From Glomus cerebriforme (Eukaryota > Glomeromycota > Glomeromycetes > Glomerales > Glomeraceae), in NCBI GenBank assembly GCA_003550305.1, contig QKYT01000067.1:144007-208006 (forward strand): 64,000 nucleotides of DNA, read 5' to 3'. The stretch's first letter is position 1, and each line of letters starts with the position of its first letter. Shown in pieces: positions 1 to 64,000 of this stretch. The notes beneath the pieces are model-generated. The model searched no databases. It was not told the DNA's origin and saw only the letters and a list, made by a program, of their open reading frames with translations. The position numbers and the translations under genes were made by a program.

Positions 1-25
1 TTTCCTTTTTTTTTTTTTTTTTTTT

Positions 26-1162
26 TTAATATCTTTTAATCGCAACAGCCATAATTTCTTCAATCCATTCAATATTTCTGGTATCAATGATTTTTTTCAT
101 TGCATCAGTATGTCTAATCTTAGAATAATTGGAAGAAACAAAATCCAAACCACAAGTTTTTAACATTAAATCATCATGTTCCCATCCGAATAATAAAATT
201 TGTTCCCAATTATCAAGAGAAATTAATTTTGCTAATCTTAATTTAACTAATTTTTGTAATTTTATCAAACCAATCATCTCACTATTGACATAAATTTCTT
301 TTAATAAATCAATATCATCATTCTTAACTAATTTATTAGTATAAATATAATAAAGTATAGATCTAAAAGGTTCATATTTCCAATTACTTAATTTAATAAT
401 TTTGTTTGTACCTTCTATCCAACCACCTCTTAACATTTTATCAAAATAAACACTTCCACTCGCTAATACAACTCTATGAGCTTTAATAAATTTTCCACAA
501 TCCAATACAAAACCTACATCAGCAAAAGCTCCATTTTCAAAAAAACTTTCATTTTGATTTACATTTAATAAAGAATCTTCGATTAATGGTTCTTCGTAAG
601 TAATAAAATGTACATGAAAAATCAAATCGATATCACGTGATTTGTTTCCGTCAGGAAACAATTGATTAATTTGACACAGTCTACGATAACCTAAATCAGA
701 TTCATCATTATCAAATTCAAATCTATGTTCTAAAATTGTATTATTTGTATCAGATTCAATTAAAATATTTCTATGTGGATAATCATTTAAATCAACCATT
801 TCTAAAAATAATTTAAATTTTGCAGGACGAACTTTTATATCATGTTTTTTTTCATAAGGTGTTTGTAATGCTTCTAAATAAGCGGATATATGATCATGTA
901 TATCATTTCCATTAGGAAAGATTTTAAGACGCCATTGAGAAATATATGGTGAATTTTCATAATTTGTTGTATTTGTATATGTAGATTGAAGTTGTGGAAT
1001 TGTAAATCTTGGACTATAAAATATACCTTCAGCTCCACTATTTTTAATGTATTGTTGAAACGAAGAAACTTTCCAACTAAATGTTCCCATTGGAAGATTT
1101 CTTTGTGAATGATTTTCCGATATTACATTTCGGAGTGGTTTTAATAATGTTAAGTAATTCAT
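26..1162 (-). CDS. MATH-BTB domain protein, likely CUL3 ubiquitin-ligase adaptor
   Basis: Single open frame of 378 residues without an intron. Residues about 25-190 look like a MATH/TRAF-like beta sandwich (GTFSWKVSSF near the start, YISQWRLKIFPNGN in the middle, IDLIFHVHFI at the end). Residues about 208-280 are a BTB/POZ fold: FADVGFVLDCGKFIKAHRVV, then LASGSVYFDKML and FRSILYYIYTNKL. The remainder is helical and BACK-like. In animals, plants and fungi, MATH-BTB proteins recruit substrates through MATH and bind CUL3 through BTB; that role is inferred here. The stop lies 25 bases from the window edge, followed downstream by a T tract. The ATG at 1162 is the first in frame and begins shortly before the MATH fold. 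BTB genes are greatly expanded in Glomeromycotina, so this is probably one of many paralogues. The domain call is firm, the substrate unknown. Confidence 0.85.
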   Translation of the reverse strand: MNYLTLLKPLRNVISENHSQRNLPMGTFSWKVSSFQQYIKNSGAEGIFYSPRFTIPQLQSTYTNTTNYENSPYISQWRLKIFPNGNDIHDHISAYLEALQTPYEKKHDIKVRPAKFKLFLEMVDLNDYPHRNILIESDTNNTILEHRFEFDNDESDLGYRRLCQINQLFPDGNKSRDIDLIFHVHFITYEEPLIEDSLLNVNQNESFFENGAFADVGFVLDCGKFIKAHRVVLASGSVYFDKMLRGGWIEGTNKIIKLSNWKYEPFRSILYYIYTNKLVKNDDIDLLKEIYVNSEMIGLIKLQKLVKLRLAKLISLDNWEQILLFGWEHDDLMLKTCGLDFVSSNYSKIRHTDAMKKIIDTRNIEWIEEIMAVAIKRY

Positions 1163-3415
1163 AAACTATGTATGACAAATATAATAATAAAGAAAAAGAA
1201 AAAAAAAAGAAAATTAATAATTATAATTAATTTTTAATAAAATTCCGATAAAGGTTTGTTTTAGTCATAATGATGAAACATGAATGCTTACATTACTCAC
1301 CATTTTAGTATAATTATTTAAATGTTTAATAATTTCTTGTTTGTTAAAAGTAGAAAAAAAAACAATTCTAATTTTTTTTTATTCTTTTTTTTTAAAACCA
1401 AAAAGAAAAAGGTGATTCTTTGAATGCAACATTTCGATCTTCCACATTCCTTATATAATAATTAATAATACTTTGTGTCACATGCTGGGGGAATTTGTCT
1501 ACGTAGATCTAAATTAGTTTAAATAAAAAGTCTAAAGAGTAAAGATTATCTTAATATTAGATAAACTGCAGTTTTGACAGCTAAGTAAATCAGATGTCCA
1601 GATTGTATCACGAGGTATTAAATTAATTATCGTCCGCAGTAAATTAATTAATAAAATGATTTTCATAAAATTCACGAGCTTTGAATGTGAAAATTGCATG
1701 AATAGGTATATAATAAATCACTTTACATTAATTAATATTTAAATAATTTAACATAGTAATGTTTAACATGAGATAATAAAAAAAACTTAAATTTTTTTCT
1801 TTGTCTTTGGGCGTGGAAAAATAAAATATAAATTTTGTTTGCTTTTTTGTTTGTTGATCTCTAATATTACTAAGCTTTTAAATCTAGTCATTCTAGCAAC
1901 TAGTGTCAAATTAGCTAACAATGCTCATTATTTAGATATTAATTTCATGAGCATGAAATATTATCACTTATTAATTTGTGATTATGAACTTTAAAATTAA
2001 AAATTAAATCGCATGAATTATTGTAATTTACGATTATTTGTGATTTACAATGAATGAATCATTTAGAGCAGGAGATGGTCGCATCATACGAACAGGCGCA
2101 GCATTATGCTTATGCATACATAAAAATTTATTTAACAAAGAATTTGACACATATTTCCTTGTTTTATTTTAAGAGAAAATTTTTTAAGTTAAAATTTAAT
2201 TTTAATACAAAGAAAATTATAAAAAAATCGTTATTATGTGCAACCACTTAACTATGATCGATATTTATAAGATTCTTTTAAATAAATAATTTTATTTTAT
2301 TTAGATATGGTAGATTAATTAAAAAAGATCCTATTCTTTATATTACTATAAACTTAAGTTGGTAAACATTTCACCGATCTTAATTTATTAATTTCCGTCT
2401 AATAAGTTTATTTACTGTATATCTATTTATTGTACAAAGATTTTCATCTTAAAGGATCAATATTAATTTTCTCCATAAAGCGTAATGTAAAAAAAAAACT
2501 TAAAATTTAAGTACGAAATCTTAATTTGACATTTATGAATTCCTAATTAATGTATAAATAATAATTTGTATTAAACCCATTTTTTTACAAATTCAATTGA
2601 AAACTTTAGACATCACGCCCTGCGATTTTCCTAAATCTCGTTTATTTAATGTCCTAAATTGACGCGATATATATTAGGGGTGTGTTGAACAAATTTTACT
2701 ACTACGCCACAATCGATATATAGATCTTTGCTTCCGCGATCCTATTATTTTTCACGTTAAATTATAATTTAAGACGAAATAACAATTAATTCTTTTGACA
2801 ATCCTATATAAACTAAATATAAATGCTATAATAATAATATTTAAACACGATTCCTTATATGATATAATAAAAATTCTATAATAATATAATATTTTTAATG
2901 TTAAAAGAATTTAAAAATTGAAGCATAAAATATATTGAACATATTACTTAGATAGTTGAATGCCGAATGAATAAAATTTTGTTAAATATAGGTTTTGTTT
3001 TGTTATTCACTTTTGAATTTAGATCTTGAATATTTTGTATTATGATTCGTAATGGCATTCTTTTGAAAATTGATATTTTTACTATCTCTATTTACACAAT
3101 CTGAAAAAAAAATCAGTTTTTGCATTCCCTGATACTATGCCATAAATAATTTCAGAAATTAATGATTATTAAGTAAAAAGTTTGTTGTAGTCATATTGCT
3201 TAAATCCTGTAAAGTTATGATAAGAATTTTTACACATATCAACGTATTCAATTTTTATTTCACTAAATAAAGTGTAGCTTCATTTGAATCTTTATTATTA
3301 CTGATTCACACTCAAAACTTTAAACAATATTTCTTTTATATTTAATATATGATTTTGCCACCCATTCAAATCACTTGATATATGTTAAATACAAAAACGT
3401 ACTCTAAATGTTTAA
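1163..3415. other. AT-rich spacer, no gene seen
   Basis: No frame with protein-like composition was found on either strand. A 65-codon frame at 2054-2251 turns into low-complexity K/F/N sequence and looks random. The part next to 1162 is presumably the MATH-BTB promoter and 5' leader; no clear motif stands out. Confidence 0.5.
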
Positions 3416-4352
3416 CAATTCTATATAAAGTTATCTTATATAATTATAATATTGTTTGAGTATAAGTATAATTCCCTAATTTTGTAAATATTATTTTTCA
3501 TTCAATAATTCCGTCCCTAATCATGTCATCCATACATCATGTAACATATCAAATTCTGAATTGCTTGAATGGTAAACCTCATATTAAATAAAATGTCAAT
3601 GTATTCTTTGAATTCACTTGGTTGAATACATGTAATAAAAATAAACCATCAAGTGATATAACGAAATCTAAAGGAACTTCTTCAATCCAATTAATCCAAC
3701 TTTAAAGAAGGAGAAGAAATACAATATGTCTTTTTTTAACTAACATCAATTCTTTTTGATAATCAAAAAATTTGTTAATGCTAAAAGATGAAATGGTAAT
3801 ACAAAAAATAACTAGTATAATGGAGTTTACTATATGCTCTAATACCTAGCAATTCTATATAAAGTAATCTTATATAATCATAATATTGTTTGAGTATAAG
3901 TATAACTTCCTTGTAATATATCAAATTCTGAATTGCTTAAATGGTAGACCTTATATTGAGGTAAAATATCAATGTATTCTTCACTTGGTTGAATATATAT
4001 AATAAAAATAAACTATTAAGTGATATAACAAATTTAAAGAAACTTCTTCAATCCAATTAATCCAACTTTAGAAAAGGAGAAGAAATACAGTATATCTCCT
4101 TTTAACTAACATCAATTCTTTTTGATAATCAAAAAATATGCTCTAATACTCAGCAATTCTATATAAAGTTATCTTATATAATTATAATATTGTTTAAGTA
4201 TAATTTTCTTAATCATAATAAAAATAAACCATTAAGCAATATGATAAAATTTATGGAACTTCTTTAATCCAATTAATCCACTTTAGAGAAGGAGAAGAAA
4301 TACAGTATATCTCCTTCTCTTATAACAACTAACATCAATTCTTTTTGATAAT
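3416..4352. repeat. Three degenerate tandem copies of a shrinking repeat unit
   Basis: The same two blocks recur three times. The first block begins CAATTCTATATAAAGTTATC and starts at 3416, 3850 and 4154. The second block (TTCTTCAATCCAATTAATCC followed by a GGAGAAGAAATACA segment and a TTCTTTTTGATAATC end) lies near 3678-3771, 4043-4137 and 4259-4352. Units run 3416-3771, 3850-4137 and 4154-4352, so the distance between the blocks shrinks from copy to copy through internal deletion. No coding potential. Confidence 0.75.
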
Positions 4353-4407
4353 CCAATATCTGATCTATATAAAAATATTTCAACATAAAATTTAATTAAT
4401 TTTTAAA

Positions 4408-4645
4408 ACAATATAAATATGAAAAGATTTCATAAATATATTAATATTAAATCTTCTTAATTGGAAATCATATTGAATTCTTAATAAGTAATAAAGTATT
4501 AATTGATTTAAACAATATAAATATGAAAAGATTTCACAATTATATTAATTCTTAACTGGAAATCATATTGAATTCTCAATTAGAACAATATAAATGTGAA
4601 AAGATTTTACAAATATATTTAATTAATTAGGAATTATATAGAATC
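4408..4645. repeat. Three copies of a roughly 75-100 bp AT-rich unit
   Basis: The motif AACAATATAAATATGAAAAG followed by TTGGAAATCATATTGAATTC recurs beginning near 4409, 4512 and 4585, with small indels. It follows directly on the larger tandem repeat at 3416-4352 and may belong to the same element. Confidence 0.65.
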
Positions 4646-5974
4646 TGAAATTTTTAAAAATTGGATTATCCTTGTCAAAGATTGTTGCTGAAGTTGTCAT
4701 GTTTAGTTCAATTTCATTCATAACTGTTGAAAGTTTTGATGTTAAATCAATTATTTTAATATTAAAATCACAATGTAAATTTCTCTTTGATAACCACAGT
4801 TTTTTCTTAGGAATTAACTAATGATCTTTAGCAATTATTGGATAAGCCAATTTTGATTTGCTCTTTCAATGTTCTAGAAATTCTTCTTTTTGTAATAAAT
4901 AATATAATAATAATTAATTAAGCAAATAATCTTTAATTTTAAAATTATTCTTCATAAATATTAATATCCAAAATGTTAAAATGTTTTAAAAAACTTGGTG
5001 CATAAATAATTCATCTTATATTTCTTAATAATTTGGTAATATAAAATTTAAAATAATTAAATCCCAGAATTCTTTGGTAAATCTGATATAATTTATTTTT
5101 CTATAATAATGTGAATATGCGTGATTAATTGTGCTGATGTGAAAAAGTTTGCATGATTTTTTTAAAAATCAAATCTTCTTTCAAGAACCGAATAATGTTG
5201 CACCAATAAAAAAAATTCCAATCATCATAAAAATAAAAATAGAACTACAGCTTATCACCCAGAAAAATTTCTTTTTTCAAATTATGTAAAAAAAATTTTT
5301 TTCAATGTAGTTGGCGGGTTGTGATTTAAAAGTGGTCCGATATTGCAGATCATAAAACTTTGTTATCAATATGTATTTTCTTTTTATTAATATTTGCTTT
5401 GAGTTTTGAAAGCAGAAAAAGTCCTTATAATCGTATAATTTGTTGGATGGATTGTTAGAAAGAAAGAAAAGGGGGATCAATGATTTTGATCAACAAATAT
5501 TTCGAACTATTTATATTAAAATTTTTTTTTATCCAATCATGCGTTACCAATCATTAGCTCGTGCTTCTGAAAGATTTACAGCTATTAATCGGATGCTTTT
5601 CAAATTGTCCACCATAAATGTAATGGCGTAATGGATATTATTATATGCCTCTTTTAAAGATCCTTGCTTAGTGTTTTAGTATTAATGGGAAAACGAGACT
5701 TGGAATTAATTCAGTATCTAGGGTTGAACTCTGAGTAAAGAAATATTATGGACAAATTTATTTAAAAAATAAACTATAACAATATATTAAAAAAGAACAC
5801 GTGCCGAATCTTTTTTACTGATTTAAAAATTATTCTTTATATAAGTTCTATTAAATATTTATTTAGATATTATACATAAATAAAGTCTCTAAATTCTTAA
5901 TGTTCGTTTTTAAATCTCCACACCTAAATGGTTTACTCTTTTCCCCACATTTATGAAATTATATGTATTATTAA
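4646..5974. other. AT-rich spacer downstream of FERRY3, no gene seen
   Basis: Short frames at 5277-5480 (minus) and 5440-5631 (plus) overlap in antisense and show no recognisable domain. The last few hundred bases should contain the FERRY3 3' end, which lies on the minus strand. Confidence 0.45.
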
Positions 5975-8900
5975 CTAACTAGCTCTAAAAATTCCAGTTA
6001 ATAATTGTCTAAAATTATTAAATTGTTGTTCTGATACATCTTTATTCAATAAAAATGTAACGGTCTTAGTTTCTTGTTCTTTTTCTGTTACATGTTTTGG
6101 TACACTCACATTTGTCATCATACCTTTCGTACATTTTAACACTAATTCTCCTCTCCTTATGAGTATATTTTCATCAAATTGATCCGCTGTTGTAAATATA
6201 TCAATATTTGATGGCAATAATAAAATCGGTAACGAAATACTCGTTATATCAAACCTATCGATTGTTCTTAGTATATTACGTAATCCACTAATTGCATTTG
6301 ATTTATATGTAAATTCAGATTTTTGAATCGCTAAATAGAAATAAATAAATAAATATTATCAACAAATTTCTTTAATAAAGAAGTATTAAAGGAATAAATA
6401 ACCTACATTCAAATTCAATCACCAAATGAAATACAACATGAATTAGTGGCAAATTCGAATGCCTTGTAATAAAGAAGTCTCCTACAATTTTAGAAACATA
6501 TATATTATTATTTATTTAATTAACTATACAACTAACTAAAAGAAAAACAATATTATATAAATTTTCTTGCCTTCCTGGACAGAATATGAGGTTGTAAAAT
6601 CTCTTTCAATGGTGTCAAACTGAGATTCTACGTCTTCAAAATGGAAATCTGTCGACTCCTTACACCTCTCAAAAAATGCTGTAAAAGTATTTTATTTTAT
6701 TTTATTTATTTATTTATTTATTTATTTTTTTTAATATTTATATTTAGGTATTAAAAAAACAAAGAAAATTTTAATAATAGATAAATTAACCTTTATTGGC
6801 ACTTTTCCCTAGTTTATATTGAGGCCAGTCTCTTGGTGTTAATAGTAAGACAATTGCCGTTAAATTTTGAGAATATAAATTAGCAGCAGTCTGGGCTCTA
6901 TATGCCATATCACGAGCATCATTGGATGAATTGAGTAGGTCTTCCGTATCAGATACCAAAAGTCGAAGATTATGGGTCGATTTCACTTGATTTCCAAGAG
7001 AAATTGTGAATGATTCAACAAGTTGTGGATTATCTAATGGTAAATTTGGCCCATGGCTTTTTTGATTATAATTATAATGATGATGATGAAACGAAAAAAA
7101 TGGATCAACATTGATTTGTATTGGCCAGAATGTCTTTCCATATATTGCAATGGAACATGGTATAGAGCAATTTATATAAAAATATTCCAACCCGTTCCCA
7201 TCTCCTTCAAGATTTTTTCTACCCAGCCATCCACCGAATTTTCTTACTGTATTTGGTGAAGCCAGCGATTGTTTTTGCTGAAAAAATGACCAAGTATTTT
7301 TCTTTTCTTGTTTAATAGGAATCGTTAGTCCTGGTCTCCGTTGAGATTTTGATCGTTTGCCGATACTTCCCGATTGTTCTTTCAAAGGTGAACTCACAAA
7401 AGGAACAGAAGGGCGTCGAGTTAGATTAGCCGAAGTATTAGCTATTTGATTGTTAATTTTATCTGGTTGTTCTAGTAAAAAATTAACAGCATGTTCCTAA
7501 AAAACCAAAAACTTGATTATGCATTAATTGTGGTTAATAAGATGAATATATAAAATAAAATGATTTTAATCACCATATTTCCATTGGTCATCTCTAAAGC
7601 TATTCTAGCTTTCTCTTGATTAAATCCCATTTCCTCCATTCTTTTCAATATATGAGGATCTTCTTCCTATCTCAATTATCAAATAAAATTTTAAGTTATT
7701 ATGTGAAAAATTTAGAAAAAAAATTATTTTATATTTGTATCATAGGTATATATAAATCTGAATGTTTCACACATTAGAATAGGCCGGCTTCTTATTATCT
7801 TCGCCTGATGGTGGAAACATTGGGGATGGTGGTGACATCAAAGTTGGTGGTAGCACAATATCTGACAAAGAACTTATACTTCCATGACGACTACGAGTTC
7901 CACTTTTTTGAACCAACCGTAACATTTGTTTTGACAGGTCTTTGTGACATTTTTTCATATCATCTATAACTTCATTAACAATCTCTTTTCCATCTAATTG
8001 AAATATCCAATTTGGATCTGTTGGTGTTTTATTTTTTTTTAACCATCGCTGATGTGCTTGATAAAGTTTGGTCGCAAATTCACAATATTCTTTTCTCTGT
8101 AATCTCTTAATATTTTCGAGTTCACTAGCTAAGGTGATTTGATTATATTCAACATCCTAAAAAAAGTGTTATTTCAATATATTAAATTCGGACTCACATG
8201 AAAAGAAATAAAATGGTGGCTTTACCTCTCGATGTTTCTCTACTAAATTTATAATTCCACTATTTTGAATAGATCCAGACTCAATTCCTTCCATTTCTCT
8301 CTCGTGACTTACCGAATTTTATTAAAAATAAATTAAATTTTTTTTTTTTTTTAAAAAAAAAAAAGAGAAAATAACTAAATATACCTTTCCCTCATATTTT
8401 CCAGTTCTTTTTCTCTGGAGGATATCAAATCTTTAATTGCCTGTTTATAACCTTGTTCTAATTGTAAAAGTGTATCAAATATTGATGGTACAGGAGAATG
8501 AACAAGTGTATGATATGCTTTGGGGAAGATGTTCTAAAAGATTAATAAAAATATGTAATATATATTTTTTAAGTGTCTTTTTTTTAAAAAAAGAGAGAGA
8601 GAGAGAGAGGTTAAATACCTCTGAAGGGGAATCATTATATCTTGTTGTGTATTTCTTATATTTAGCTATAAGATTCTCGCGAATCTTTGTTGCATCTGAT
8701 TCATCTTGAACTAATAATTTAACTTATGGTCAATCACAAATTAGAATCAATTGATTTAACAAAAGAAATAAAGTTGTATTAGATACTTCTTGAATCTCTT
8801 TCAATATCTCTACGCCAACTTTCGTTCATCAGTGATTCAACAGTTGAAAGAACAGAGTTCTCCAAATAAAATGGAATATTGTATACGTTCATAAAATGCC

Positions 8901-9024
8901 TAACAACATCAATCAACAACTGATCTTTTTTAATTTGAATCGTAAACCCTGTTTGCACATTATTTGGGGGAAGAGTAAAGTGAAGGTTAACCGAAAGATC
9001 TTTCAACACTTTAGTTGGTGACAT
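5975..9024 (-). CDS. FERRY3: FERRY3 / C12orf4 homologue with an inserted UBA domain
   Basis: Ten exons (descending): 9024-8787, 8710-8619, 8533-8385, 8307-8226, 8156-7773, 7666-7574, 7496-6791, 6678-6571, 6481-6407, 6330-5975. They total 2283 nt and encode 760 residues. In mammals C12orf4 (Fy-3) is a subunit of the FERRY complex, which binds active Rab5 on early endosomes and carries mRNAs. Matches I recognise from the family are ESTDFHFEDVESQF, GDFFITRHSNLPLIHVVFHL, GLRNILRT, RRGELVLKCTKGMM and the IFRAS end; the N-terminal half has the same helical layout (YHTLVHSPVPSIFDTLLQLE). Unlike the animal protein of about 550 residues, this one has a UBA-like segment at residues about 318-356 (ILKRMEEMGFNQEKARIAL, then HAVNFLLEQ) and a basic low-complexity insert after it. 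The intron between exons 8 and 9 has a GC donor. The exon 5 donor (GTGTGA) is weak and the least certain boundary. Confidence 0.88.
7574..7666 (-). other. FERRY3: Exon 6 of FERRY3: most of the UBA-like domain
   Basis: This exon opens with EEDPHILKRMEEMGFNQEKA and the domain finishes in the next exon with EHAVNFLLEQP. The MGF loop followed by an A-x2-AL helix and a final N-x-E-x-A-V-x-(F/W)-L-L helix is the UBA signature. The domain is split by a phase-0 intron. The animal protein lacks it, to my knowledge. Confidence 0.7.
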
Positions 9025-9805
9025 TTTATATTATACAATAATGTTAAAAAATAATAATTAAATGAGAATAAAAAAATAAAAAAGAAACCCGAGAAGTAAA
9101 TTTAGACGCGCATTTAAAATTTTAAAGCTTTTTTTAGTGTCACGTATGACAATTATGTTTAAAAAACTGACTATCACATGTTATTTTGTCATTTTTTTTT
9201 AAAGTTAGAAAAAATTCTCTAATTTTCAACTGCTTAGATGAAACACTTACCCCACTCTTATGTAAAAGAATGTATGTAAAATCCCAAAATATGGGGGTAT
9301 TGTTTCTAGAATAACTTCATTTGGGCGTAATAAAAGGAATTTTTTTTGATTTATCATAAGTCTCTTATGGAAAAATTTGACATTAGAAGCGCTAATTTTT
9401 AAATCGAATACATATGCATTATGTAATATGTATACTGCAAGTGAAGTTAATATCTCGGGCGAAACCGAATCTAAAACATGCGAGATTCCGAAACTTATTC
9501 AATTGAAAAATAAATCACGTGGTTAAAACCTTTTGGTTTTGAATGTAAAATTTGGGTATACAGAACGCGTAATTTTTACCTACTTAACCAATAAAACACT
9601 GCGTAAAATGATAAATGGTATTGTTAAATTACCACTTTTGTACTTTTGTACGTTCTGCCAGGTTAGGCATATATCCCGATATTGAGCCAAAATTCCATGG
9701 AATTTATGGTAACATTGCGGAAAATCGGATTTTTTTTTCCTAGTGAAAAATTATAAATAAAGTTTTAGTAAAATAAATTTTTAAATACTCTTCTACTGTA
9801 TAAAT
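9025..9805. promoter_or_regulatory. Bidirectional intergenic region between FERRY3 and RUT1
   Basis: About 780 bases separate two divergent start codons, so this holds both promoters. The sequence is AT-rich, with A and T runs on both sides and a slightly more GC-rich centre around 9460-9720. I could not identify a specific factor site; the assignment rests on gene orientation. Confidence 0.5.
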
Positions 9806-11115
9806 ATGAAGTGTGAAAATTGTCAGATTGATAAATTATCTAAAGAATTTCCAGTTGATACTATTGGCAAAAAGTGTTGTCATATTCCTAGTTTTTGTTT
9901 AAAGGTAGGTTTTAATTATTATTTTTACTTGGTAAAAATAATTCAGTTTAATTCTAGAATTCTAATTCGTTCTTTCCCTTGCTAAGTGTTTAATAAATTA
10001 TTTTAATGTTCAAAAATCAAACCAAACTCAACAAAAATGCCCTGAATGCGAAGTAATTATTTCAAAACAAGAAGTTAAAAATTTAAACCTAGCATGGGAA
10101 AAGGCACTATTCCGAATTAATCTTACCAAAAATAAAAATAAATTGATTCTAAATGAAGCTACTACCGCAAAAGGAGATTTTTATGTGATTTTATTGAGCG
10201 GAACAAAACTAAACTTTAAGTTAGAAGAAATTAAAAGTGTTGAGGATTTAAAAGATGCCATAGAAAAGAAAACTAAGGTTAGAACTAATAAACAAAGATT
10301 AATTCATAAAGGTGATGAGTTACAAGTAAGTTATATTAATGTAAAATTCAAAAAAAAAAATTTAAATTCTCTTGTTAATAAATTCTTACTTACACAATTT
10401 TAGACCCTTTCAACTCAAGGAACTAAAAATCAACTTTCTGATTATTCAATAGTTGCTGAAAGTCATATTCAACTTATGGTTTTATTATATTCTATTTCAA
10501 AAGAATTATCTATAAGCTCATTAACTTTTGATTTATTCTGGGGATATCCATTAAGCGGAAAAGATTTTTTAGATGGTACTTGTATGCTTTATACATCAGA
10601 TGGCAACCTTTACCGTACTTTTGATTGGTCTAAAAGGTATTATGCCGATGTACCTAATGTTTCACATTCCGGTGATATTATGGACCATGCTAATAAAAGA
10701 GGTAAGATTTAAATAACCAAATAATCCATATATTTGAATCTTTTTCTTTGAATTTTATATATAATTACTTTTATTGTATATAGGACATCATTGTATTACA
10801 GCAAAATTAAATTTAATGCCGAGCCATGTGACAAGGTTATATTTTGTTTTAAGTGCATATAATTCGCCAAATATCGGATGTTTTCCAAACCCTTCATTTA
10901 AAATGTATGATCCCGCAGATCCTGATGTACAATTATGTTCTTATACTATACAATCTGCTGCTACTTCTCCAGCAGTTATAATGTGTGTAGTTGAAAAAAA
11001 CGAAAAAGATGATAAAGGTAATTGGAATATATTTGAAATCGGTAGATTATCTGATGGTAATGCAAAGCATTATCAACCAATTATAGAAACAATTAGTAAT
11101 ATAAATGATTTCTAA
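9806..11115 (+). CDS. RUT1: RING-like + ubiquitin-like + TerD-like protein
   Basis: Four exons, 9806-9904, 9987-10325, 10404-10701 and 10784-11115, give 355 residues. Residues 3-54 form a RING-like zinc module: C3-x2-C6-x17-C24-x-H26-x4-C31-x2-C34-x16-C51-x2-C54; the H-x4-C spacing is one longer than the classical RING. Residues about 96-175 are a ubiquitin fold: GDFYVILLSGTKLNFKLEEI, KQRLIHKGDELQ, then LSDYSIVAESHIQLMVLL, which matches ubiquitin's QQRLIFAGKQLE and LSDYNIQKESTLHLVL. There is no C-terminal diglycine, so it cannot be processed and conjugated. Residues about 175-350 resemble bacterial TerD: LTFDLFWGYPLSGKDFLDG against the GWD...DFDLDAS block, SHSGDIMD, a MPSHVTRLYFVLSAYNSPN strand pair and GNWNIFEIGRLSDG. 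A stress-linked ubiquitin ligase or scaffold is plausible, but catalytic activity is unproven. Intron phases 0, 0 and 1 are shared with both paralogues. Confidence 0.83.
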
Positions 11116-12263
11116 AATGATGGATATAGAATTGGTTTTTTTGGTTTAATTATTAATTTTATTATATAAATAAACTTGATTAATTGTTTTAAAAATTATA
11201 GCACTGCTAAAATATGCCTAGGTAAGATATCCAATTGAGTATAATATAGTGTTAAATTAATATTGAGAATACTGTATAGAAATTTTGCCATACTAAAAAT
11301 ATGTATTATAACATATTATATACTCAATTGCTGTATAAAATTGAACATATAAAATAAAGTTACCTTTGTATTAAAATTCTTTTTGTAAATAATATCTTTT
11401 TTATTAATAAAATTAGTATTTATAAATAAAAAATATTTTTCTTAAAAAACATTTTATTTAATATAAGTTTATAAGTTTTAGTTACTTTAAAAAAAGGTAT
11501 TTAATAAATTGTTTAATAAATTATAAGATTTTAAATTTATTTAACTAACTTTACATTTTAATATCAAAATTAGTTTTTCTTAATTTATAAATATTATTAT
11601 TAAGAGTTTTTATGTAAATCATCCATGATGATTTTCTTAAACATCATCTAGTATTGTATTCATGTGATTTTTGTTATATATAGTGATGTGATCATCAATA
11701 TCAATAATCAGATCTTTTTTTATTTTTCATCACCTTCCTTTAGCATAACTTTATCTGATTTTAACTAAATGAATCAACCTGAAATACCTGCTTTATTACC
11801 TCCTTCTCGCAATGGAATATCCAAAAATATCCATTTGAAACACTTAATATACCAGATACTACTTTTGAGCAGAAATTAATGAAAGATTATAAAAAGTAAA
11901 TTGAATAGAGTTAAGTTATATATAGGTATCAAGATTGTGTATTGAAATGCAGTTTAATCATTAGAATTATATAAATTAGTTTTGTTAGCTTGTAGACAAC
12001 AGACTGGCTTTGTATGGTAAATTCAAGACAAGTGTTTTAACAAAACACCTTACACGTTCACTTGGTAGTTAGTTCTCAATTTGCTAAATTCTAATCAAAG
12101 TTTTTTTCTTATCGTAATACTCTATTTGAAGAAATCTTTAAAATCCAATTTGAAAAATTATGTATAAACTTTTCAAATGCTTTATCATATTTAAGAATTA
12201 CATTATATCCAATTAAGTGTTGATAGGCTAAATGTTTTACATTTCAGGTATGTTATTAAAATT
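11116..12263. other. AT-rich spacer after RUT1, no gene seen
   Basis: The RUT1 3' end and terminator region lies at the left. A short frame from 11768 (MNQPEIPALLPPSRNGIS) ends after about 36 codons and looks like a relic of a protein start, too short to name. Nothing else convincing. Confidence 0.4.
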
Positions 12264-12465
12264 GATTAGGGTAAGGTTGAAATTAGGATAAAGTTAGGAA
12301 TTAGGATAAGATGTAAGATTAGAGTAAAGTTGAAATTAGGATAAAACGTGAAATTAGAGTAAGATTAGAATTAAAATAAGGTATTGGATTAGAATAAGGT
12401 TAGAAATTAAGATAAGATGTAAAATTTGGATAAAGTTAGAATTAGGATAAGATGTAAAATTAATA
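12264..12465. repeat. Degenerate telomere-like minisatellite
   Basis: Begins with GATTAGGGTAAGGTTG and continues as variants of (G)AATTAGGATAAGATGTAA and TTAGAGTAAAGTTG. The core TTAGGG/TTAGGA with interspersed T/A tracts resembles decayed (TTAGGG)n. Confidence 0.6.
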
Positions 12466-12494
12466 TTTTCATTTTTTTTTTTATTTAGAAATTT

Positions 12495-13757
12495 AATGCT
12501 AGTATTAGTATTCTAAAAAAAATCTAATCTGATCTGAATTTGCAGATTTGATCTGAAACAGATTCAGATCAGTTTGCAAATTTAAGATTCGTAAATTTGA
12601 TTTGAAGTAAATAAATCTGATCTGAATCCAATCTGATCAGATCAAATCATAGTACAAAAAAATTTGGATCCAATCTGATCAGATTCTGATCTTCATATAT
12701 TAAATATGATAAATAAAAAAAAAGTTTTTTTTTTATTTTTATCTTTTTTTTAGAAATTTTAGAGATAAAACCTGGATGACCAAATAAACAGTTCTTGAAT
12801 GAACTAAAGATGAGTTCATTCTTTTTTACTTTATTTTTTTTAGAAAAAGTAATTAACATTTTCTTTTCTCTTTTTTTTTAGGAAATCAGATGAACAGACA
12901 AAGCCAAACAAATGGAATTTAAATAAATAAACTAAGAGATTAGTTCATTTATTTCATTTATTTTTTTACTTTCAGGGAACATAATTAATATTTTCCTTCT
13001 CTTTTTTTTAGAAAACTAGACGAACAGATGAAGCTGAATAACTGGAATCTTAAACAAATGTAAGTTTATTCTTTTTTTTACTTTATTAACTATTAGAAAA
13101 AGTAATTAATATTCCCTTTTTTCTTTTTTTTTAGAAAACTGGATGAATGGACGAAGCTGAATAAACAGAACTTAAACAAATAAATTAAGAGGTTAGTTTA
13201 TTTATTTCTTTCATTTTTTTTACTTTTAGAGAATATAATTAATATCTCACTTCTCTTATTTTTAGAAAACTGAATAAACGGACAAAGCCAAATGAACAGA
13301 AATTAAATGAATAAACTAAAAGATTAATTTATTCATTTTTTTTCTTTTTTTTTACTTTTAGAAAATGTAATTAATTTTTCCCTTCTCTTATTTTTAGGAA
13401 ACCAGATAAACAGACAAAGCTGAATGATCAGAACTTAAATAAACAAACTAAGAGATTAGTTCATTCGTTTCTTTTCATTTTTTTTTACTTTCAGGGAATG
13501 TAATTAATATTTTCCTTCTCTTATTTTTAGGAAATTGAATAAACAATTAGATTCAAATCAATTCAGTTTCAGATCTGAATCAGTTCAGTTTTAGATTAAT
13601 TAGATCCAGATCAGTTCAGTTCAAATTTGGATTAGTTTCAGATTGGTTCAGATCAGATCTAGTCAGATTCAGATCAGTTCAAATCTATTTCAGATCAAAT
13701 TCAGATTAGATCAGATTTAAATCAAATCTGATCTGAACTGATCTGTTCAAAATACTA
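12495..13757. mobile_element. Foldback-like element with GATC-rich inverted flanks
   Basis: The left flank (about 12495-12700) starts CTAGTATTAGTATTCT and runs into repeats of ATCTGATCTGAAT. The right flank (about 13545-13757) is the same type of sequence inverted, ending CTGATCTGTTCAAAATACTAG. Both flanks are made of short GATCTGAAT/CAGATC subrepeats, as in foldback transposons. The centre is a tandem array annotated separately. No transposase is present. Confidence 0.55.
12741..13560 (+). repeat. Tandem array of about 128-bp units shaped like exon plus intron
   Basis: Pyrimidine tracts ending in TAG occur at 12753, 12881, 13011, 13133, 13265, 13397 and 13530, a spacing of 122-133 bp. After each comes a coding-looking segment such as AAACTGGATGAATGGACGAA, reading K-L-D-x-x-T-K-L-N-x-Q-N-L-N-K in one frame; some copies end in a donor-like sequence (GTAAGTT near 13060, GGTTAG near 13190). 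Each unit also holds a second acceptor-like TTTCAG/TTTTAG before an AATGTAATTAATATTTT block. Stops interrupt several copies, so I do not call a gene. Confidence 0.7.
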
Positions 13758-13760
13758 GTT

Positions 13761-14035
13761 AGTATGACATCAACTCAACAAGTAAGATCCATCAATACTA
13801 TTATTCATAAATATGTCAAAATAAGAAAAATATCTAAAGCTTAATAATAAAATTTTTATTTATATATATAGATTATATAAAAATTTAATAAAATATTGCA
13901 AAAATTGTATGATTTATATACTATGTTACAATGGGATGATATTTAATAAAATCATTAGGGATGGTGATTAGAAAAACTCTATTATTAAATAATATTTAAT
14001 TAAAAATATATCATTACATATAAAATTAATATATA
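13761..14035. other. Short AT-rich spacer, nothing identified
   Basis: No frame, repeat or RNA signal was recognised between the foldback element and the Tc1 element. Confidence 0.4.
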
Positions 14036-14209
14036 CAGTGGATTATAAAAAATGACTGATCACTTGCAATTTGTAATTAATTTTGCTAATCATTACCAAT
14101 TTTTATTTTTATTTATTTACATAATGGTCTAATAAATTTGTGCCAAATTTTTAATTCCATGTTAGTATAATTATTGACTTTTTGTAATAAACTACTTTTT
14201 AAATAAATA

Positions 14210-15400
14210 TGGATGCCAAACATAAAGAATTCTCTATTTTTGAATATGGTAAGGTAGTCAGTGCTTGAAAATATAATCTTAGTGAATGAGTTATTGCTGA
14301 GAAACTAAACTACAAAAAAATAACTATCCATGACGTTATTATAATTTATAAAAAAAAATGGACTGAAGAAACCTCAACCTCAGATAGGTAGATCTATAGA
14401 TGCTACCTAAATCCCAAAATCAATTTAGGCACATAGTAAAATCCAAATTATTTTTGGCATTTCAAATTATTTTGGCACTTTACTTAATAAATTATATATA
14501 AACTAAATGAATTTGTACATCTCAAATTATATTTATAACATCCCAAAATAATTTGGATGATATCTATAGATATATCACTTATATTTACAGAGAGAAATAA
14601 GCATTATTTACTAAGAACTCTTAAGGAAAATAGACAGATAAATATTAGAGAACTATATGATAATTTTACAAAAAATACTAATATAGAGGTATATAAAAAT
14701 ACTGTTTGTAATTATCTTTATGAACAAGGGTTTTTTGGATAGGCTGGAGTTAGAAAACCTTTTATATTAGAGGTTAATAAAAAAAAATGATTTATTTGGA
14801 CTAAAGAAAGAAAAGGTTGGGAGAAAGAATAGAAAAACATAATTTGAAATAATAAATTAAAGTTTGAACTTTTCAAAGAAAATGGTAGGAAATGGATTTA
14901 AAGAAGATCTCATGAAAAGTATGATACAAATTGTTTTATTTTAACTTTTAAGTCTGATCAAAATAGTATAATGATATAAAAGTGTTTTACATATAATATG
15001 CTTAGTTATTTAGTTAGGTTAGAGAGAAGAATTAATACTGTAACATATATAGATGTTTTAGATAATCATTTGCTTTCATTTATAAATGATTTAGATGATA
15101 AAGAAAATTATATTTTTCAGAAAACAATGCTCCTATCCATATAGTAAGAGTGATTACTAAATGGAAAAGAGAAAATGATATCAATACTCTTTTGTAATCT
15201 GCACAGAGCGCAGACTTGAACCTATTAAAAATTTATGGGATAAGTTGAAAAGGCAAGTCCAGATGGGAAAAATTATGGTCTATACTTCAAGAAAAGTGAA
15301 GTAAAATTGAAGTTCATAAATTTCAAAATTTTGTTAATAGTATGCCTAACAGAATTAAAGCTGTATTAAAAAGCAAAGGAAATTCCACAAAATATTAATA
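14210..15400 (+). pseudogene. Broken Tc1/mariner transposase (copy 1)
   Basis: From MDAKHKEFSIFEYGKVVSA onward, pieces in shifting frames match the family order: a helix-turn-helix (VIAEKLNYKKITIHDVI), a second DNA-binding part (ERNKHYLLRTLKENRQINIR, NTVCNYLYEQGF), a decayed first catalytic block (IIWNNKLKFELF), an ENNAPIHIVRV-like block in altered frame, and an SADLNPIKNLWDKLKR-like block near 15215. Numerous stops and frameshifts are present, so no functional enzyme. Confidence 0.8.
14392..14571. mobile_element. Nested MITE inside the Tc1 transposase
   Basis: An imperfect inverted repeat (ATCTATAGATGCTACCTAAAT at the left; the complement of the right end reads ATCTATAGATATCATCCAAAT) bounds about 180 bp of non-coding sequence. 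It splits the transposase between the TEETSTSDR segment and the ERNKHYLLRTL segment, which are adjacent in related proteins. That indicates insertion after the Tc1 copy had landed. Confidence 0.65.
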
Positions 15401-16019
15401 AATAAGCCTTAAATTTTCAAATTTTATCTTTCAAATAAATCAATTTTTAAGAATTTTGACTTAGTAATTTTTTAAGAAAATTAAATTTAAATTTTTATAA
15501 TAATTTTATAAATTTATAATACTTCGCAAGTGATCAGTTACTTTTTATAATCCACTGTATATTATCATATTTAATTATAAAAAATAAATAATTTATATTT
15601 TTTTTTTTTGTTTTATTTATTAAATAAAGGATAATTTTAATGCTCACCAGAAGTGAATTTTATCAGAGATTAATTTAAAAAATAATTAACCAGAAGATGA
15701 ATTTTTAAATAATTCACCAAAGGTTAATTTCATCATATTATGTAATTTTTATTACATAATTTTATATTTATTAATTTATCAAAGAAATTTTGAAATTATA
15801 TATAAGATTTTATTATAAAAATGCTTTTTTTTTTATTTTGTTTAATAAATGGTTTAAAATAAAAAAAAGAAACAATTATTTACAAATAAAAAAAAAAAAA
15901 AAAAAGTAAAAAATATCTGCATTTGCAACCATTTATTAAATTACCAATAAAATAATTAATGTAATTAAAATGATGAAAAAAATAAAGCTTGTATTTAATT
16001 AGTAATATATTATTTACTA

Positions 16020-16380
16020 CATTGGAGTTTAAATTATAATTGGAATTTAAAATATTAGAATTTAAATTTAAGTGTCAGAATTTGAAATTATTTAAAGTTA
16101 GAATTCAGTCAGAATTTGAAATGTCAAAGTTTAAATTATTAAAAGTCAGAGTTCACGTCAGAGTTTAAAATATTGGAGTTTGAAATTATTAAAAAGTCAG
16201 AGTTTACATTTGAATTTAAAACGTCAGAGTTTGAAATTATTAAAAGTCAAAGTTTGTATCAGAGTTTGAAATGTCAGAGTTTAAATTATCATTAAAATCA
16301 AAGTTCATGTCTGAATTTGAAACATTAGAGTTTAAAATTATTAAAATCAGAGTTCATGTTTGGTATAATAAAAGCATGTA
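16020..16380. repeat. Minisatellite with TCAGAGTTTGAAATTATTAA core
   Basis: About 13-15 degenerate copies of GTCAGAGTTTGAAATTATTA-like units of roughly 20-45 bp. A second patch of the same unit lies at 16785-16920, separated by a GATCAGACTGGA-type low-complexity stretch (16580-16785). No coding frame. Confidence 0.7.
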
Positions 16381-16784
16381 TATATTTAAATTCTTGGATA
16401 GTAATATTAAATAATTAGAAAATATAAATGTAATTATATTTTTTAGTTTATATTTTTAGTACATATAAATATTACATAATATATAAATATTATATAATTG
16501 CAAAGTAACAAATAAAATTACATTTATAAATATTTTAATAAATATTATATAGTATAATGATTTGTAAAATTTGCAAAATTAATCATCAATCCATCGATCT
16601 CATCAAATCCATCAACTTCAAGTTAGACCAAACTGCAACTTTAAAATTTTCAAATCAGACTGGACCACAAGTTTGAAATTTCAAGTTAGATCAGACTACA
16701 ACTTGAAAAACTTTTACGTCAGATCAGACTGATCCCATCAGTTCAGTTTGATCTGGTTTGGTTTAGCTTGAACTTAACAACACT

Positions 16785-16920
16785 AGTCAGAATTTACATC
16801 AGAGTTTAAAATATCAGAGTTTAAAATTAAGAGTCAGAGTTCGTATCAGAGTTTAAAATGTCAGAGTTTGAAATTGTTAAGGTCAAAGTTAAAAATGTCA
16901 AAAGTTAAAAATGAAAAATG
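16785..16920. repeat. Second patch of the TCAGAGTTT minisatellite
   Basis: Same GTCAGAGTTTAAAATTAAGA-type unit as at 16020-16380, in the same orientation, ending in a GTCAAAGTTAAAAATG variant. Confidence 0.65.
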
Positions 16921-17252
16921 CAACTATATAGAAAAACTAAAAAAATACAACTATTACAAATCACTATTACTTACAAGACATTAAAAGATAATAACATAAT
17001 ACTACTATTACCTACAAAATAATAAAAAGAAAGAAACAAAAAAAAATATGAAAAAGAAATGAACAAAAAAAAAAAACAAACCAGTATAAAAATTACTAAC
17101 CAAAAATGGTTAATATAAATAGGTAAAATTCATTTCTGATGAATTATTTTTAAAATATAAATTTATGCATTATAAAAATTAAGGTGAAATTCATTACCTA
17201 GTGAATTTCTATTAAATTCACCTCTGCAAATTAACCTTTGGTGACTGTCAAA

Positions 17253-18662
17253 TAAATTTTTAAATAAAATAAAATTTAATATTTACTAGTTACTATCCAT
17301 TGCTTTGCAATGGGTTTTAGTTTAATTCTGATCAGAATTATAAGTATACATATCAATTTTCTTTTTTAAAAATTTGCGTAATCTTATACTACTATTTGAT
17401 CCAATTTTTGTAGAAAATAAAATTTCTTTTTTTTAGAATTTGTATAATGTCACATGATAAAATTATACAATTATAAAGCATTTATTTATACCATTAATTT
17501 AAAGGTAACAATTACACAACAAATATTTTTAATTATATAGATTTAAAAATTTTATTAAATACAGTATTTAAAATATTTTATATTATATTTTAAAAAAAAG
17601 TATTTGTATTTTTTTTTATTATTGTATAGTTATCACTGAATATAACAAATCTTCTGTTCTAAAGGATTTAGTTTAGTATAGAGTAAATTTGTTATATAAT
17701 ATACTGAACTTTTAGTAATTTTAGCCAAATTTATAGTGCTGGCCAGAATTATAATTTTGCTTAATAAGAAAAGTTATACATTAATTATTGATAATTTTGA
17801 TCAATACTATAAATTCAATCCAATTTAATATATATATAGTCATATGACTATTTATTATAGAAATAAAAATTCTATATTTAGTTGTTAAGATGAGCATTTT
17901 ATTATAGTAATTCAGTATAATTAATATAATTAATTATAAAAAATTCAGTTCTGGGAACTTATAATTAGTTTTCAGTATATATAGATTCATTATAATTAGT
18001 AGTAACTGTAAATTTTTTTTTATAATAAATTTTATTATAATTTATAGGTAAGTTATAATCTTTCTTTTATACATAATACCTTTTTTTTTATATAAAAAAA
18101 AGTCTATTTTTATTGATATTATTATTTTAAAATTTAAAATTATATATAAATATTTTTTTAATTATAATATAAGATTTTAGTAAAGAAAATAATAATTTTA
18201 TATAGGGATATGTATTATAATGTATTCCTTCTTATATTATATGATTAAAATAAAATTTGATTAGTTTTGCTAATAAAATATTTAGATTTTAGATTCAGAG
18301 AATTGTTTTTTATTTGTAAGAATGATTCTGAAAATTTTAATTAATGAATTGGATTTTTTTAAAATGGATTTTACTTTAAAAAATATTAGTATAACATACT
18401 AATGTTTTTTTTTTTTTAATTTTATAAGAAATAGCTTTAAAAACTTTGGTGAGTTTTACTTTTTTAAAATAAACTTCAAGAAATATTAATATAATATTTT
18501 TACAGAAACCTTAAATTTTTAATTGATACCAAATTAATATAATGACAATATTAAATTTATATCATAAAGATATCAATATGCAAAATGATATAGTTATAAT
18601 ATTAATATAATATCATCTTAATATTAATACAGAATATCAAAAAGATATCATAAAAATATTTA
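17253..18662. other. AT-rich, no gene seen
   Basis: Almost only A/T with poly-A and poly-T runs; no protein-like frame on either strand. A GTGCTGGCCAGAATTATAAT segment near 17738 resembles one near 29000 (TTTGGCCAGCATTATTAAG, inverted), which hints at another dispersed short repeat. Not resolved further. Confidence 0.4.
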
Positions 18663-19522
18663 NNNNNNNNNNNNNNNNNNNNNNNNNNNNNNNNNNNNNN
18701 NNNNNNNNNNNNNNNNNNNNNNNNNNNNNNNNNNNNNNNNNNNNNNNNNNNNNNNNNNNNNNNNNNNNNNNNNNNNNNNNNNNNNNNNNNNNNNNNNNNN
18801 NNNNNNNNNNNNNNNNNNNNNNNNNNNNNNNNNNNNNNNNNNNNNNNNNNNNNNNNNNNNNNNNNNNNNNNNNNNNNNNNNNNNNNNNNNNNNNNNNNNN
18901 NNNNNNNNNNNNNNNNNNNNNNNNNNNNNNNNNNNNNNNNNNNNNNNNNNNNNNNNNNNNNNNNNNNNNNNNNNNNNNNNNNNNNNNNNNNNNNNNNNNN
19001 NNNNNNNNNNNNNNNNNNNNNNNNNNNNNNNNNNNNNNNNNNNNNNNNNNNNNNNNNNNNNNNNNNNNNNNNNNNNNNNNNNNNNNNNNNNNNNNNNNNN
19101 NNNNNNNNNNNNNNNNNNNNNNNNNNNNNNNNNNNNNNNNNNNNNNNNNNNNNNNNNNNNNNNNNNNNNNNNNNNNNNNNNNNNNNNNNNNNNNNNNNNN
19201 NNNNNNNNNNNNNNNNNNNNNNNNNNNNNNNNNNNNNNNNNNNNNNNNNNNNNNNNNNNNNNNNNNNNNNNNNNNNNNNNNNNNNNNNNNNNNNNNNNNN
19301 NNNNNNNNNNNNNNNNNNNNNNNNNNNNNNNNNNNNNNNNNNNNNNNNNNNNNNNNNNNNNNNNNNNNNNNNNNNNNNNNNNNNNNNNNNNNNNNNNNNN
19401 NNNNNNNNNNNNNNNNNNNNNNNNNNNNNNNNNNNNNNNNNNNNNNNNNNNNNNNNNNNNNNNNNNNNNNNNNNNNNNNNNNNNNNNNNNNNNNNNNNNN
19501 NNNNNNNNNNNNNNNNNNNNNN
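18663..19522. other. Assembly gap (run of N)
   Basis: 860 undetermined bases. The sequence on both sides is A/T-rich, so the gap probably reflects an unresolved repeat. An open frame spanning it is an artefact of the N run. Confidence 0.99.
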
Positions 19523-19639
19523 TTTTTTTTTTGCCATATAACTAACTAAGAGCAGGAAAAATCCTTTCATATTTCATATTATATAAAGTTATAGAAAATA
19601 TCATTATTGCTAAATCTTTAAGATAGTTATATTTAAAGC

Positions 19640-19815
19640 TTTATATAAGTTAAGCTGACTTGCAAGTTTTTAAGTTAAGTTAAGCTTAAGTCAAGTCACG
19701 CTACATTTAAATTAACTTGGTAGTTTACAAGTCAGCAGCTTGAATGAGTTTAAGTTAGCAATAAGCTTAGCTTAAAAAGCTTAAGCCAATAATGAGTTCA
19801 GCTTAAAAGTTTGAA
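19640..19815. repeat. AAGCTTAAGTTAGCTT-type low-complexity repeat
   Basis: Short words (AAGTTAAGTTAAGCTTAAGT, TTAGCTTAAAAAGCTTAAG) recur with partial inverted symmetry, so the stretch can fold on itself. The remainder up to 20760 is AT-rich with no gene seen. Confidence 0.5.
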
Positions 19816-20764
19816 TTAGCTCAATTTATTAAAATAAAAATTATACACAATAAATGTATAAATAATTCAAAAGTTTAATTATTTTATAGTTTAAATTTAT
19901 TTGTTATTTTATTTTTATTATAAAATCAATTATTTATAATGATTAATCCACCAAGATCAGACTTTCATCATTTTTTGAGGCACATAATTTTCTGTATAAT
20001 TTTATTTTTAAAACTACATCATTTCTATTTAACTAAATCTGTTTCATCCAAAAATATCCTCTCTATAGGCGTACTGGAAGCTATAAAAAATAATAATAGT
20101 ATGTAAACAAATAATTTAATAGAAGAGAACTAGAGAATATATTTAAAAGAATGATTTTTAATTGAATTATCAAATGTTAGATTCTCAAAGTAGAAAATTT
20201 ATTAACATTTCAATTTCTAAAATCATAAGTCACATTTTATGATTATACAAAGTGTTACACTAGTAATATATAAAAATATTAATATTTTTGATCAAAAGTA
20301 ATTCTTCACTATTCAATTTTAATTTCAAGAAATATTATATTATTTATATAAAATCTATAGGAATAAATATTTTATCAGTTGAAGTGATATATAAGTAATT
20401 TGAAACTATTTAAATTTATTATTTTTGTAAAATATTAACATTTAATTTTCAAAAACAAATCAAAAAATTAAATCAAATGAGTAAAGAATTATGCATAAAA
20501 TTTGAAAAATTAACTAGACAATATTTATATATAAATGAATAATTTAATTTGAAATTAACTAGATAATATTTATGTAATAGAAAAAAAATCAAATAAATAA
20601 AAATTAATGATACAAAATTTACATAAATTTTGTAATTAAGATAAATTAGTATGTATTAACCTAAACTTTCAAAAAAAAATATTTAAGAAAGCTATATTTA
20701 TTATTTTTCTTATTTTTTAAAAATTTTTTTTTGATATTTTTAGGATACTTTTGACTAATAATAC

Positions 20765-20945
20765 TTTTAATTTATCTAATACTATTCAATTTAATCCATT
20801 AAACAGCACTTTCAATTCATCTAATATGTTCAATCTAATCTATTAAATAACAATTCCAATTTATCTAACACTATTCGATCTAATCTATTAAATAACATTT
20901 TAAATTCTTTTAATACTATTCAATCTAATCCATCAAATAATAATG
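20765..20945. repeat. Minisatellite, about 60-bp unit, three to four copies
   Basis: Unit contains TCTAATACTATTCAATCTAA, then TCCATTAAATAACA and a CAATTCAT segment; copies start near 20776, 20838, 20866 and 20918 with decay. Non-coding. Confidence 0.65.
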
Positions 20946-21067
20946 CTAATGAAAAATAATTATAGATTAAAAAATCAATTAGACTTTTAATAAATCAATA
21001 TAAATTTAAAAACATCAAATATTACCAAATAGTAAATAGAAGCAGAAGACAGTTCTGGAATAGCATT

Positions 21068-21691
21068 GCAAGAAGAATTAACTGAAGCAAAACAATGCAA
21101 TTTAATAGAAATCAATGTAAAAGAAAATTTTAAAATCTTATATCAAATTATAATGTATGTATTATGTATAAATATATAAAATTATATATTAGATAATTAA
21201 TTCTTTATATTAAAACATATTTATATATGGAAGAGAATGGAAGAAAAAGATATTCTGTTTTAGAAAATACTTTTTTTTGGCAAAAACCTAGTAATTATCA
21301 ATAATAAATATATAATTAATTATTTATTTTATATATTAATTGCCAATTGGCAATTACTTATTTTTATTTTTTTTTTAACAATATTAAAAAAATTAGTATT
21401 TTCAAATTTTAACTAAANGCAAGAAGAATTAACTGAAGCAAAACAATGCAATTTAATAGAAATCAATGTAAAAGAAAATTTTAAAATCTTATATCAAATT
21501 ATAATGTATGTATTATGTATAAATATATAAAATTATATATTAGATAATTAATTCTTTATATTAAAACATATTTATATATGGAAGAGAATGGAAGAAAAAG
21601 ATATTCTGTTTTAGAAAATACTTTTTTTTGGCAAAAACCTAGTAATTATCAATAATAAATATATAATTAATTATTTATTTTATATATTAAT
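21068..21691. repeat. 273-bp direct duplication flanking a single n
   Basis: Bases 21068-21340 recur at 21419-21691 with no difference I could see, offset by 351. The second copy starts one base after an n at 21418. Either a recent local duplication or, more likely, a failed gap closure in which two overlapping contig ends were not merged. Confidence 0.85.
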
Positions 21692-21864
21692 ATTGTAAAC
21701 TGAATTTATTTATATTTTAGATTTGATGATTAAAAGAATGCATAAAATAAATGAGAGAACATGAAGATGATAAAACATTCATGTGAGAAATATATAAAGA
21801 ATTTTAATCAATATAATTTCTTGAAAATAATTATTTATTTTTTTTATTTCTTTTATACTAAATA

Positions 21865-22049
21865 CAGTCGTCCCCCTATATAATCGCACCCCTCAGGACT
21901 GAAAAAAAAGGTGTAATTATAAAAAACCTATATGTTGTGACTATAGAGGAGGTTTTTTTAATAATATTATTAGTAACTTGGACCAAGCATAAATGTACTT
22001 ATAAGGAGGGTATAACTAAACAGGGGGTGCCTATAGAGGGGGATGATTA
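21865..22049. mobile_element. MITE with CCCCCT-rich inverted ends
   Basis: Left end CAGTCGTCCCCCTATATAAT and the complement of the right end (TAATCATCCCCCTCTATAGG) pair, followed in both arms by a GCACCCC block; TA flanks both ends. The CAGTCG start resembles pogo-type elements of the Tc1/mariner superfamily. 185 bp, non-coding, much more GC-rich than its surroundings. Confidence 0.75.
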
Positions 22050-22879
22050 TATATATATATATGCAAGTCTTTCTATTAAAAAATAAATATTTTATTCTAA
22101 ATTTTATTTAAACAAACAGCATATAATATAAAATCATTTTTGAAATGACTTGTAATTATTTGTAATTATTTATAATCAAAAGAAGAATCATCAATAATCT
22201 AATAAAAATAGAACAAACCTTCTAAAAAATACCTGTGATATGATATTAATATAACTTTATCTTCCTAATATTATAAAAAAATTCATATATTAATAAGTAA
22301 TACATTAAGTTTTATTTGCAAAAATTATAGTTTTTAGTATTTATTTATAATTGATTAATATAATGCAGATTCAACCTTTTCAAAACTAGTGATAAAATAT
22401 AATACAAAATTCAAGTAAAAATTATTTAAAATGGTAAATTATTAAAATTATTTAAAAATAATTAAAATTCAAATTTTACTTAAAGTTAAATTTAAATTAA
22501 TTTTTTAAAAAGAATTTTGCTAAATATCACCAGTATGTTGAATAAAATTGATATTATTTTATTATTAAAAAAATTTTAAATTCCTAGAATAAATAGTAAA
22601 AATGCAAATGTAGATAAATATGATACAGATAATATAGTATATTATTATGATGAGCATGTAGTCACATAAAAAATAAATATGATATATTAAAAATATATAG
22701 TAATAACAATCATCATAGTGATATTTAACAATTTTCTTTTAAAAATATAAATATTTTTATGATATTTTTATATAAATTCTTATAATAATAATTAGTATAG
22801 ATAAAATATAATAATTATTTAAATAAAATAATATAATTATAAAAAAAAAAAAATATTTCTCATTTGGGTAAATTACTTA
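22050..22879. other. AT-rich spacer, nothing identified
   Basis: Starts with an (AT)n run. No frame longer than chance and no inverted repeat recognised. Confidence 0.4.
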
Positions 22880-23558
22880 TACTTTCCAGTCAAAAGTATC
22901 CAACCACCTTAAAAATTAAAAAAAAAATGGGATTTTAATAAAATTTACATTTATTTTAAATTTGAGGGGTAAAAAACTATTTAGAAGTGATTTTTCACTT
23001 AATTGATAGTAAAATATTGCAAAAATATTTAATTTTTAAGATGAAAAAATTTTTGACTTTTTAACCAGTATAGTTATAGTAAAATAAATGTTAAAAATTG
23101 ATTTTTTGACTAAAGAATAGCTAATTTTTCAAATATCAAAAGGATTGAATTAGCAGTTATTGAGAAATTATTACTTAGAAATGATGAATTTTTGCAAATT
23201 TCATATGTAAACCATCATTTTTACTGAATTTTAATGATTTTAATGATTTTCAAAAGCAGATTTCTTAACAACTATTGATCTAATCTTTCTGATTTTTGAA
23301 ATATAAGGTATTTTTTAGTTAAAGAATCTAATCTTGGCATTTATTTTACTTAGTACTTCTGATTAAAAGATAAAATTTTTCACATTTTTTAAATTAAATA
23401 TTTATACAAAATTTTACTACTATTTAAGTAAAAAAATACTTCTTAATTGTTTTTAATGCTTCATACTTTAAAATAAATGTAAAATTTTTATTAAAAAGTT
23501 CAATTTTCTCAATTAATTTTAATTTTTAGAATGGTTAGATACTTTTGATCGGGAAGTG
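22880..23558. mobile_element. Non-autonomous DNA transposon, 679 bp
   Basis: Terminal inverted repeats of about 45 bp: left TACTTTCCAGTCAAAAGTAT continuing CCAACCACCTTAAAAATTAAAA; the complement of the right end reads CACTTCCCGATCAAAAGTAT continuing CTAACCATTCTAAAAATTAAAA. TA flanks both ends (22878-22879 and 23559-23560). The interior is AT-rich without a transposase frame, so it depended on an enzyme supplied elsewhere. Confidence 0.78.
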
Positions 23559-23560
23559 TA

Positions 23561-24245
23561 CTTTTAAATTTAATATTATTATACCAATTATTTGCTAATT
23601 ATTTTCAAAAATATCATATTATATTTAACAATAAATTTTTAAACTTTTTTAAATAAAACATAATACAAGCTTTAAATAGCTTTTAAAATTATAAAATATA
23701 AGTAATTTTGTTTACAAATTTACTTAAAGTTTCAAAAGATATTATAAATACTATTTTTGAGATTTATAGCATTTTTAATATGGGAATAAAAAATATTTGA
23801 ATCTTATCCAAGTGAGAAATAAATTCACTTATAAAAATAATAAAGTATTTAATTGATATTATTTATATCAAATATATTTATTGTAAAAATATAAACTACC
23901 TTTTATATTAAAGGTTATAATGATAATATTATCAAACATAAATTAATACATTGTGTGATCTTTAATTTAAATATTTAAATTAAATCTATTTTCTTTTTAT
24001 TAGTAAAGCTATATATTATAATTTTATTTTATTTATATTATATATATTAACTATTATAAATTTATTTAAAATTAAAAAGAATTACTAATCATAAAACTAA
24101 AAAAGCAAGTTATAAAATTTGTTATTAGTTATACAATAAATAGTAAAAAATTAGAATTATAGTAATAAAAATTTTATTATATAATAAAAAATTAATACAA
24201 AAAAAAAAAAAAGAAAAAGAAAAATTCTACAGTAAATAAATAATC
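23561..24245. other. AT-rich spacer downstream of RUT2
   Basis: No gene-like frame. Includes the presumed RUT2 3' end on the minus strand, next to an A-rich run at about 24199-24222. Confidence 0.4.
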
Positions 24246-25585
24246 TTAATATTGATTTATATTATTAATAGTATTCATAATTGGTTGATAATTCATTGCA
24301 TTACCATCAGATAATCTACCAATTTCAAATATATTCCAATTACCTTTATCATCTCTCTCATTTTTTTCAACCACACACATTATAACTGCTTGAGAAGCAG
24401 CAGCAGATTGTATCGTATAAGAACATAATTGTATATCAGGATCTGCAGGATCATACATTTTAAATGAAGGATTTGGAAAACATCCAATATTGGGTGAATT
24501 ATATGCACTCAAAATGAAATATAATTTTGTCACATGATTTGGCATTGATGCTAAATTTGCTGTGATACGATGATGTCCTATATAATATAATAAAAATAAT
24601 GTATGAATAAAATTTAAAAAGATCAAATATATATGGAACTTTTTTTATTATTTACCTCTATTATTAATATAGTCCATAATATCACCAGAATGTGAAATAT
24701 TAGGAATATCACTGAATTTTATAGCGGCGTAATCAAAGGTACGGTAATGTTTGCTGTCTGATCCAGTTCCTGTATAAAGCATACAAGTACCATCTAAAAA
24801 GTCACTTCCGGTTGATGGATATCCCCAGAACAGATCAAAAGTTAATTCATTAATAGATAATTCTTTTGAAATAGAATATAATAGAACCATAAGTTGGATA
24901 TGACTCTCAGTAGCTATTGAATAATCAGATAATTTATCTTTAGTTCCTTGAATTGAACTAATCTAAAATTGCACAAGAAAAGATTTTTAATTTCTTAAAT
25001 TATTAAACAAAAAAAAAAAATATAGATAAATAAATTACATTAATATAGCTTACCTGTAATTCAACGCCTTTATGAATTAATTTTTGTTTACTCATTCTAA
25101 CCTTAGTTTGTTTTTCTATAGCTTCTTTTAATTCCATGACAGTTTTAATTTCTTCTAATTTAAAGCTTAATTTTGCTCCATTCAATAAAACCACGTAAAA
25201 ATCTCCTGTTGCCTTATTAATTTCACCATTTTGATCCAAATTATTTTTATTTTTTGTCTTTAGTGCTGAAATATTTTTAAGATTAATTCGAAATAGTGCT
25301 TTTTCCCATGCTTGGTTTAACTCTTTAACATCTTGTTTTGAAATAATTACTTCGCATTCGGGGCATTTTTGTTGAGTTTGGTTTGAATTTTGAACATTAA
25401 AGTAATTTATTAAACACTTAAAAAACAAACAAACGTAAGGATTAAATTAGAAATAATTTAAATATTTTATTAAAATTAAAATTTACCTTTAAACAAAAAC
25501 TAGAAATATGAAAACACTTTTTGCCAATGGTATCTACTGGAAATTCTTTAGATAATTTATCAATCTGACAATTTATACACTTCAT
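24246..25585 (-). CDS. RUT2: RING-like + ubiquitin-like + TerD-like protein
   Basis: Four exons (descending) 25585-25487, 25416-25054, 24962-24656 and 24577-24246; 1101 nt, 366 residues. Same architecture and intron phases as RUT1. The zinc module keeps all eight ligands (MKCINCQ start, KKCFHISSFCLKC, QQKCPEC). The ubiquitin-like part reads GDFYVVLLNGAKLSFKLEEI and LSDYSIATESHIQLMVLL. The TerD-like part reads LTFDLFWGYPSTGSDFLDG, SHSGDIMDYINNRGHHRI, MPNHVTKLYFILSAYNSPN and GNWNIFEIGRLSDGN. It is about 10 residues longer than RUT1, mostly in the linker between zinc module and ubiquitin fold. It points away from RUT3, and the two start codons are about 1.6 kb apart. All splice sites are canonical and no stop interrupts the model, so this copy looks functional. 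Confidence 0.83.
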
Positions 25586-25735
25586 ATTTATAAATGAGAA
25601 AAAAATTTTTTTAAGAAAAAAAATTTTTATCACGGACCTTGTATTTATATGTTTTTTCCGAAATGAAGAATACAAAACTAGTAATTTTACAATGTTATTT
25701 TTTTTTTTACCGTTATTATTTATTCAATTTTGGAA

Positions 25736-25895
25736 TCACGCATATTGTATTACTATATGTAAGACTGCGGCCTGGCGGGCCTGCGGGTCATTGTCACTTG
25801 ATTCGGTAACCTCAAATTTATATCGTTCCAAGCCATCCTGTTTACCTTTAATCCCTTTATCAAAGGTAATATTCGTATCGAAAGTTATTTGGATT
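25736..25895 (-). other. Short unrecognised coding-like fragment, GC-richer than surroundings
   Basis: On the minus strand an open stretch of about 52 codons ends at a TGA at 25736 and has a normal protein composition (ITFDKGIKGKQDGLERYKFE, then SSDNDPQARQAAVLHIVIQY). Its local GC content (GCGGCCTGGCGGGCCTGCGG near 25767) is far above the neighbourhood. It has no start codon and sits in the RUT2 upstream region. I do not recognise the family; a relic exon is likely. Confidence 0.3.
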
Positions 25896-26402
25896 TCGCA
25901 TCAGCTTTTACTTAATAATTTCTTTTTCCCATGACTCTGATATAATTATTTTTTATTTTTATTTTTAATTTGTGACGAGTCACCGACAATAGCAATTATA
26001 GTAATATCTATACTATATTTAAATCTAATGCCTATTTTTAAGAGTAATATAACTCATCAGTACCCGAATGAAAAAATGTAAAAAAGCCGAATAAAGAAAA
26101 TTTACACGTGATATTGATTGTAACTGTGCATTCGGCTTCATCATGATCCTTTTTTGTTTTCTCTCAACATTAATATGTAGATTAGATCTTCTGCATTCAA
26201 AACACTTTGATCCGAAAGTTCGCCATTAATCGAATTAATAAACTTCTTTAATCGTGTTTTTATTTATCCATATAGCATATTATCCTTTATATAAAAAGGA
26301 AATTTCGGTAATTATTTAAAAATGGTAATATTATGAAGTATTAAATTGATACCGAATTTATGTTTTTTCAAATTATTTTATTCCTATTTAATTTTGATAA
26401 AG

Positions 26403-26790
26403 TTTGATAACCGATCTGTCCTGGGGATACCCACCAAGCGGATGTGATTTTTTTAGATGGTACTTATATGCTTTATACAACAAACAACCAACTTTACCGT
26501 ACTATTTCGTTGATATTCTTTACCATTCCGGGTATATTATGGATAATGTCAATCGGTAGAATAATAAAAATCTCTATAGATTCCATCAAGATATTACAGC
26601 AAATTTAGCATCAATGTCACATAATGTGACAAAACTATATTTCATCTTAAGCGCATCTCGTTCATATTCGGATGTTTTCCAAATCCTTCATTTTAAAATG
26701 TATATGATCTGATGTACTGTACGTGTAGTTGAGAAAAGGATTATCAACCAATTATGGATACTATTTCTGATATAAATCAATATTTATTAA
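26403..26790 (+). pseudogene. Decayed RUT fragment (TerD-like part only)
   Basis: Matches RUT exons 3 and 4 in order: CTGGGGATACCCACCAAGCG near 26421, TTTTTTAGATGGTACTTATA, then AGATATTACAGCAAATTTAG near 26589, GACAAAACTATATTTCATCT and GATGTTTTCCAAATCCTTCA. It is nearly identical to RUT3 in places but carries many small deletions and frameshifts and lacks the zinc and ubiquitin-like parts. It lies between RUT2 and RUT3, on the RUT3 strand, and records a further, dead duplicate. Confidence 0.82.
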
Positions 26791-27166
26791 ACAATCTGAT
26801 GTACCGATTGGTGAGTAACCGGTTATTGTCCGGAGCGAAGCGAAGGACTATATATTTTTATGCGAGAATTATGATCACGTGGCGATTTCCGTTTGTCCGG
26901 TCACGTGTCTTAAATTTGATTGATTGATAATAAATAAATAAACAATACATGTGACACGGCGATTACTATTTATACCATAAAAATATGCGCTCCGGACTTA
27001 AAATGGTTTTTATTTCCTAGTATTTGTTTATATAAAGATCAACAAGTCGAGAAATTAAATCGATCATGTGCTGAATGTTGAATTTTCTTTTTATAAATAC
27101 TGTACCAAGTTCGCAATAAAAAAAATTTATTTTTCGAAAATAATTTATCTACAGTATTTATAAAAT
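26791..27166 (+). promoter_or_regulatory. RUT3 upstream region with two TCACGTG-type sites
   Basis: GATCACGTGGCGATT (near 26874) and GGTCACGTGTC (near 26900) are CACGTG E-boxes about 27 bp apart, which basic helix-loop-helix factors often bind in fungi. A GC-rich word CCGGAGCGAAGCGAAGGACT lies at 26831. Regulatory function is inferred from position only. Confidence 0.4.
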
Positions 27167-28493
27167 ATGAAGTGTAAAGACTGTCGAATTGATAAATTAT
27201 CTCACGAGTTTCCAGTTGATACTATTAGTCAAAAATGTTCTCACGTTTCTGGTTTCTGTTTAAGGGTAAATTTCAAATTCATTCATTCATTTATTATTTT
27301 GGTAATTTATATTCCAACCAACTTCTATCGTCATTTTTGATAAATAAGTGTTTGATGAAACGCCTTGATGTTCAAAAACCGAATCCGACTCAACAAAAAT
27401 GTCCTGAATGTAATGCAGTTCTTTCAAGGCAAGAAATTAAAGATTTAAATCTAGCATGGGAAAAAGCATCATTTCGAGTTGATATTGAAAATGTTTTAGA
27501 ACTCAAGTTAAATAATAAAAATAATTTAGATCACAATGGTGAAATTACAGAAGGAGATTTTTATGTAATTTTACTGAATGGAACAAAATTAAACTTTAAA
27601 TTGGAGAAAATTAAAACTGTCGAGGCTTTAAAAGAGGCTATAAAAAAACAAACTAATGTTGAGAATAGTAAACAAAAGTTAATTCATAAAGGTGTTGAAC
27701 TACAAGTAAGTTTATTATATGAAATATATTCGATTAAATTTTTTCCAAAATTCTTAAAAAAAATTCTTTTTTAACAAATTTAGACTTTTTCATCTCCAGG
27801 AAGAATTAAAAAGCAACTATCTGATTATTCAATAGTTGCTGAAAGTCATATCCAACTTATGGTTTTATTATATTCTATTTCAAAAGAATTATCTATTAAT
27901 GCATTAACTTTTGATCTTTTCTGGGGATATCCAAAAACCGGTGGTGATTTTTTAGACGGAACTTGTATGCTTTATACAGGAACTGGATCAAACAGCAAAC
28001 ATTACCGTACTTTTGATTATAATACGAGAAATTTCATTGATGTTCCTAATATGTCACATTCCGGGGATGTTATGGATAATATAAATCAAAGAGGTGAATA
28101 AAAAATGGTTTATATATTTGGATCTTTCTTAAATAATTTATGTATATTATTATTATTATTACATCTATAGGACATCATCGTATTACAGCAAATTTAGCAT
28201 CAATGCCACATAATGTGACAAAACTATATTTCATCTTAAGCGCATTTAATTCACCAAATATTGGATGTTTTCCAAATCCTTCATTTAAAATGTTTGATCC
28301 TTCGTATCCTGAAATACAATTATGTTCTTATACTATACGATCCGCTGCTACTTCAAAAGCAGTTATAATGTGTATAGTAGAGAAAAGTGAGAAAGGTGAC
28401 TGGAATATATTTGAAATTGGTAAATTATCTGATGGTAACGTATGGAATTATACACCAATATTAAATACTATTAGTAATATGGAACTCTTTTGA
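27167..28493 (+). CDS. RUT3: RING-like + ubiquitin-like + TerD-like protein
   Basis: Four exons 27167-27265, 27349-27705, 27784-28093 and 28171-28493; 1089 nt, 362 residues. Eight zinc ligands are kept (MKCKDCR, QKCSHVSGFCLRC, QQKCPEC). Ubiquitin-like part: GDFYVILLNGTKLNFKLEKI, KQKLIHKGVELQ, LSDYSIVAESHIQLMVLL. TerD-like part: LTFDLFWGYPKTGGDFLDG, SHSGDVMDNINQRGHHRI, MPHNVTKLYFILSAFNSPN, GDWNIFEIGKLSDGN. Exon 1 is exactly 99 nt in all three genes. This copy differs most in the zinc module and in the linker after it, while the TerD-like part is best kept. No disabling change is visible. Confidence 0.83.
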
Positions 28494-29437
28494 TTCGCAA
28501 AGAAAGGGAGTACTTTAAAGATGATGAATGTCTATTATTATATACTGTACATTAGAATGTCTTTATTATTCATAAAAACTTGTATTATATGAAAAAAATA
28601 ATTTCATTCATTTTAGTTATTAATGATATCCGTATTGTATAATGATTATCAGACCGAACTTGTTTTTTCAAACAAATTTTTTTGAAAAAAAAATATTATT
28701 AAGCTTTATCTGTTATAGCATATGGCATTGCACAATTGTGATACTGTTAATAGTATTACGAAAATTTTTAATTATTATTTTAGTTTATTTATAATCTAAT
28801 TTAGTTTAGTTTTCAGCATTAACAGTTAAAACTTGATATAATGATTCTATCTATTTAACTTCCTGATGTATTTTTTTTTTAATAAAAAATTGATAGCAAT
28901 TGACCATAAAACAGTTGTATTCTGTTCTTAACTAATTTTTATAGACTAATAAACGATGGGTATAATTTCAGATGATTCTAAATCGATTATTAATGCTAGC
29001 TGAAATTTTGCCAGAATATTACCAAAATTTGGCCAGCATTATTAAGTACCAATTTTTTTTATTTCGACTAGTGTTAGTATTTAATTTCAACTAATTATCA
29101 ATCAGTTATATAACTAATCAATAATCCTGTTCAATTCTATTTAGTCATATTTTTGGATCAGTTTTGATTTTAATTTAATTGATTTGATCTGATTGTACAA
29201 TACAACTGATTTTTAAACTTTTAAACCTGAAAATTTTTAGAATTTTAGTTTGAATACTAGTAGTAATCAATCAAATATATTAAATACAGGCATTGCTAAG
29301 AAGTTATTATAAAATTAGTTGAAGCATTTACTAAGTATTTATTAAATTATTTAAAAACATTTAATTCAAATGCTTTTTAAACAAATCTTAACATATTTTA
29401 TATTTGATAAATACTAGTAATTAGTAAATAAAATATA
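28494..29437. other. AT-rich spacer after RUT3, no gene seen
   Basis: Non-coding on both strands as far as I can read. A TGCCAGAATATTACCAAAAT segment near 29010 resembles words seen around 17740. No terminal repeats found. Confidence 0.4.
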
Positions 29438-31089
29438 CAGTAACTCACAAAAAGAATGCAACCATTAAAAATAAAACTTTAAAGTAATATAATTTTTTGT
29501 TATAAATCATACTATTAAAATAAAATTTTAGTTTATTGACTTTACCAAATCAAAATATATCCAAATTTGTAAATTTCATCTTCAATTTAATCAGATAATC
29601 TACATTTTGATCACAATTTATCCATTTTAGGCGTTACAATGTTTATGTGGCTTTGTGTCAATTTATTTTTGGCTAATTTAAAATCAAAAAGCAACTGGTT
29701 ACCTAATATGGAAAATTATAAAGAAATAAAACCCTAGACTTCTCTCTTACTAGCTAAAAAAAAATTTTATATGCCATTTTTATTTGCTAAAAACTGAGTA
29801 AGAATCTTTACCTTTCTTGAAAAAGGCTATTCAGCTAATTTCAATGCAGTTAAAGAAGGTATTCCAGTTACTAGAATTTATCAACACAAAGAAAAAATGG
29901 GTAACTTTAAAAATAAAAAAATTTCAGGTTGTTCTTGAGTTATTTCTACCTATACTAAACATAAAATTCTTTGGCTTGTTACTTTTTGCTAATAAATGTA
30001 CTACAGCTATTGCTATACAAAATGAGCTTAAAAACTATGATAATATTTAAATTTGTGCTGAAATCATATGTAAAACACTTTGATGAAATGGTTTAGAATC
30101 AAGAATTAAGAAAAAAAAACCTTATCTCAAAAAGACATACTGTAAACATCACTTGGATTTTGCAAAAAAATATCAAAATTAGACTGTAGATAATTGGAAA
30201 AAGGTAATCTGATCTGATAAAAATAAGTTCATATTTTTTGGTTTAGATGGATACCAATACTATTAGAAAAAACCAGGGAAATCATTAAGAAGTCCTTATG
30301 TTAAATTAATAGTAAAATTTGGCAAGAATTATATAATGATTTGGGGTTGCTTTTTAGCAAAAGATATTGATAATATTTGTATAATTGATGGTAATTTAAA
30401 TAAAAAACTTTATTGGCAGATACTTGCAGAAGACCTTATGAAATCTATTTCAGAATGGGAATTAAGTATTAAAGATGTAATTTTTCAATATGATAATGAC
30501 CCAAAACATATAGCAAATCTTACCAAAGACTAGCTTTCTAATAATGAAATAACTGTTCTTAACTAGTCTACACAATCTCCTGACTTAAATCCAATAGAAC
30601 ATCTTTGAAATGATATTAAATGTTGATTAAGATATCTTTCAGAATGAGTTACAGAAAGAAAAAATCTGTGAAAAAAATTCAAAATATGTGGTTCAGAATT
30701 GAGGTTAATGTTTATTTAAATTTAATTGAATTTATGTCAGAAAGGATAAATGATGTAATCAAGACTAAGAGAGTCATACAAAGTAGTAGTAAGATGTAAT
30801 TTAATAAATAAATATGTTAGTGCTGACATCTGTCATTTATTTGATTAAAATCTAACTGGTTAAATATTGATTTCCAAAAGTCACATAAACAGTGTAATAC
30901 TAGAATATAAAAAATCTTTGCGTAGATTTTTTTTCACATGATCAAATAAAAATAAAATTTTATATTTTAATGAAATTTGATTTTACAAATACAATAAACT
31001 TTATTTTATTTTGATATAACTTATGAATTAAAAGTTATGTTAGTTTAAAATTTTATATTTGATAGTTGTATTCTTTTTGTAAGTTATTA
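29438..31089 (+). mobile_element. Tc1/mariner transposon copy 2, inactive
   Basis: Long inverted terminal repeats of about 100 bp: left CAGTAACTCACAAAAAGAAT; the right end is the complement type, TTCTTTTTGTAAGTTATTA. TA flanks both ends (29436-29437 and 31090-31091). Length 1652 bp. The ends differ from copy 1, so this is a separate Tc1 family. Confidence 0.85.
29800..30770 (+). pseudogene. Broken Tc1/mariner transposase (copy 2)
   Basis: Order of blocks: an FNAVKEGIPVTRIYQHKEK-like region, KPYLKKTYCKHHLDFAKKY, then NWKKVI-stop-SDKNKFIFFG (first catalytic Asp), NYMIWGCFLAKDIDNICIID, IFQYDNDPKHIANLTKD (second Asp) and SPDLNPIEHL (catalytic Glu), i.e. the DD34E order of the family. In-frame stops replace expected Trp at 30180-30182, 30210-30212 and 30264-30266, and again in the VLN-stop-STQSP and EHL-stop-NDIK blocks. 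Not functional. Confidence 0.85.
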
Positions 31090-31135
31090 TATTAATATAG
31101 TAGTAATAAAAACTATTATATTTTAGAAAAATACT

Positions 31136-34100
31136 ATAAATCACCAGTGATAATCATCACTGGTATTTATTGATTTTCTTTTTTGGAAATTTGCGTGATA
31201 CTCATATAATACAAATTTTATAATTTTTATAATAAATAAATTTTCCTTTTATGGAAGTTCATATGACTCCCATGTAATCTTGTGTAATACAATTTATTTG
31301 CATCATGTTAATATGATGTAATATTTTATTCGTGTTTGATGCATCACGTGACATAATCAATCTATTTCTCTTTTGTATTATTTGTTTAATTTTTTTACCC
31401 ACAATCGATCCCTTTTTTTTTTAACATTATACCCTTATCAATCCATTTTAAATAATCATTCGTAATCATACCTTTTCATTAAACAAAAAATTAAGACTAT
31501 TAGAAATACAAGCTAAAGCACTCTTAGATATAATAAACTTACTCAACAGGTTATCTGGTAATGAAGAAAGTAATATTGATAATACATCAGATATGCAAGT
31601 TGGGTCTTTTTAGACATAACAAATGAAATCAACAGGTTATCTAATAATGATGAAAAAAGTGATACAAATAAAAATATTGATTATACTTTTAAAGATTAGA
31701 ATGCGGTTGAAGATTTTGTTAATACATACACGAAATAGAAAGGATTTATTGCTGTAAAAGTTCATAAAAATCTTGATACCACTGATAAAACTATTATTCG
31801 CTATCATGTATATAGTTGTTGGAAAGCTGAAACTAATAATCTAAAAAAGTAGAAAATATCAGCCTATATTGTGAAGGTAGTTCGAATAAAACAAACTGTT
31901 TATGAAAAGCAGGATTTTATTTTGGTAAATGTACCACAGTAATACATCTTATCATGTTCTTCAATAATCATAATCATCCGTATGATCCTATGACTATAGA
32001 TTTAGCTTCCAAAAATTTCTGCCTTTCTAAAATTATTTTGGATAAAATTGAGTATTACATCATCAATGGACATTTAGATGCTGTAAGACAGTATGACTTG
32101 CTTACCAAAGAGTTTTCTAAATATCCTATCAAAAAAAAGAACTTATATAACATCATCCAAGGTTCTTGAGATATTTAAATTCATGATAAGTTCGATGCGG
32201 CTATAATGTTTTTGTATCTTATGAAGCTGTGTGATAAAGATCCTGATTATATTATTATTTCATGCTTAGACTAATCATCTAATGAACTTACCAGACTATT
32301 TTGGATAACTAGTCAACAGCATAATGAATTTTGGCCTAAGTTTCATGATATCATCATACATAATAATACAGCTAAAACAAATCGCTATAAAATGGTGTTT
32401 AGCTTATTTGTTGGTATTGATAATAATTTCAAGACAAGACTTCTCGCTTAAGCCTTAACAAAATATGAAATACAGGCAGACTATAGTTGGATTTTGCAAT
32501 GTACATTAGAAGTAACTAATAATCTTGCACTTATAATATTATTTACCGATAGTGATCTGAAAATAATAGCAGCTATTCAAGTTGTTTATCCAGAGACTCA
32601 TCACTTATTATGCATCTATCATATCATCAAGAATATAAAAAAGAAAGCTAGGTTCAAGTTACGTAGTGAGATGATCAATAGTTTTGTTAGTAATTTTTAC
32701 TACATGTGAAATAGTTATAATCAATACCAATTTGAAGCAAGATACAATGAAATGCTTACAAAATATGAACTATGTTGATCTTATCTCGAAAGACTCTATT
32801 CTAGCTGTGAATCATAAGCAAGATATTCTATCGTGAAGGTTTTTACAGCAGGAGTACAATCGACTCAGCGCGTCAAATCTTTAAATGGAATCCTTAAAAA
32901 GCATATAGATCAAGGAATCCTATTAAAAGAATTGGTAAAAGTAATAGAAAGTGGGCTAAATAAAGAAGCATAATATAGTCAAATTAGGGATTATTTTGGA
33001 TCAAATCCATCAACTGGCCTTCTATCGACTTACAATACAATTTTTAAAGGCATTGATTCCATTTTAAAAGAATTTTTGGCACCTATTCCATTATCACTTC
33101 AGAGAGTCCAAATGAAATAGGCATTATTATATCAAGGAATTTTGATTTTTATTAAACAAGTCAATGAATCTGAAGATGAGCACAATGGTATCGGTATAAT
33201 TGAACATGAATATGATAGACCACAAATTAAGTTACGAGAGCTTTTATTAGACATCGATCAAAGAGAAGTTCAAGAAATATAAGAAGTCAATTATATTGCA
33301 GTATCTTCAACATCCAAGTCATACTATGTAGTAGTACTTGAGGATATGACATTAGTTTGTACATATATGTATATCATTAACCAAGGGATGCTATGCTAGC
33401 ATTAATATCAGATCCTTCTTCAGTCCAATAAGGTCATATTTCATATGGGTTTTATTCATACATGTTGGTTTGAATCAATACCACCTGAAACAAATAACTA
33501 TATTATAATTGCTCAAAGAACTAAATCTTATATCACCAATTTATTGTGACATATTAATCAAATGCAACCTGCTAACACTTACACATTAAATATTAGAGAA
33601 AATGTTAATAAAAAGCTCAAGTTTGGTACTATGATGTCAGTAATAAAGACTTGTGTTCAGATTGCTGTAGTGGAAGGTGTTATACCAGAACTGACTGGAC
33701 TTCTTATAGAATTCATTATAAAATATCACAGAAATACTGGCTTAAATATAGAAGAAATCCATTATGTATTATAAACAAATAATGAAATTCAAGAGTCCTC
33801 TGTTATAACAAATGATTATGCTCCCAAAATATCAAATCTGAAATATCATAAGTCAAAGGGACGACCTTATAAATGTTATAAATTAACAATTGAAGAGAAT
33901 AATATTCAACATATATCTTCATCTTCTAAGACTTGTAGTTACTGTTCAGAAAAAGAACACAATATTAGAGGATGCAAACAACTAAATGCTGACTCAGTTG
34001 GTAAAGAATAAATACTTAACCAGCTATACGTTAATATCAAGGTTGTTTAGGTTTGACAGGTGTAAAATATTTTTTATCACAGATTTTAGGGTGGATATAT

Positions 34101-34446
34101 GTGCATTATGTGATATCACATGACTAAATAGTGGTTGGTGATTTTCTTTAGCATGTCGTATAGGTCCAAAAATGATACTTTTGTGGTAGTTGAATAGTAT
34201 CAGTGAATAAAACTAATAAAATCATTTGTATTATTTTGTTTAATAATTTTGGATCAAATTATTAATGTAACAGTTGCGTGATATTACAAACTTCCAAAAA
34301 TAAAAAATTTATTTTTTACAAAATTCTTACAAAATCGAAAATTGAACTTCCAAAAAAGGAAAATTTATTTCTTGCCGAAATTAAAAATAATTTCCAAAAA
34401 AGAAAATCGATTAATATCAGTGATGATTACTACCGGTAATAAATAA
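31136..34446 (+). mobile_element. MULE (Mutator-like) element with long terminal inverted repeats
   Basis: The left terminus (ATCACCAGTGATAATCATCA, then GATTTTCTTTTTTGGAAATT and AAATAAATTTTCCTTTTATGGA) pairs with the complement of the right terminus (TATTACCGGTAGTAATCATC, then GATTTTCTTTTTTGGAAATT and AAATAAATTTTCCTTTTTTGGA). The arms extend over 100 bp, typical of MULEs. A decayed transposase fills the interior. It lies only about 50 bp from the end of the second Tc1 element. Exact borders and target duplication are uncertain by several bases. Confidence 0.78.
31500..34011 (+). pseudogene. Broken MULE/FAR1-type transposase with decayed SWIM finger
   Basis: Pieces in changing frames follow the family order: an N-terminal FAR1-like part (GFIAVKVHKNLDTTDKTIIR), a helical part (KIILDKIEYYIINGHLDAVR), the MULE core (ALIILFTDSDLKIIAAIQVV and ETHHLLCIYHIIKNIKKKAR, where Asp and C-x2-H are expected), then a SWIM region where C-x-C...C-x-H now reads VCTYMYIINQ and LC-stop-H. 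A zinc-knuckle-like CSYCSEKEHNIRGC sits near the end (about 33938-33977). Many stops; non-functional. A copy of a multi-copy family, I infer. Confidence 0.78.
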
Positions 34447-34619
34447 CAAACTTCTATATTTTATATATTTAAAATAAAATACATTTAATATATTTAATTT
34501 AATTATTGTAATAATTTAAAAATGCATTTTAAGTATTTGATCTTTATTATAATTTACAGTACATATATTATATTAATTATATATTTTTTAATATTCTATT
34601 CTATAATTTTATTTTATTT

Positions 34620-36960
34620 TAAATAGAAAATTTGTATTTTACACATTCCGCACAGAATGCATTTGCTAAGCTCTTAGTTAAAATTGCCAAATTCAGGAAG
34701 AAATTTTCTGAAATTGAGGGTGAGAATGCTAAGATTTCTGAACTTAGAAAAAAGGTTGCAGAGGTTGAAACTGAAAATGCAAAGCTGAGGCAAATTATTG
34801 AGGAGAATACCAGACACAATGTCAGAGTTGAGAAATTAGAGCAAAAAAATACAGAACTTAAGACTAGACTTACAATAATAGAACAGAATTCCATGACAGT
34901 AGATGGACAATTAAAGAATAATAAGAAAGTGATTGCAAAGTTACCAGCCTCATCTTCTTGCATATATTTAGATGTGAAGTTAAAAGTAAAAGTGAAAAGC
35001 ACTGAAAAGTGTTTCACTAAAGATTCTTTATCTAATGATAATTTACTACCAATTCTTGACTATAGTTAAGAAAAGCAGGATTAATGTAATAATAATACCT
35101 CTCTGCCATCTTATATAAGTGATCAGAAGTCATCAGAAGACAGAGAACTGGATACTTTCTTAATGATACATATAAGAAAAATGTTAGTAATAGGATAAGA
35201 CAATATAATAAGAAGAAGAGGCTACTATGTGAATCTGTTCAAGATATTACTGACTTATCACACAGTACAGAGATCACTAATAATCATAAAAAATCAAAAT
35301 TATCACGTGACAAAAAAACTATTATTATTGGTAATGATCAAGATTCAAAATTATCACATAATTTACAGTAGATGATAATATCTCTGCTTCATTCTCTATT
35401 GAAGACCACTTATCAAGTAATATGAAAATAATTATTTGTTTAAAGTATAATCCTTCTAGACCCATTTCTTTAGTGACATCAGATAAACTATGTGATGAGA
35501 TCACTTTAAGCAATACAACTGAGGGTTCTGTACAGAGCTTAGCTTATTAGTATGATGAGGCTATAAGAATAGATTTAAAAAAAATCTTATATTAGTATCA
35601 TTATTTCTTTAAGTTTGAAAATAAAGTTAAAATTATTACAACTGATGGCAAGATTAAAGATAAGATAGCAAGGACAATGATATATAAAAAAATGCTACAG
35701 TATTTAACTAATATTACTCAAGATAATTTGCGAATTCAAACTCATAGAGCTAAAAAATTTCTTATGCTATTTGGAGAAAAAGAAATTAGAATTGATAAAA
35801 TTAAGTTAGTCACTTGTAATGCGAATGATATTTCTAAATTAAATAATACTCAAATTCAAAATATTATAGATTATATGAATGATCAGATTCATGTAATTTT
35901 GAAAACCATTACCAATGGTAATGGTCAGAGTTATATGACTTTATCAGAAATGATTTCATTAGTCACATCTCAAATAAGTAGGGCTAATCTAACCTATAAT
36001 CATGCCTATTTTCGTAACAAGACATTGGATCAATATCCTAATTTATACAGAGAATTTAGTAGTGAAGATTTTGATTATTTTGGATTATCAATGAGAAAAT
36101 ATGCCTATTATGCAAGTTAGAGCATGATGATGAGAAAAGTTTAAAAGGTAGATATAAAACTGGATCTTATTTTATTAAATGTGAACAGCATAAAATTGAG
36201 ATAACTGTATAGTCTCATTATTTTATAATACTATATTTGCTCACGCTTCATTGTAATATTTTTTTAGGGCTAATTTATGTTAACTAATACCTAATTTAAA
36301 TTGATTCACAATCATAGAAAAAGATAACATGACCAAATCTGATAAAATATTAATTTTTAAATATCTGGATTAGCATGCTAAATTAAGTAGATTACCAAGT
36401 ATTTTGATAGATAAGATTCAATCTAAATTATATAAAAAATATAAAAAAGAAATTGAATATAAGCCATGGTAATTATCAAAAGCCCGTTTTCTCATAAATT
36501 CAAAATCAGAAAACAAAGCATCCTATTTATCTTTTTCTGAGCAATGTGAAGAAAAAAAGCCTATCACTTTTAAAGCCAAACTTAATTCTGAATTAATTAT
36601 CAAATCTGTTTTAAAGCATTTCATATACTTGAAATTCTGAAATAGTTTTAGAGAAATTGATAATTATAATTTTACATCACTTCAGCCATGAAGTTCACCA
36701 TATTCTATTTATAATGAAAATATGGGAATTATGAATTACATGGCTTATGGTACTGCAAGAATGGGAATGAATTCCCTTATGATTCTAAATTAGTGAAGTT
36801 GTATTTTCAAGATAAGTTAAAATATTGTCTTATCTGTAACACTTCAAAAATTAAACTCAAGTTCACAATTATAATATAGAAGCTTATCGAACTATTCCTA
36901 CATTTGTATTTATTTTTTTCATTAAAAGAATTTTCAACTACCCTAGCATCATCATAAAAA
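34620..36960 (+). pseudogene. Decayed member of a dispersed coiled-coil family
   Basis: 34632-35069 is open and encodes a long heptad-rich coiled coil (KFRKKFSEIEGENAKISELR, KLEQKNTELKTRLTIIEQN). After stops, 35677-36120 reads MIYKKMLQYLTNITQDNLRI and KIKLVTCNANDISKLNN. A third part near 36330-36840 (TKSDKILIFKYLD, SKLYKKYKKEIEYKPW, then FTSLQP and ENMGIMNYMAYGTARMGMN) continues in broken frames. The order suggests one long ancestral protein. I know similar repetitive proteins from Rhizophagus annotations, but no function. The 145-residue coiled-coil frame alone could still be expressed. Confidence 0.6.
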
Positions 36961-37979
36961 ATTCAGTCATGTGATATTTACTAATTAAATATGCACAAGC
37001 ATGTAAAAGCATGTGGTACACCTGTAATAAATAAGGGATGATAAATAAATTTTACTATGCAAAAAAATTCTGTTCCTCAAATACTTAATAAAAATGCAAT
37101 ACAGCTGATCATATACCAGGTGATATTAAACATCACCGGTTATGTGATTGTAAATTTTTCTATTAATAAAGATAGAATCTAGGGGATAGATAAATATGGG
37201 GAGTCAACTTAAGGTTACATAAATAAATGATCATGAGACCGAACTGAAATTATATATAAAATTACTATGTTTTACTATATAATTATTTATAAAGCATAGA
37301 ATCTTGATGATCTTATCTCAATAAAAAATGATAATCATAACACAATACAATTATACCAAGATGACATAATGCTAACACAGGTTTAAAGGTGGTTATTATT
37401 ACATAATTTATTATAATTAACCAGGAAAATTTTGGTAAATTGTGGTTTTTTTTTTGTTGAATTTAATGAAAATGGAAAATTTCACATTTTTACAAAAAAA
37501 ACTAAATGGCACCGTTTCTTTAAAATTAACCAAAATTAATAATATAAATGTTGTGAAATAATATAAAAATATTGGTAGAATTTAACAAAATTACCTTAAA
37601 ATTAGCAAGAATTTAACAAAATTACCTTAAAATTATCAAGAATTTAATAAAATTACCTTAAAATTTATTGGCAAAATTTTAATCTATGAAGTTCTGCAAC
37701 CCAAAATCTGCGCAAATCTCCAAAAAGCCAAAAATCTNTNCAGAAATTTTATTATTAATCTGTAAAATATTTTAGTTATACATTTATTTTTCAGTTGTAT
37801 AATATAATTTATACTTTATTAATTTTATTAATTACAGTTAAATATATTTACAAATTAAAAACTAATTTACATGATATTATTAAATACAAAAAAAATTAAG
37901 TTTCTATTCTTTAATGTTGTTAATAGTTTAGACATAATTCCAGTTGATTCAATTCTAATAAACAACTAAAATATTTTTA
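36961..37979. other. Spacer with short repeated words, no gene seen
   Basis: At 37580-37670 the phrase AAAATTACCTTAAAATTA(G/T)CAAGAATTTAA recurs three times. Undetermined bases occur at 37738 and 37740. Otherwise AT-rich and non-coding. Confidence 0.45.
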
Positions 37980-39260
37980 TTGAAATCTCATATACTCACG
38001 TCTGAAAAAATCTACAAAAAAAAAGAAATAATAAATGTTAGTTATTAAATTTATTAAAAAAGAAATTAAAAAATATTTAAAGGTATTATTATACCATCAA
38101 AATCCTATAATCCATCTGGAAGAACTTACAAAAAAAATAACGAAACATTCATTAATAATATTTCATTAAAAACAAAAAAAAAAATAATAATTTTTCGAAG
38201 ATATACCTTTAAAGTACTATCTGGAAAAACCTATAAAAGAAAAGGAAAGAAATGTTAGTAATGTTTTTTTAATAAAAAAAATTATATCTCTTCCAATACA
38301 AACCTTCAAAGTCCAGATCAAATCCTGAAGCTAAAGTCCTAATTTTTGAAGTCCAAGTTGAATCTGAACCTACAAGAAAAAAAAAGAATGTTACATTAGT
38401 AATGTTTCTTTTAATACCCCTCCCTCTTTACTACAAACCTATTTCGAAGTTCCATACCCGAAGACTCAAACCTACAAAAGAAAGAATGTTAGCTAATATT
38501 CATTAAATTAAAAAAAATAAAAAAAAATAGAATTTCAAAGAATTACCTTTGAAATGGGAGTTCTTCAGCTTCCTAAACCTAAAGAAATAAAAAGAACATT
38601 AGTAAATAAAAAAAATAATAAAAAATAATAATTCATTTTGAAGTCTTACCTTTGAAATGGGAGTCTGGAGTCATACTTCAGTTTTCTGGAATCTAAAGAA
38701 AAACAAAAAGAATNTTAGTAAATGTTCATTTAATAAAAAAATAAAGAAAAAAATTTTTGAAGTCTTACCTTTAAAATGGGAGTCCGGAGTTATAATTCAG
38801 TTTTTTGGAATCTAAAGAAAAACAAAAAAAATGTTAATAAATGTTCATTTAATAAAAAAAAATAAAGAAAAAAATTTTCAAAGTCTTACCTTCAAAATGG
38901 GAGTCTGGAGCCATATTTTGGTTTCCTGAAATCTAAAAAAATAAAAGAACATTAGTAAACATTTATAAATAAAAAAAAATAATAATTCATTTTAAAATTA
39001 TTACTTTTGAAATAGGAGTCTGGAGCCATAATTCAGTTTTCTGGAACCTAAAGAAAACAAAAAGAATATTAGTAAACATTCATTTAATAAAAAAAAAATA
39101 TATATATATACTTATCTACCTTTGAAAGTAAAGTCCGAAGATAATAAGAGAAGTTCAGAGTTCTGCAAAAAAAAAAAATAAAAAAAAAGCTGCATGTCAC
39201 AAATTAAACATAAAGTTTGGAGAACTTAACCAATTTTGTCCAAGATTTTGAAACCTAAAA
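37980..39260 (-). repeat. Array of micro-exon-like units with canonical splice signals
   Basis: Read on the minus strand, this is a run of about a dozen short segments, each bounded by a strong acceptor (TTTTCTTTAG type) and donor (GTAAGACTTC type). Four consecutive ones are exactly 43 nt: 39047-39005, 38932-38890, 38811-38769 and 38692-38650, with a period of 115-121 bp and a core GACTCCCATTTCAAAG. Flanking segments are 12-66 nt (for example near 38560, 38440, 38320, 38220, 38110 and 39240). One frame of the 43-nt unit reads SRKLKYDSRLPFQ. I could not join the units into one long open frame because 43 is not a multiple of three. It may be an exon-repeat gene whose ends were not found, or its relic. 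Confidence 0.55.
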
Positions 39261-40586
39261 TTTAAAACAGTTAAATAATAGTTTAACTGAAGTTTATCAG
39301 AATAAAAAAAAATAACGATTTTTGTGCAAAGTTTTTAACAAATTTGCAATATTAAAGATTATTGCACATTTTTTCTAAAAACTTTACTAAAAAAATTTGA
39401 AGAAAATTATTTGAAGAATTGTGCAGATATTTCAAATTTTGCAGATTTCTGCAGTTCTGCATCTCTAAAATTTTTCCAATATATTCCAGCTACATTTAAA
39501 TATAAGTAAACTGAATATTTAGCAGTTTTACCATTAAATAAAAGATTTAATCTTTAGATTGTTTATTTATAATAAAAGTTTTAAACTTATACTTACAATT
39601 TTTAATTTATTTGATTTTATAAAGTACATTATTGAAAAAATAATTATCNATTATAATTCAACATTATTTTGGAAAATGTTACGTTATTTTGGTAAATTTT
39701 GCATTTTCAAGAAATATGTAACATTTTCCAGAATAATGCAACATTTGATTTTTTTTTTTAAATTATAATAAATATTATAATAATCTTATGATAAATTTAT
39801 ATATGAAAAATTATCTAGTGTAATACATTATTTTCAAGAAAATTCAACATTTTTCCAAAAAATATACAATTTAAATTTTTTTATAAATCGAATAATGTTA
39901 TGCTAATGTTATGCCAAAAATTGTTCAGTATAATATATATTTTCCAAAAAAAATCCAAAATTTGCTTTTTTTGCAATTTGAACAATGGACTTTATTTGAC
40001 TTGTGTAAGCTATATACAATGCGAATTTTATCATCGTCACGCTTTTAGTTCTTGAGATATTTTCAATTGGCTATTAGAAATATCCCAAAACTATATAAAA
40101 TTTCATTATATACTTGAAAATAATACACAATAAAAGGAGAAAATACTATTTTTAAAGATTTTTGATAAAAATATTTAGAATTTTTTATTGAGATCTCATA
40201 AAAAAAAAGTCTAATTTCTAACTTTCTATTATTAAGTGATAAAAACATATAAAAACTAAGAATAAAACAACCAGTGGTCCTATTTGAATAAAAAAACTTT
40301 GCTTATATAGAGCTAGCATATATAATTTTAACTTTTTAAATTGGCTGCTTTTCTGTATATATGTGTTGAGAAAAATAAAAATTTTGCAAAATTTAATATG
40401 AATTTTTTTTGTGTAACTAATTTTTTATGACCAGTTCTGTCTCACAACCATTAACTTGTGTAACTCTAAGTTGGCCCTCTATTTATTTATCTAACCCTTG
40501 ATGAGTCAGATTATTTATATGACAATCAGTTTTATATATAGTATATAATTCCTATTTCTATCCTATTTCTGTAAAAAAAATTTCTT
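39261..40586. other. AT-rich spacer, no gene seen
   Basis: Contains words such as AATGTTACGTTATTTTGGTA and GCAACATTTGATTTTTT that recur imperfectly around 39660-39960. An n lies at 39650. Small frames at 39559-39768 and 40063-40248 look random. Confidence 0.4.
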
Positions 40587-42720
40587 GTGAAACTATTTTT
40601 TTTACGCAAAATCACATACAGTAACATATCAACTGATAATATTCTTGATATTTTCAACAGACTTGCTAATGAGACCAATGCATTAGATGAAGGAGAATTG
40701 GTTTGTTTATTTGAATATCTTACTAATAAGGATACCAATAAATCTGATATTGAGAAATTTCTAATGTTCTGCCCAAGCAACAATGCTAAGCTTTCATACT
40801 TAAGAGTGATATCAAAAAAATCTGAATCTGGTATATTTGTCTTCTCTGTCATATTTGTCAATAATAATACCAAATACTTATATAATCTTGTGCTTTTCTT
40901 TCTTGCTTCTTATCATTAAACCCATCCAAACAACATATTTATGTTATCACAGATCAGTCTGATGCTAGTAAGTAAATCATAATAAGTTTTGATTTTTGTC
41001 AGTCATTGTCACTATGACATATACACTAGTAATATTGAATTGAATATCTCTTTTTTCTATTTTCTAACCAATAATGTTAAACTTTTTTGTGAACAAATAA
41101 TTTTGCTTCTTTGAAGAGAGGTATTGTTCAAGTCATTAAAGAAGAAGTAGGTTGTGAATTTAAGAAAGTACATTATTTTTTAAAAGAAAACATGAGTTTA
41201 CAAGGTATATTATTCATCTGATTAATAAATAACTATTTCTGTAAACGTCATTAACGATTTGCGATTAAGTTATTCAATATTATCCGATATTGGTGATAGT
41301 AAAACATGCTATAATATCCAATTATTATCATAACTTGATAAGGTTTTGACATTGACTTCCTATTAAGATTGACCGATATTACCAAAGCAAAAAGTCCTGG
41401 AAAATTTTCAAATCCACCTAACAAAGATAATGCAGTTGCAGAAAATGAAGTACAAGAATACTTTATAACTAAATGCAAGACACTAGAGAAGTTTGGCAAT
41501 TTAAACAACAAGCTTGTTGTTAAAGATACACATGCTTTACCACTACTGAGAACTCGAAACCAGATTTTGTCTTCATTCAAAAAGATTCAACTACAGATCC
41601 ATTAAATATTGTTGTTGTTAGTGAAATAAAGATACGAACTGGTGAATTATTTAGCAATATAGATGTAGGACAAGCAATATTGTTCAGTGAGAAAGTACTT
41701 CAACTACAACTATGGTAAAAATTTGTGTATGTAGTATTGATGGATTGTATTAAAATTAATATATTTATAGTGTATAGAACAGATAGGAATACTAACTATT
41801 CAGAAAAAATCACCAATTATACATATGATTACATAAAATCTGAGAATTTAGCATTCACGAAAGATGAAGGAAATAAAGGATGGAGATATCTGGTAACAAT
41901 TATTGAAAGCTCTCCAAATTTGTTAGAATGGATTAAACCATTATTGAAATTTACTACTGAAGAAATTCAGTTAGTTTGATCTATTCAGTTAGTATGGGCA
42001 GGACTAGTATTGTATATGAAAGAACATTTAATGAAGAATCTGTGGTCATGAAAATAACAAAAAAGGCGAATATTTTTCCTGTTTTGAAAGTGAAAGAAAT
42101 GCATTACAAGAACTGTCAAAACTTAATTTATCTTATATTCTAAAAGTCATTCTTCACAATGAAAACACTTTTGTAATGACTCCGCTTGGTGAAAAAATTC
42201 ATAATTTGCAAAAGGGAGACTTCAAGGATATCATTAATATTTTTAAATTAGTGCATTCATTAAATTATATACATAGAAATCTTCGTAAATATAATTTTAT
42301 CTGTAATAAAAATGGAAAAATAGTTATTATTGACTAGGGGTATTGTATAAAGATGAATCATGACTTCATATTTGTAGGGAGATTAGAAGTTATGCCAGAT
42401 GAAGTCCTGTTATTAATAATCAACGAAAAAAAAATTGATTATGGTCCAGAAGTTAATTTAGTATATTTGGTACGTTTATTCTACTTGATATTTCACAGAC
42501 TATCATTGAATAGAGCTCACTTTAATAAAGATGATGATATTAAAGCACGAGCATAAATTATTTTAAATTTCTGAAAAGATTGTGGATAATCAGATGTATG
42601 GAATAATATTTATAGTGTAATAGATGACTTAGACTATGATCAATTAATTCTTGGGCTTGAAAAGTTGTTTTAGATTGCTACTTTACAGTAGATGATTTAG
42701 ATTTTATCGTATCTCTTCTA
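40587..42720 (+). pseudogene. Decayed kinase-like gene of a dispersed family
   Basis: Upstream pieces (40587-40919, RLANETNALDEGELVCLFEY; 41369-41605, PNKDNAVAENEVQEYFI; 41725-41979, SPNLLEWIKPLLKFTTEE) precede a protein-kinase-like domain in broken frames from about 41990: a glycine-loop-like GRTSIVYE, VVMKITKKANI (beta-3 Lys), VMTPLGEKIHNLQKGD, an HRD-like YIHRNLRKYNF, an IVIID-stop-G in place of the metal-binding loop (stop at 42335-42337), then LEVMPDEVLLLIINEKKIDY and NNIYSVIDDLDYDQLILGLE. Several stops and a frameshift near 42060. HRD Asp is replaced by Asn and the D-x-G loop is interrupted, so it is not active. Whether the upstream frames belong to the same gene is inferred. Confidence 0.65.
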
Positions 42721-43008
42721 ATGGCTTGATATAACAAAAAACTAAATGCAATAGCTTACTGGTTTTTATAACATATATCAATAAAAATTCAATAAAGCAT
42801 TCTTCATCCTTGTTATTTTTTTATATATTCAGATGTACAGTATAACTGTACATTGGAGTGTTAATGTAATAAAGTTTGGATTTTTATTTTCTGTGCATCC
42901 GTACAGAGATATATAATGGTGATAAATAGGGTTTTTACACCAAAAAAAATCTAAATTCAAAAAATAAGCGGTAAAAATTAAACATGGTAAACGTGATACA
43001 GGATGATA

Positions 43009-43096
43009 CTTAACCCTAACTTCTAATCCTAACCTAATATAACTCTAACCTAACCCTAACCTAATACTAACTTAATACTAACTTAATACTAACTCT
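43009..43096. repeat. Interstitial telomere-like tract
   Basis: A run of TAACCCTAACTTCTAATCCT and AACCTAACCCTAACCTAATA followed by three ACTTAATACTA words. This is the C-rich strand of a degenerate (TTAGGG)n array, inside an otherwise repeat-rich region and not at a contig end. Confidence 0.65.
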
Positions 43097-43376
43097 GCTG
43101 GGATGCATTTTGTGTGGGTTGCGTAAAATATAAATTCCCATAAAGTTTATATACCGATTTATTACATTATTTTGTAATGCTTCTATTTAAGCAATAAATT
43201 AAGTTCATGATCATATTGTAGCATAAACTGAAATAGATCATGTGAAATTGATCACCTGCAGTTCGATATCAGAAAAATTTTTGCCAAAGAATAGGGTTAT
43301 ATGACATGTAAATCGCATATATTATTCCATTATTTAATTTTTGTATGTTATGTCTCCGGCCAACTTGTTATCATAT

Positions 43377-44939
43377 TACAGCTATTTTATAAGTCATAAG
43401 ACACTCGGCAAATTTTACTGCCAAATATGTGTCAGCAACTCAGCAAAGTAAATAACAAACACGTGATAAATTATATATAAATACGTGATGTAACTTTGTT
43501 TATATAATTGCGATAATTGTACTTTATTGCTTATCACTTTATTAGTATAGTATAATGATTTTAGAATTTCGTTTAAATGCTTATCTTATCTGTCTTACTT
43601 GCTTGAATTATCAAAATGAATATGGTTAAAAATGTACCTGCTAAGCAAGAAAAATAATATGGAAAAAGAAAAAAGCTGAACATGATTATGTTGTAGATTT
43701 TAGTGATAAACTATTTACATAAAGAGGTATTACAAACCAAAAAATTTTATTAAACTTAAGATTTGTTGACTGGTTTTTTGATAATATTTCTCAAAATATT
43801 GAACTTTTATCATTTTTACCAAATGATTTTGTAAACATTTGTCAGTAAATATTTTTTATTAGTTTATATTCTTATATTTATAAATAACTTACATTATATT
43901 GAGTTTGTATTTTAGGATATGTTACATTAGTATGTTATAATCAGTTTAAGCAGTCTTAAAAGAAACTTAATAGAGCAATTAATATTTTTTATGATTTGAA
44001 TAATCTGAGTACATTTGGTCAAATTAAAGAAGAAATTTTATCTCATACTCTTCCATTAGAATGGGACAAAATAGAACTAAAACATAATGCCTCTTCTATT
44101 GTATATCTTTTTTTTATGAACAAAAAATGTGAGCTTATATATATATTTTCCTTTAAAATTCCATCTATAATAATGAGAAAATATTCTTCTATCATAAGCA
44201 GACTCATCAGAAAATACAAGCTATGATAGAGAATATTGTGACATATGTACTATAAAATTCAATTTATCATTTTTATTACGTTCTATTGCAGGTTTAGATA
44301 ACTAAAAAATAATAAAATTCAAAGATTATTAAAAATTTTGACTATAATTTGCATATAAATTTATTTACCTGTTTGTGTGTATAATCAAGACGATGAATTT
44401 CTTTTCAGATGGTATAGTAACTAATATGACAATTCAGCTATAATTCCATTTCAGATTGCAGCTTCCATAAATACTAATCTATTTTTTCTTTTAAAAGATT
44501 TTCTAAATACTTTATATCATTGACTTTAAGTATTTTTGTTCGTCCTAATAATGGTGATAAATCTTCAACACATTCATATTTTTGGAAGTATATATAAACT
44601 CTAAAAACAGAAGATTGACTAATGTTTAAATGTCCTACTATTATTCTACAAGACAAGTCTTCTAAGTATTTTTCAACAATTAACTAATAAATTTATTCAT
44701 TTAGTTTTTTTTGGAATGGGTATTATGCATTAGTACTATACGCATAAAAAATATATGAAAATTAATTATAATAATTATAAAACATGTATATTTACATAAG
44801 AGGTTAAAGCAATATTATTGGCTATTAAGTTTTTGGTAATAATTTCTCTGTTCACTGAATTGCCAAGTTGTCGAATTGCCGACACATACTTGGCAGCAAA
44901 ATTTGCTGAGTATCCCATGACTTATAAAAACAGCTGTAA
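43377..44939. mobile_element. DNA transposon with about 75-bp inverted ends, Tc1/IS630-like
   Basis: The left arm TTACAGCTATTTTATAAGTC continuing ACTCGGCAAATTTTACTGCC pairs with the complement of the right arm, TTACAGCTGTTTTTATAAGT continuing ACTCAGCAAATTTTGCTGCC. Inside, a minus-strand helix-turn-helix transposase fragment lies near the right end, and a plus-strand relic (LSTFGQIKEEILSHTLPLEW at about 44002-44061) lies in the middle. Flanking target duplication not resolved. Confidence 0.68.
44370..44656 (-). pseudogene. Transposase N-terminal fragment (helix-turn-helix)
   Basis: Reads MSCRIIVGHLNISQSSVFRV, then YFQKYECVEDLSPLLGRTKI and KYLENLLKEKID, followed by stops and WKLQSEMEL, EIHRLDYTHKQVNKF. 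The DNA-binding part of Tc1/IS630-type transposases has this order: a helix-turn-helix, a G-R-P-like basic linker (here GRT), then a second helical domain. The catalytic domain is missing. Confidence 0.62.
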
Positions 44940-45099
44940 TAAAACAATATTTCAAATATAGATATTCACAATAGGATTTGGAATGTGTATATGCTAATCC
45001 TTTGTTATTTTTTATTGATTTGCAAGAGATTAATAGAATGACAAAATGTAGTGTATAATTACTAGTAAAAATCTGAAAAATATTTTTTTCTGTGAAATT

Positions 45100-46965
45100 T
45101 ACGGGTGATATAAAAACCCATTTTTAGCTTTAACTGGCAATATAGTTTTTTTTTAATTACAAGAATAATAAGTAGGCAGATATAGAGAACTAAAAGAGCT
45201 CAGTTAATTTGAAAGTAATTACTACTAACGAAATCAATATAAACACATACAAAATAGAAATATTTATGAAATACAATCAAGATGCAATAAAGCCCTTAAA
45301 TCAATTGCGTTAAATATATTAAAGTATCTTCTAGAAGATATTCTTTATGAAGAGCTAGATTTTTTATTGATTAAATCTAACAATACTATCCAGGATTATG
45401 GGTTATGTGAAGAATGTAATATACTCATTTGGACAAAAGACCTATCTAAATCGCTCATTTTAAATGTTTGTGATAATATGATCCATCAGACTTATGTAAA
45501 AAAAATCTACAAAGATAGAATATTACTTTGCTCATGTGAAAAGGCAAATAATAGTGATCTATTATTACCTTTTCAATACAGCATAGTTGATTATGGTGGT
45601 AAAGAAAAACGCAGTATTTTAGAATCTGAGAAACCTTTTCTTGTTAATTTTAAAAATCTTGGATATAATATCCTCAAAAGTCTTGATGATGAAACTGTTA
45701 AAGATATTGATTTTTCAGAACTAGATTCATGTTTCTAATGTGACAATAACATTTTAATATTACCTCTTAAGGCATTCTTATACCTCACATGCAGACATAT
45801 TTTTCACAGACTCTGTATTGAAAAAAACTTTTTCTTGGCACTTCAAGCACATATCCAGCCTTTGATTGTAGAAAGAATATGAATATCTTAAATTAAGCTA
45901 ATGCCTTTTATATCGTTTCCAATTTGCCATTATCTGAGACCTTTCAATTAAGTAGAATTTTACCTTTATCCAAGACAATAGGCAAAATATTTACCTTATA
46001 TATCTTCATTATCTATACAGATGAAAGGGATTGAGAATATAATAACTCAACAACTTAAAAGTACTTTGAATTGCATCAAATATTATAAAGATCTTTCTTC
46101 ATACCTCCCTCTGCTAGGCTTTCTTTGATTCTTCCCTCAATCTCAAGGTCTTCTGAAACTGCTTGTATATTTATATATCTATCAACTAATGATATAGAAA
46201 CTGATGATATGAAAACTAACAATGATAAAATAGTAACCAACAATTTTGAAATCCAGAGCTTAAGTACCATGCAAAATAAATACACTATAAAATTTGCTTC
46301 TACTAAAAATTATCTAGCAAAAAACAGAAGACCTCAACTAATGATGAGAAGTCATTTATTCTGAAGAGGCTTTTCAAGGAATTAATAATGCCAAGTTCTG
46401 CATCGAGTACCACTGATACGCAATCTGCTGCAATCACAGATCGAGATAATCTTACTAATTTATATGATAGCTAAAGATAAAAATAGAACTACAAATCAAA
46501 AGATTATTATGTGGTATTATTTGTTTGAAAAAGAACTTAAAAATATGTTTGATAGATTCAAAAGTCTTCATAGAGAATATAAGGCTTAGAGAATACTTAT
46601 TAAAGAAGTTACAAAGCAACTTCCAAGTGATTTATTGAAAAATACTATTAAGAAAAGGATAGAAAGAGCAAGAAAGATTTATGATTTATTTAATACTATT
46701 GGGTTTGATAAAATATAATGGGTAAAGAGCTTTTCAGTATCATATATCTATAGATTAAACTGGGATGATATCAATACCTTTAAAGAGAAAATTAGATAAG
46801 TTACTGCATTACAGTCACGTAGTTTTCACTAACAGGTCATCAGAAAATTTGAAATGCAAAAATATATATTTGATAATCCTTCCCTTTAGATTATTTTTGC
46901 CTACTAATGAATTAGCTAGAGGTGCTTTACATGTACTTATTAAATAAAGTTTTCCCATATTAGAC
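45100..46965 (+). pseudogene. Decayed member of a dispersed RING-like family
   Basis: 45367-45738 is open (LCEECNILIWTKDLSKSLIL, SILESEKPFLVNFKNLGYNI, SLDDETVKDIDFSELDSCF). After its stop a C-H-rich stretch reads IYL-type LPLKAFLYLTCRHIFHRLCI, reminiscent of one zinc-ligand half of a RING. Later segments contain SSASSTTDTQSAAITDRDNL, a basic helical part (KKRIERARKIYDLFN near 46651) and SVSYIYRLNWDDINTFK. Frames change several times. I recall a similar order in repetitive Rhizophagus proteins, but cannot name a function. Confidence 0.55.
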
Positions 46966-47266
46966 TTTTCTTCTTTTTTAATCTCCTAATGTTTTTTAAT
47001 TAATATATGCTATATGTAGAATAATGTATGATTTGCATAATAGTCTATAATTTTTTTTATAGAGCTGATTTAGTAAAAATGCTATGCATATGCATGTAAA
47101 TATAAAATTAGCTTAACTGAAATATGATCTTATATAAATCCTGATATGCTTGTAATTGAATTTGGATTTATTAAAGTATACTATTGCTAAATTAGCTAAA
47201 ATCAATAAAAACACTGTAAAATCAATAAAATTGTTGTAATTTGTTATAATCTACTAAAACACTAAT

Positions 47267-47713
47267 ATGAATTTAAATGGTAGAGCCTATTCTAAGATAT
47301 TTGAAGTAAGCTATAGTAATATAAACTTTGAAAAATATAGAAAAATAGTTAATGTAATATGGTCTTTAATAAAAAGACATAATCATGAAATACTAGAAAT
47401 GTGATGTTCTTATATTTGTGATCCATTTAAAAAAATACTTGAAGAGAATCCAAGAATCCTTTCTAAGAATAAATATATTATAATATATGAAAAGTTATAT
47501 AAAAGTGATAAAGTTTACACTTATTCAACTAATTATATATATTGTAATATATGTAACTCCTTAATTTTCATACCTGATACTTCTTTTAGCAGACATATCT
47601 ATCAAAATAACCACTTGAAGAGATGTATTTCTAAAAATAGTATTTTAAATGAACATGCAAGAAGAAAAGAAATTCTCAAATCTATTAATAGAAGAGAATT
47701 TGAAATTTGGTAA
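47267..47713 (+). pseudogene. 149-codon frame with one in-frame TGA and a zinc-finger-like C-terminus
   Basis: From ATG at 47267 to TAA at 47711-47713 the frame is broken only by TGA at 47402-47404 (codon 46). After it the sequence reads YIYCNICNSLIFIPDTSF followed by SRHIYQNNHLKRC, giving C-x2-C...H...H-x3-C, which could bind zinc. Upstream: MNLNGRAYSKIFEVSYSNIN. A single nonsense change (from CGA or TGG) would explain it. No family recognised. Confidence 0.45.
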
Positions 47714-49116
47714 TATAAATAATACATATTACGGAAAGAGGTAAAAATGAAACGTCCTAACTGAAGCTTTATCCTAATCTACTTCACACTCAGAAAAGAA
47801 TAAGTTAGCATCAGTATCGTATGATCATGATGCAAATTTAACATGAATTTATATGTAATTTAAAGCAACTGTAGCAAAAAATACTATGCTAAGTGCTCCA
47901 AATTTTGAGCTAACTTGTATTTTATCAGAATCCCGAACAATATATGAATAAGTAGAATTTGAGTTTGCTTATTGAATATAGAAAATTTTTACCCCTAGTG
48001 AGATTTTTTTTGCTTATTTAAAGAGTTAAATTTAAAATAGTCAGTATTTTATATGCGTAACAGGACATATAAATTTGATTTAGTAATATGTTTGCATAGC
48101 AGAAACTTATTTTGAAATATATAGAATATGTTATATGACATTAAATATTTTAAAAATATACCCCTTAAAATTAAAGACACGTAAACAAAATTAATATGTA
48201 AATTTAATATGTAACAGTGTAATAAAATCTAATCTATTTTTATATGTAATAGTATAACAAAAATTAATTTATTTTTATATGTAATTGTGCAATGAAATTA
48301 TACATGATTATATAACAAACTTTTATATGATAAAGTCTAAAATGTATACGCATTCGCATAATACCAAAAATTATATATAGAAGTTGAAAATGAATAAGTT
48401 TTTTTCTTTTTCCAAATTTTTGTTTTTATAATACCATTTCTGCATCAATTATTATAAGGTGCATTTATTTTACTTAGTAACTTTTTTACAATTTTTGATA
48501 ATTTTTTATAATAAAATTTAACATTTTTTAACTGTTGTATACTTTTAAAATTTGAATATTATATTTTAATTAATCTCAAAAAATAGGTTATGAATGCCGA
48601 TTTTGAGTTTAATATAGAAAAACTACAAATTTTACTTAATATATATAAGTCACAAAATAGTTTGCCTAACAGAGCCAAATTTTCTTAAGTCATAATGAGA
48701 GTTTGCTTAGTAGAGTTGAAAATAATTTGCTTATTGATCATAGTAAATTTTAAAATTTTCATCTGATTTATACATAGATTGTTCAGGATTCTATTGTCTT
48801 ATTCTTTTTCGTTAATTCTTATATGAATACCAGGTAAAAATTTTTCTTTTAGGATATTTTACAACTTAAAAATACAAACTGTAGAAAGTTTCATACTATC
48901 AGCCATACATGTAAGTATAACTGTAAATGATGATCACTTATAACCAATTATATGAATACTAACAGTTTTTGACTTTTTTTGATTTATAGTGATATTGCTT
49001 AGTAAATCAAACTATATGAGCGTTTTCTTCATATTTCCAATATATTTCAATTGATATTTATTGTAAATTCTCAAATACATAATGTAACTCAAAAAAATAT
49101 TTTGTTTTTCAATTAG
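47714..49116. other. AT-rich spacer, no gene established
   Basis: A segment at 48855-48913 between an acceptor-like TTTTCTTTTAG and a strong donor GTAAGTATAACTG reads IFYNLKIQTVESFILSAIH and could be an exon, but its phase does not join the fragment starting at 49117. Confidence 0.4.
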
Positions 49117-49455
49117 ATCGAGTGGTAATTATTATGCTATCATTGTTCTACGATGCTTACTTAGTTCATATCTACCTAAAAATCTGTTGAATCACTTATT
49201 AGAAAATTTGAATCCAGCGATACCTGAATTATTAATAAGAAATTCTTGGCTTCTAGATAAGGAAATGGCTTTATTGGTAATTAATTTTTGAGTTACAGTA
49301 TTTCCTTTGGCTCTTTTTTCATATATTCATGCAAATAAATTATCCTTTAATTTCAGATATTTAAGAAATTTGCCTGGATGGAGTTTAGCTACATGAGGGG
49401 CAGTTTTAATAGGGGTTCTTTTTTATTTTTCCAGTCATGCAGTTGTTTGGGCTAA
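49117..49455 (+). pseudogene. Possible 3' end of an unrecognised spliced gene
   Basis: Exon-like 49117-49276 (acceptor TTTTTCAATTAG) reads SSGNYYAIIVLRCLLSSYLP and ELLIRNSWLLDKEMALL. A donor GTAATT and an acceptor TTTAATTTCAG lead to 49357-49455, reading IFKKFAWMEFSYMRGSFNRG and ending in a stop. The phase joins cleanly. No 5' part with matching phase was found, so this is either a truncated relic or an incompletely modelled gene. No family recognised. Confidence 0.35.
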
Positions 49456-49785
49456 ATATTAAATTTTTTTGCAGTTCCATGCACATTTTTATTATTATTT
49501 TTAAAATAATATATTATCATTAATTTTTCTCTTATATTTCACTATTTTCATTTTTTTTTGTGATAAGCGGTTGCATGTTTTTTTATTTTGCTTATTGCCA
49601 ATGACTACCATCTTTACTTTTAGATAAAAATAAAGATACATAAAACAAAAACGTGAAAAAATATTTGAACAAAGACATTTTTATATATAAATAGGGGTAT
49701 TTAGATAAATAGTTTTGTATAAAATAACTTGAAAAGGTATTGCAAAATGTAAATATATGATGATTTGAAAATTTTTAACGAGAAA

Positions 49786-49980
49786 TTATATCATATCATT
49801 AATTATAAAAATCACAAATACCCAGGTATTATATATGGCATATAACCTGGATATTTTAAAAATCCTGTACCCCTCTATGCATAGTATCCATCTGTATAAT
49901 GTACCCTGGATACAGGCCAAAACCCCTAAAATTTGCAAGATACCCAGGTCCCGAGATACTGTGGCCCACATTATATGGTA
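49786..49980. repeat. Repeat of TACCCAGGTA/TACCTGGATA words
   Basis: ATACCCAGGTATTATATATG, TATAACCTGGATATTTTAAA, TACCCTGGATACAGG and GATACCCAGGTCCCGAGATA recur in both orientations within 195 bp. A frame on the minus strand is a by-product of the repeat. Looks like a short MITE. Confidence 0.45.
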
Positions 49981-50044
49981 ATTTAGTTTTATATTACTTA
50001 ATTTCTTTTAAAGATGAGTAAATCTAGATCTAGTAGCCAGGGGT

Positions 50045-50170
50045 TTCCTAATTTAGTAATTCCGGCCTAAATTAAGAAATTTTCCTTTTTGGAAGTCTCG
50101 CGTAACCCAAATTTCGATCCAAAAATAGAAATTCTGGATAGAATTAAAATTTTCGGCCAAAATTAAGGAT
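50045..50170. repeat. Short inverted-repeat element
   Basis: CCTAATTTAGTAATTCCGGCC at the left and AAAATTTTCGGCCAAAATTAAGG type sequence at the right are partly complementary. Internal words GGCCTAAATTAAGAAATTTT and AATTCTGGATAGAATTAAAA add symmetry. Small MITE-like sequence; family unknown. Confidence 0.4.
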
Positions 50171-50597
50171 GTGACGATTAACATGTGACAAATAGAGGTT
50201 CACATCTTGAAAAAATTGAATAATTAGTAAGAATGAAAAGATGACAAATTGGGGCGATGAATAATGATGTCGCACCCCTGCGAGATATACATTTGCCCAT
50301 TATTATTTATCAAATTATAATTTGATTTTAATAAAAAGAATAAGTTTTAAAGAAATTTAATGTTTTAAAGTATTATTTAAATATATAAATTATAGCTATT
50401 ATTTTTAAAAAATATCTAATTAGAATTTTTTTGTTTATAAAAAATCATTAAAATAAATTTATATTAAATTATATTTTTTTTTTTTTGTATTTAATTTTTT
50501 ATAATAAAGATTAAGGATATTAAAAGTACTATTAACTTATTGATCTGAATTTGATTTAGGCTCACTTTATTCATAATTACCAAAACAACAAAACGAT

Positions 50598-51939
50598 TTA
50601 TCTTCTGTGACGTATTTTAAGTTTTTCTGTACAATCTGAACAATACCATTTGCCTTTCGGCTGAGCTTTGAGACCAACACAGGGATAATGAAACCATTCA
50701 ATTTCACATTCATTATTATCACAAGCGACCATTTCACCCCAACTGACTTGTTGACAATAGCAATAAACTGGTTCATTAGGATCAATAGGCATATCTGCAG
50801 CAGTTTGTGTATCATCATTTCTAATAATTATGTCATGAGAAAAGTGGTTTTAATCAAATTAAATAGATCCAAGAATCGATAGAAATTTGTTACATGCATA
50901 TAACATACGTTTTCTCTGTTGCTGCTGATGTCGCTTTAGTTTTGCTATTTTTATTATTGTCTTTCTTTCTTTTATTTGTTTTTTCCCGTTCTTTCTCTCC
51001 ATGATTCCGAGATGTCGCTGGCGGTGGAGTAGCAGTATCTTTATTGGTTTTGCGTTCTATATGAGAGAATGAAAGTGCTTAGATATCGCACATTTTATTA
51101 AATTAATATGCTAAAAACTTACTTTTATGGTTTGATGCTTCGCTATCTGCACAATAAAATAAAAGAATTAAAGTCTACAAAGATGAATATGAATAAAAGA
51201 AAATAAAGCAAACCAATTCATTTTCTCACTTTGTTGTGCTCTTTTTTCTTTGCTTTCTTTCTTCTCTTTTTCATTCTTTTGATTTTGTTTGCGAGTTACC
51301 TCTTGATCGCGAGCAATGTTAGCAGCAGCTGTCGGACTAATCCTACCTGGACCCGTCATTTGTTCATCCTCAAATTTTTGAAGATCATCATCAAGTCTTC
51401 TGATATGACGATCAACCTAATATTATTTAAATATATGTTATTTTATTAAATTCAACTTGCGAAGTAAATTTGGATCACGTACGGTATCGTATGTTGAGGT
51501 TGCCAAGGAAACTCTTTCTTCTCCCATTTTCAAACTGTCAGTCAACAGACTACCAAGTTTTTTAAGTTGCTCCACTTTTTCTTCTCGACTAAGATCAGGT
51601 AAGTTGTCCAACAAGTTGGTGGCTTGTGTAGCAACATTATCTATTGCATCTAAGAATAATAATATAAAATAATATAAAATTTTAGTTAAGGGAAACAATT
51701 TTTATAGATCTATAAAGCATACCTTGTGTATTAGCGTCGAGTTGACGCATTAGTGTTAAATTGCGTTGCAATTCTGCGGGTAGAGACTCTAATGCTTATA
51801 AATGAAGAATAAAGTTTAATAACAAATTATGACCTAAAAGACATTACAAAAAAAAAAAAAAATCCTTACTATCTAAGTAATCGTCCAGATACATTAGGTT
51901 ATTCTCTAAACGACTTGTGCTAATAGTTGGGCCTGGCAT
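50598..51939 (-). CDS. ING-family chromatin protein with C-terminal PHD finger
   Basis: Seven exons (descending) 51939-51870, 51794-51723, 51649-51483, 51416-51230, 51146-51123, 51056-50909 and 50820-50598; 891 nt, 296 residues. N-terminal ING helices: [37 protein letters not shown], then [20 protein letters not shown]. The middle is basic and low in complexity ([19 protein letters not shown]), a likely nuclear localisation region. The PHD finger has its full Cys4-His-Cys3 set: [20 protein letters not shown], then [11 protein letters not shown] and [12 protein letters not shown] proteins are subunits of histone acetyltransferase or deacetylase complexes (NuA4/Rpd3-type in fungi) and read H3K4me3 through the PHD finger; the aromatic cage residues Y and W are present. 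A 24-nt micro-exon (51146-51123) is framed by good splice sites. Which complex it joins cannot be told from sequence alone. Confidence 0.92.
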
Positions 51940-52301
51940 CTTTAAAGTATATATTTTCTTACTAAACAAAAAAGAAGCCCAATTAATCGCCAATTAATCG
52001 ATTACTTACCGCCGATCATGACTTATAAAAGACGGAGTGCAGCTGCCATTTTGAGCTAATCACGTGTAGTAATAAAAGTTCGCTTTAATTAATAAAAAAA
52101 AAAAAATTCAAATCCGAAACTTTTACGAACTTGAAAAACTTTTTTGAGGTTTTTTTTTTCGTTTTTAAGTGAAGGAATTTTTTTTTTATCTGTTTTTTAA
52201 AAGATCGGACATATTTGAACCTGACAATTAAAACTAGAAATATTACATTAATTACTAACAAAATGTTTTAAATACTATACTAGAAGTAGATTATACGAAA
52301 A
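51940..52301. other. Spacer between ING and the PB1 relic
   Basis: Presumed ING promoter and 5' leader, including a 5' stretch GCAGCTGCCATTTTGAGCTA near 52040. Poly-A and poly-T runs follow. No gene. Confidence 0.4.
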
Positions 52302-53580
52302 TGCCTATCATAAAAAACTTTTTGGCAACAATTTCAGTAAATCATAAGCATTTACTTAATTCCAATACTTCAAATCCTAATGAGTCTAATTTACAACAAC
52401 AAATTGATGATTTTATTGATTGAGTTATGAAGGTCAACAGGTAGTATTGAATCCAATGTACCACTATGTATCATACTCAACACCATTTTTAACACTGTAT
52501 TCCATTCATTTGATCGTCTCACAGAAACCCAGGCCTATAAATAATTAAATCAATTGTGTAACCCATTTTTGAGAAAGATACGAACAGTTGCCAAATTTTT
52601 CATTGAGATGGAATTTTTATTCTGTTAAGAATTTTTTATATATAAACTGGGAAAAATTCTTTTCAGACTTTATTGTCACAGGCAGCATTCCTACTACCGT
52701 AGCAAAAGTCACGTTTTTCAATCTTAGTAATGGTGAATTAGTCGCTCGGAAAATTCCCATTGATAAAAATATTTAAAAATTTAACGAATTTCATAAAAAG
52801 GTATTTATCTATTTGAACTACCATATTACTATTGTTACTTTTTTTAAAAAAATAGATTTAATCTTTTCTTATAGATAAGGTCCTATTTTGGTATAAACCC
52901 CAATGTAGAACGGAAATTCATTATAAAGATGAGGATAATGATCGTATTACTGTAACTTATGATGACGAATTTCAAGCCGCGCTAGAAAATAATCCTCCAG
53001 CAAAATTTGAATTAGTTATTAAATCTATCAAAGATGAAAGGGATAGGTTAATTAAGAATAGAATAGTGTATTGTAAGGGCTTGTGTGGAAATGTTGGTGA
53101 TTACAATGAAGTTGTGTTTAAATCTCACGATCTTACCCTAGATAAATTAGGTGGTTACATCTGGGAACCAAAATTTATACTGGCGATTCTAATTTATTAA
53201 AAGGTATATTCATAAAATTTCCTTAAAAATTGTAATCAATCATATTTAAATTCTTTTTCTTTTTGTAACAAATTATATTTTCTTTTTTAGCACTTGTACA
53301 TTCACATCCAATAAAATTAACAAAAACTCCACCACCTTACGAGATAATCGCAACATTAAAAATTTTACCCGGGCAATCATCATATTTAGGATCTTTTTCT
53401 AGCGGAATTGAAACTCAGAGTTATGGTGCTTGGGGTTCAAGTTTTTCTATTGAAAGCATTAGATATGGGCCAATAAATAACTCTAGTTCTAAATCTGATA
53501 ATACCTATGATAATATCTCGAAAAATAAGGATTTGAAATCGGAAAATTTTTGGAAAAGAATAAGAAAGTTTTTTTCGTAA
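52302..53580 (+). pseudogene. Disrupted PB1-domain gene
   Basis: Starts plausibly with MPIIKNFLATISVNHKHLLN but hits a stop after 40 codons. Later pieces read IESNVPLCIILNTIFNTVFH and TVAKFFIEME. A PB1-like domain follows: VTFFNLSNGELVARKIPIDK, then, after an intron, CRTEIHYKDEDNDRITVTYD with DEFQAALENNPPAKFELVI; the acidic D-x-D-x-D core is kept. An exon-end near 53200 joins LYTGDSNLLK-type sequence in another frame to a last part, SHPIKLTKTPPPYEIIATLK through GIETQSYGAWGSSFSIESI, ending at 53580. Two or more frameshifts and stops make it a likely pseudogene. PB1 domains mediate heterodimer formation in signalling proteins. Confidence 0.6.
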
Positions 53581-53927
53581 AGATCAAAAAATTTTAAACC
53601 CTAATTTTTCACAATTATTATTTTTTAGCTTATATTTTTCATAAATATGACATTTCTTATACACAAAGTATTATTAGTTTACCAAGGGTATGAAATAACA
53701 ACGTGGTTAATAAATGAATTTGTCCCTGACAATTATTTATCCTCTGAAAATATAAACTATATTTTTTTTTGTCCGTCCAGTCTTCCACAAATTTCTATAT
53801 AGTCACGATCCATACAGTCACAATTATATTTAATTTAACAATATTCAGTTTTCGAAATTTGGCGCGATTATATCACTAATATTTTTAACACTAGCTGACC
53901 GTAGTTTTTTTACATAAATTATGGCTA
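53581..53927. other. Spacer, nothing identified
   Basis: Between the PB1 relic and the HEM25 stop. No frame or repeat of note. Confidence 0.4.
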
Positions 53928-55372
53928 TTAATGATTTCGCCTTTGTTGAAACCAAGTAACTAAAGCTTCATATATAGTCCAATTAATAACAGCTTGTGTA
54001 GTTTTTCTACCTAATCTAAGCGTTAAACCGTTAAAAAATCCAATAAATCCTTCTTCCTTTAAAAAGCATCAACATTTTCATTGAGAATAAAAAACAATTG
54101 ATTAATGAGGATTGAATAATTAAACAATATATAGTTACCTTTAATATTTTTAAAGATCCTAGCCAAATATTCGGATAGGTTTGAGGCTTTAACTGCATTC
54201 TTGTTTTAAGCATATCGAAAGGATGTGTAATAGTAGTTGCTGAAAAACCTGCTATCGCAGCTATACGCAAAAAAAACAATATGATTAGAATAATTTAATC
54301 ATTAAGAAATTGAAAATTAGTTCACAAAATTACCAGAAGTCATGTGTATAATTGGTGAAGCAATTGCGGTTGAATTAGCTAAAGAAAAAGGATAAATTTA
54401 ATTGATTTTACCAAATTAAAGATATTAAATATTTATTAATAATATACCACTAATTAATAATTTCCATCGTTCATAAAACAATAAGTATAATCCTGCATAA
54501 GGAGAATCTCTTATAGCAGTAGCACCATACCCATAAAACAATCCTAGAAAAGAATAAAATTATAAGAATATATATATATATTTTTTTAAAAAAAAATCAT
54601 AATTTATCCAACCTTTTATTCCCTCATGTTTTAAAATAGATGTAAAAGCACTCCATATACTTTTATAATTATAAAGATTACTCTAATAATTATAATTTAT
54701 GAAATAATTAATAAAATGTTAAATATATTATTCGGATCATTAAATATTTTTAGATAGTGCATACCTCATACCTAACTTTAATAACAGTAATAGGCATCAT
54801 AATAAGTCCAATAGAACCTCTAGCAACCATACCAGCAATTAGATTATCTCTATTTGATAATACTGGTAAAGAGGAATTTGAAAAATTCTGAGATTTAACT
54901 TTTTGATGTTTAGAAAGAAGTTGTCGAATTTCTGATAACGTGAAAAAATATAATGCTGATCCGGGAACATTTCTAATAAAACAATGTACATTAGTTTATA
55001 AAATAATGACTTTAAAGACAAAAAAAGGATGTTACCTTAATATTGTTGGTACAGTTCCTTTCCATAATCCACTTATACTTTCATTCTCAATAATATTTTT
55101 TACAGTTCGCAGAATTGTACTTGTAAAAAATAAATCAATTTTTGAAAAGAATCCAACTTGTTATCTTAAATTTTTTACACTTTATATTCACCTCAATCTC
55201 ACCTATTTAATGATTTTGATTTACCATCGTTGTTTTTAAGTAGTAGTTGTTGTTGTTGTTGCTGTAAACGAGTTTTCACTAGATCAAATGGTTGTAACAA
55301 TACACATGATGCTAAACCTGATATCCCTCCTGCTGTTAAGTGTACTAATGGATCTTTTTTCTTCGTACTCAT
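53928..55372 (-). CDS. HEM25: Mitochondrial glycine carrier Hem25 / SLC25A38 homologue
   Basis: Eight exons (descending) 55372-55203, 55119-55036, 54972-54765, 54682-54613, 54543-54448, 54378-54334, 54260-54139 and 54056-53928; 924 nt, 307 residues, close to the usual 300. The three carrier repeats each hold the P-x-[D/E or T]-x2-[K]-x-R signature: [22 protein letters not shown] and [11 protein letters not shown]. The [11 protein letters not shown]...YNYKSI segment and [14 protein letters not shown] are characteristic of the Hem25 subfamily, which imports glycine across the inner mitochondrial membrane for the first haem step. A five-Gln run follows the first signature, and a Ser/Asn-rich loop around residue 110 is longer than in animals. 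All splice sites are GT-AG. Confidence 0.93.
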
Positions 55373-56044
55373 AATTATTTATAAACTAGAGATAGAAGGA
55401 AATAAAGTAAATAATTATTAAAATAAGGGAAAAAAAAAAAAGAGTATTTAGCTAAAGTGGAAAATGAATTTGTAGTGAGAAATAAAGAAAGTGCAAAAGA
55501 AAATAACTAAAAACAAAATGTATATGAAAATATTTTCATTCTTACCTAACTTTTTAAAAATGTATAAACATTTTAAAATAACTGAATTTATAATCCCGCA
55601 TAATTGCATCAGTTTAAGACAATCATTATCCTCGGTCAATTAACTAACCAGAAAAAGTAAACTCTAATTTAAATTTAGAAATGATCCACATAATCTAGAT
55701 ATCAGGAACTGGCATCATTCTGATAAATCAACAAATAAAAGATTTTTATAATTGATAAAATAAATTACGGTAATAAATAATTAATAATTAATAATTAAAA
55801 CATCACGTCACAAATATTCACAGGAAAATAAGTTTAATCTTTTTAGAAATGTTATATACAATTTCTACAAATGAAACGAATAGATGAATATTTTCGTTTC
55901 ATGATTTTATTTTTAATTTTTTTTTTAAAAAGTTTAATTTTATAAAAGGGAAAAAAAAGGAAAAAAAGGTATCCATCTAAAAGTAAAGGAAATTTATCGT
56001 TGTAATCCAAGATACCAAACAACAATGATTATCACATATAAAGA
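55373..56044. other. Intergenic region between HEM25 and MGR2
   Basis: AT-rich with poly-A runs near 55430 and 55955. Holds the presumed HEM25 promoter and the MGR2 3' end. No gene recognised; a 63-codon minus frame at 55448-55639 has no domain and ends in a hydrophobic random tail. Confidence 0.4.
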
Positions 56045-56479
56045 TTACATCCCAACTATTTTTCTATCCCAACGGTTTCTCTCTAAAACTTCAACAGGTA
56101 AATTTGCAAAACCTCTTTGACAAAATTTTTGATGTTGTTCCAAATGTCGTTTTAGCATAATATTCTTTGGTCGTTCATCGCTATGAATTGCCGAACCAAT
56201 TCCCATAAATAATGCAAAACTACCAGCTGAAGATGCCATATATCGACCAAGAGTTGAAATATATCCTCTTGGACCAGGTCCATATCTACAGAAACAAATC
56301 GGTTAATTGAATTGTTTTTATTTTGAATTAATTGAATTTTTTTAAAAAAAAATAAATTAAAATTTTTTTAATTACCTGAAGATGTGATATGTTCCAAAAG
56401 CCAAACCTAAACATACACCTACAGCACTACCCATGATAACACCATGTTTCATATGATCAATACGCGAAAGTTGTTCCAT
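56045..56479 (-). CDS. MGR2: TIM23 translocase regulator Mgr2 (ROMO1 family)
   Basis: Two exons, 56479-56376 and 56285-56045; 345 nt, 114 residues. Two membrane segments with glycine packing motifs: [19 protein letters not shown] and [19 protein letters not shown], linked by [15 protein letters not shown], which corresponds to the GPGP...TLGKY loop of yeast Mgr2. After the second helix comes the SDE segment and a basic tail ([17 protein letters not shown]), longer than animal ROMO1, as in fungi. Mgr2 gates lateral release of preproteins from TIM23 in the inner mitochondrial membrane. The N-terminus before the first helix is unusually short ([11 protein letters not shown]). Confidence 0.88.
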
Positions 56480-56535
56480 TTTAAAAATATTTTTTTATAG
56501 AAAAAGAATATTTATTATTTTACTTGAAGAAAAAA

Positions 56536-56678
56536 CTACAAAATAAGTAAATAACAATAATAACGATAATAACAATATAAAACCAACGATAAACAAAAAT
56601 AAGAAAAGAGAGAAAAAATATTAACAATTTACGAAAAAATAAACAAATTGAATAAATAATATTTAAATAACAATTTAC
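56536..56678 (-). promoter_or_regulatory. MGR2: Likely 5' leader intron of MGR2, with an upstream ORF
   Basis: A donor (GTAAATTG after AACG) and an acceptor (TATTTTGTAG) bound about 143 bp upstream of the MGR2 start. A short upstream reading frame starts with the ATG at 56697 (MVSDCN), crosses the junction and ends before the main ATG. Could tune translation. Unproven. Confidence 0.45.
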
Positions 56679-56700
56679 CGTTACAATCAGAAACCATATT

Positions 56701-57501
56701 TAGAGAAAATAAAATCGAGTCGTGGGTGTTTTAGCCGTGTTTATATAAAGAATTTTTTTTTGGGAAATCCGCTATTGGTGGGAAAATTTCTTGTTTGTAT
56801 TACGTCAGGATCATCGAGATAAAAACAATATGAATATGCCCGCTATGCCTCTTTTTCTGTAGGATTTGATCATTTGACTTTGCTCAGGACGCGTAAAATA
56901 GACAAAAACGAAAAAACCTCTTGAATTCATTCCTGTTTAACAATCGCTGGTCACATTATTGCATTATCTTATATCTTTTAATCTCATGGTGTCGCAGAAT
57001 TAGAAATACATGAACTGCATCTACGCATCTAATACATAACGGGGTAATGGGCTAAAGATATATATGTACCTCAGGTGATAGTTTGCATGAACTGATTTCA
57101 CAGCTATTGTATTTTAAATTTTAAGAATTACCGAATTTAATAACTAAAATCTTGAAATAACATTATTATTATATATATATATACATTTCACTATAAGAAT
57201 TATTTAGGATACATGAATTATTAATTAGGAAAAAAAAAAATTCAAATTCGACGTCTGACGCGCGTCATTATCACCTGACGGATTGACATCTGATATACAG
57301 TACATATATTCGTTCTTTTAAATTAGTCCGATAACACAAATTTGAATATCTCATTAAAAAAAAAAGAATTTTATTTGAAATTACAATTGGTAATTATCTA
57401 CAGAACAAAAAAAAAAGGACACTATTATTGTTTTATATATCAAAATTATATTCATTCATTCTTAACAGATAAGAAAAATACCCACAAAAATTTGAATCTT
57501 A
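56701..57501. other. Intergenic region, nothing identified
   Basis: Somewhat less AT-rich around 56760-57080. A short inverted word CTGACGCGCG/CACCTGACGG occurs near 57254-57284. No gene-like frame. Confidence 0.4.
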
Positions 57502-57975
57502 TTACAATAATTCATAAACTTCAGCTTTTGCAATTTCATCCCCATCTCTTTTAATAATAACCACTTTACCGATAATACTATTTCCGTTACAAATGGTAAG
57601 ATTAGCATATTGTTTTTCAAATGAAACCAATTCCATAGCATTATGGAATACAGGTTGTGTCAAATCATATAATTTTCTTCCTTTCTTATCGTATAATTCA
57701 GCAGTATAACGAGATTGTCCATCCTCAGCTATGATTGCATCTACTCCTCCAATAACTGAAGTGAATATTCCATCAACGATTACATTATTCTGTTTAGAAG
57801 TTTCAGTGAATTTGATCACCCCATATAAATTATCTATATTAAATTCGGGGAGAAATTCCACATGTGCTAGTTTTCTGCATACATTTGGTTTTGCTTCTGA
57901 AGTAATAATTGCAAAGAAAATGAGTGCAATTATTATAAGTATAAAAGAAGGAAAACTTCTCAAATATTTTGTCAT
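57502..57975 (-). CDS. Small secreted protein, unknown family
   Basis: Single exon of 157 residues. The N-terminus is a classical signal peptide (basic start MTKYLR, hydrophobic FILIIIALIFFAIITSEA, likely cleaved before KPNVC), with no further membrane segment. The mature part of about 130 residues alternates short hydrophobic and polar stretches, as in a beta sandwich: LYGVIKFTETSKQNNVIVDG, SRYTAELYDKKGRKLYDL, ANLTICNGNSIIGKVVIIKR. Only two Cys in the mature part (at about residues 33 and 129), so at most one disulphide bond. One N-x-T/S site (NLT). Role unknown; secreted proteins of this size in mycorrhizal fungi include cell-wall and host-interaction factors, but nothing here proves that. 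Independent promoter. Confidence 0.75.
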   Translation of the reverse strand: MTKYLRSFPSFILIIIALIFFAIITSEAKPNVCRKLAHVEFLPEFNIDNLYGVIKFTETSKQNNVIVDGIFTSVIGGVDAIIAEDGQSRYTAELYDKKGRKLYDLTQPVFHNAMELVSFEKQYANLTICNGNSIIGKVVIIKRDGDEIAKAEVYELL

Positions 57976-58691
57976 TATTAAGGATATTAAATTTCTTATT
58001 TATTTTCTATAAAAAAAAAAAAATTTTCTTTAAACCAAAAAAAAATTTTTTTCCCAGAGTAAAAAAAAAAAAGAGGAAAAAAGTATAAATCAAAACCCTT
58101 TTATAGAACAATACAAAACTATCTAATATACTGCAAAAGGAATAAATAAAGCTATAAATATCAACCAATGGAACTTATTAACTTATTTTAAAACGACATT
58201 ATTTTTGATATACTAAATTGTTGAAGATCAGCTTAAATTCTACTGTAAAAAAAAATTTTGACTAAAATCCCCGTCTATGTTTTTTGTTTTTTTTTAAATA
58301 ACCTCATTGTACAATGACGGATCACGTTCGGATCATTAGTTCACTATTTATAGGAATAGAAGTATAGAACGTAAATATATCAAATGCACAAAATTTCAAT
58401 CTATGTATTACAATTATATATTATGCATTACTAGACAAAGTGACTCAAAACGATATCTTATCAACTGTTCAAAATACGTTAATTAAGACAAACCTAGTGA
58501 ATTTCGAGATTTATAAAGAAATTACTCAATTACATAATAAATTTTGAAATCATTGATTATTGTGTAACTAGAGTAGCGATCGTGGGAGTATTTTTCATCC
58601 AGTAGCATATATGCTACACATGCTGCACAGCCGATCTTGAAATAAATTATTTATACTACAACAATCCGCAAGTAACTCTAAAAAAAAAAAA
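57976..58691. promoter_or_regulatory. Divergent intergenic region between the secreted-protein gene and COX16
   Basis: The two flanking genes are transcribed away from each other, so both promoters lie here. A and T runs at 58010-58080. TTATATACTA-like AT-rich words upstream of 58692. No specific factor site identified. Confidence 0.45.
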
Positions 58692-59122
58692 ATGCGAGCA
58701 TTTCCCAGAAAACGATTAAATCAACCGCCCATATATCGAGCAATAAAGAAACATCCGTTTTTATTCTTTGGTCTTCCATTAATGGTTCCTATAGTAGGCG
58801 GCTCTTTTGCTTTAAGTTATTTAACGCAAACTAGATATGATTTACATGAAAATAAAACTAAAAGGGTTGGTAAAGAAGAAGAATTACAAATGAGTAAAGA
58901 TAGACAACAAGTTGATTTTCAAAAAGAGTTTAAGGTAAGTTAGACTAATATTTTTGAAGAAAAAGTTGAATTATAAAAAATTATGTACTGTATATTAATT
59001 TAAATGTTTTTTTCCCCTTGGATTAATTTAAGAATTTAGAAGCTACACAAGATGAACTTGATAATTGGGAAATTAAAAGAGTTGAAAGACCTCCTGGCGC
59101 ATTTGATGGAATATTAAGATAG
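58692..59122 (+). CDS. COX16: Cytochrome c oxidase assembly factor Cox16
   Basis: Two exons, 58692-58934 and 59033-59122; 333 nt, 110 residues. HPFLFFGLPLMVPIVGGSFA starts the single membrane helix that follows a basic N-terminal region, as in Cox16 proteins. After it comes a charged segment (RYDLHENKTKRVGKEEELQM) and the family signature ELDNWEIKRVERPPG in exon 2. Cox16 helps insert Cox1/Cox2 during complex IV assembly in the inner mitochondrial membrane. The start at 58692 follows a poly-A run and is the first ATG in frame. Confidence 0.92.
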
Positions 59123-60624
59123 TATCTCCTTATATAGGGATACTGTATTTTGCATAATTACGTATTGTTAATATTTTCGTTTGAATGATTTTATAATTAT
59201 TATTAACTTCAAATTTAAATAAAAATATATATAATAGAATCGGAAAAAATTTAGAATATAAACATTATAGATATGAAAGTTGTTTGAGTACGGTATTAAC
59301 ATAACAACCTTGGCGTAAAATTTTTCGTTCAAAGTTTCTGCGATATTTGTATTTGTGGCATTCTATACTACCAGTTCATTGGCTTAAAGTAAAAAAAAAA
59401 AGAAAGTTATAATGGGAGAGGAATGCAAAGGGAAATGTGAATGTTAAGAAAAAATGCAAGATATGGACAGTAAGATGGAATCAATACAATTACTATCAAT
59501 AGAAAACATATGTAATATCACATTATTCAAGATCTGATTAGCACATCAACTGAAGAATAAACATAAAAGAATCAAGAATTACCATATTGTAAGGAACGAA
59601 TGAGAATGGTACCAACAACCTTTAGGATGGTATTACTGGAAAGATTTAGATTTTATTAGCCTAAATTAGGTCTTACTGCTGGTGTTGGAATGATAGACTT
59701 GTATTCTCGTAATAATGACAAAAGAAGGATTAATTAGCAAGGAAATAAAAACTTGAATTATATGATGGTTTATTGGCTTTTCACAGATTCGCAGAAACAC
59801 AATTTGTAATTTTACCAAAAGATTTACATTTAAATCGCGAAGAAATTGGAAATTTCGATTATCGGGCTATTTCAATTATTTCGAATCTTGGTTGTTTTTA
59901 CCCATTAACTCAAAATACAACTAAAATCAATTGTTATAAAATTATCATACAACAATATTTTCATCAAAATCTGAAAAGAAAAATGGACCGGATGGAATCA
60001 GTCTTGAATTAAATAAGCAATAGAACTATATAAAAAATGTTGATCCGTGTCATGTTTATATTTTTCGATCATGTAGCAGATTCACGGAGTTTTTACAGAA
60101 ATATGGAATTATTCGGATAATATTCTGCTCTCTAGAGAGCAAAATTTGCTGGGAAACGAGAAATAATTTTTATTTTTTCCTTATATGTATAAACTTATTT
60201 TTCATGGTTGTTCTATATTATTCTACTTATTAATTGAAATATACAGTATAGTCATGCTTTTAGGGATTATAATGGCACACTTAGTGCAACACCATTTCAT
60301 TATATCAATATAAGGATGTGAGGGAAGTCCTAAAGATGGTTAAGATTAATATAATATTTATTAAATAAAAGGAACCAATAAAAACAAAGATCAAGAAAAA
60401 TGAAAGGAAACCCGAAAATCAACCAAAAAGATACATGAATATTCTATCTTTACAGCTTCGATTGTAGACAGTAATTATGGATCATTGGATCATGTACATC
60501 AAAATAAAAATTTTGATTGTCGATAAATTTGTAGCGTAATAAGTTTAGATAATTAATCATGACTTTACAAAATTATAATTACACGGCCAAATATGATTAG
60601 CCGTTAAGTTTGAACAATTACATC
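59123..60624. other. Spacer, no gene established
   Basis: A frame at 59773-60012 (MAFHRFAETQFVILPKDLHL, then EIGNFDYRAISIISNLGCFY) has a fairly normal protein composition but no recognised domain and no spliced continuation that I could find, so it may be a relic. Nothing else recognised. Confidence 0.35.
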
Positions 60625-60762
60625 GTAACTTCACAGATAATCGCTGATTAACTTCACAATAAGCAATGCACGATTGGTGGATTCTGTCACGTAGTAGCAA
60701 AACCCTAACCAATCATGCATTGCTTTTATCGTGAAGCAATCTCTGATAACCCATGAAGTTAC
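60625..60762. mobile_element. Hairpin MITE, 138 bp
   Basis: Perfect outer arms GTAACTTCA/TGAAGTTAC, then imperfect pairing of TTCACAATAAGCAATGCACG with the complement of CATGCATTGCTTTTATCGTG. The arms are about 54 bp each with a short loop (about 60682-60705). The whole sequence could fold into one hairpin. Confidence 0.7.
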
Positions 60763-61412
60763 TAATATGGAATTCTTCAAGTTTATAAATCGCTTTTTTT
60801 AAAATACGATATTTACATTTCATTTATGAGTTGATTACATAAACTATTTTTACTTATCAACTCTTGACAAAAATCGGTCGTTAAATAGATTTTGTTATAG
60901 AAGCATGATTCGATTCTATATACAGCCAATTACTTCTTGTTTTCAAGATTGTAAAGAATGCAAGACATTTTATTGGTTTTGTCCCTCGGACTTCCGGAAT
61001 TCGGACTTTCGAACAATATCTTATTTGACATGAGAGGATTAATTTGGAATTGAATTTTATTAATCTGTAATACTGGTATGATTCGGCAAAAAACGAAATG
61101 ATCTTTATTGTTTGCTCTTTCAAGTTAAAACATTAACTTTTTATAATGATATTTGAAATACTGTATTTTATTGAAAATAAACACACTTAAAAATAAGCAC
61201 CACTCCAACCTTTTCATCCAAAAATCCTTACAAAAAAATGAGGTGCTTATTTTCGATAAAATATTGGAGTATAATATGTTTTTTTACTTTCAACAAATAG
61301 CATTATGAGGAAAAATGGGAAAAATCGTATTTCAGTGAACTTGTACCCATATCTTTCAAAAAGGTCAGCATCATATGAGTGTACTATTAATGATTCCAAA
61401 AAACTTGACTCG
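60763..61412. other. Spacer, nothing firm
   Basis: The 80-codon minus frame at 60881-61123 is probably random. Around 61185-61270 an AATAAGCACCACTCC ... GAGGTGCTTATTTTC pair is inverted over about 70 bp, a second small hairpin repeat. Confidence 0.4.
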
Positions 61413-62653
61413 TTAATAGTTGTAATATCTTGTAATTGAATCCAATAGATTGTAACTCATGACAAATGAAATCATATAATTCTCCCAAAGTGTTGTCTTT
61501 AAAATAGTGGCATTAACTCCATTAGGATTATGTATAAAAGTACTATTTGGAGAAATATAGGGGATAGGAGTTGTCTCAATATTATTAAACAATATGGTTG
61601 CCATATGTGATATTTGCGAAATAGATGTTGCAGATGGAATTCATGTATTGTGAAGGTTATGATAATCGTCAATACAACCAATAAGAAGATTGTTNGANTA
61701 TAATAAAATATATAATTAGTATTATGATTTTAAAATTAAAATTAATTTAATTTAAAAAAGCTTACATGACTATTAATATATGTACAAACGCTTAATNTAT
61801 GATTATCTGCATTTTTTTTAAGCGTATTATAAGTAGTTTGATATGTTGAACTCATCCCCATATTGGCTAAAGTGTTAATGCCATTTTTTGAAGTTCCTGA
61901 CCCCACCATGAGAAGTCCTACAGCCATTTTTGTTCCACTAACTTGTTTGTTATGTAATGCTGCCATTTGATAGCATAACATCATTACTTTTTGCTTAAGT
62001 ATCTGTTGTATTGCCTGATTTTTCTGCATAGGATTCATGGATTGGAATAAAATATCAAAAAACCACGCATCTTGATATCACGACTTTCGATTAATTCCAC
62101 AAATTTTATTGGATCAAAAATAGACAAATTCCCTTCTTTTTGATATTGGTATAGTATACTCGTCATACAAGCCACTTGATCGCCAAAGAATTGTGAAAAT
62201 CTTGTGGTTTCTATTCATATTAAATTTAATTAATAATAATGTTATATACGCTAATGCATTTAACATTACCATTAGTTAAAGTTTCTTGTGCCTTAGTCAT
62301 ATATTCTTCCAATTCCAATTCTAAGTCTTTAACACGTTGCTATAAAACTTCTATACTGCTTGTATTATTCAATAAATCATAATACACATCTTCTCTTAAA
62401 CAAACATTTTTGGCTCCTTTGTAAGATAAATCTTTATCAGCATATTTTCTCTTGGATTTTGATATATTACGCTTATAAGAAACCAGTTCATTATAATGTT
62501 TTATACAAAATAGATCATTCACTTGCAATTGGACTGTTAGCGAAGAATTTTTGTAAGTGCCTCTGAGGTTAATTTTTGGAACTTTTCAATGATATTTTGC
62601 AGTCCGCAAACTGCACAAGGTCCATTATTTCGCTTATAAAAACCTCTTGTCAT
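61413..62653 (-). pseudogene. Decayed member of a dispersed gene family
   Basis: Read on the minus strand from ATG at 62653: MTRGFYKRNNGPCAVCGLQN, a frameshift, then QVNDLFCIKHYNELVSYKRN, a stop, a coiled coil (RVKDLELELEEYMTKAQETL), AWFFDILFQSMNPMQKNQAI, QKVMMLCYQMAALHNKQVSG, TKMAVGLLMVGSGTSKNGIN, and finally DDYHNLHNT-stop-IPSATSIS and NNIETTPIPYISPNSTFIHN. Undetermined bases lie at 61695, 61698 and 61798. The TGA in the DDYHNLHNT context stands where CGA is likely. The order suggests one protein of a repetitive family that I cannot name with certainty. Confidence 0.6.
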
Positions 62654-62894
62654 CGCAATTAAGAGAAATCTAACCTAAAGTCAGAACTGTTCAAACTGAA
62701 ACTAGATCTTGGTTGAGAAAAGACTGCTGAGCTTTCGTAAAAAATTTGAAAAAATGTTATTATGTGATTTTATAGTAAGCCTTTTTTCCTTTAAAATAAC
62801 GCATTACATATATTTGCCAATCACGTAAAATTAAATCACATGACAAATAAATTAGCCAATAATACAGATTTTTACCTAGGTATGGATTTTAATT
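62654..62894. other. Short spacer, nothing identified
   Basis: No frame or repeat recognised; AT-rich near 62740-62830. Confidence 0.35.
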
Positions 62895-63165
62895 AACTTT
62901 AGAAACTGTATTTACTAATGTTCCTTTCATTTTTTTGAAGTTTTGGCTTCACTGGATATTCAATCGTGGGGTATTCATTTTCTTTCTTTTTTTTAGATTT
63001 TGGCTCTCTCGATATTCAAATCACGTGATGTAGGTTTTTTTTTATAAAGTTCTTTGAATTGGCATTAGGAACTGTTTATTAATGTTCCTTTCATTTTTTT
63101 TTTGTAATTTTTGACTTCTCTGGATATTCAGACGCAGGTAGACATTTTCTTAACTTTAGTTACTT
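62895..63165. repeat. Degenerate tandem repeat, about two and a half units
   Basis: Words AACTGT(A)TT(T)A(C)TAATGTTCC, TTTCATTTTTTTG and TTCTCTGGATATTCAGACG recur at about 62905-62985, 62985-63035 and 63068-63165. Includes one CACGTG (ATCACGTGATG at 63022). No gene. Confidence 0.55.
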
Positions 63166-63879
63166 CAATATTTTTAAAAAAAAGTATTTTCATGTTATAT
63201 TAAAAAATGTCCATTATTTACATAGATAGTATTTTCATTATTCTTTATGTTTTTAGCACCCAAGTTTAGTTTCGCTCATCTAAGCTATCTATATACTAAC
63301 ACATCCTAACATTTAATCCAATTTCCATTTATCATAATTAGCAAAGGGTATTTTACGTACGTAATATACAGAACTTTTAGGATGTTTAGGACCACCTTAT
63401 TTTTAATAATACTAGCATTTACCTGTTGATTACATTAACAGTTTATCAATAATATTTATAGCTTAAAAATATATATAAAATAAAAATTTAATTATATTTT
63501 ATAACAAAAAATTTTTATTAAAAATTTCTGGATATACAACATTATGAGTATAATTAATTAAATTTGTATTATCTCCTAATTGTTTATTATAATAATAAGA
63601 ATTTTTAAATTTTTTTTTTGATGTTAATTGTCCATAAAAAAATACAACCCAATTTAATGACTATCCTTGAGAATCCCCAAAATACATTCATTACTTCTTT
63701 TAAAAAATTTTTAGGTTGGTGGATTGGTTTTTTTTCTTTTCCTTTTTAAGTGGGTTTCTTTTCTTTCTTATTTCCTCTTCTTTCTTTTAAAATAATAAGA
63801 AAATAATAAGAAAAAAAAAAATAAAAAAATATTATTTATAGTTTTATAAATTATAAACAAAAAAAAAATCAAAAATCAA
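63166..63879. other. AT-rich spacer, no gene seen
   Basis: Poly-A and poly-T runs at 63180, 63610 and 63810-63870. No frame of note on either strand. Confidence 0.4.
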
Positions 63880-63909
63880 TTCGTTATCATACATCAGGTT
63901 CTGGGTTTA

Positions 63910-64000
63910 GATTTCGACGGCGGCTCTTCATTTTGGTGGTCTTAGATCTCTCATTTATCTTTTTTCAACGGCAGCTCTTTGTTTTGGTGGCCTTTGGATT
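63910..64000. repeat. Start of a GACGGCGGCTCTTC-type repeat cut by the window end
   Basis: Two copies: TTCGACGGCGGCTCTTCATT with TTGGTGGTCTTAGAT, and TCAACGGCAGCTCTTTGTTT with TTGGTGGCCTTTGGATT. More GC-rich than the surroundings. Continuation lies outside the window. Confidence 0.6.

Follow-up and report, generated by a model that had tools for sequence, protein, structure and literature searches.

The locus and its gene copies

The window, by which we mean the whole 64,000-nucleotide stretch of Glomus cerebriforme DNA that was analysed, contains three intact copies of a single gene and one decayed copy (Table 1). In the focal copy, four exons on the forward strand (window 9806-11115) fuse in frame to give 355 codons and a stop. 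The three introns all have GT...AG boundaries and fall in phases 0/0/1, a pattern repeated at matching places in copies 2 and 3 and in the plus-strand copy on contig C130. One intron lies inside each of the zinc module, the ubiquitin-like domain and the TerD domain, such that no single exon carries a whole domain; this counters the idea that the exons belong to separate genes. The G+C content of the focal gene is 0.163 at the third codon position, compared with 0.379 and 0.329 at the other two.

Table 1. Exons and introns of the focal gene, and the other gene copies in the window
Feature	Positions	Strand	Description
Exon 1	9806..9904	+	Residues 1-33; first half of RING-like zinc module (C3, C6, C24, H26, C31)
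Intron 1	9905..9986	+	82 bases, phase 0; interrupts CLKC motif of zinc module
Exon 2	9987..10325	+	Residues 34-146; remainder of zinc module (C34, C51, C54) to about 10067; linker about 10068-10175; ubiquitin-like domain begins about 10176
Intron 2	10326..10403	+	78 bases, phase 0; within ubiquitin-like domain
Exon 3	10404..10701	+	Residues 147-245 and first base of codon 246; end of ubiquitin-like domain to about 10490; TerD from about 10509 (FDLFWGYP, DFLDG, HSGD)
Intron 3	10702..10783	+	82 bases, phase 1; within TerD
Exon 4	10784..11115	+	Remainder of TerD up to residue 355, then stop
Copy 2, intact	24246..25585	-	Exons 25585-25487, 25416-25054, 24962-24656, 24577-24246; 366 aa
Decayed copy	26401..26783	+	Remnants of TerD part in several frames, with stops
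Copy 3, intact	27167..28493	+	Exons 27167-27265, 27349-27705, 27784-28093, 28171-28493; 362 aa

The product of copy 2 is identical to the public G. cerebriforme protein C1645_872983, and the first 356 residues of copy 3 are identical to C1645_872984, which makes G. cerebriforme (Glomeraceae) very likely the host; no protein identical to that of the focal copy was present among the relatives' sequences compared. The public model of copy 3 (P0005, 414 aa) departs near the end of the gene and, judged by eye, continues some 1.9 kb downstream (window 28171-30400), into what looks like the remnant of a Tc1/mariner-type transposase. With a normal gene end at 28493, the public model is probably a product of mis-splicing.

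Beyond the window, contig C130 carries a further head-to-head pair, with matches at 437341-438654 on the minus strand and 439055-440419 on the plus strand, about 400 bases apart, and a fragment of the gene is found on contig C312. The third intron of the minus-strand copy on C130 seems to be placed elsewhere, and the gene model of its plus-strand partner ends before its stop codon. When the fungus's own genome was searched, the Pfam TerD model matched once and the window protein gave 22 matches, exon by exon. A DNA pattern of the FDLFWGYP type occurs three times, once in each intact copy, against none in 100 shuffles.

Comparison of the focal copy with three others gives dN/dS values of 0.121/0.326, 0.177/0.528 and 0.253/0.788. 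The dN is thus about a third of the dS, indicating that the copies are under purifying selection. Divergence between copies is patchy: between copies 1 and 2 the dS rises from 0.142 (zinc module) to 0.445 (ubiquitin-like part), and between copies 2 and 3 it falls from 0.863 (zinc module) to 0.36 (TerD). Gene conversion could account for this patchiness.

Other features of the window include a BTB-MATH protein (29-1165, minus strand), exon matches to the Fy-3 family (FERRY endosomal RAB5 effector subunit 3) at 5978-7496 on the minus strand, upstream of the focal gene, and a run of N at about 18650-19540, between gene copies, where the sequence is very A+T-rich.

Three domains in one chain

Conservation was assessed on an alignment (A5) of 72 relatives of 296-370 aa, chosen by hand from 182 protein ids, setting aside long fusions, pieces with TerD only and many near duplicates; the 48 proteins of an earlier set had still included two short pieces as well as long fusions. 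When a profile of the full alignment was run against the PDB, the 60 matches listed were all ubiquitin entries, and the zinc and TerD parts were therefore searched separately.

For the central domain, the Pfam ubiquitin model PF00240 matches residues 100-172 of the window protein (E 7.3e-9; 35.7 bits against a cut-off of 25.4) as well as 68/72 relatives at E <= 0.01, and 43/48 of the earlier set at E <= 0.1; the profile and the beta-grasp fold agree in identifying this region as ubiquitin-like. The positions that we match to L8, I44 and V70 of ubiquitin are hydrophobic in 70, 67 and all 72 of the 72 rows, respectively. The domain has no C-terminal Gly-Gly end, and the chain passes from the sequence LLYS straight into TerD. 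With no free end, this part of the protein cannot be conjugated in the manner of ubiquitin.

For the C-terminal domain, TerD model PF02342 falls somewhat short on the window protein alone (E 1.3e-4; 22.0 bits, under the cut-off of 25.3) and matches every one of the 72 relatives at E <= 0.01 (46/48 of the earlier set at E <= 0.1). A profile built from 12 rows of this part has as its top PDB matches 3ibz (1.5e-7) and 2kxt (3.5e-6), and the next is an unrelated protein at E 0.17; the fold is likewise that of TerD. NCBIfam models run against four relatives gave matches at chance level only. Residues D220, H234, G236, L268, S269 and Y342 (P0001 numbering) are kept in all 72 rows, and C313 in 71. 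Two leads on the ligand are given in PMC8123226, namely calcium binding by Klebsiella TerD and a likeness to a cAMP-binding Dictyostelium protein, and a third in PMC7159879, which proposes specialised nucleotide derivatives as possible TerD ligands. In the loop that links SGD to the following strand, a simple count of acidic residues finds 0-3 (mean 1.3) in the 72 rows, compared with five each in 2kxt and 3ibz. Calcium sensing of the bacterial kind is consequently doubtful, and the ligand of TerD in this family is probably not calcium bound as it is in bacteria.

In the N-terminal module, the eight zinc ligands follow the C3HC4 pattern (Table 1), with C3 present in 71/72 relatives and each of the other seven in 72/72. 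The Pfam zf-C3HC4 model reaches only E 0.88 and 9.9 bits on the window protein, below the cut-off of 21, and matches 3/72 relatives at E <= 0.01 and 11/48 of the earlier set at E <= 0.1. A profile of the module, built from 15 rows and run against the PDB, nevertheless finds known RINGs as its best matches. These are a RING2-BMI1 chimera (5.3e-8) and an RNF4 chain (1.5e-5), whose scores are sums over two RINGs per chain (best single stretches 3.3e-4 and 0.0027, respectively), followed by BMI1 (3.4e-5) and BRCA1 (2.4e-4); most of the matches span ligands 3-8 only. The spacing between ligands 4 and 5 is H-x4-C in all 72 relatives, whereas RINGs usually have H-x2/3-C, and we therefore refer to the module only as RING-like. 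Active RINGs often carry an Arg 'linchpin' directly after the last zinc ligand; here the residue after the eighth ligand is Arg in none of the 72 relatives and Lys in 11. Pro follows the seventh ligand in 55/72, and across the alignment no steady hydrophobic residue is seen between the first two ligands. Positions that contact an E2 in active RINGs are poorly conserved in this family.

The first-pass annotation had described a single spliced gene joining a RING-like zinc module of eight ligands, a full internal ubiquitin fold and a TerD-like domain. The in-frame join of the four exons, with intron phases repeated in other copies, supports the single gene. The order of the three domains in one protein is upheld by sequence and model, the ubiquitin fold by a PF00240 score above cut-off and a beta-grasp fold, and TerD by its matches in every relative and by 3ibz and 2kxt standing first in the PDB. 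The RING assignment survives in part: the eight-ligand set is there, and its profile finds RINGs of known structure, but the spacing and the zf-C3HC4 score do not conform.

Relatives and origin

A search with the window protein matched 58 proteins. All the fungal names shown belong to Glomeromycotina, in the genera Rhizophagus, Glomus, Funneliformis, Gigaspora, Entrophospora, Dentiscutata, Acaulospora, Scutellospora, Diversispora and Cetraspora; an alignment-based search (48 proteins) added Ambispora. The non-fungal matches include Lingula anatina (39%, spanning 99% of the query), Mya arenaria, in which the N-terminal part is divergent, and Planoprotostelium fungivorum (35%). A search from the Lingula protein matched 265 proteins, and the best 120 of these, which were examined, name amphioxus, bivalves, gastropods, sea anemones (including a copy in Nematostella), corals, octocorals, a brittle star and a crinoid. 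Coverage of the query is at least 90% in 88 of these 120; the other 32 are shorter, many being TerD-only pieces of about 200 aa. Vertebrate and insect names are absent from the best 120 of the 265 matches, in a search that relies on shared 5-letter words. Several full-length matches lie on contigs that barely exceed the length needed to encode them, one with 346 aa on 1,223 bases, from which we infer that they are assembled transcripts.

The first-pass annotation spoke of an unusual fusion in a fungus. That description is too narrow: the full architecture is found widely across Glomeromycotina and also in a brachiopod, amphioxus, molluscs, cnidarians, echinoderms and the amoeba Planoprotostelium.

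In a FastTree tree whose root was placed on Planoprotostelium by choice, the 29 Glomeromycotina rows form one group (support 0.999), with a metagenome row, P0054, beside the fungi, and 41 animal and unnamed rows form another (support 0.88), within which there are mollusc, cnidarian and echinoderm groups. The order of the animal phyla deviates from the accepted one, Lingula falling with amphioxus and echinoderms with cnidarians. The simplest reading is that the gene predates the split between fungi and animals and was then lost in many lines, although transfer between eukaryote groups could also have produced the distribution.

Could a bacterial TerD gene instead have entered the fungus recently and been fused by chance to neighbouring exons? 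TerD is known mainly from bacteria, which would favour such a source. The identical architecture in animals and an amoeba, the single fungal group in the tree and the introns inside each domain, at places common to the copies, all speak against it. So does a pattern search of 84,980 prokaryote genomes based on the TerD alignment, in which none of 17 pattern matches was confirmed; a scan of IMG/VR viral sequences likewise gave 71 pattern matches and none confirmed, both scans using two peptide patterns that would miss more distant TerD proteins. We therefore reject a recent bacterial transfer as extremely improbable.

Discussion

Sequence and model establish that the three domains are present in this order, that fungi, animals and an amoeba all conserve them, and that the gene forms a small cluster in the window; a candidate ligase with a TerD sensor is a plausible reading of the sequence. 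What, then, might the protein do? We tentatively favour, at a little under even confidence, an ancient eukaryotic family of RING-like zinc module, internal ubiquitin-like domain and TerD that would act inside the cell as a putative ubiquitin-pathway ligase or adaptor, switched by a TerD ligand. Through its zinc module the protein would contact an E2 or a partner RING, and the ubiquitin-like domain would dock by its hydrophobic face onto a ubiquitin receptor or onto the protein's own RING. TerD would bind a small ligand or partner made in stress, thereby switching the activity, and multiplication of the gene in mycorrhizal fungi may tune the switch to different cues. Consistent with a role in the ubiquitin pathway, a RING-like module and a ubiquitin-like fold with hydrophobic equivalents of L8, I44 and V70 occur in the same chain. 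The invariant H-x4-C spacing and the lack of Arg, with little Lys, after the last ligand argue against an ordinary active RING.

These same departures bring in a second reading, possible though on balance doubtful, in which the protein is a non-catalytic scaffold whose RING is structural or dimerising, as in partners of the BMI1 type, and which links the TerD ligand or partner to ubiquitin receptors with no ligase activity. BMI1 and other PCGF RINGs, which are non-catalytic partners, are among the matches of the zinc-module profile, the E2-contact positions are poorly kept and the ubiquitin-like part has no free end. Yet the same profile also matches RING2, RNF4, BRCA1 and RNF8, all active RINGs, and the Pro after ligand seven is kept in most relatives. 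We consider it improbable that the protein instead serves in innate defence, acting within the cell as a sensor or restriction factor in which TerD recognises an infection product and the RING-like and ubiquitin-like parts signal. The several copies in the genome, clustered with a decayed one, would suit such a role, as would the occurrence of at least two matches each in Mytilus, Haliotis, Stylophora, Amphiura and Dendronephthya, some of which may be splice forms or errors. A TerD-dependent anti-phage system is described in PMC3710099, and PMC7159879 lists TerD with the nucleotide-binding domains of bacterial conflict systems. Many sensors are fast-changing, however, whereas here the core is strongly conserved and under purifying selection. 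Returning to the ligase or adaptor, a broader proposal, which we hold to be rather unlikely, is that it forms a deep eukaryotic stress or defence switch: TerD, acquired from the stress and phage-defence biology of bacteria ahead of the fungus-animal split, would sense a signal directly within the ubiquitin ligase or adaptor that carries it, and mycorrhizal fungi and invertebrates would have retained the switch.

We conclude that the family is a new combination of known domains, with a conserved architecture that is undescribed as far as the literature searched extends; no description of a RING-like/ubiquitin-like/TerD protein was found there, nor any literature on Rhizophagus and TerD, although Anantharaman 2012 on Ter systems may already mention fusions in eukaryotes. 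The role of TerD is unsettled even in bacteria, and a eukaryotic TerD-ubiquitin family offers a direct route to what TerD senses, with the Nematostella copy giving access to this question in an animal with genetics. It would also add to the ubiquitin pathway a family not yet studied, one that may date from before the fungus-animal split.

How does this family compare with known systems? Its likeness to 7jtk_A, a 749-residue radial spoke chain of Chlamydomonas, is at the level of the fold. The ligases parkin, HOIL-1 and UHRF1 have built-in ubiquitin-like domains and, like the family here, combine a zinc RING and an internal ubiquitin-like domain in one chain, but in other domain orders and with other partner domains; to our knowledge TerD occurs in none of them. 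The Dictyostelium proteins CapA and CapB are likewise eukaryotic proteins with a TerD part, being cAMP-binding with a TerD-derived C-terminal half; the description of them consulted (PMC3188802) speaks of neither a RING-like nor a ubiquitin-like part. The bacterial TerD family (PF02342; 3ibz, 2qz7, 2qng, 2kxt) differs from the family here, in which the domain is fused to RING-like and ubiquitin-like parts, its acidic loop is largely lost, and SGD...GHH stands where bacterial TerD has TGD...GDDE.
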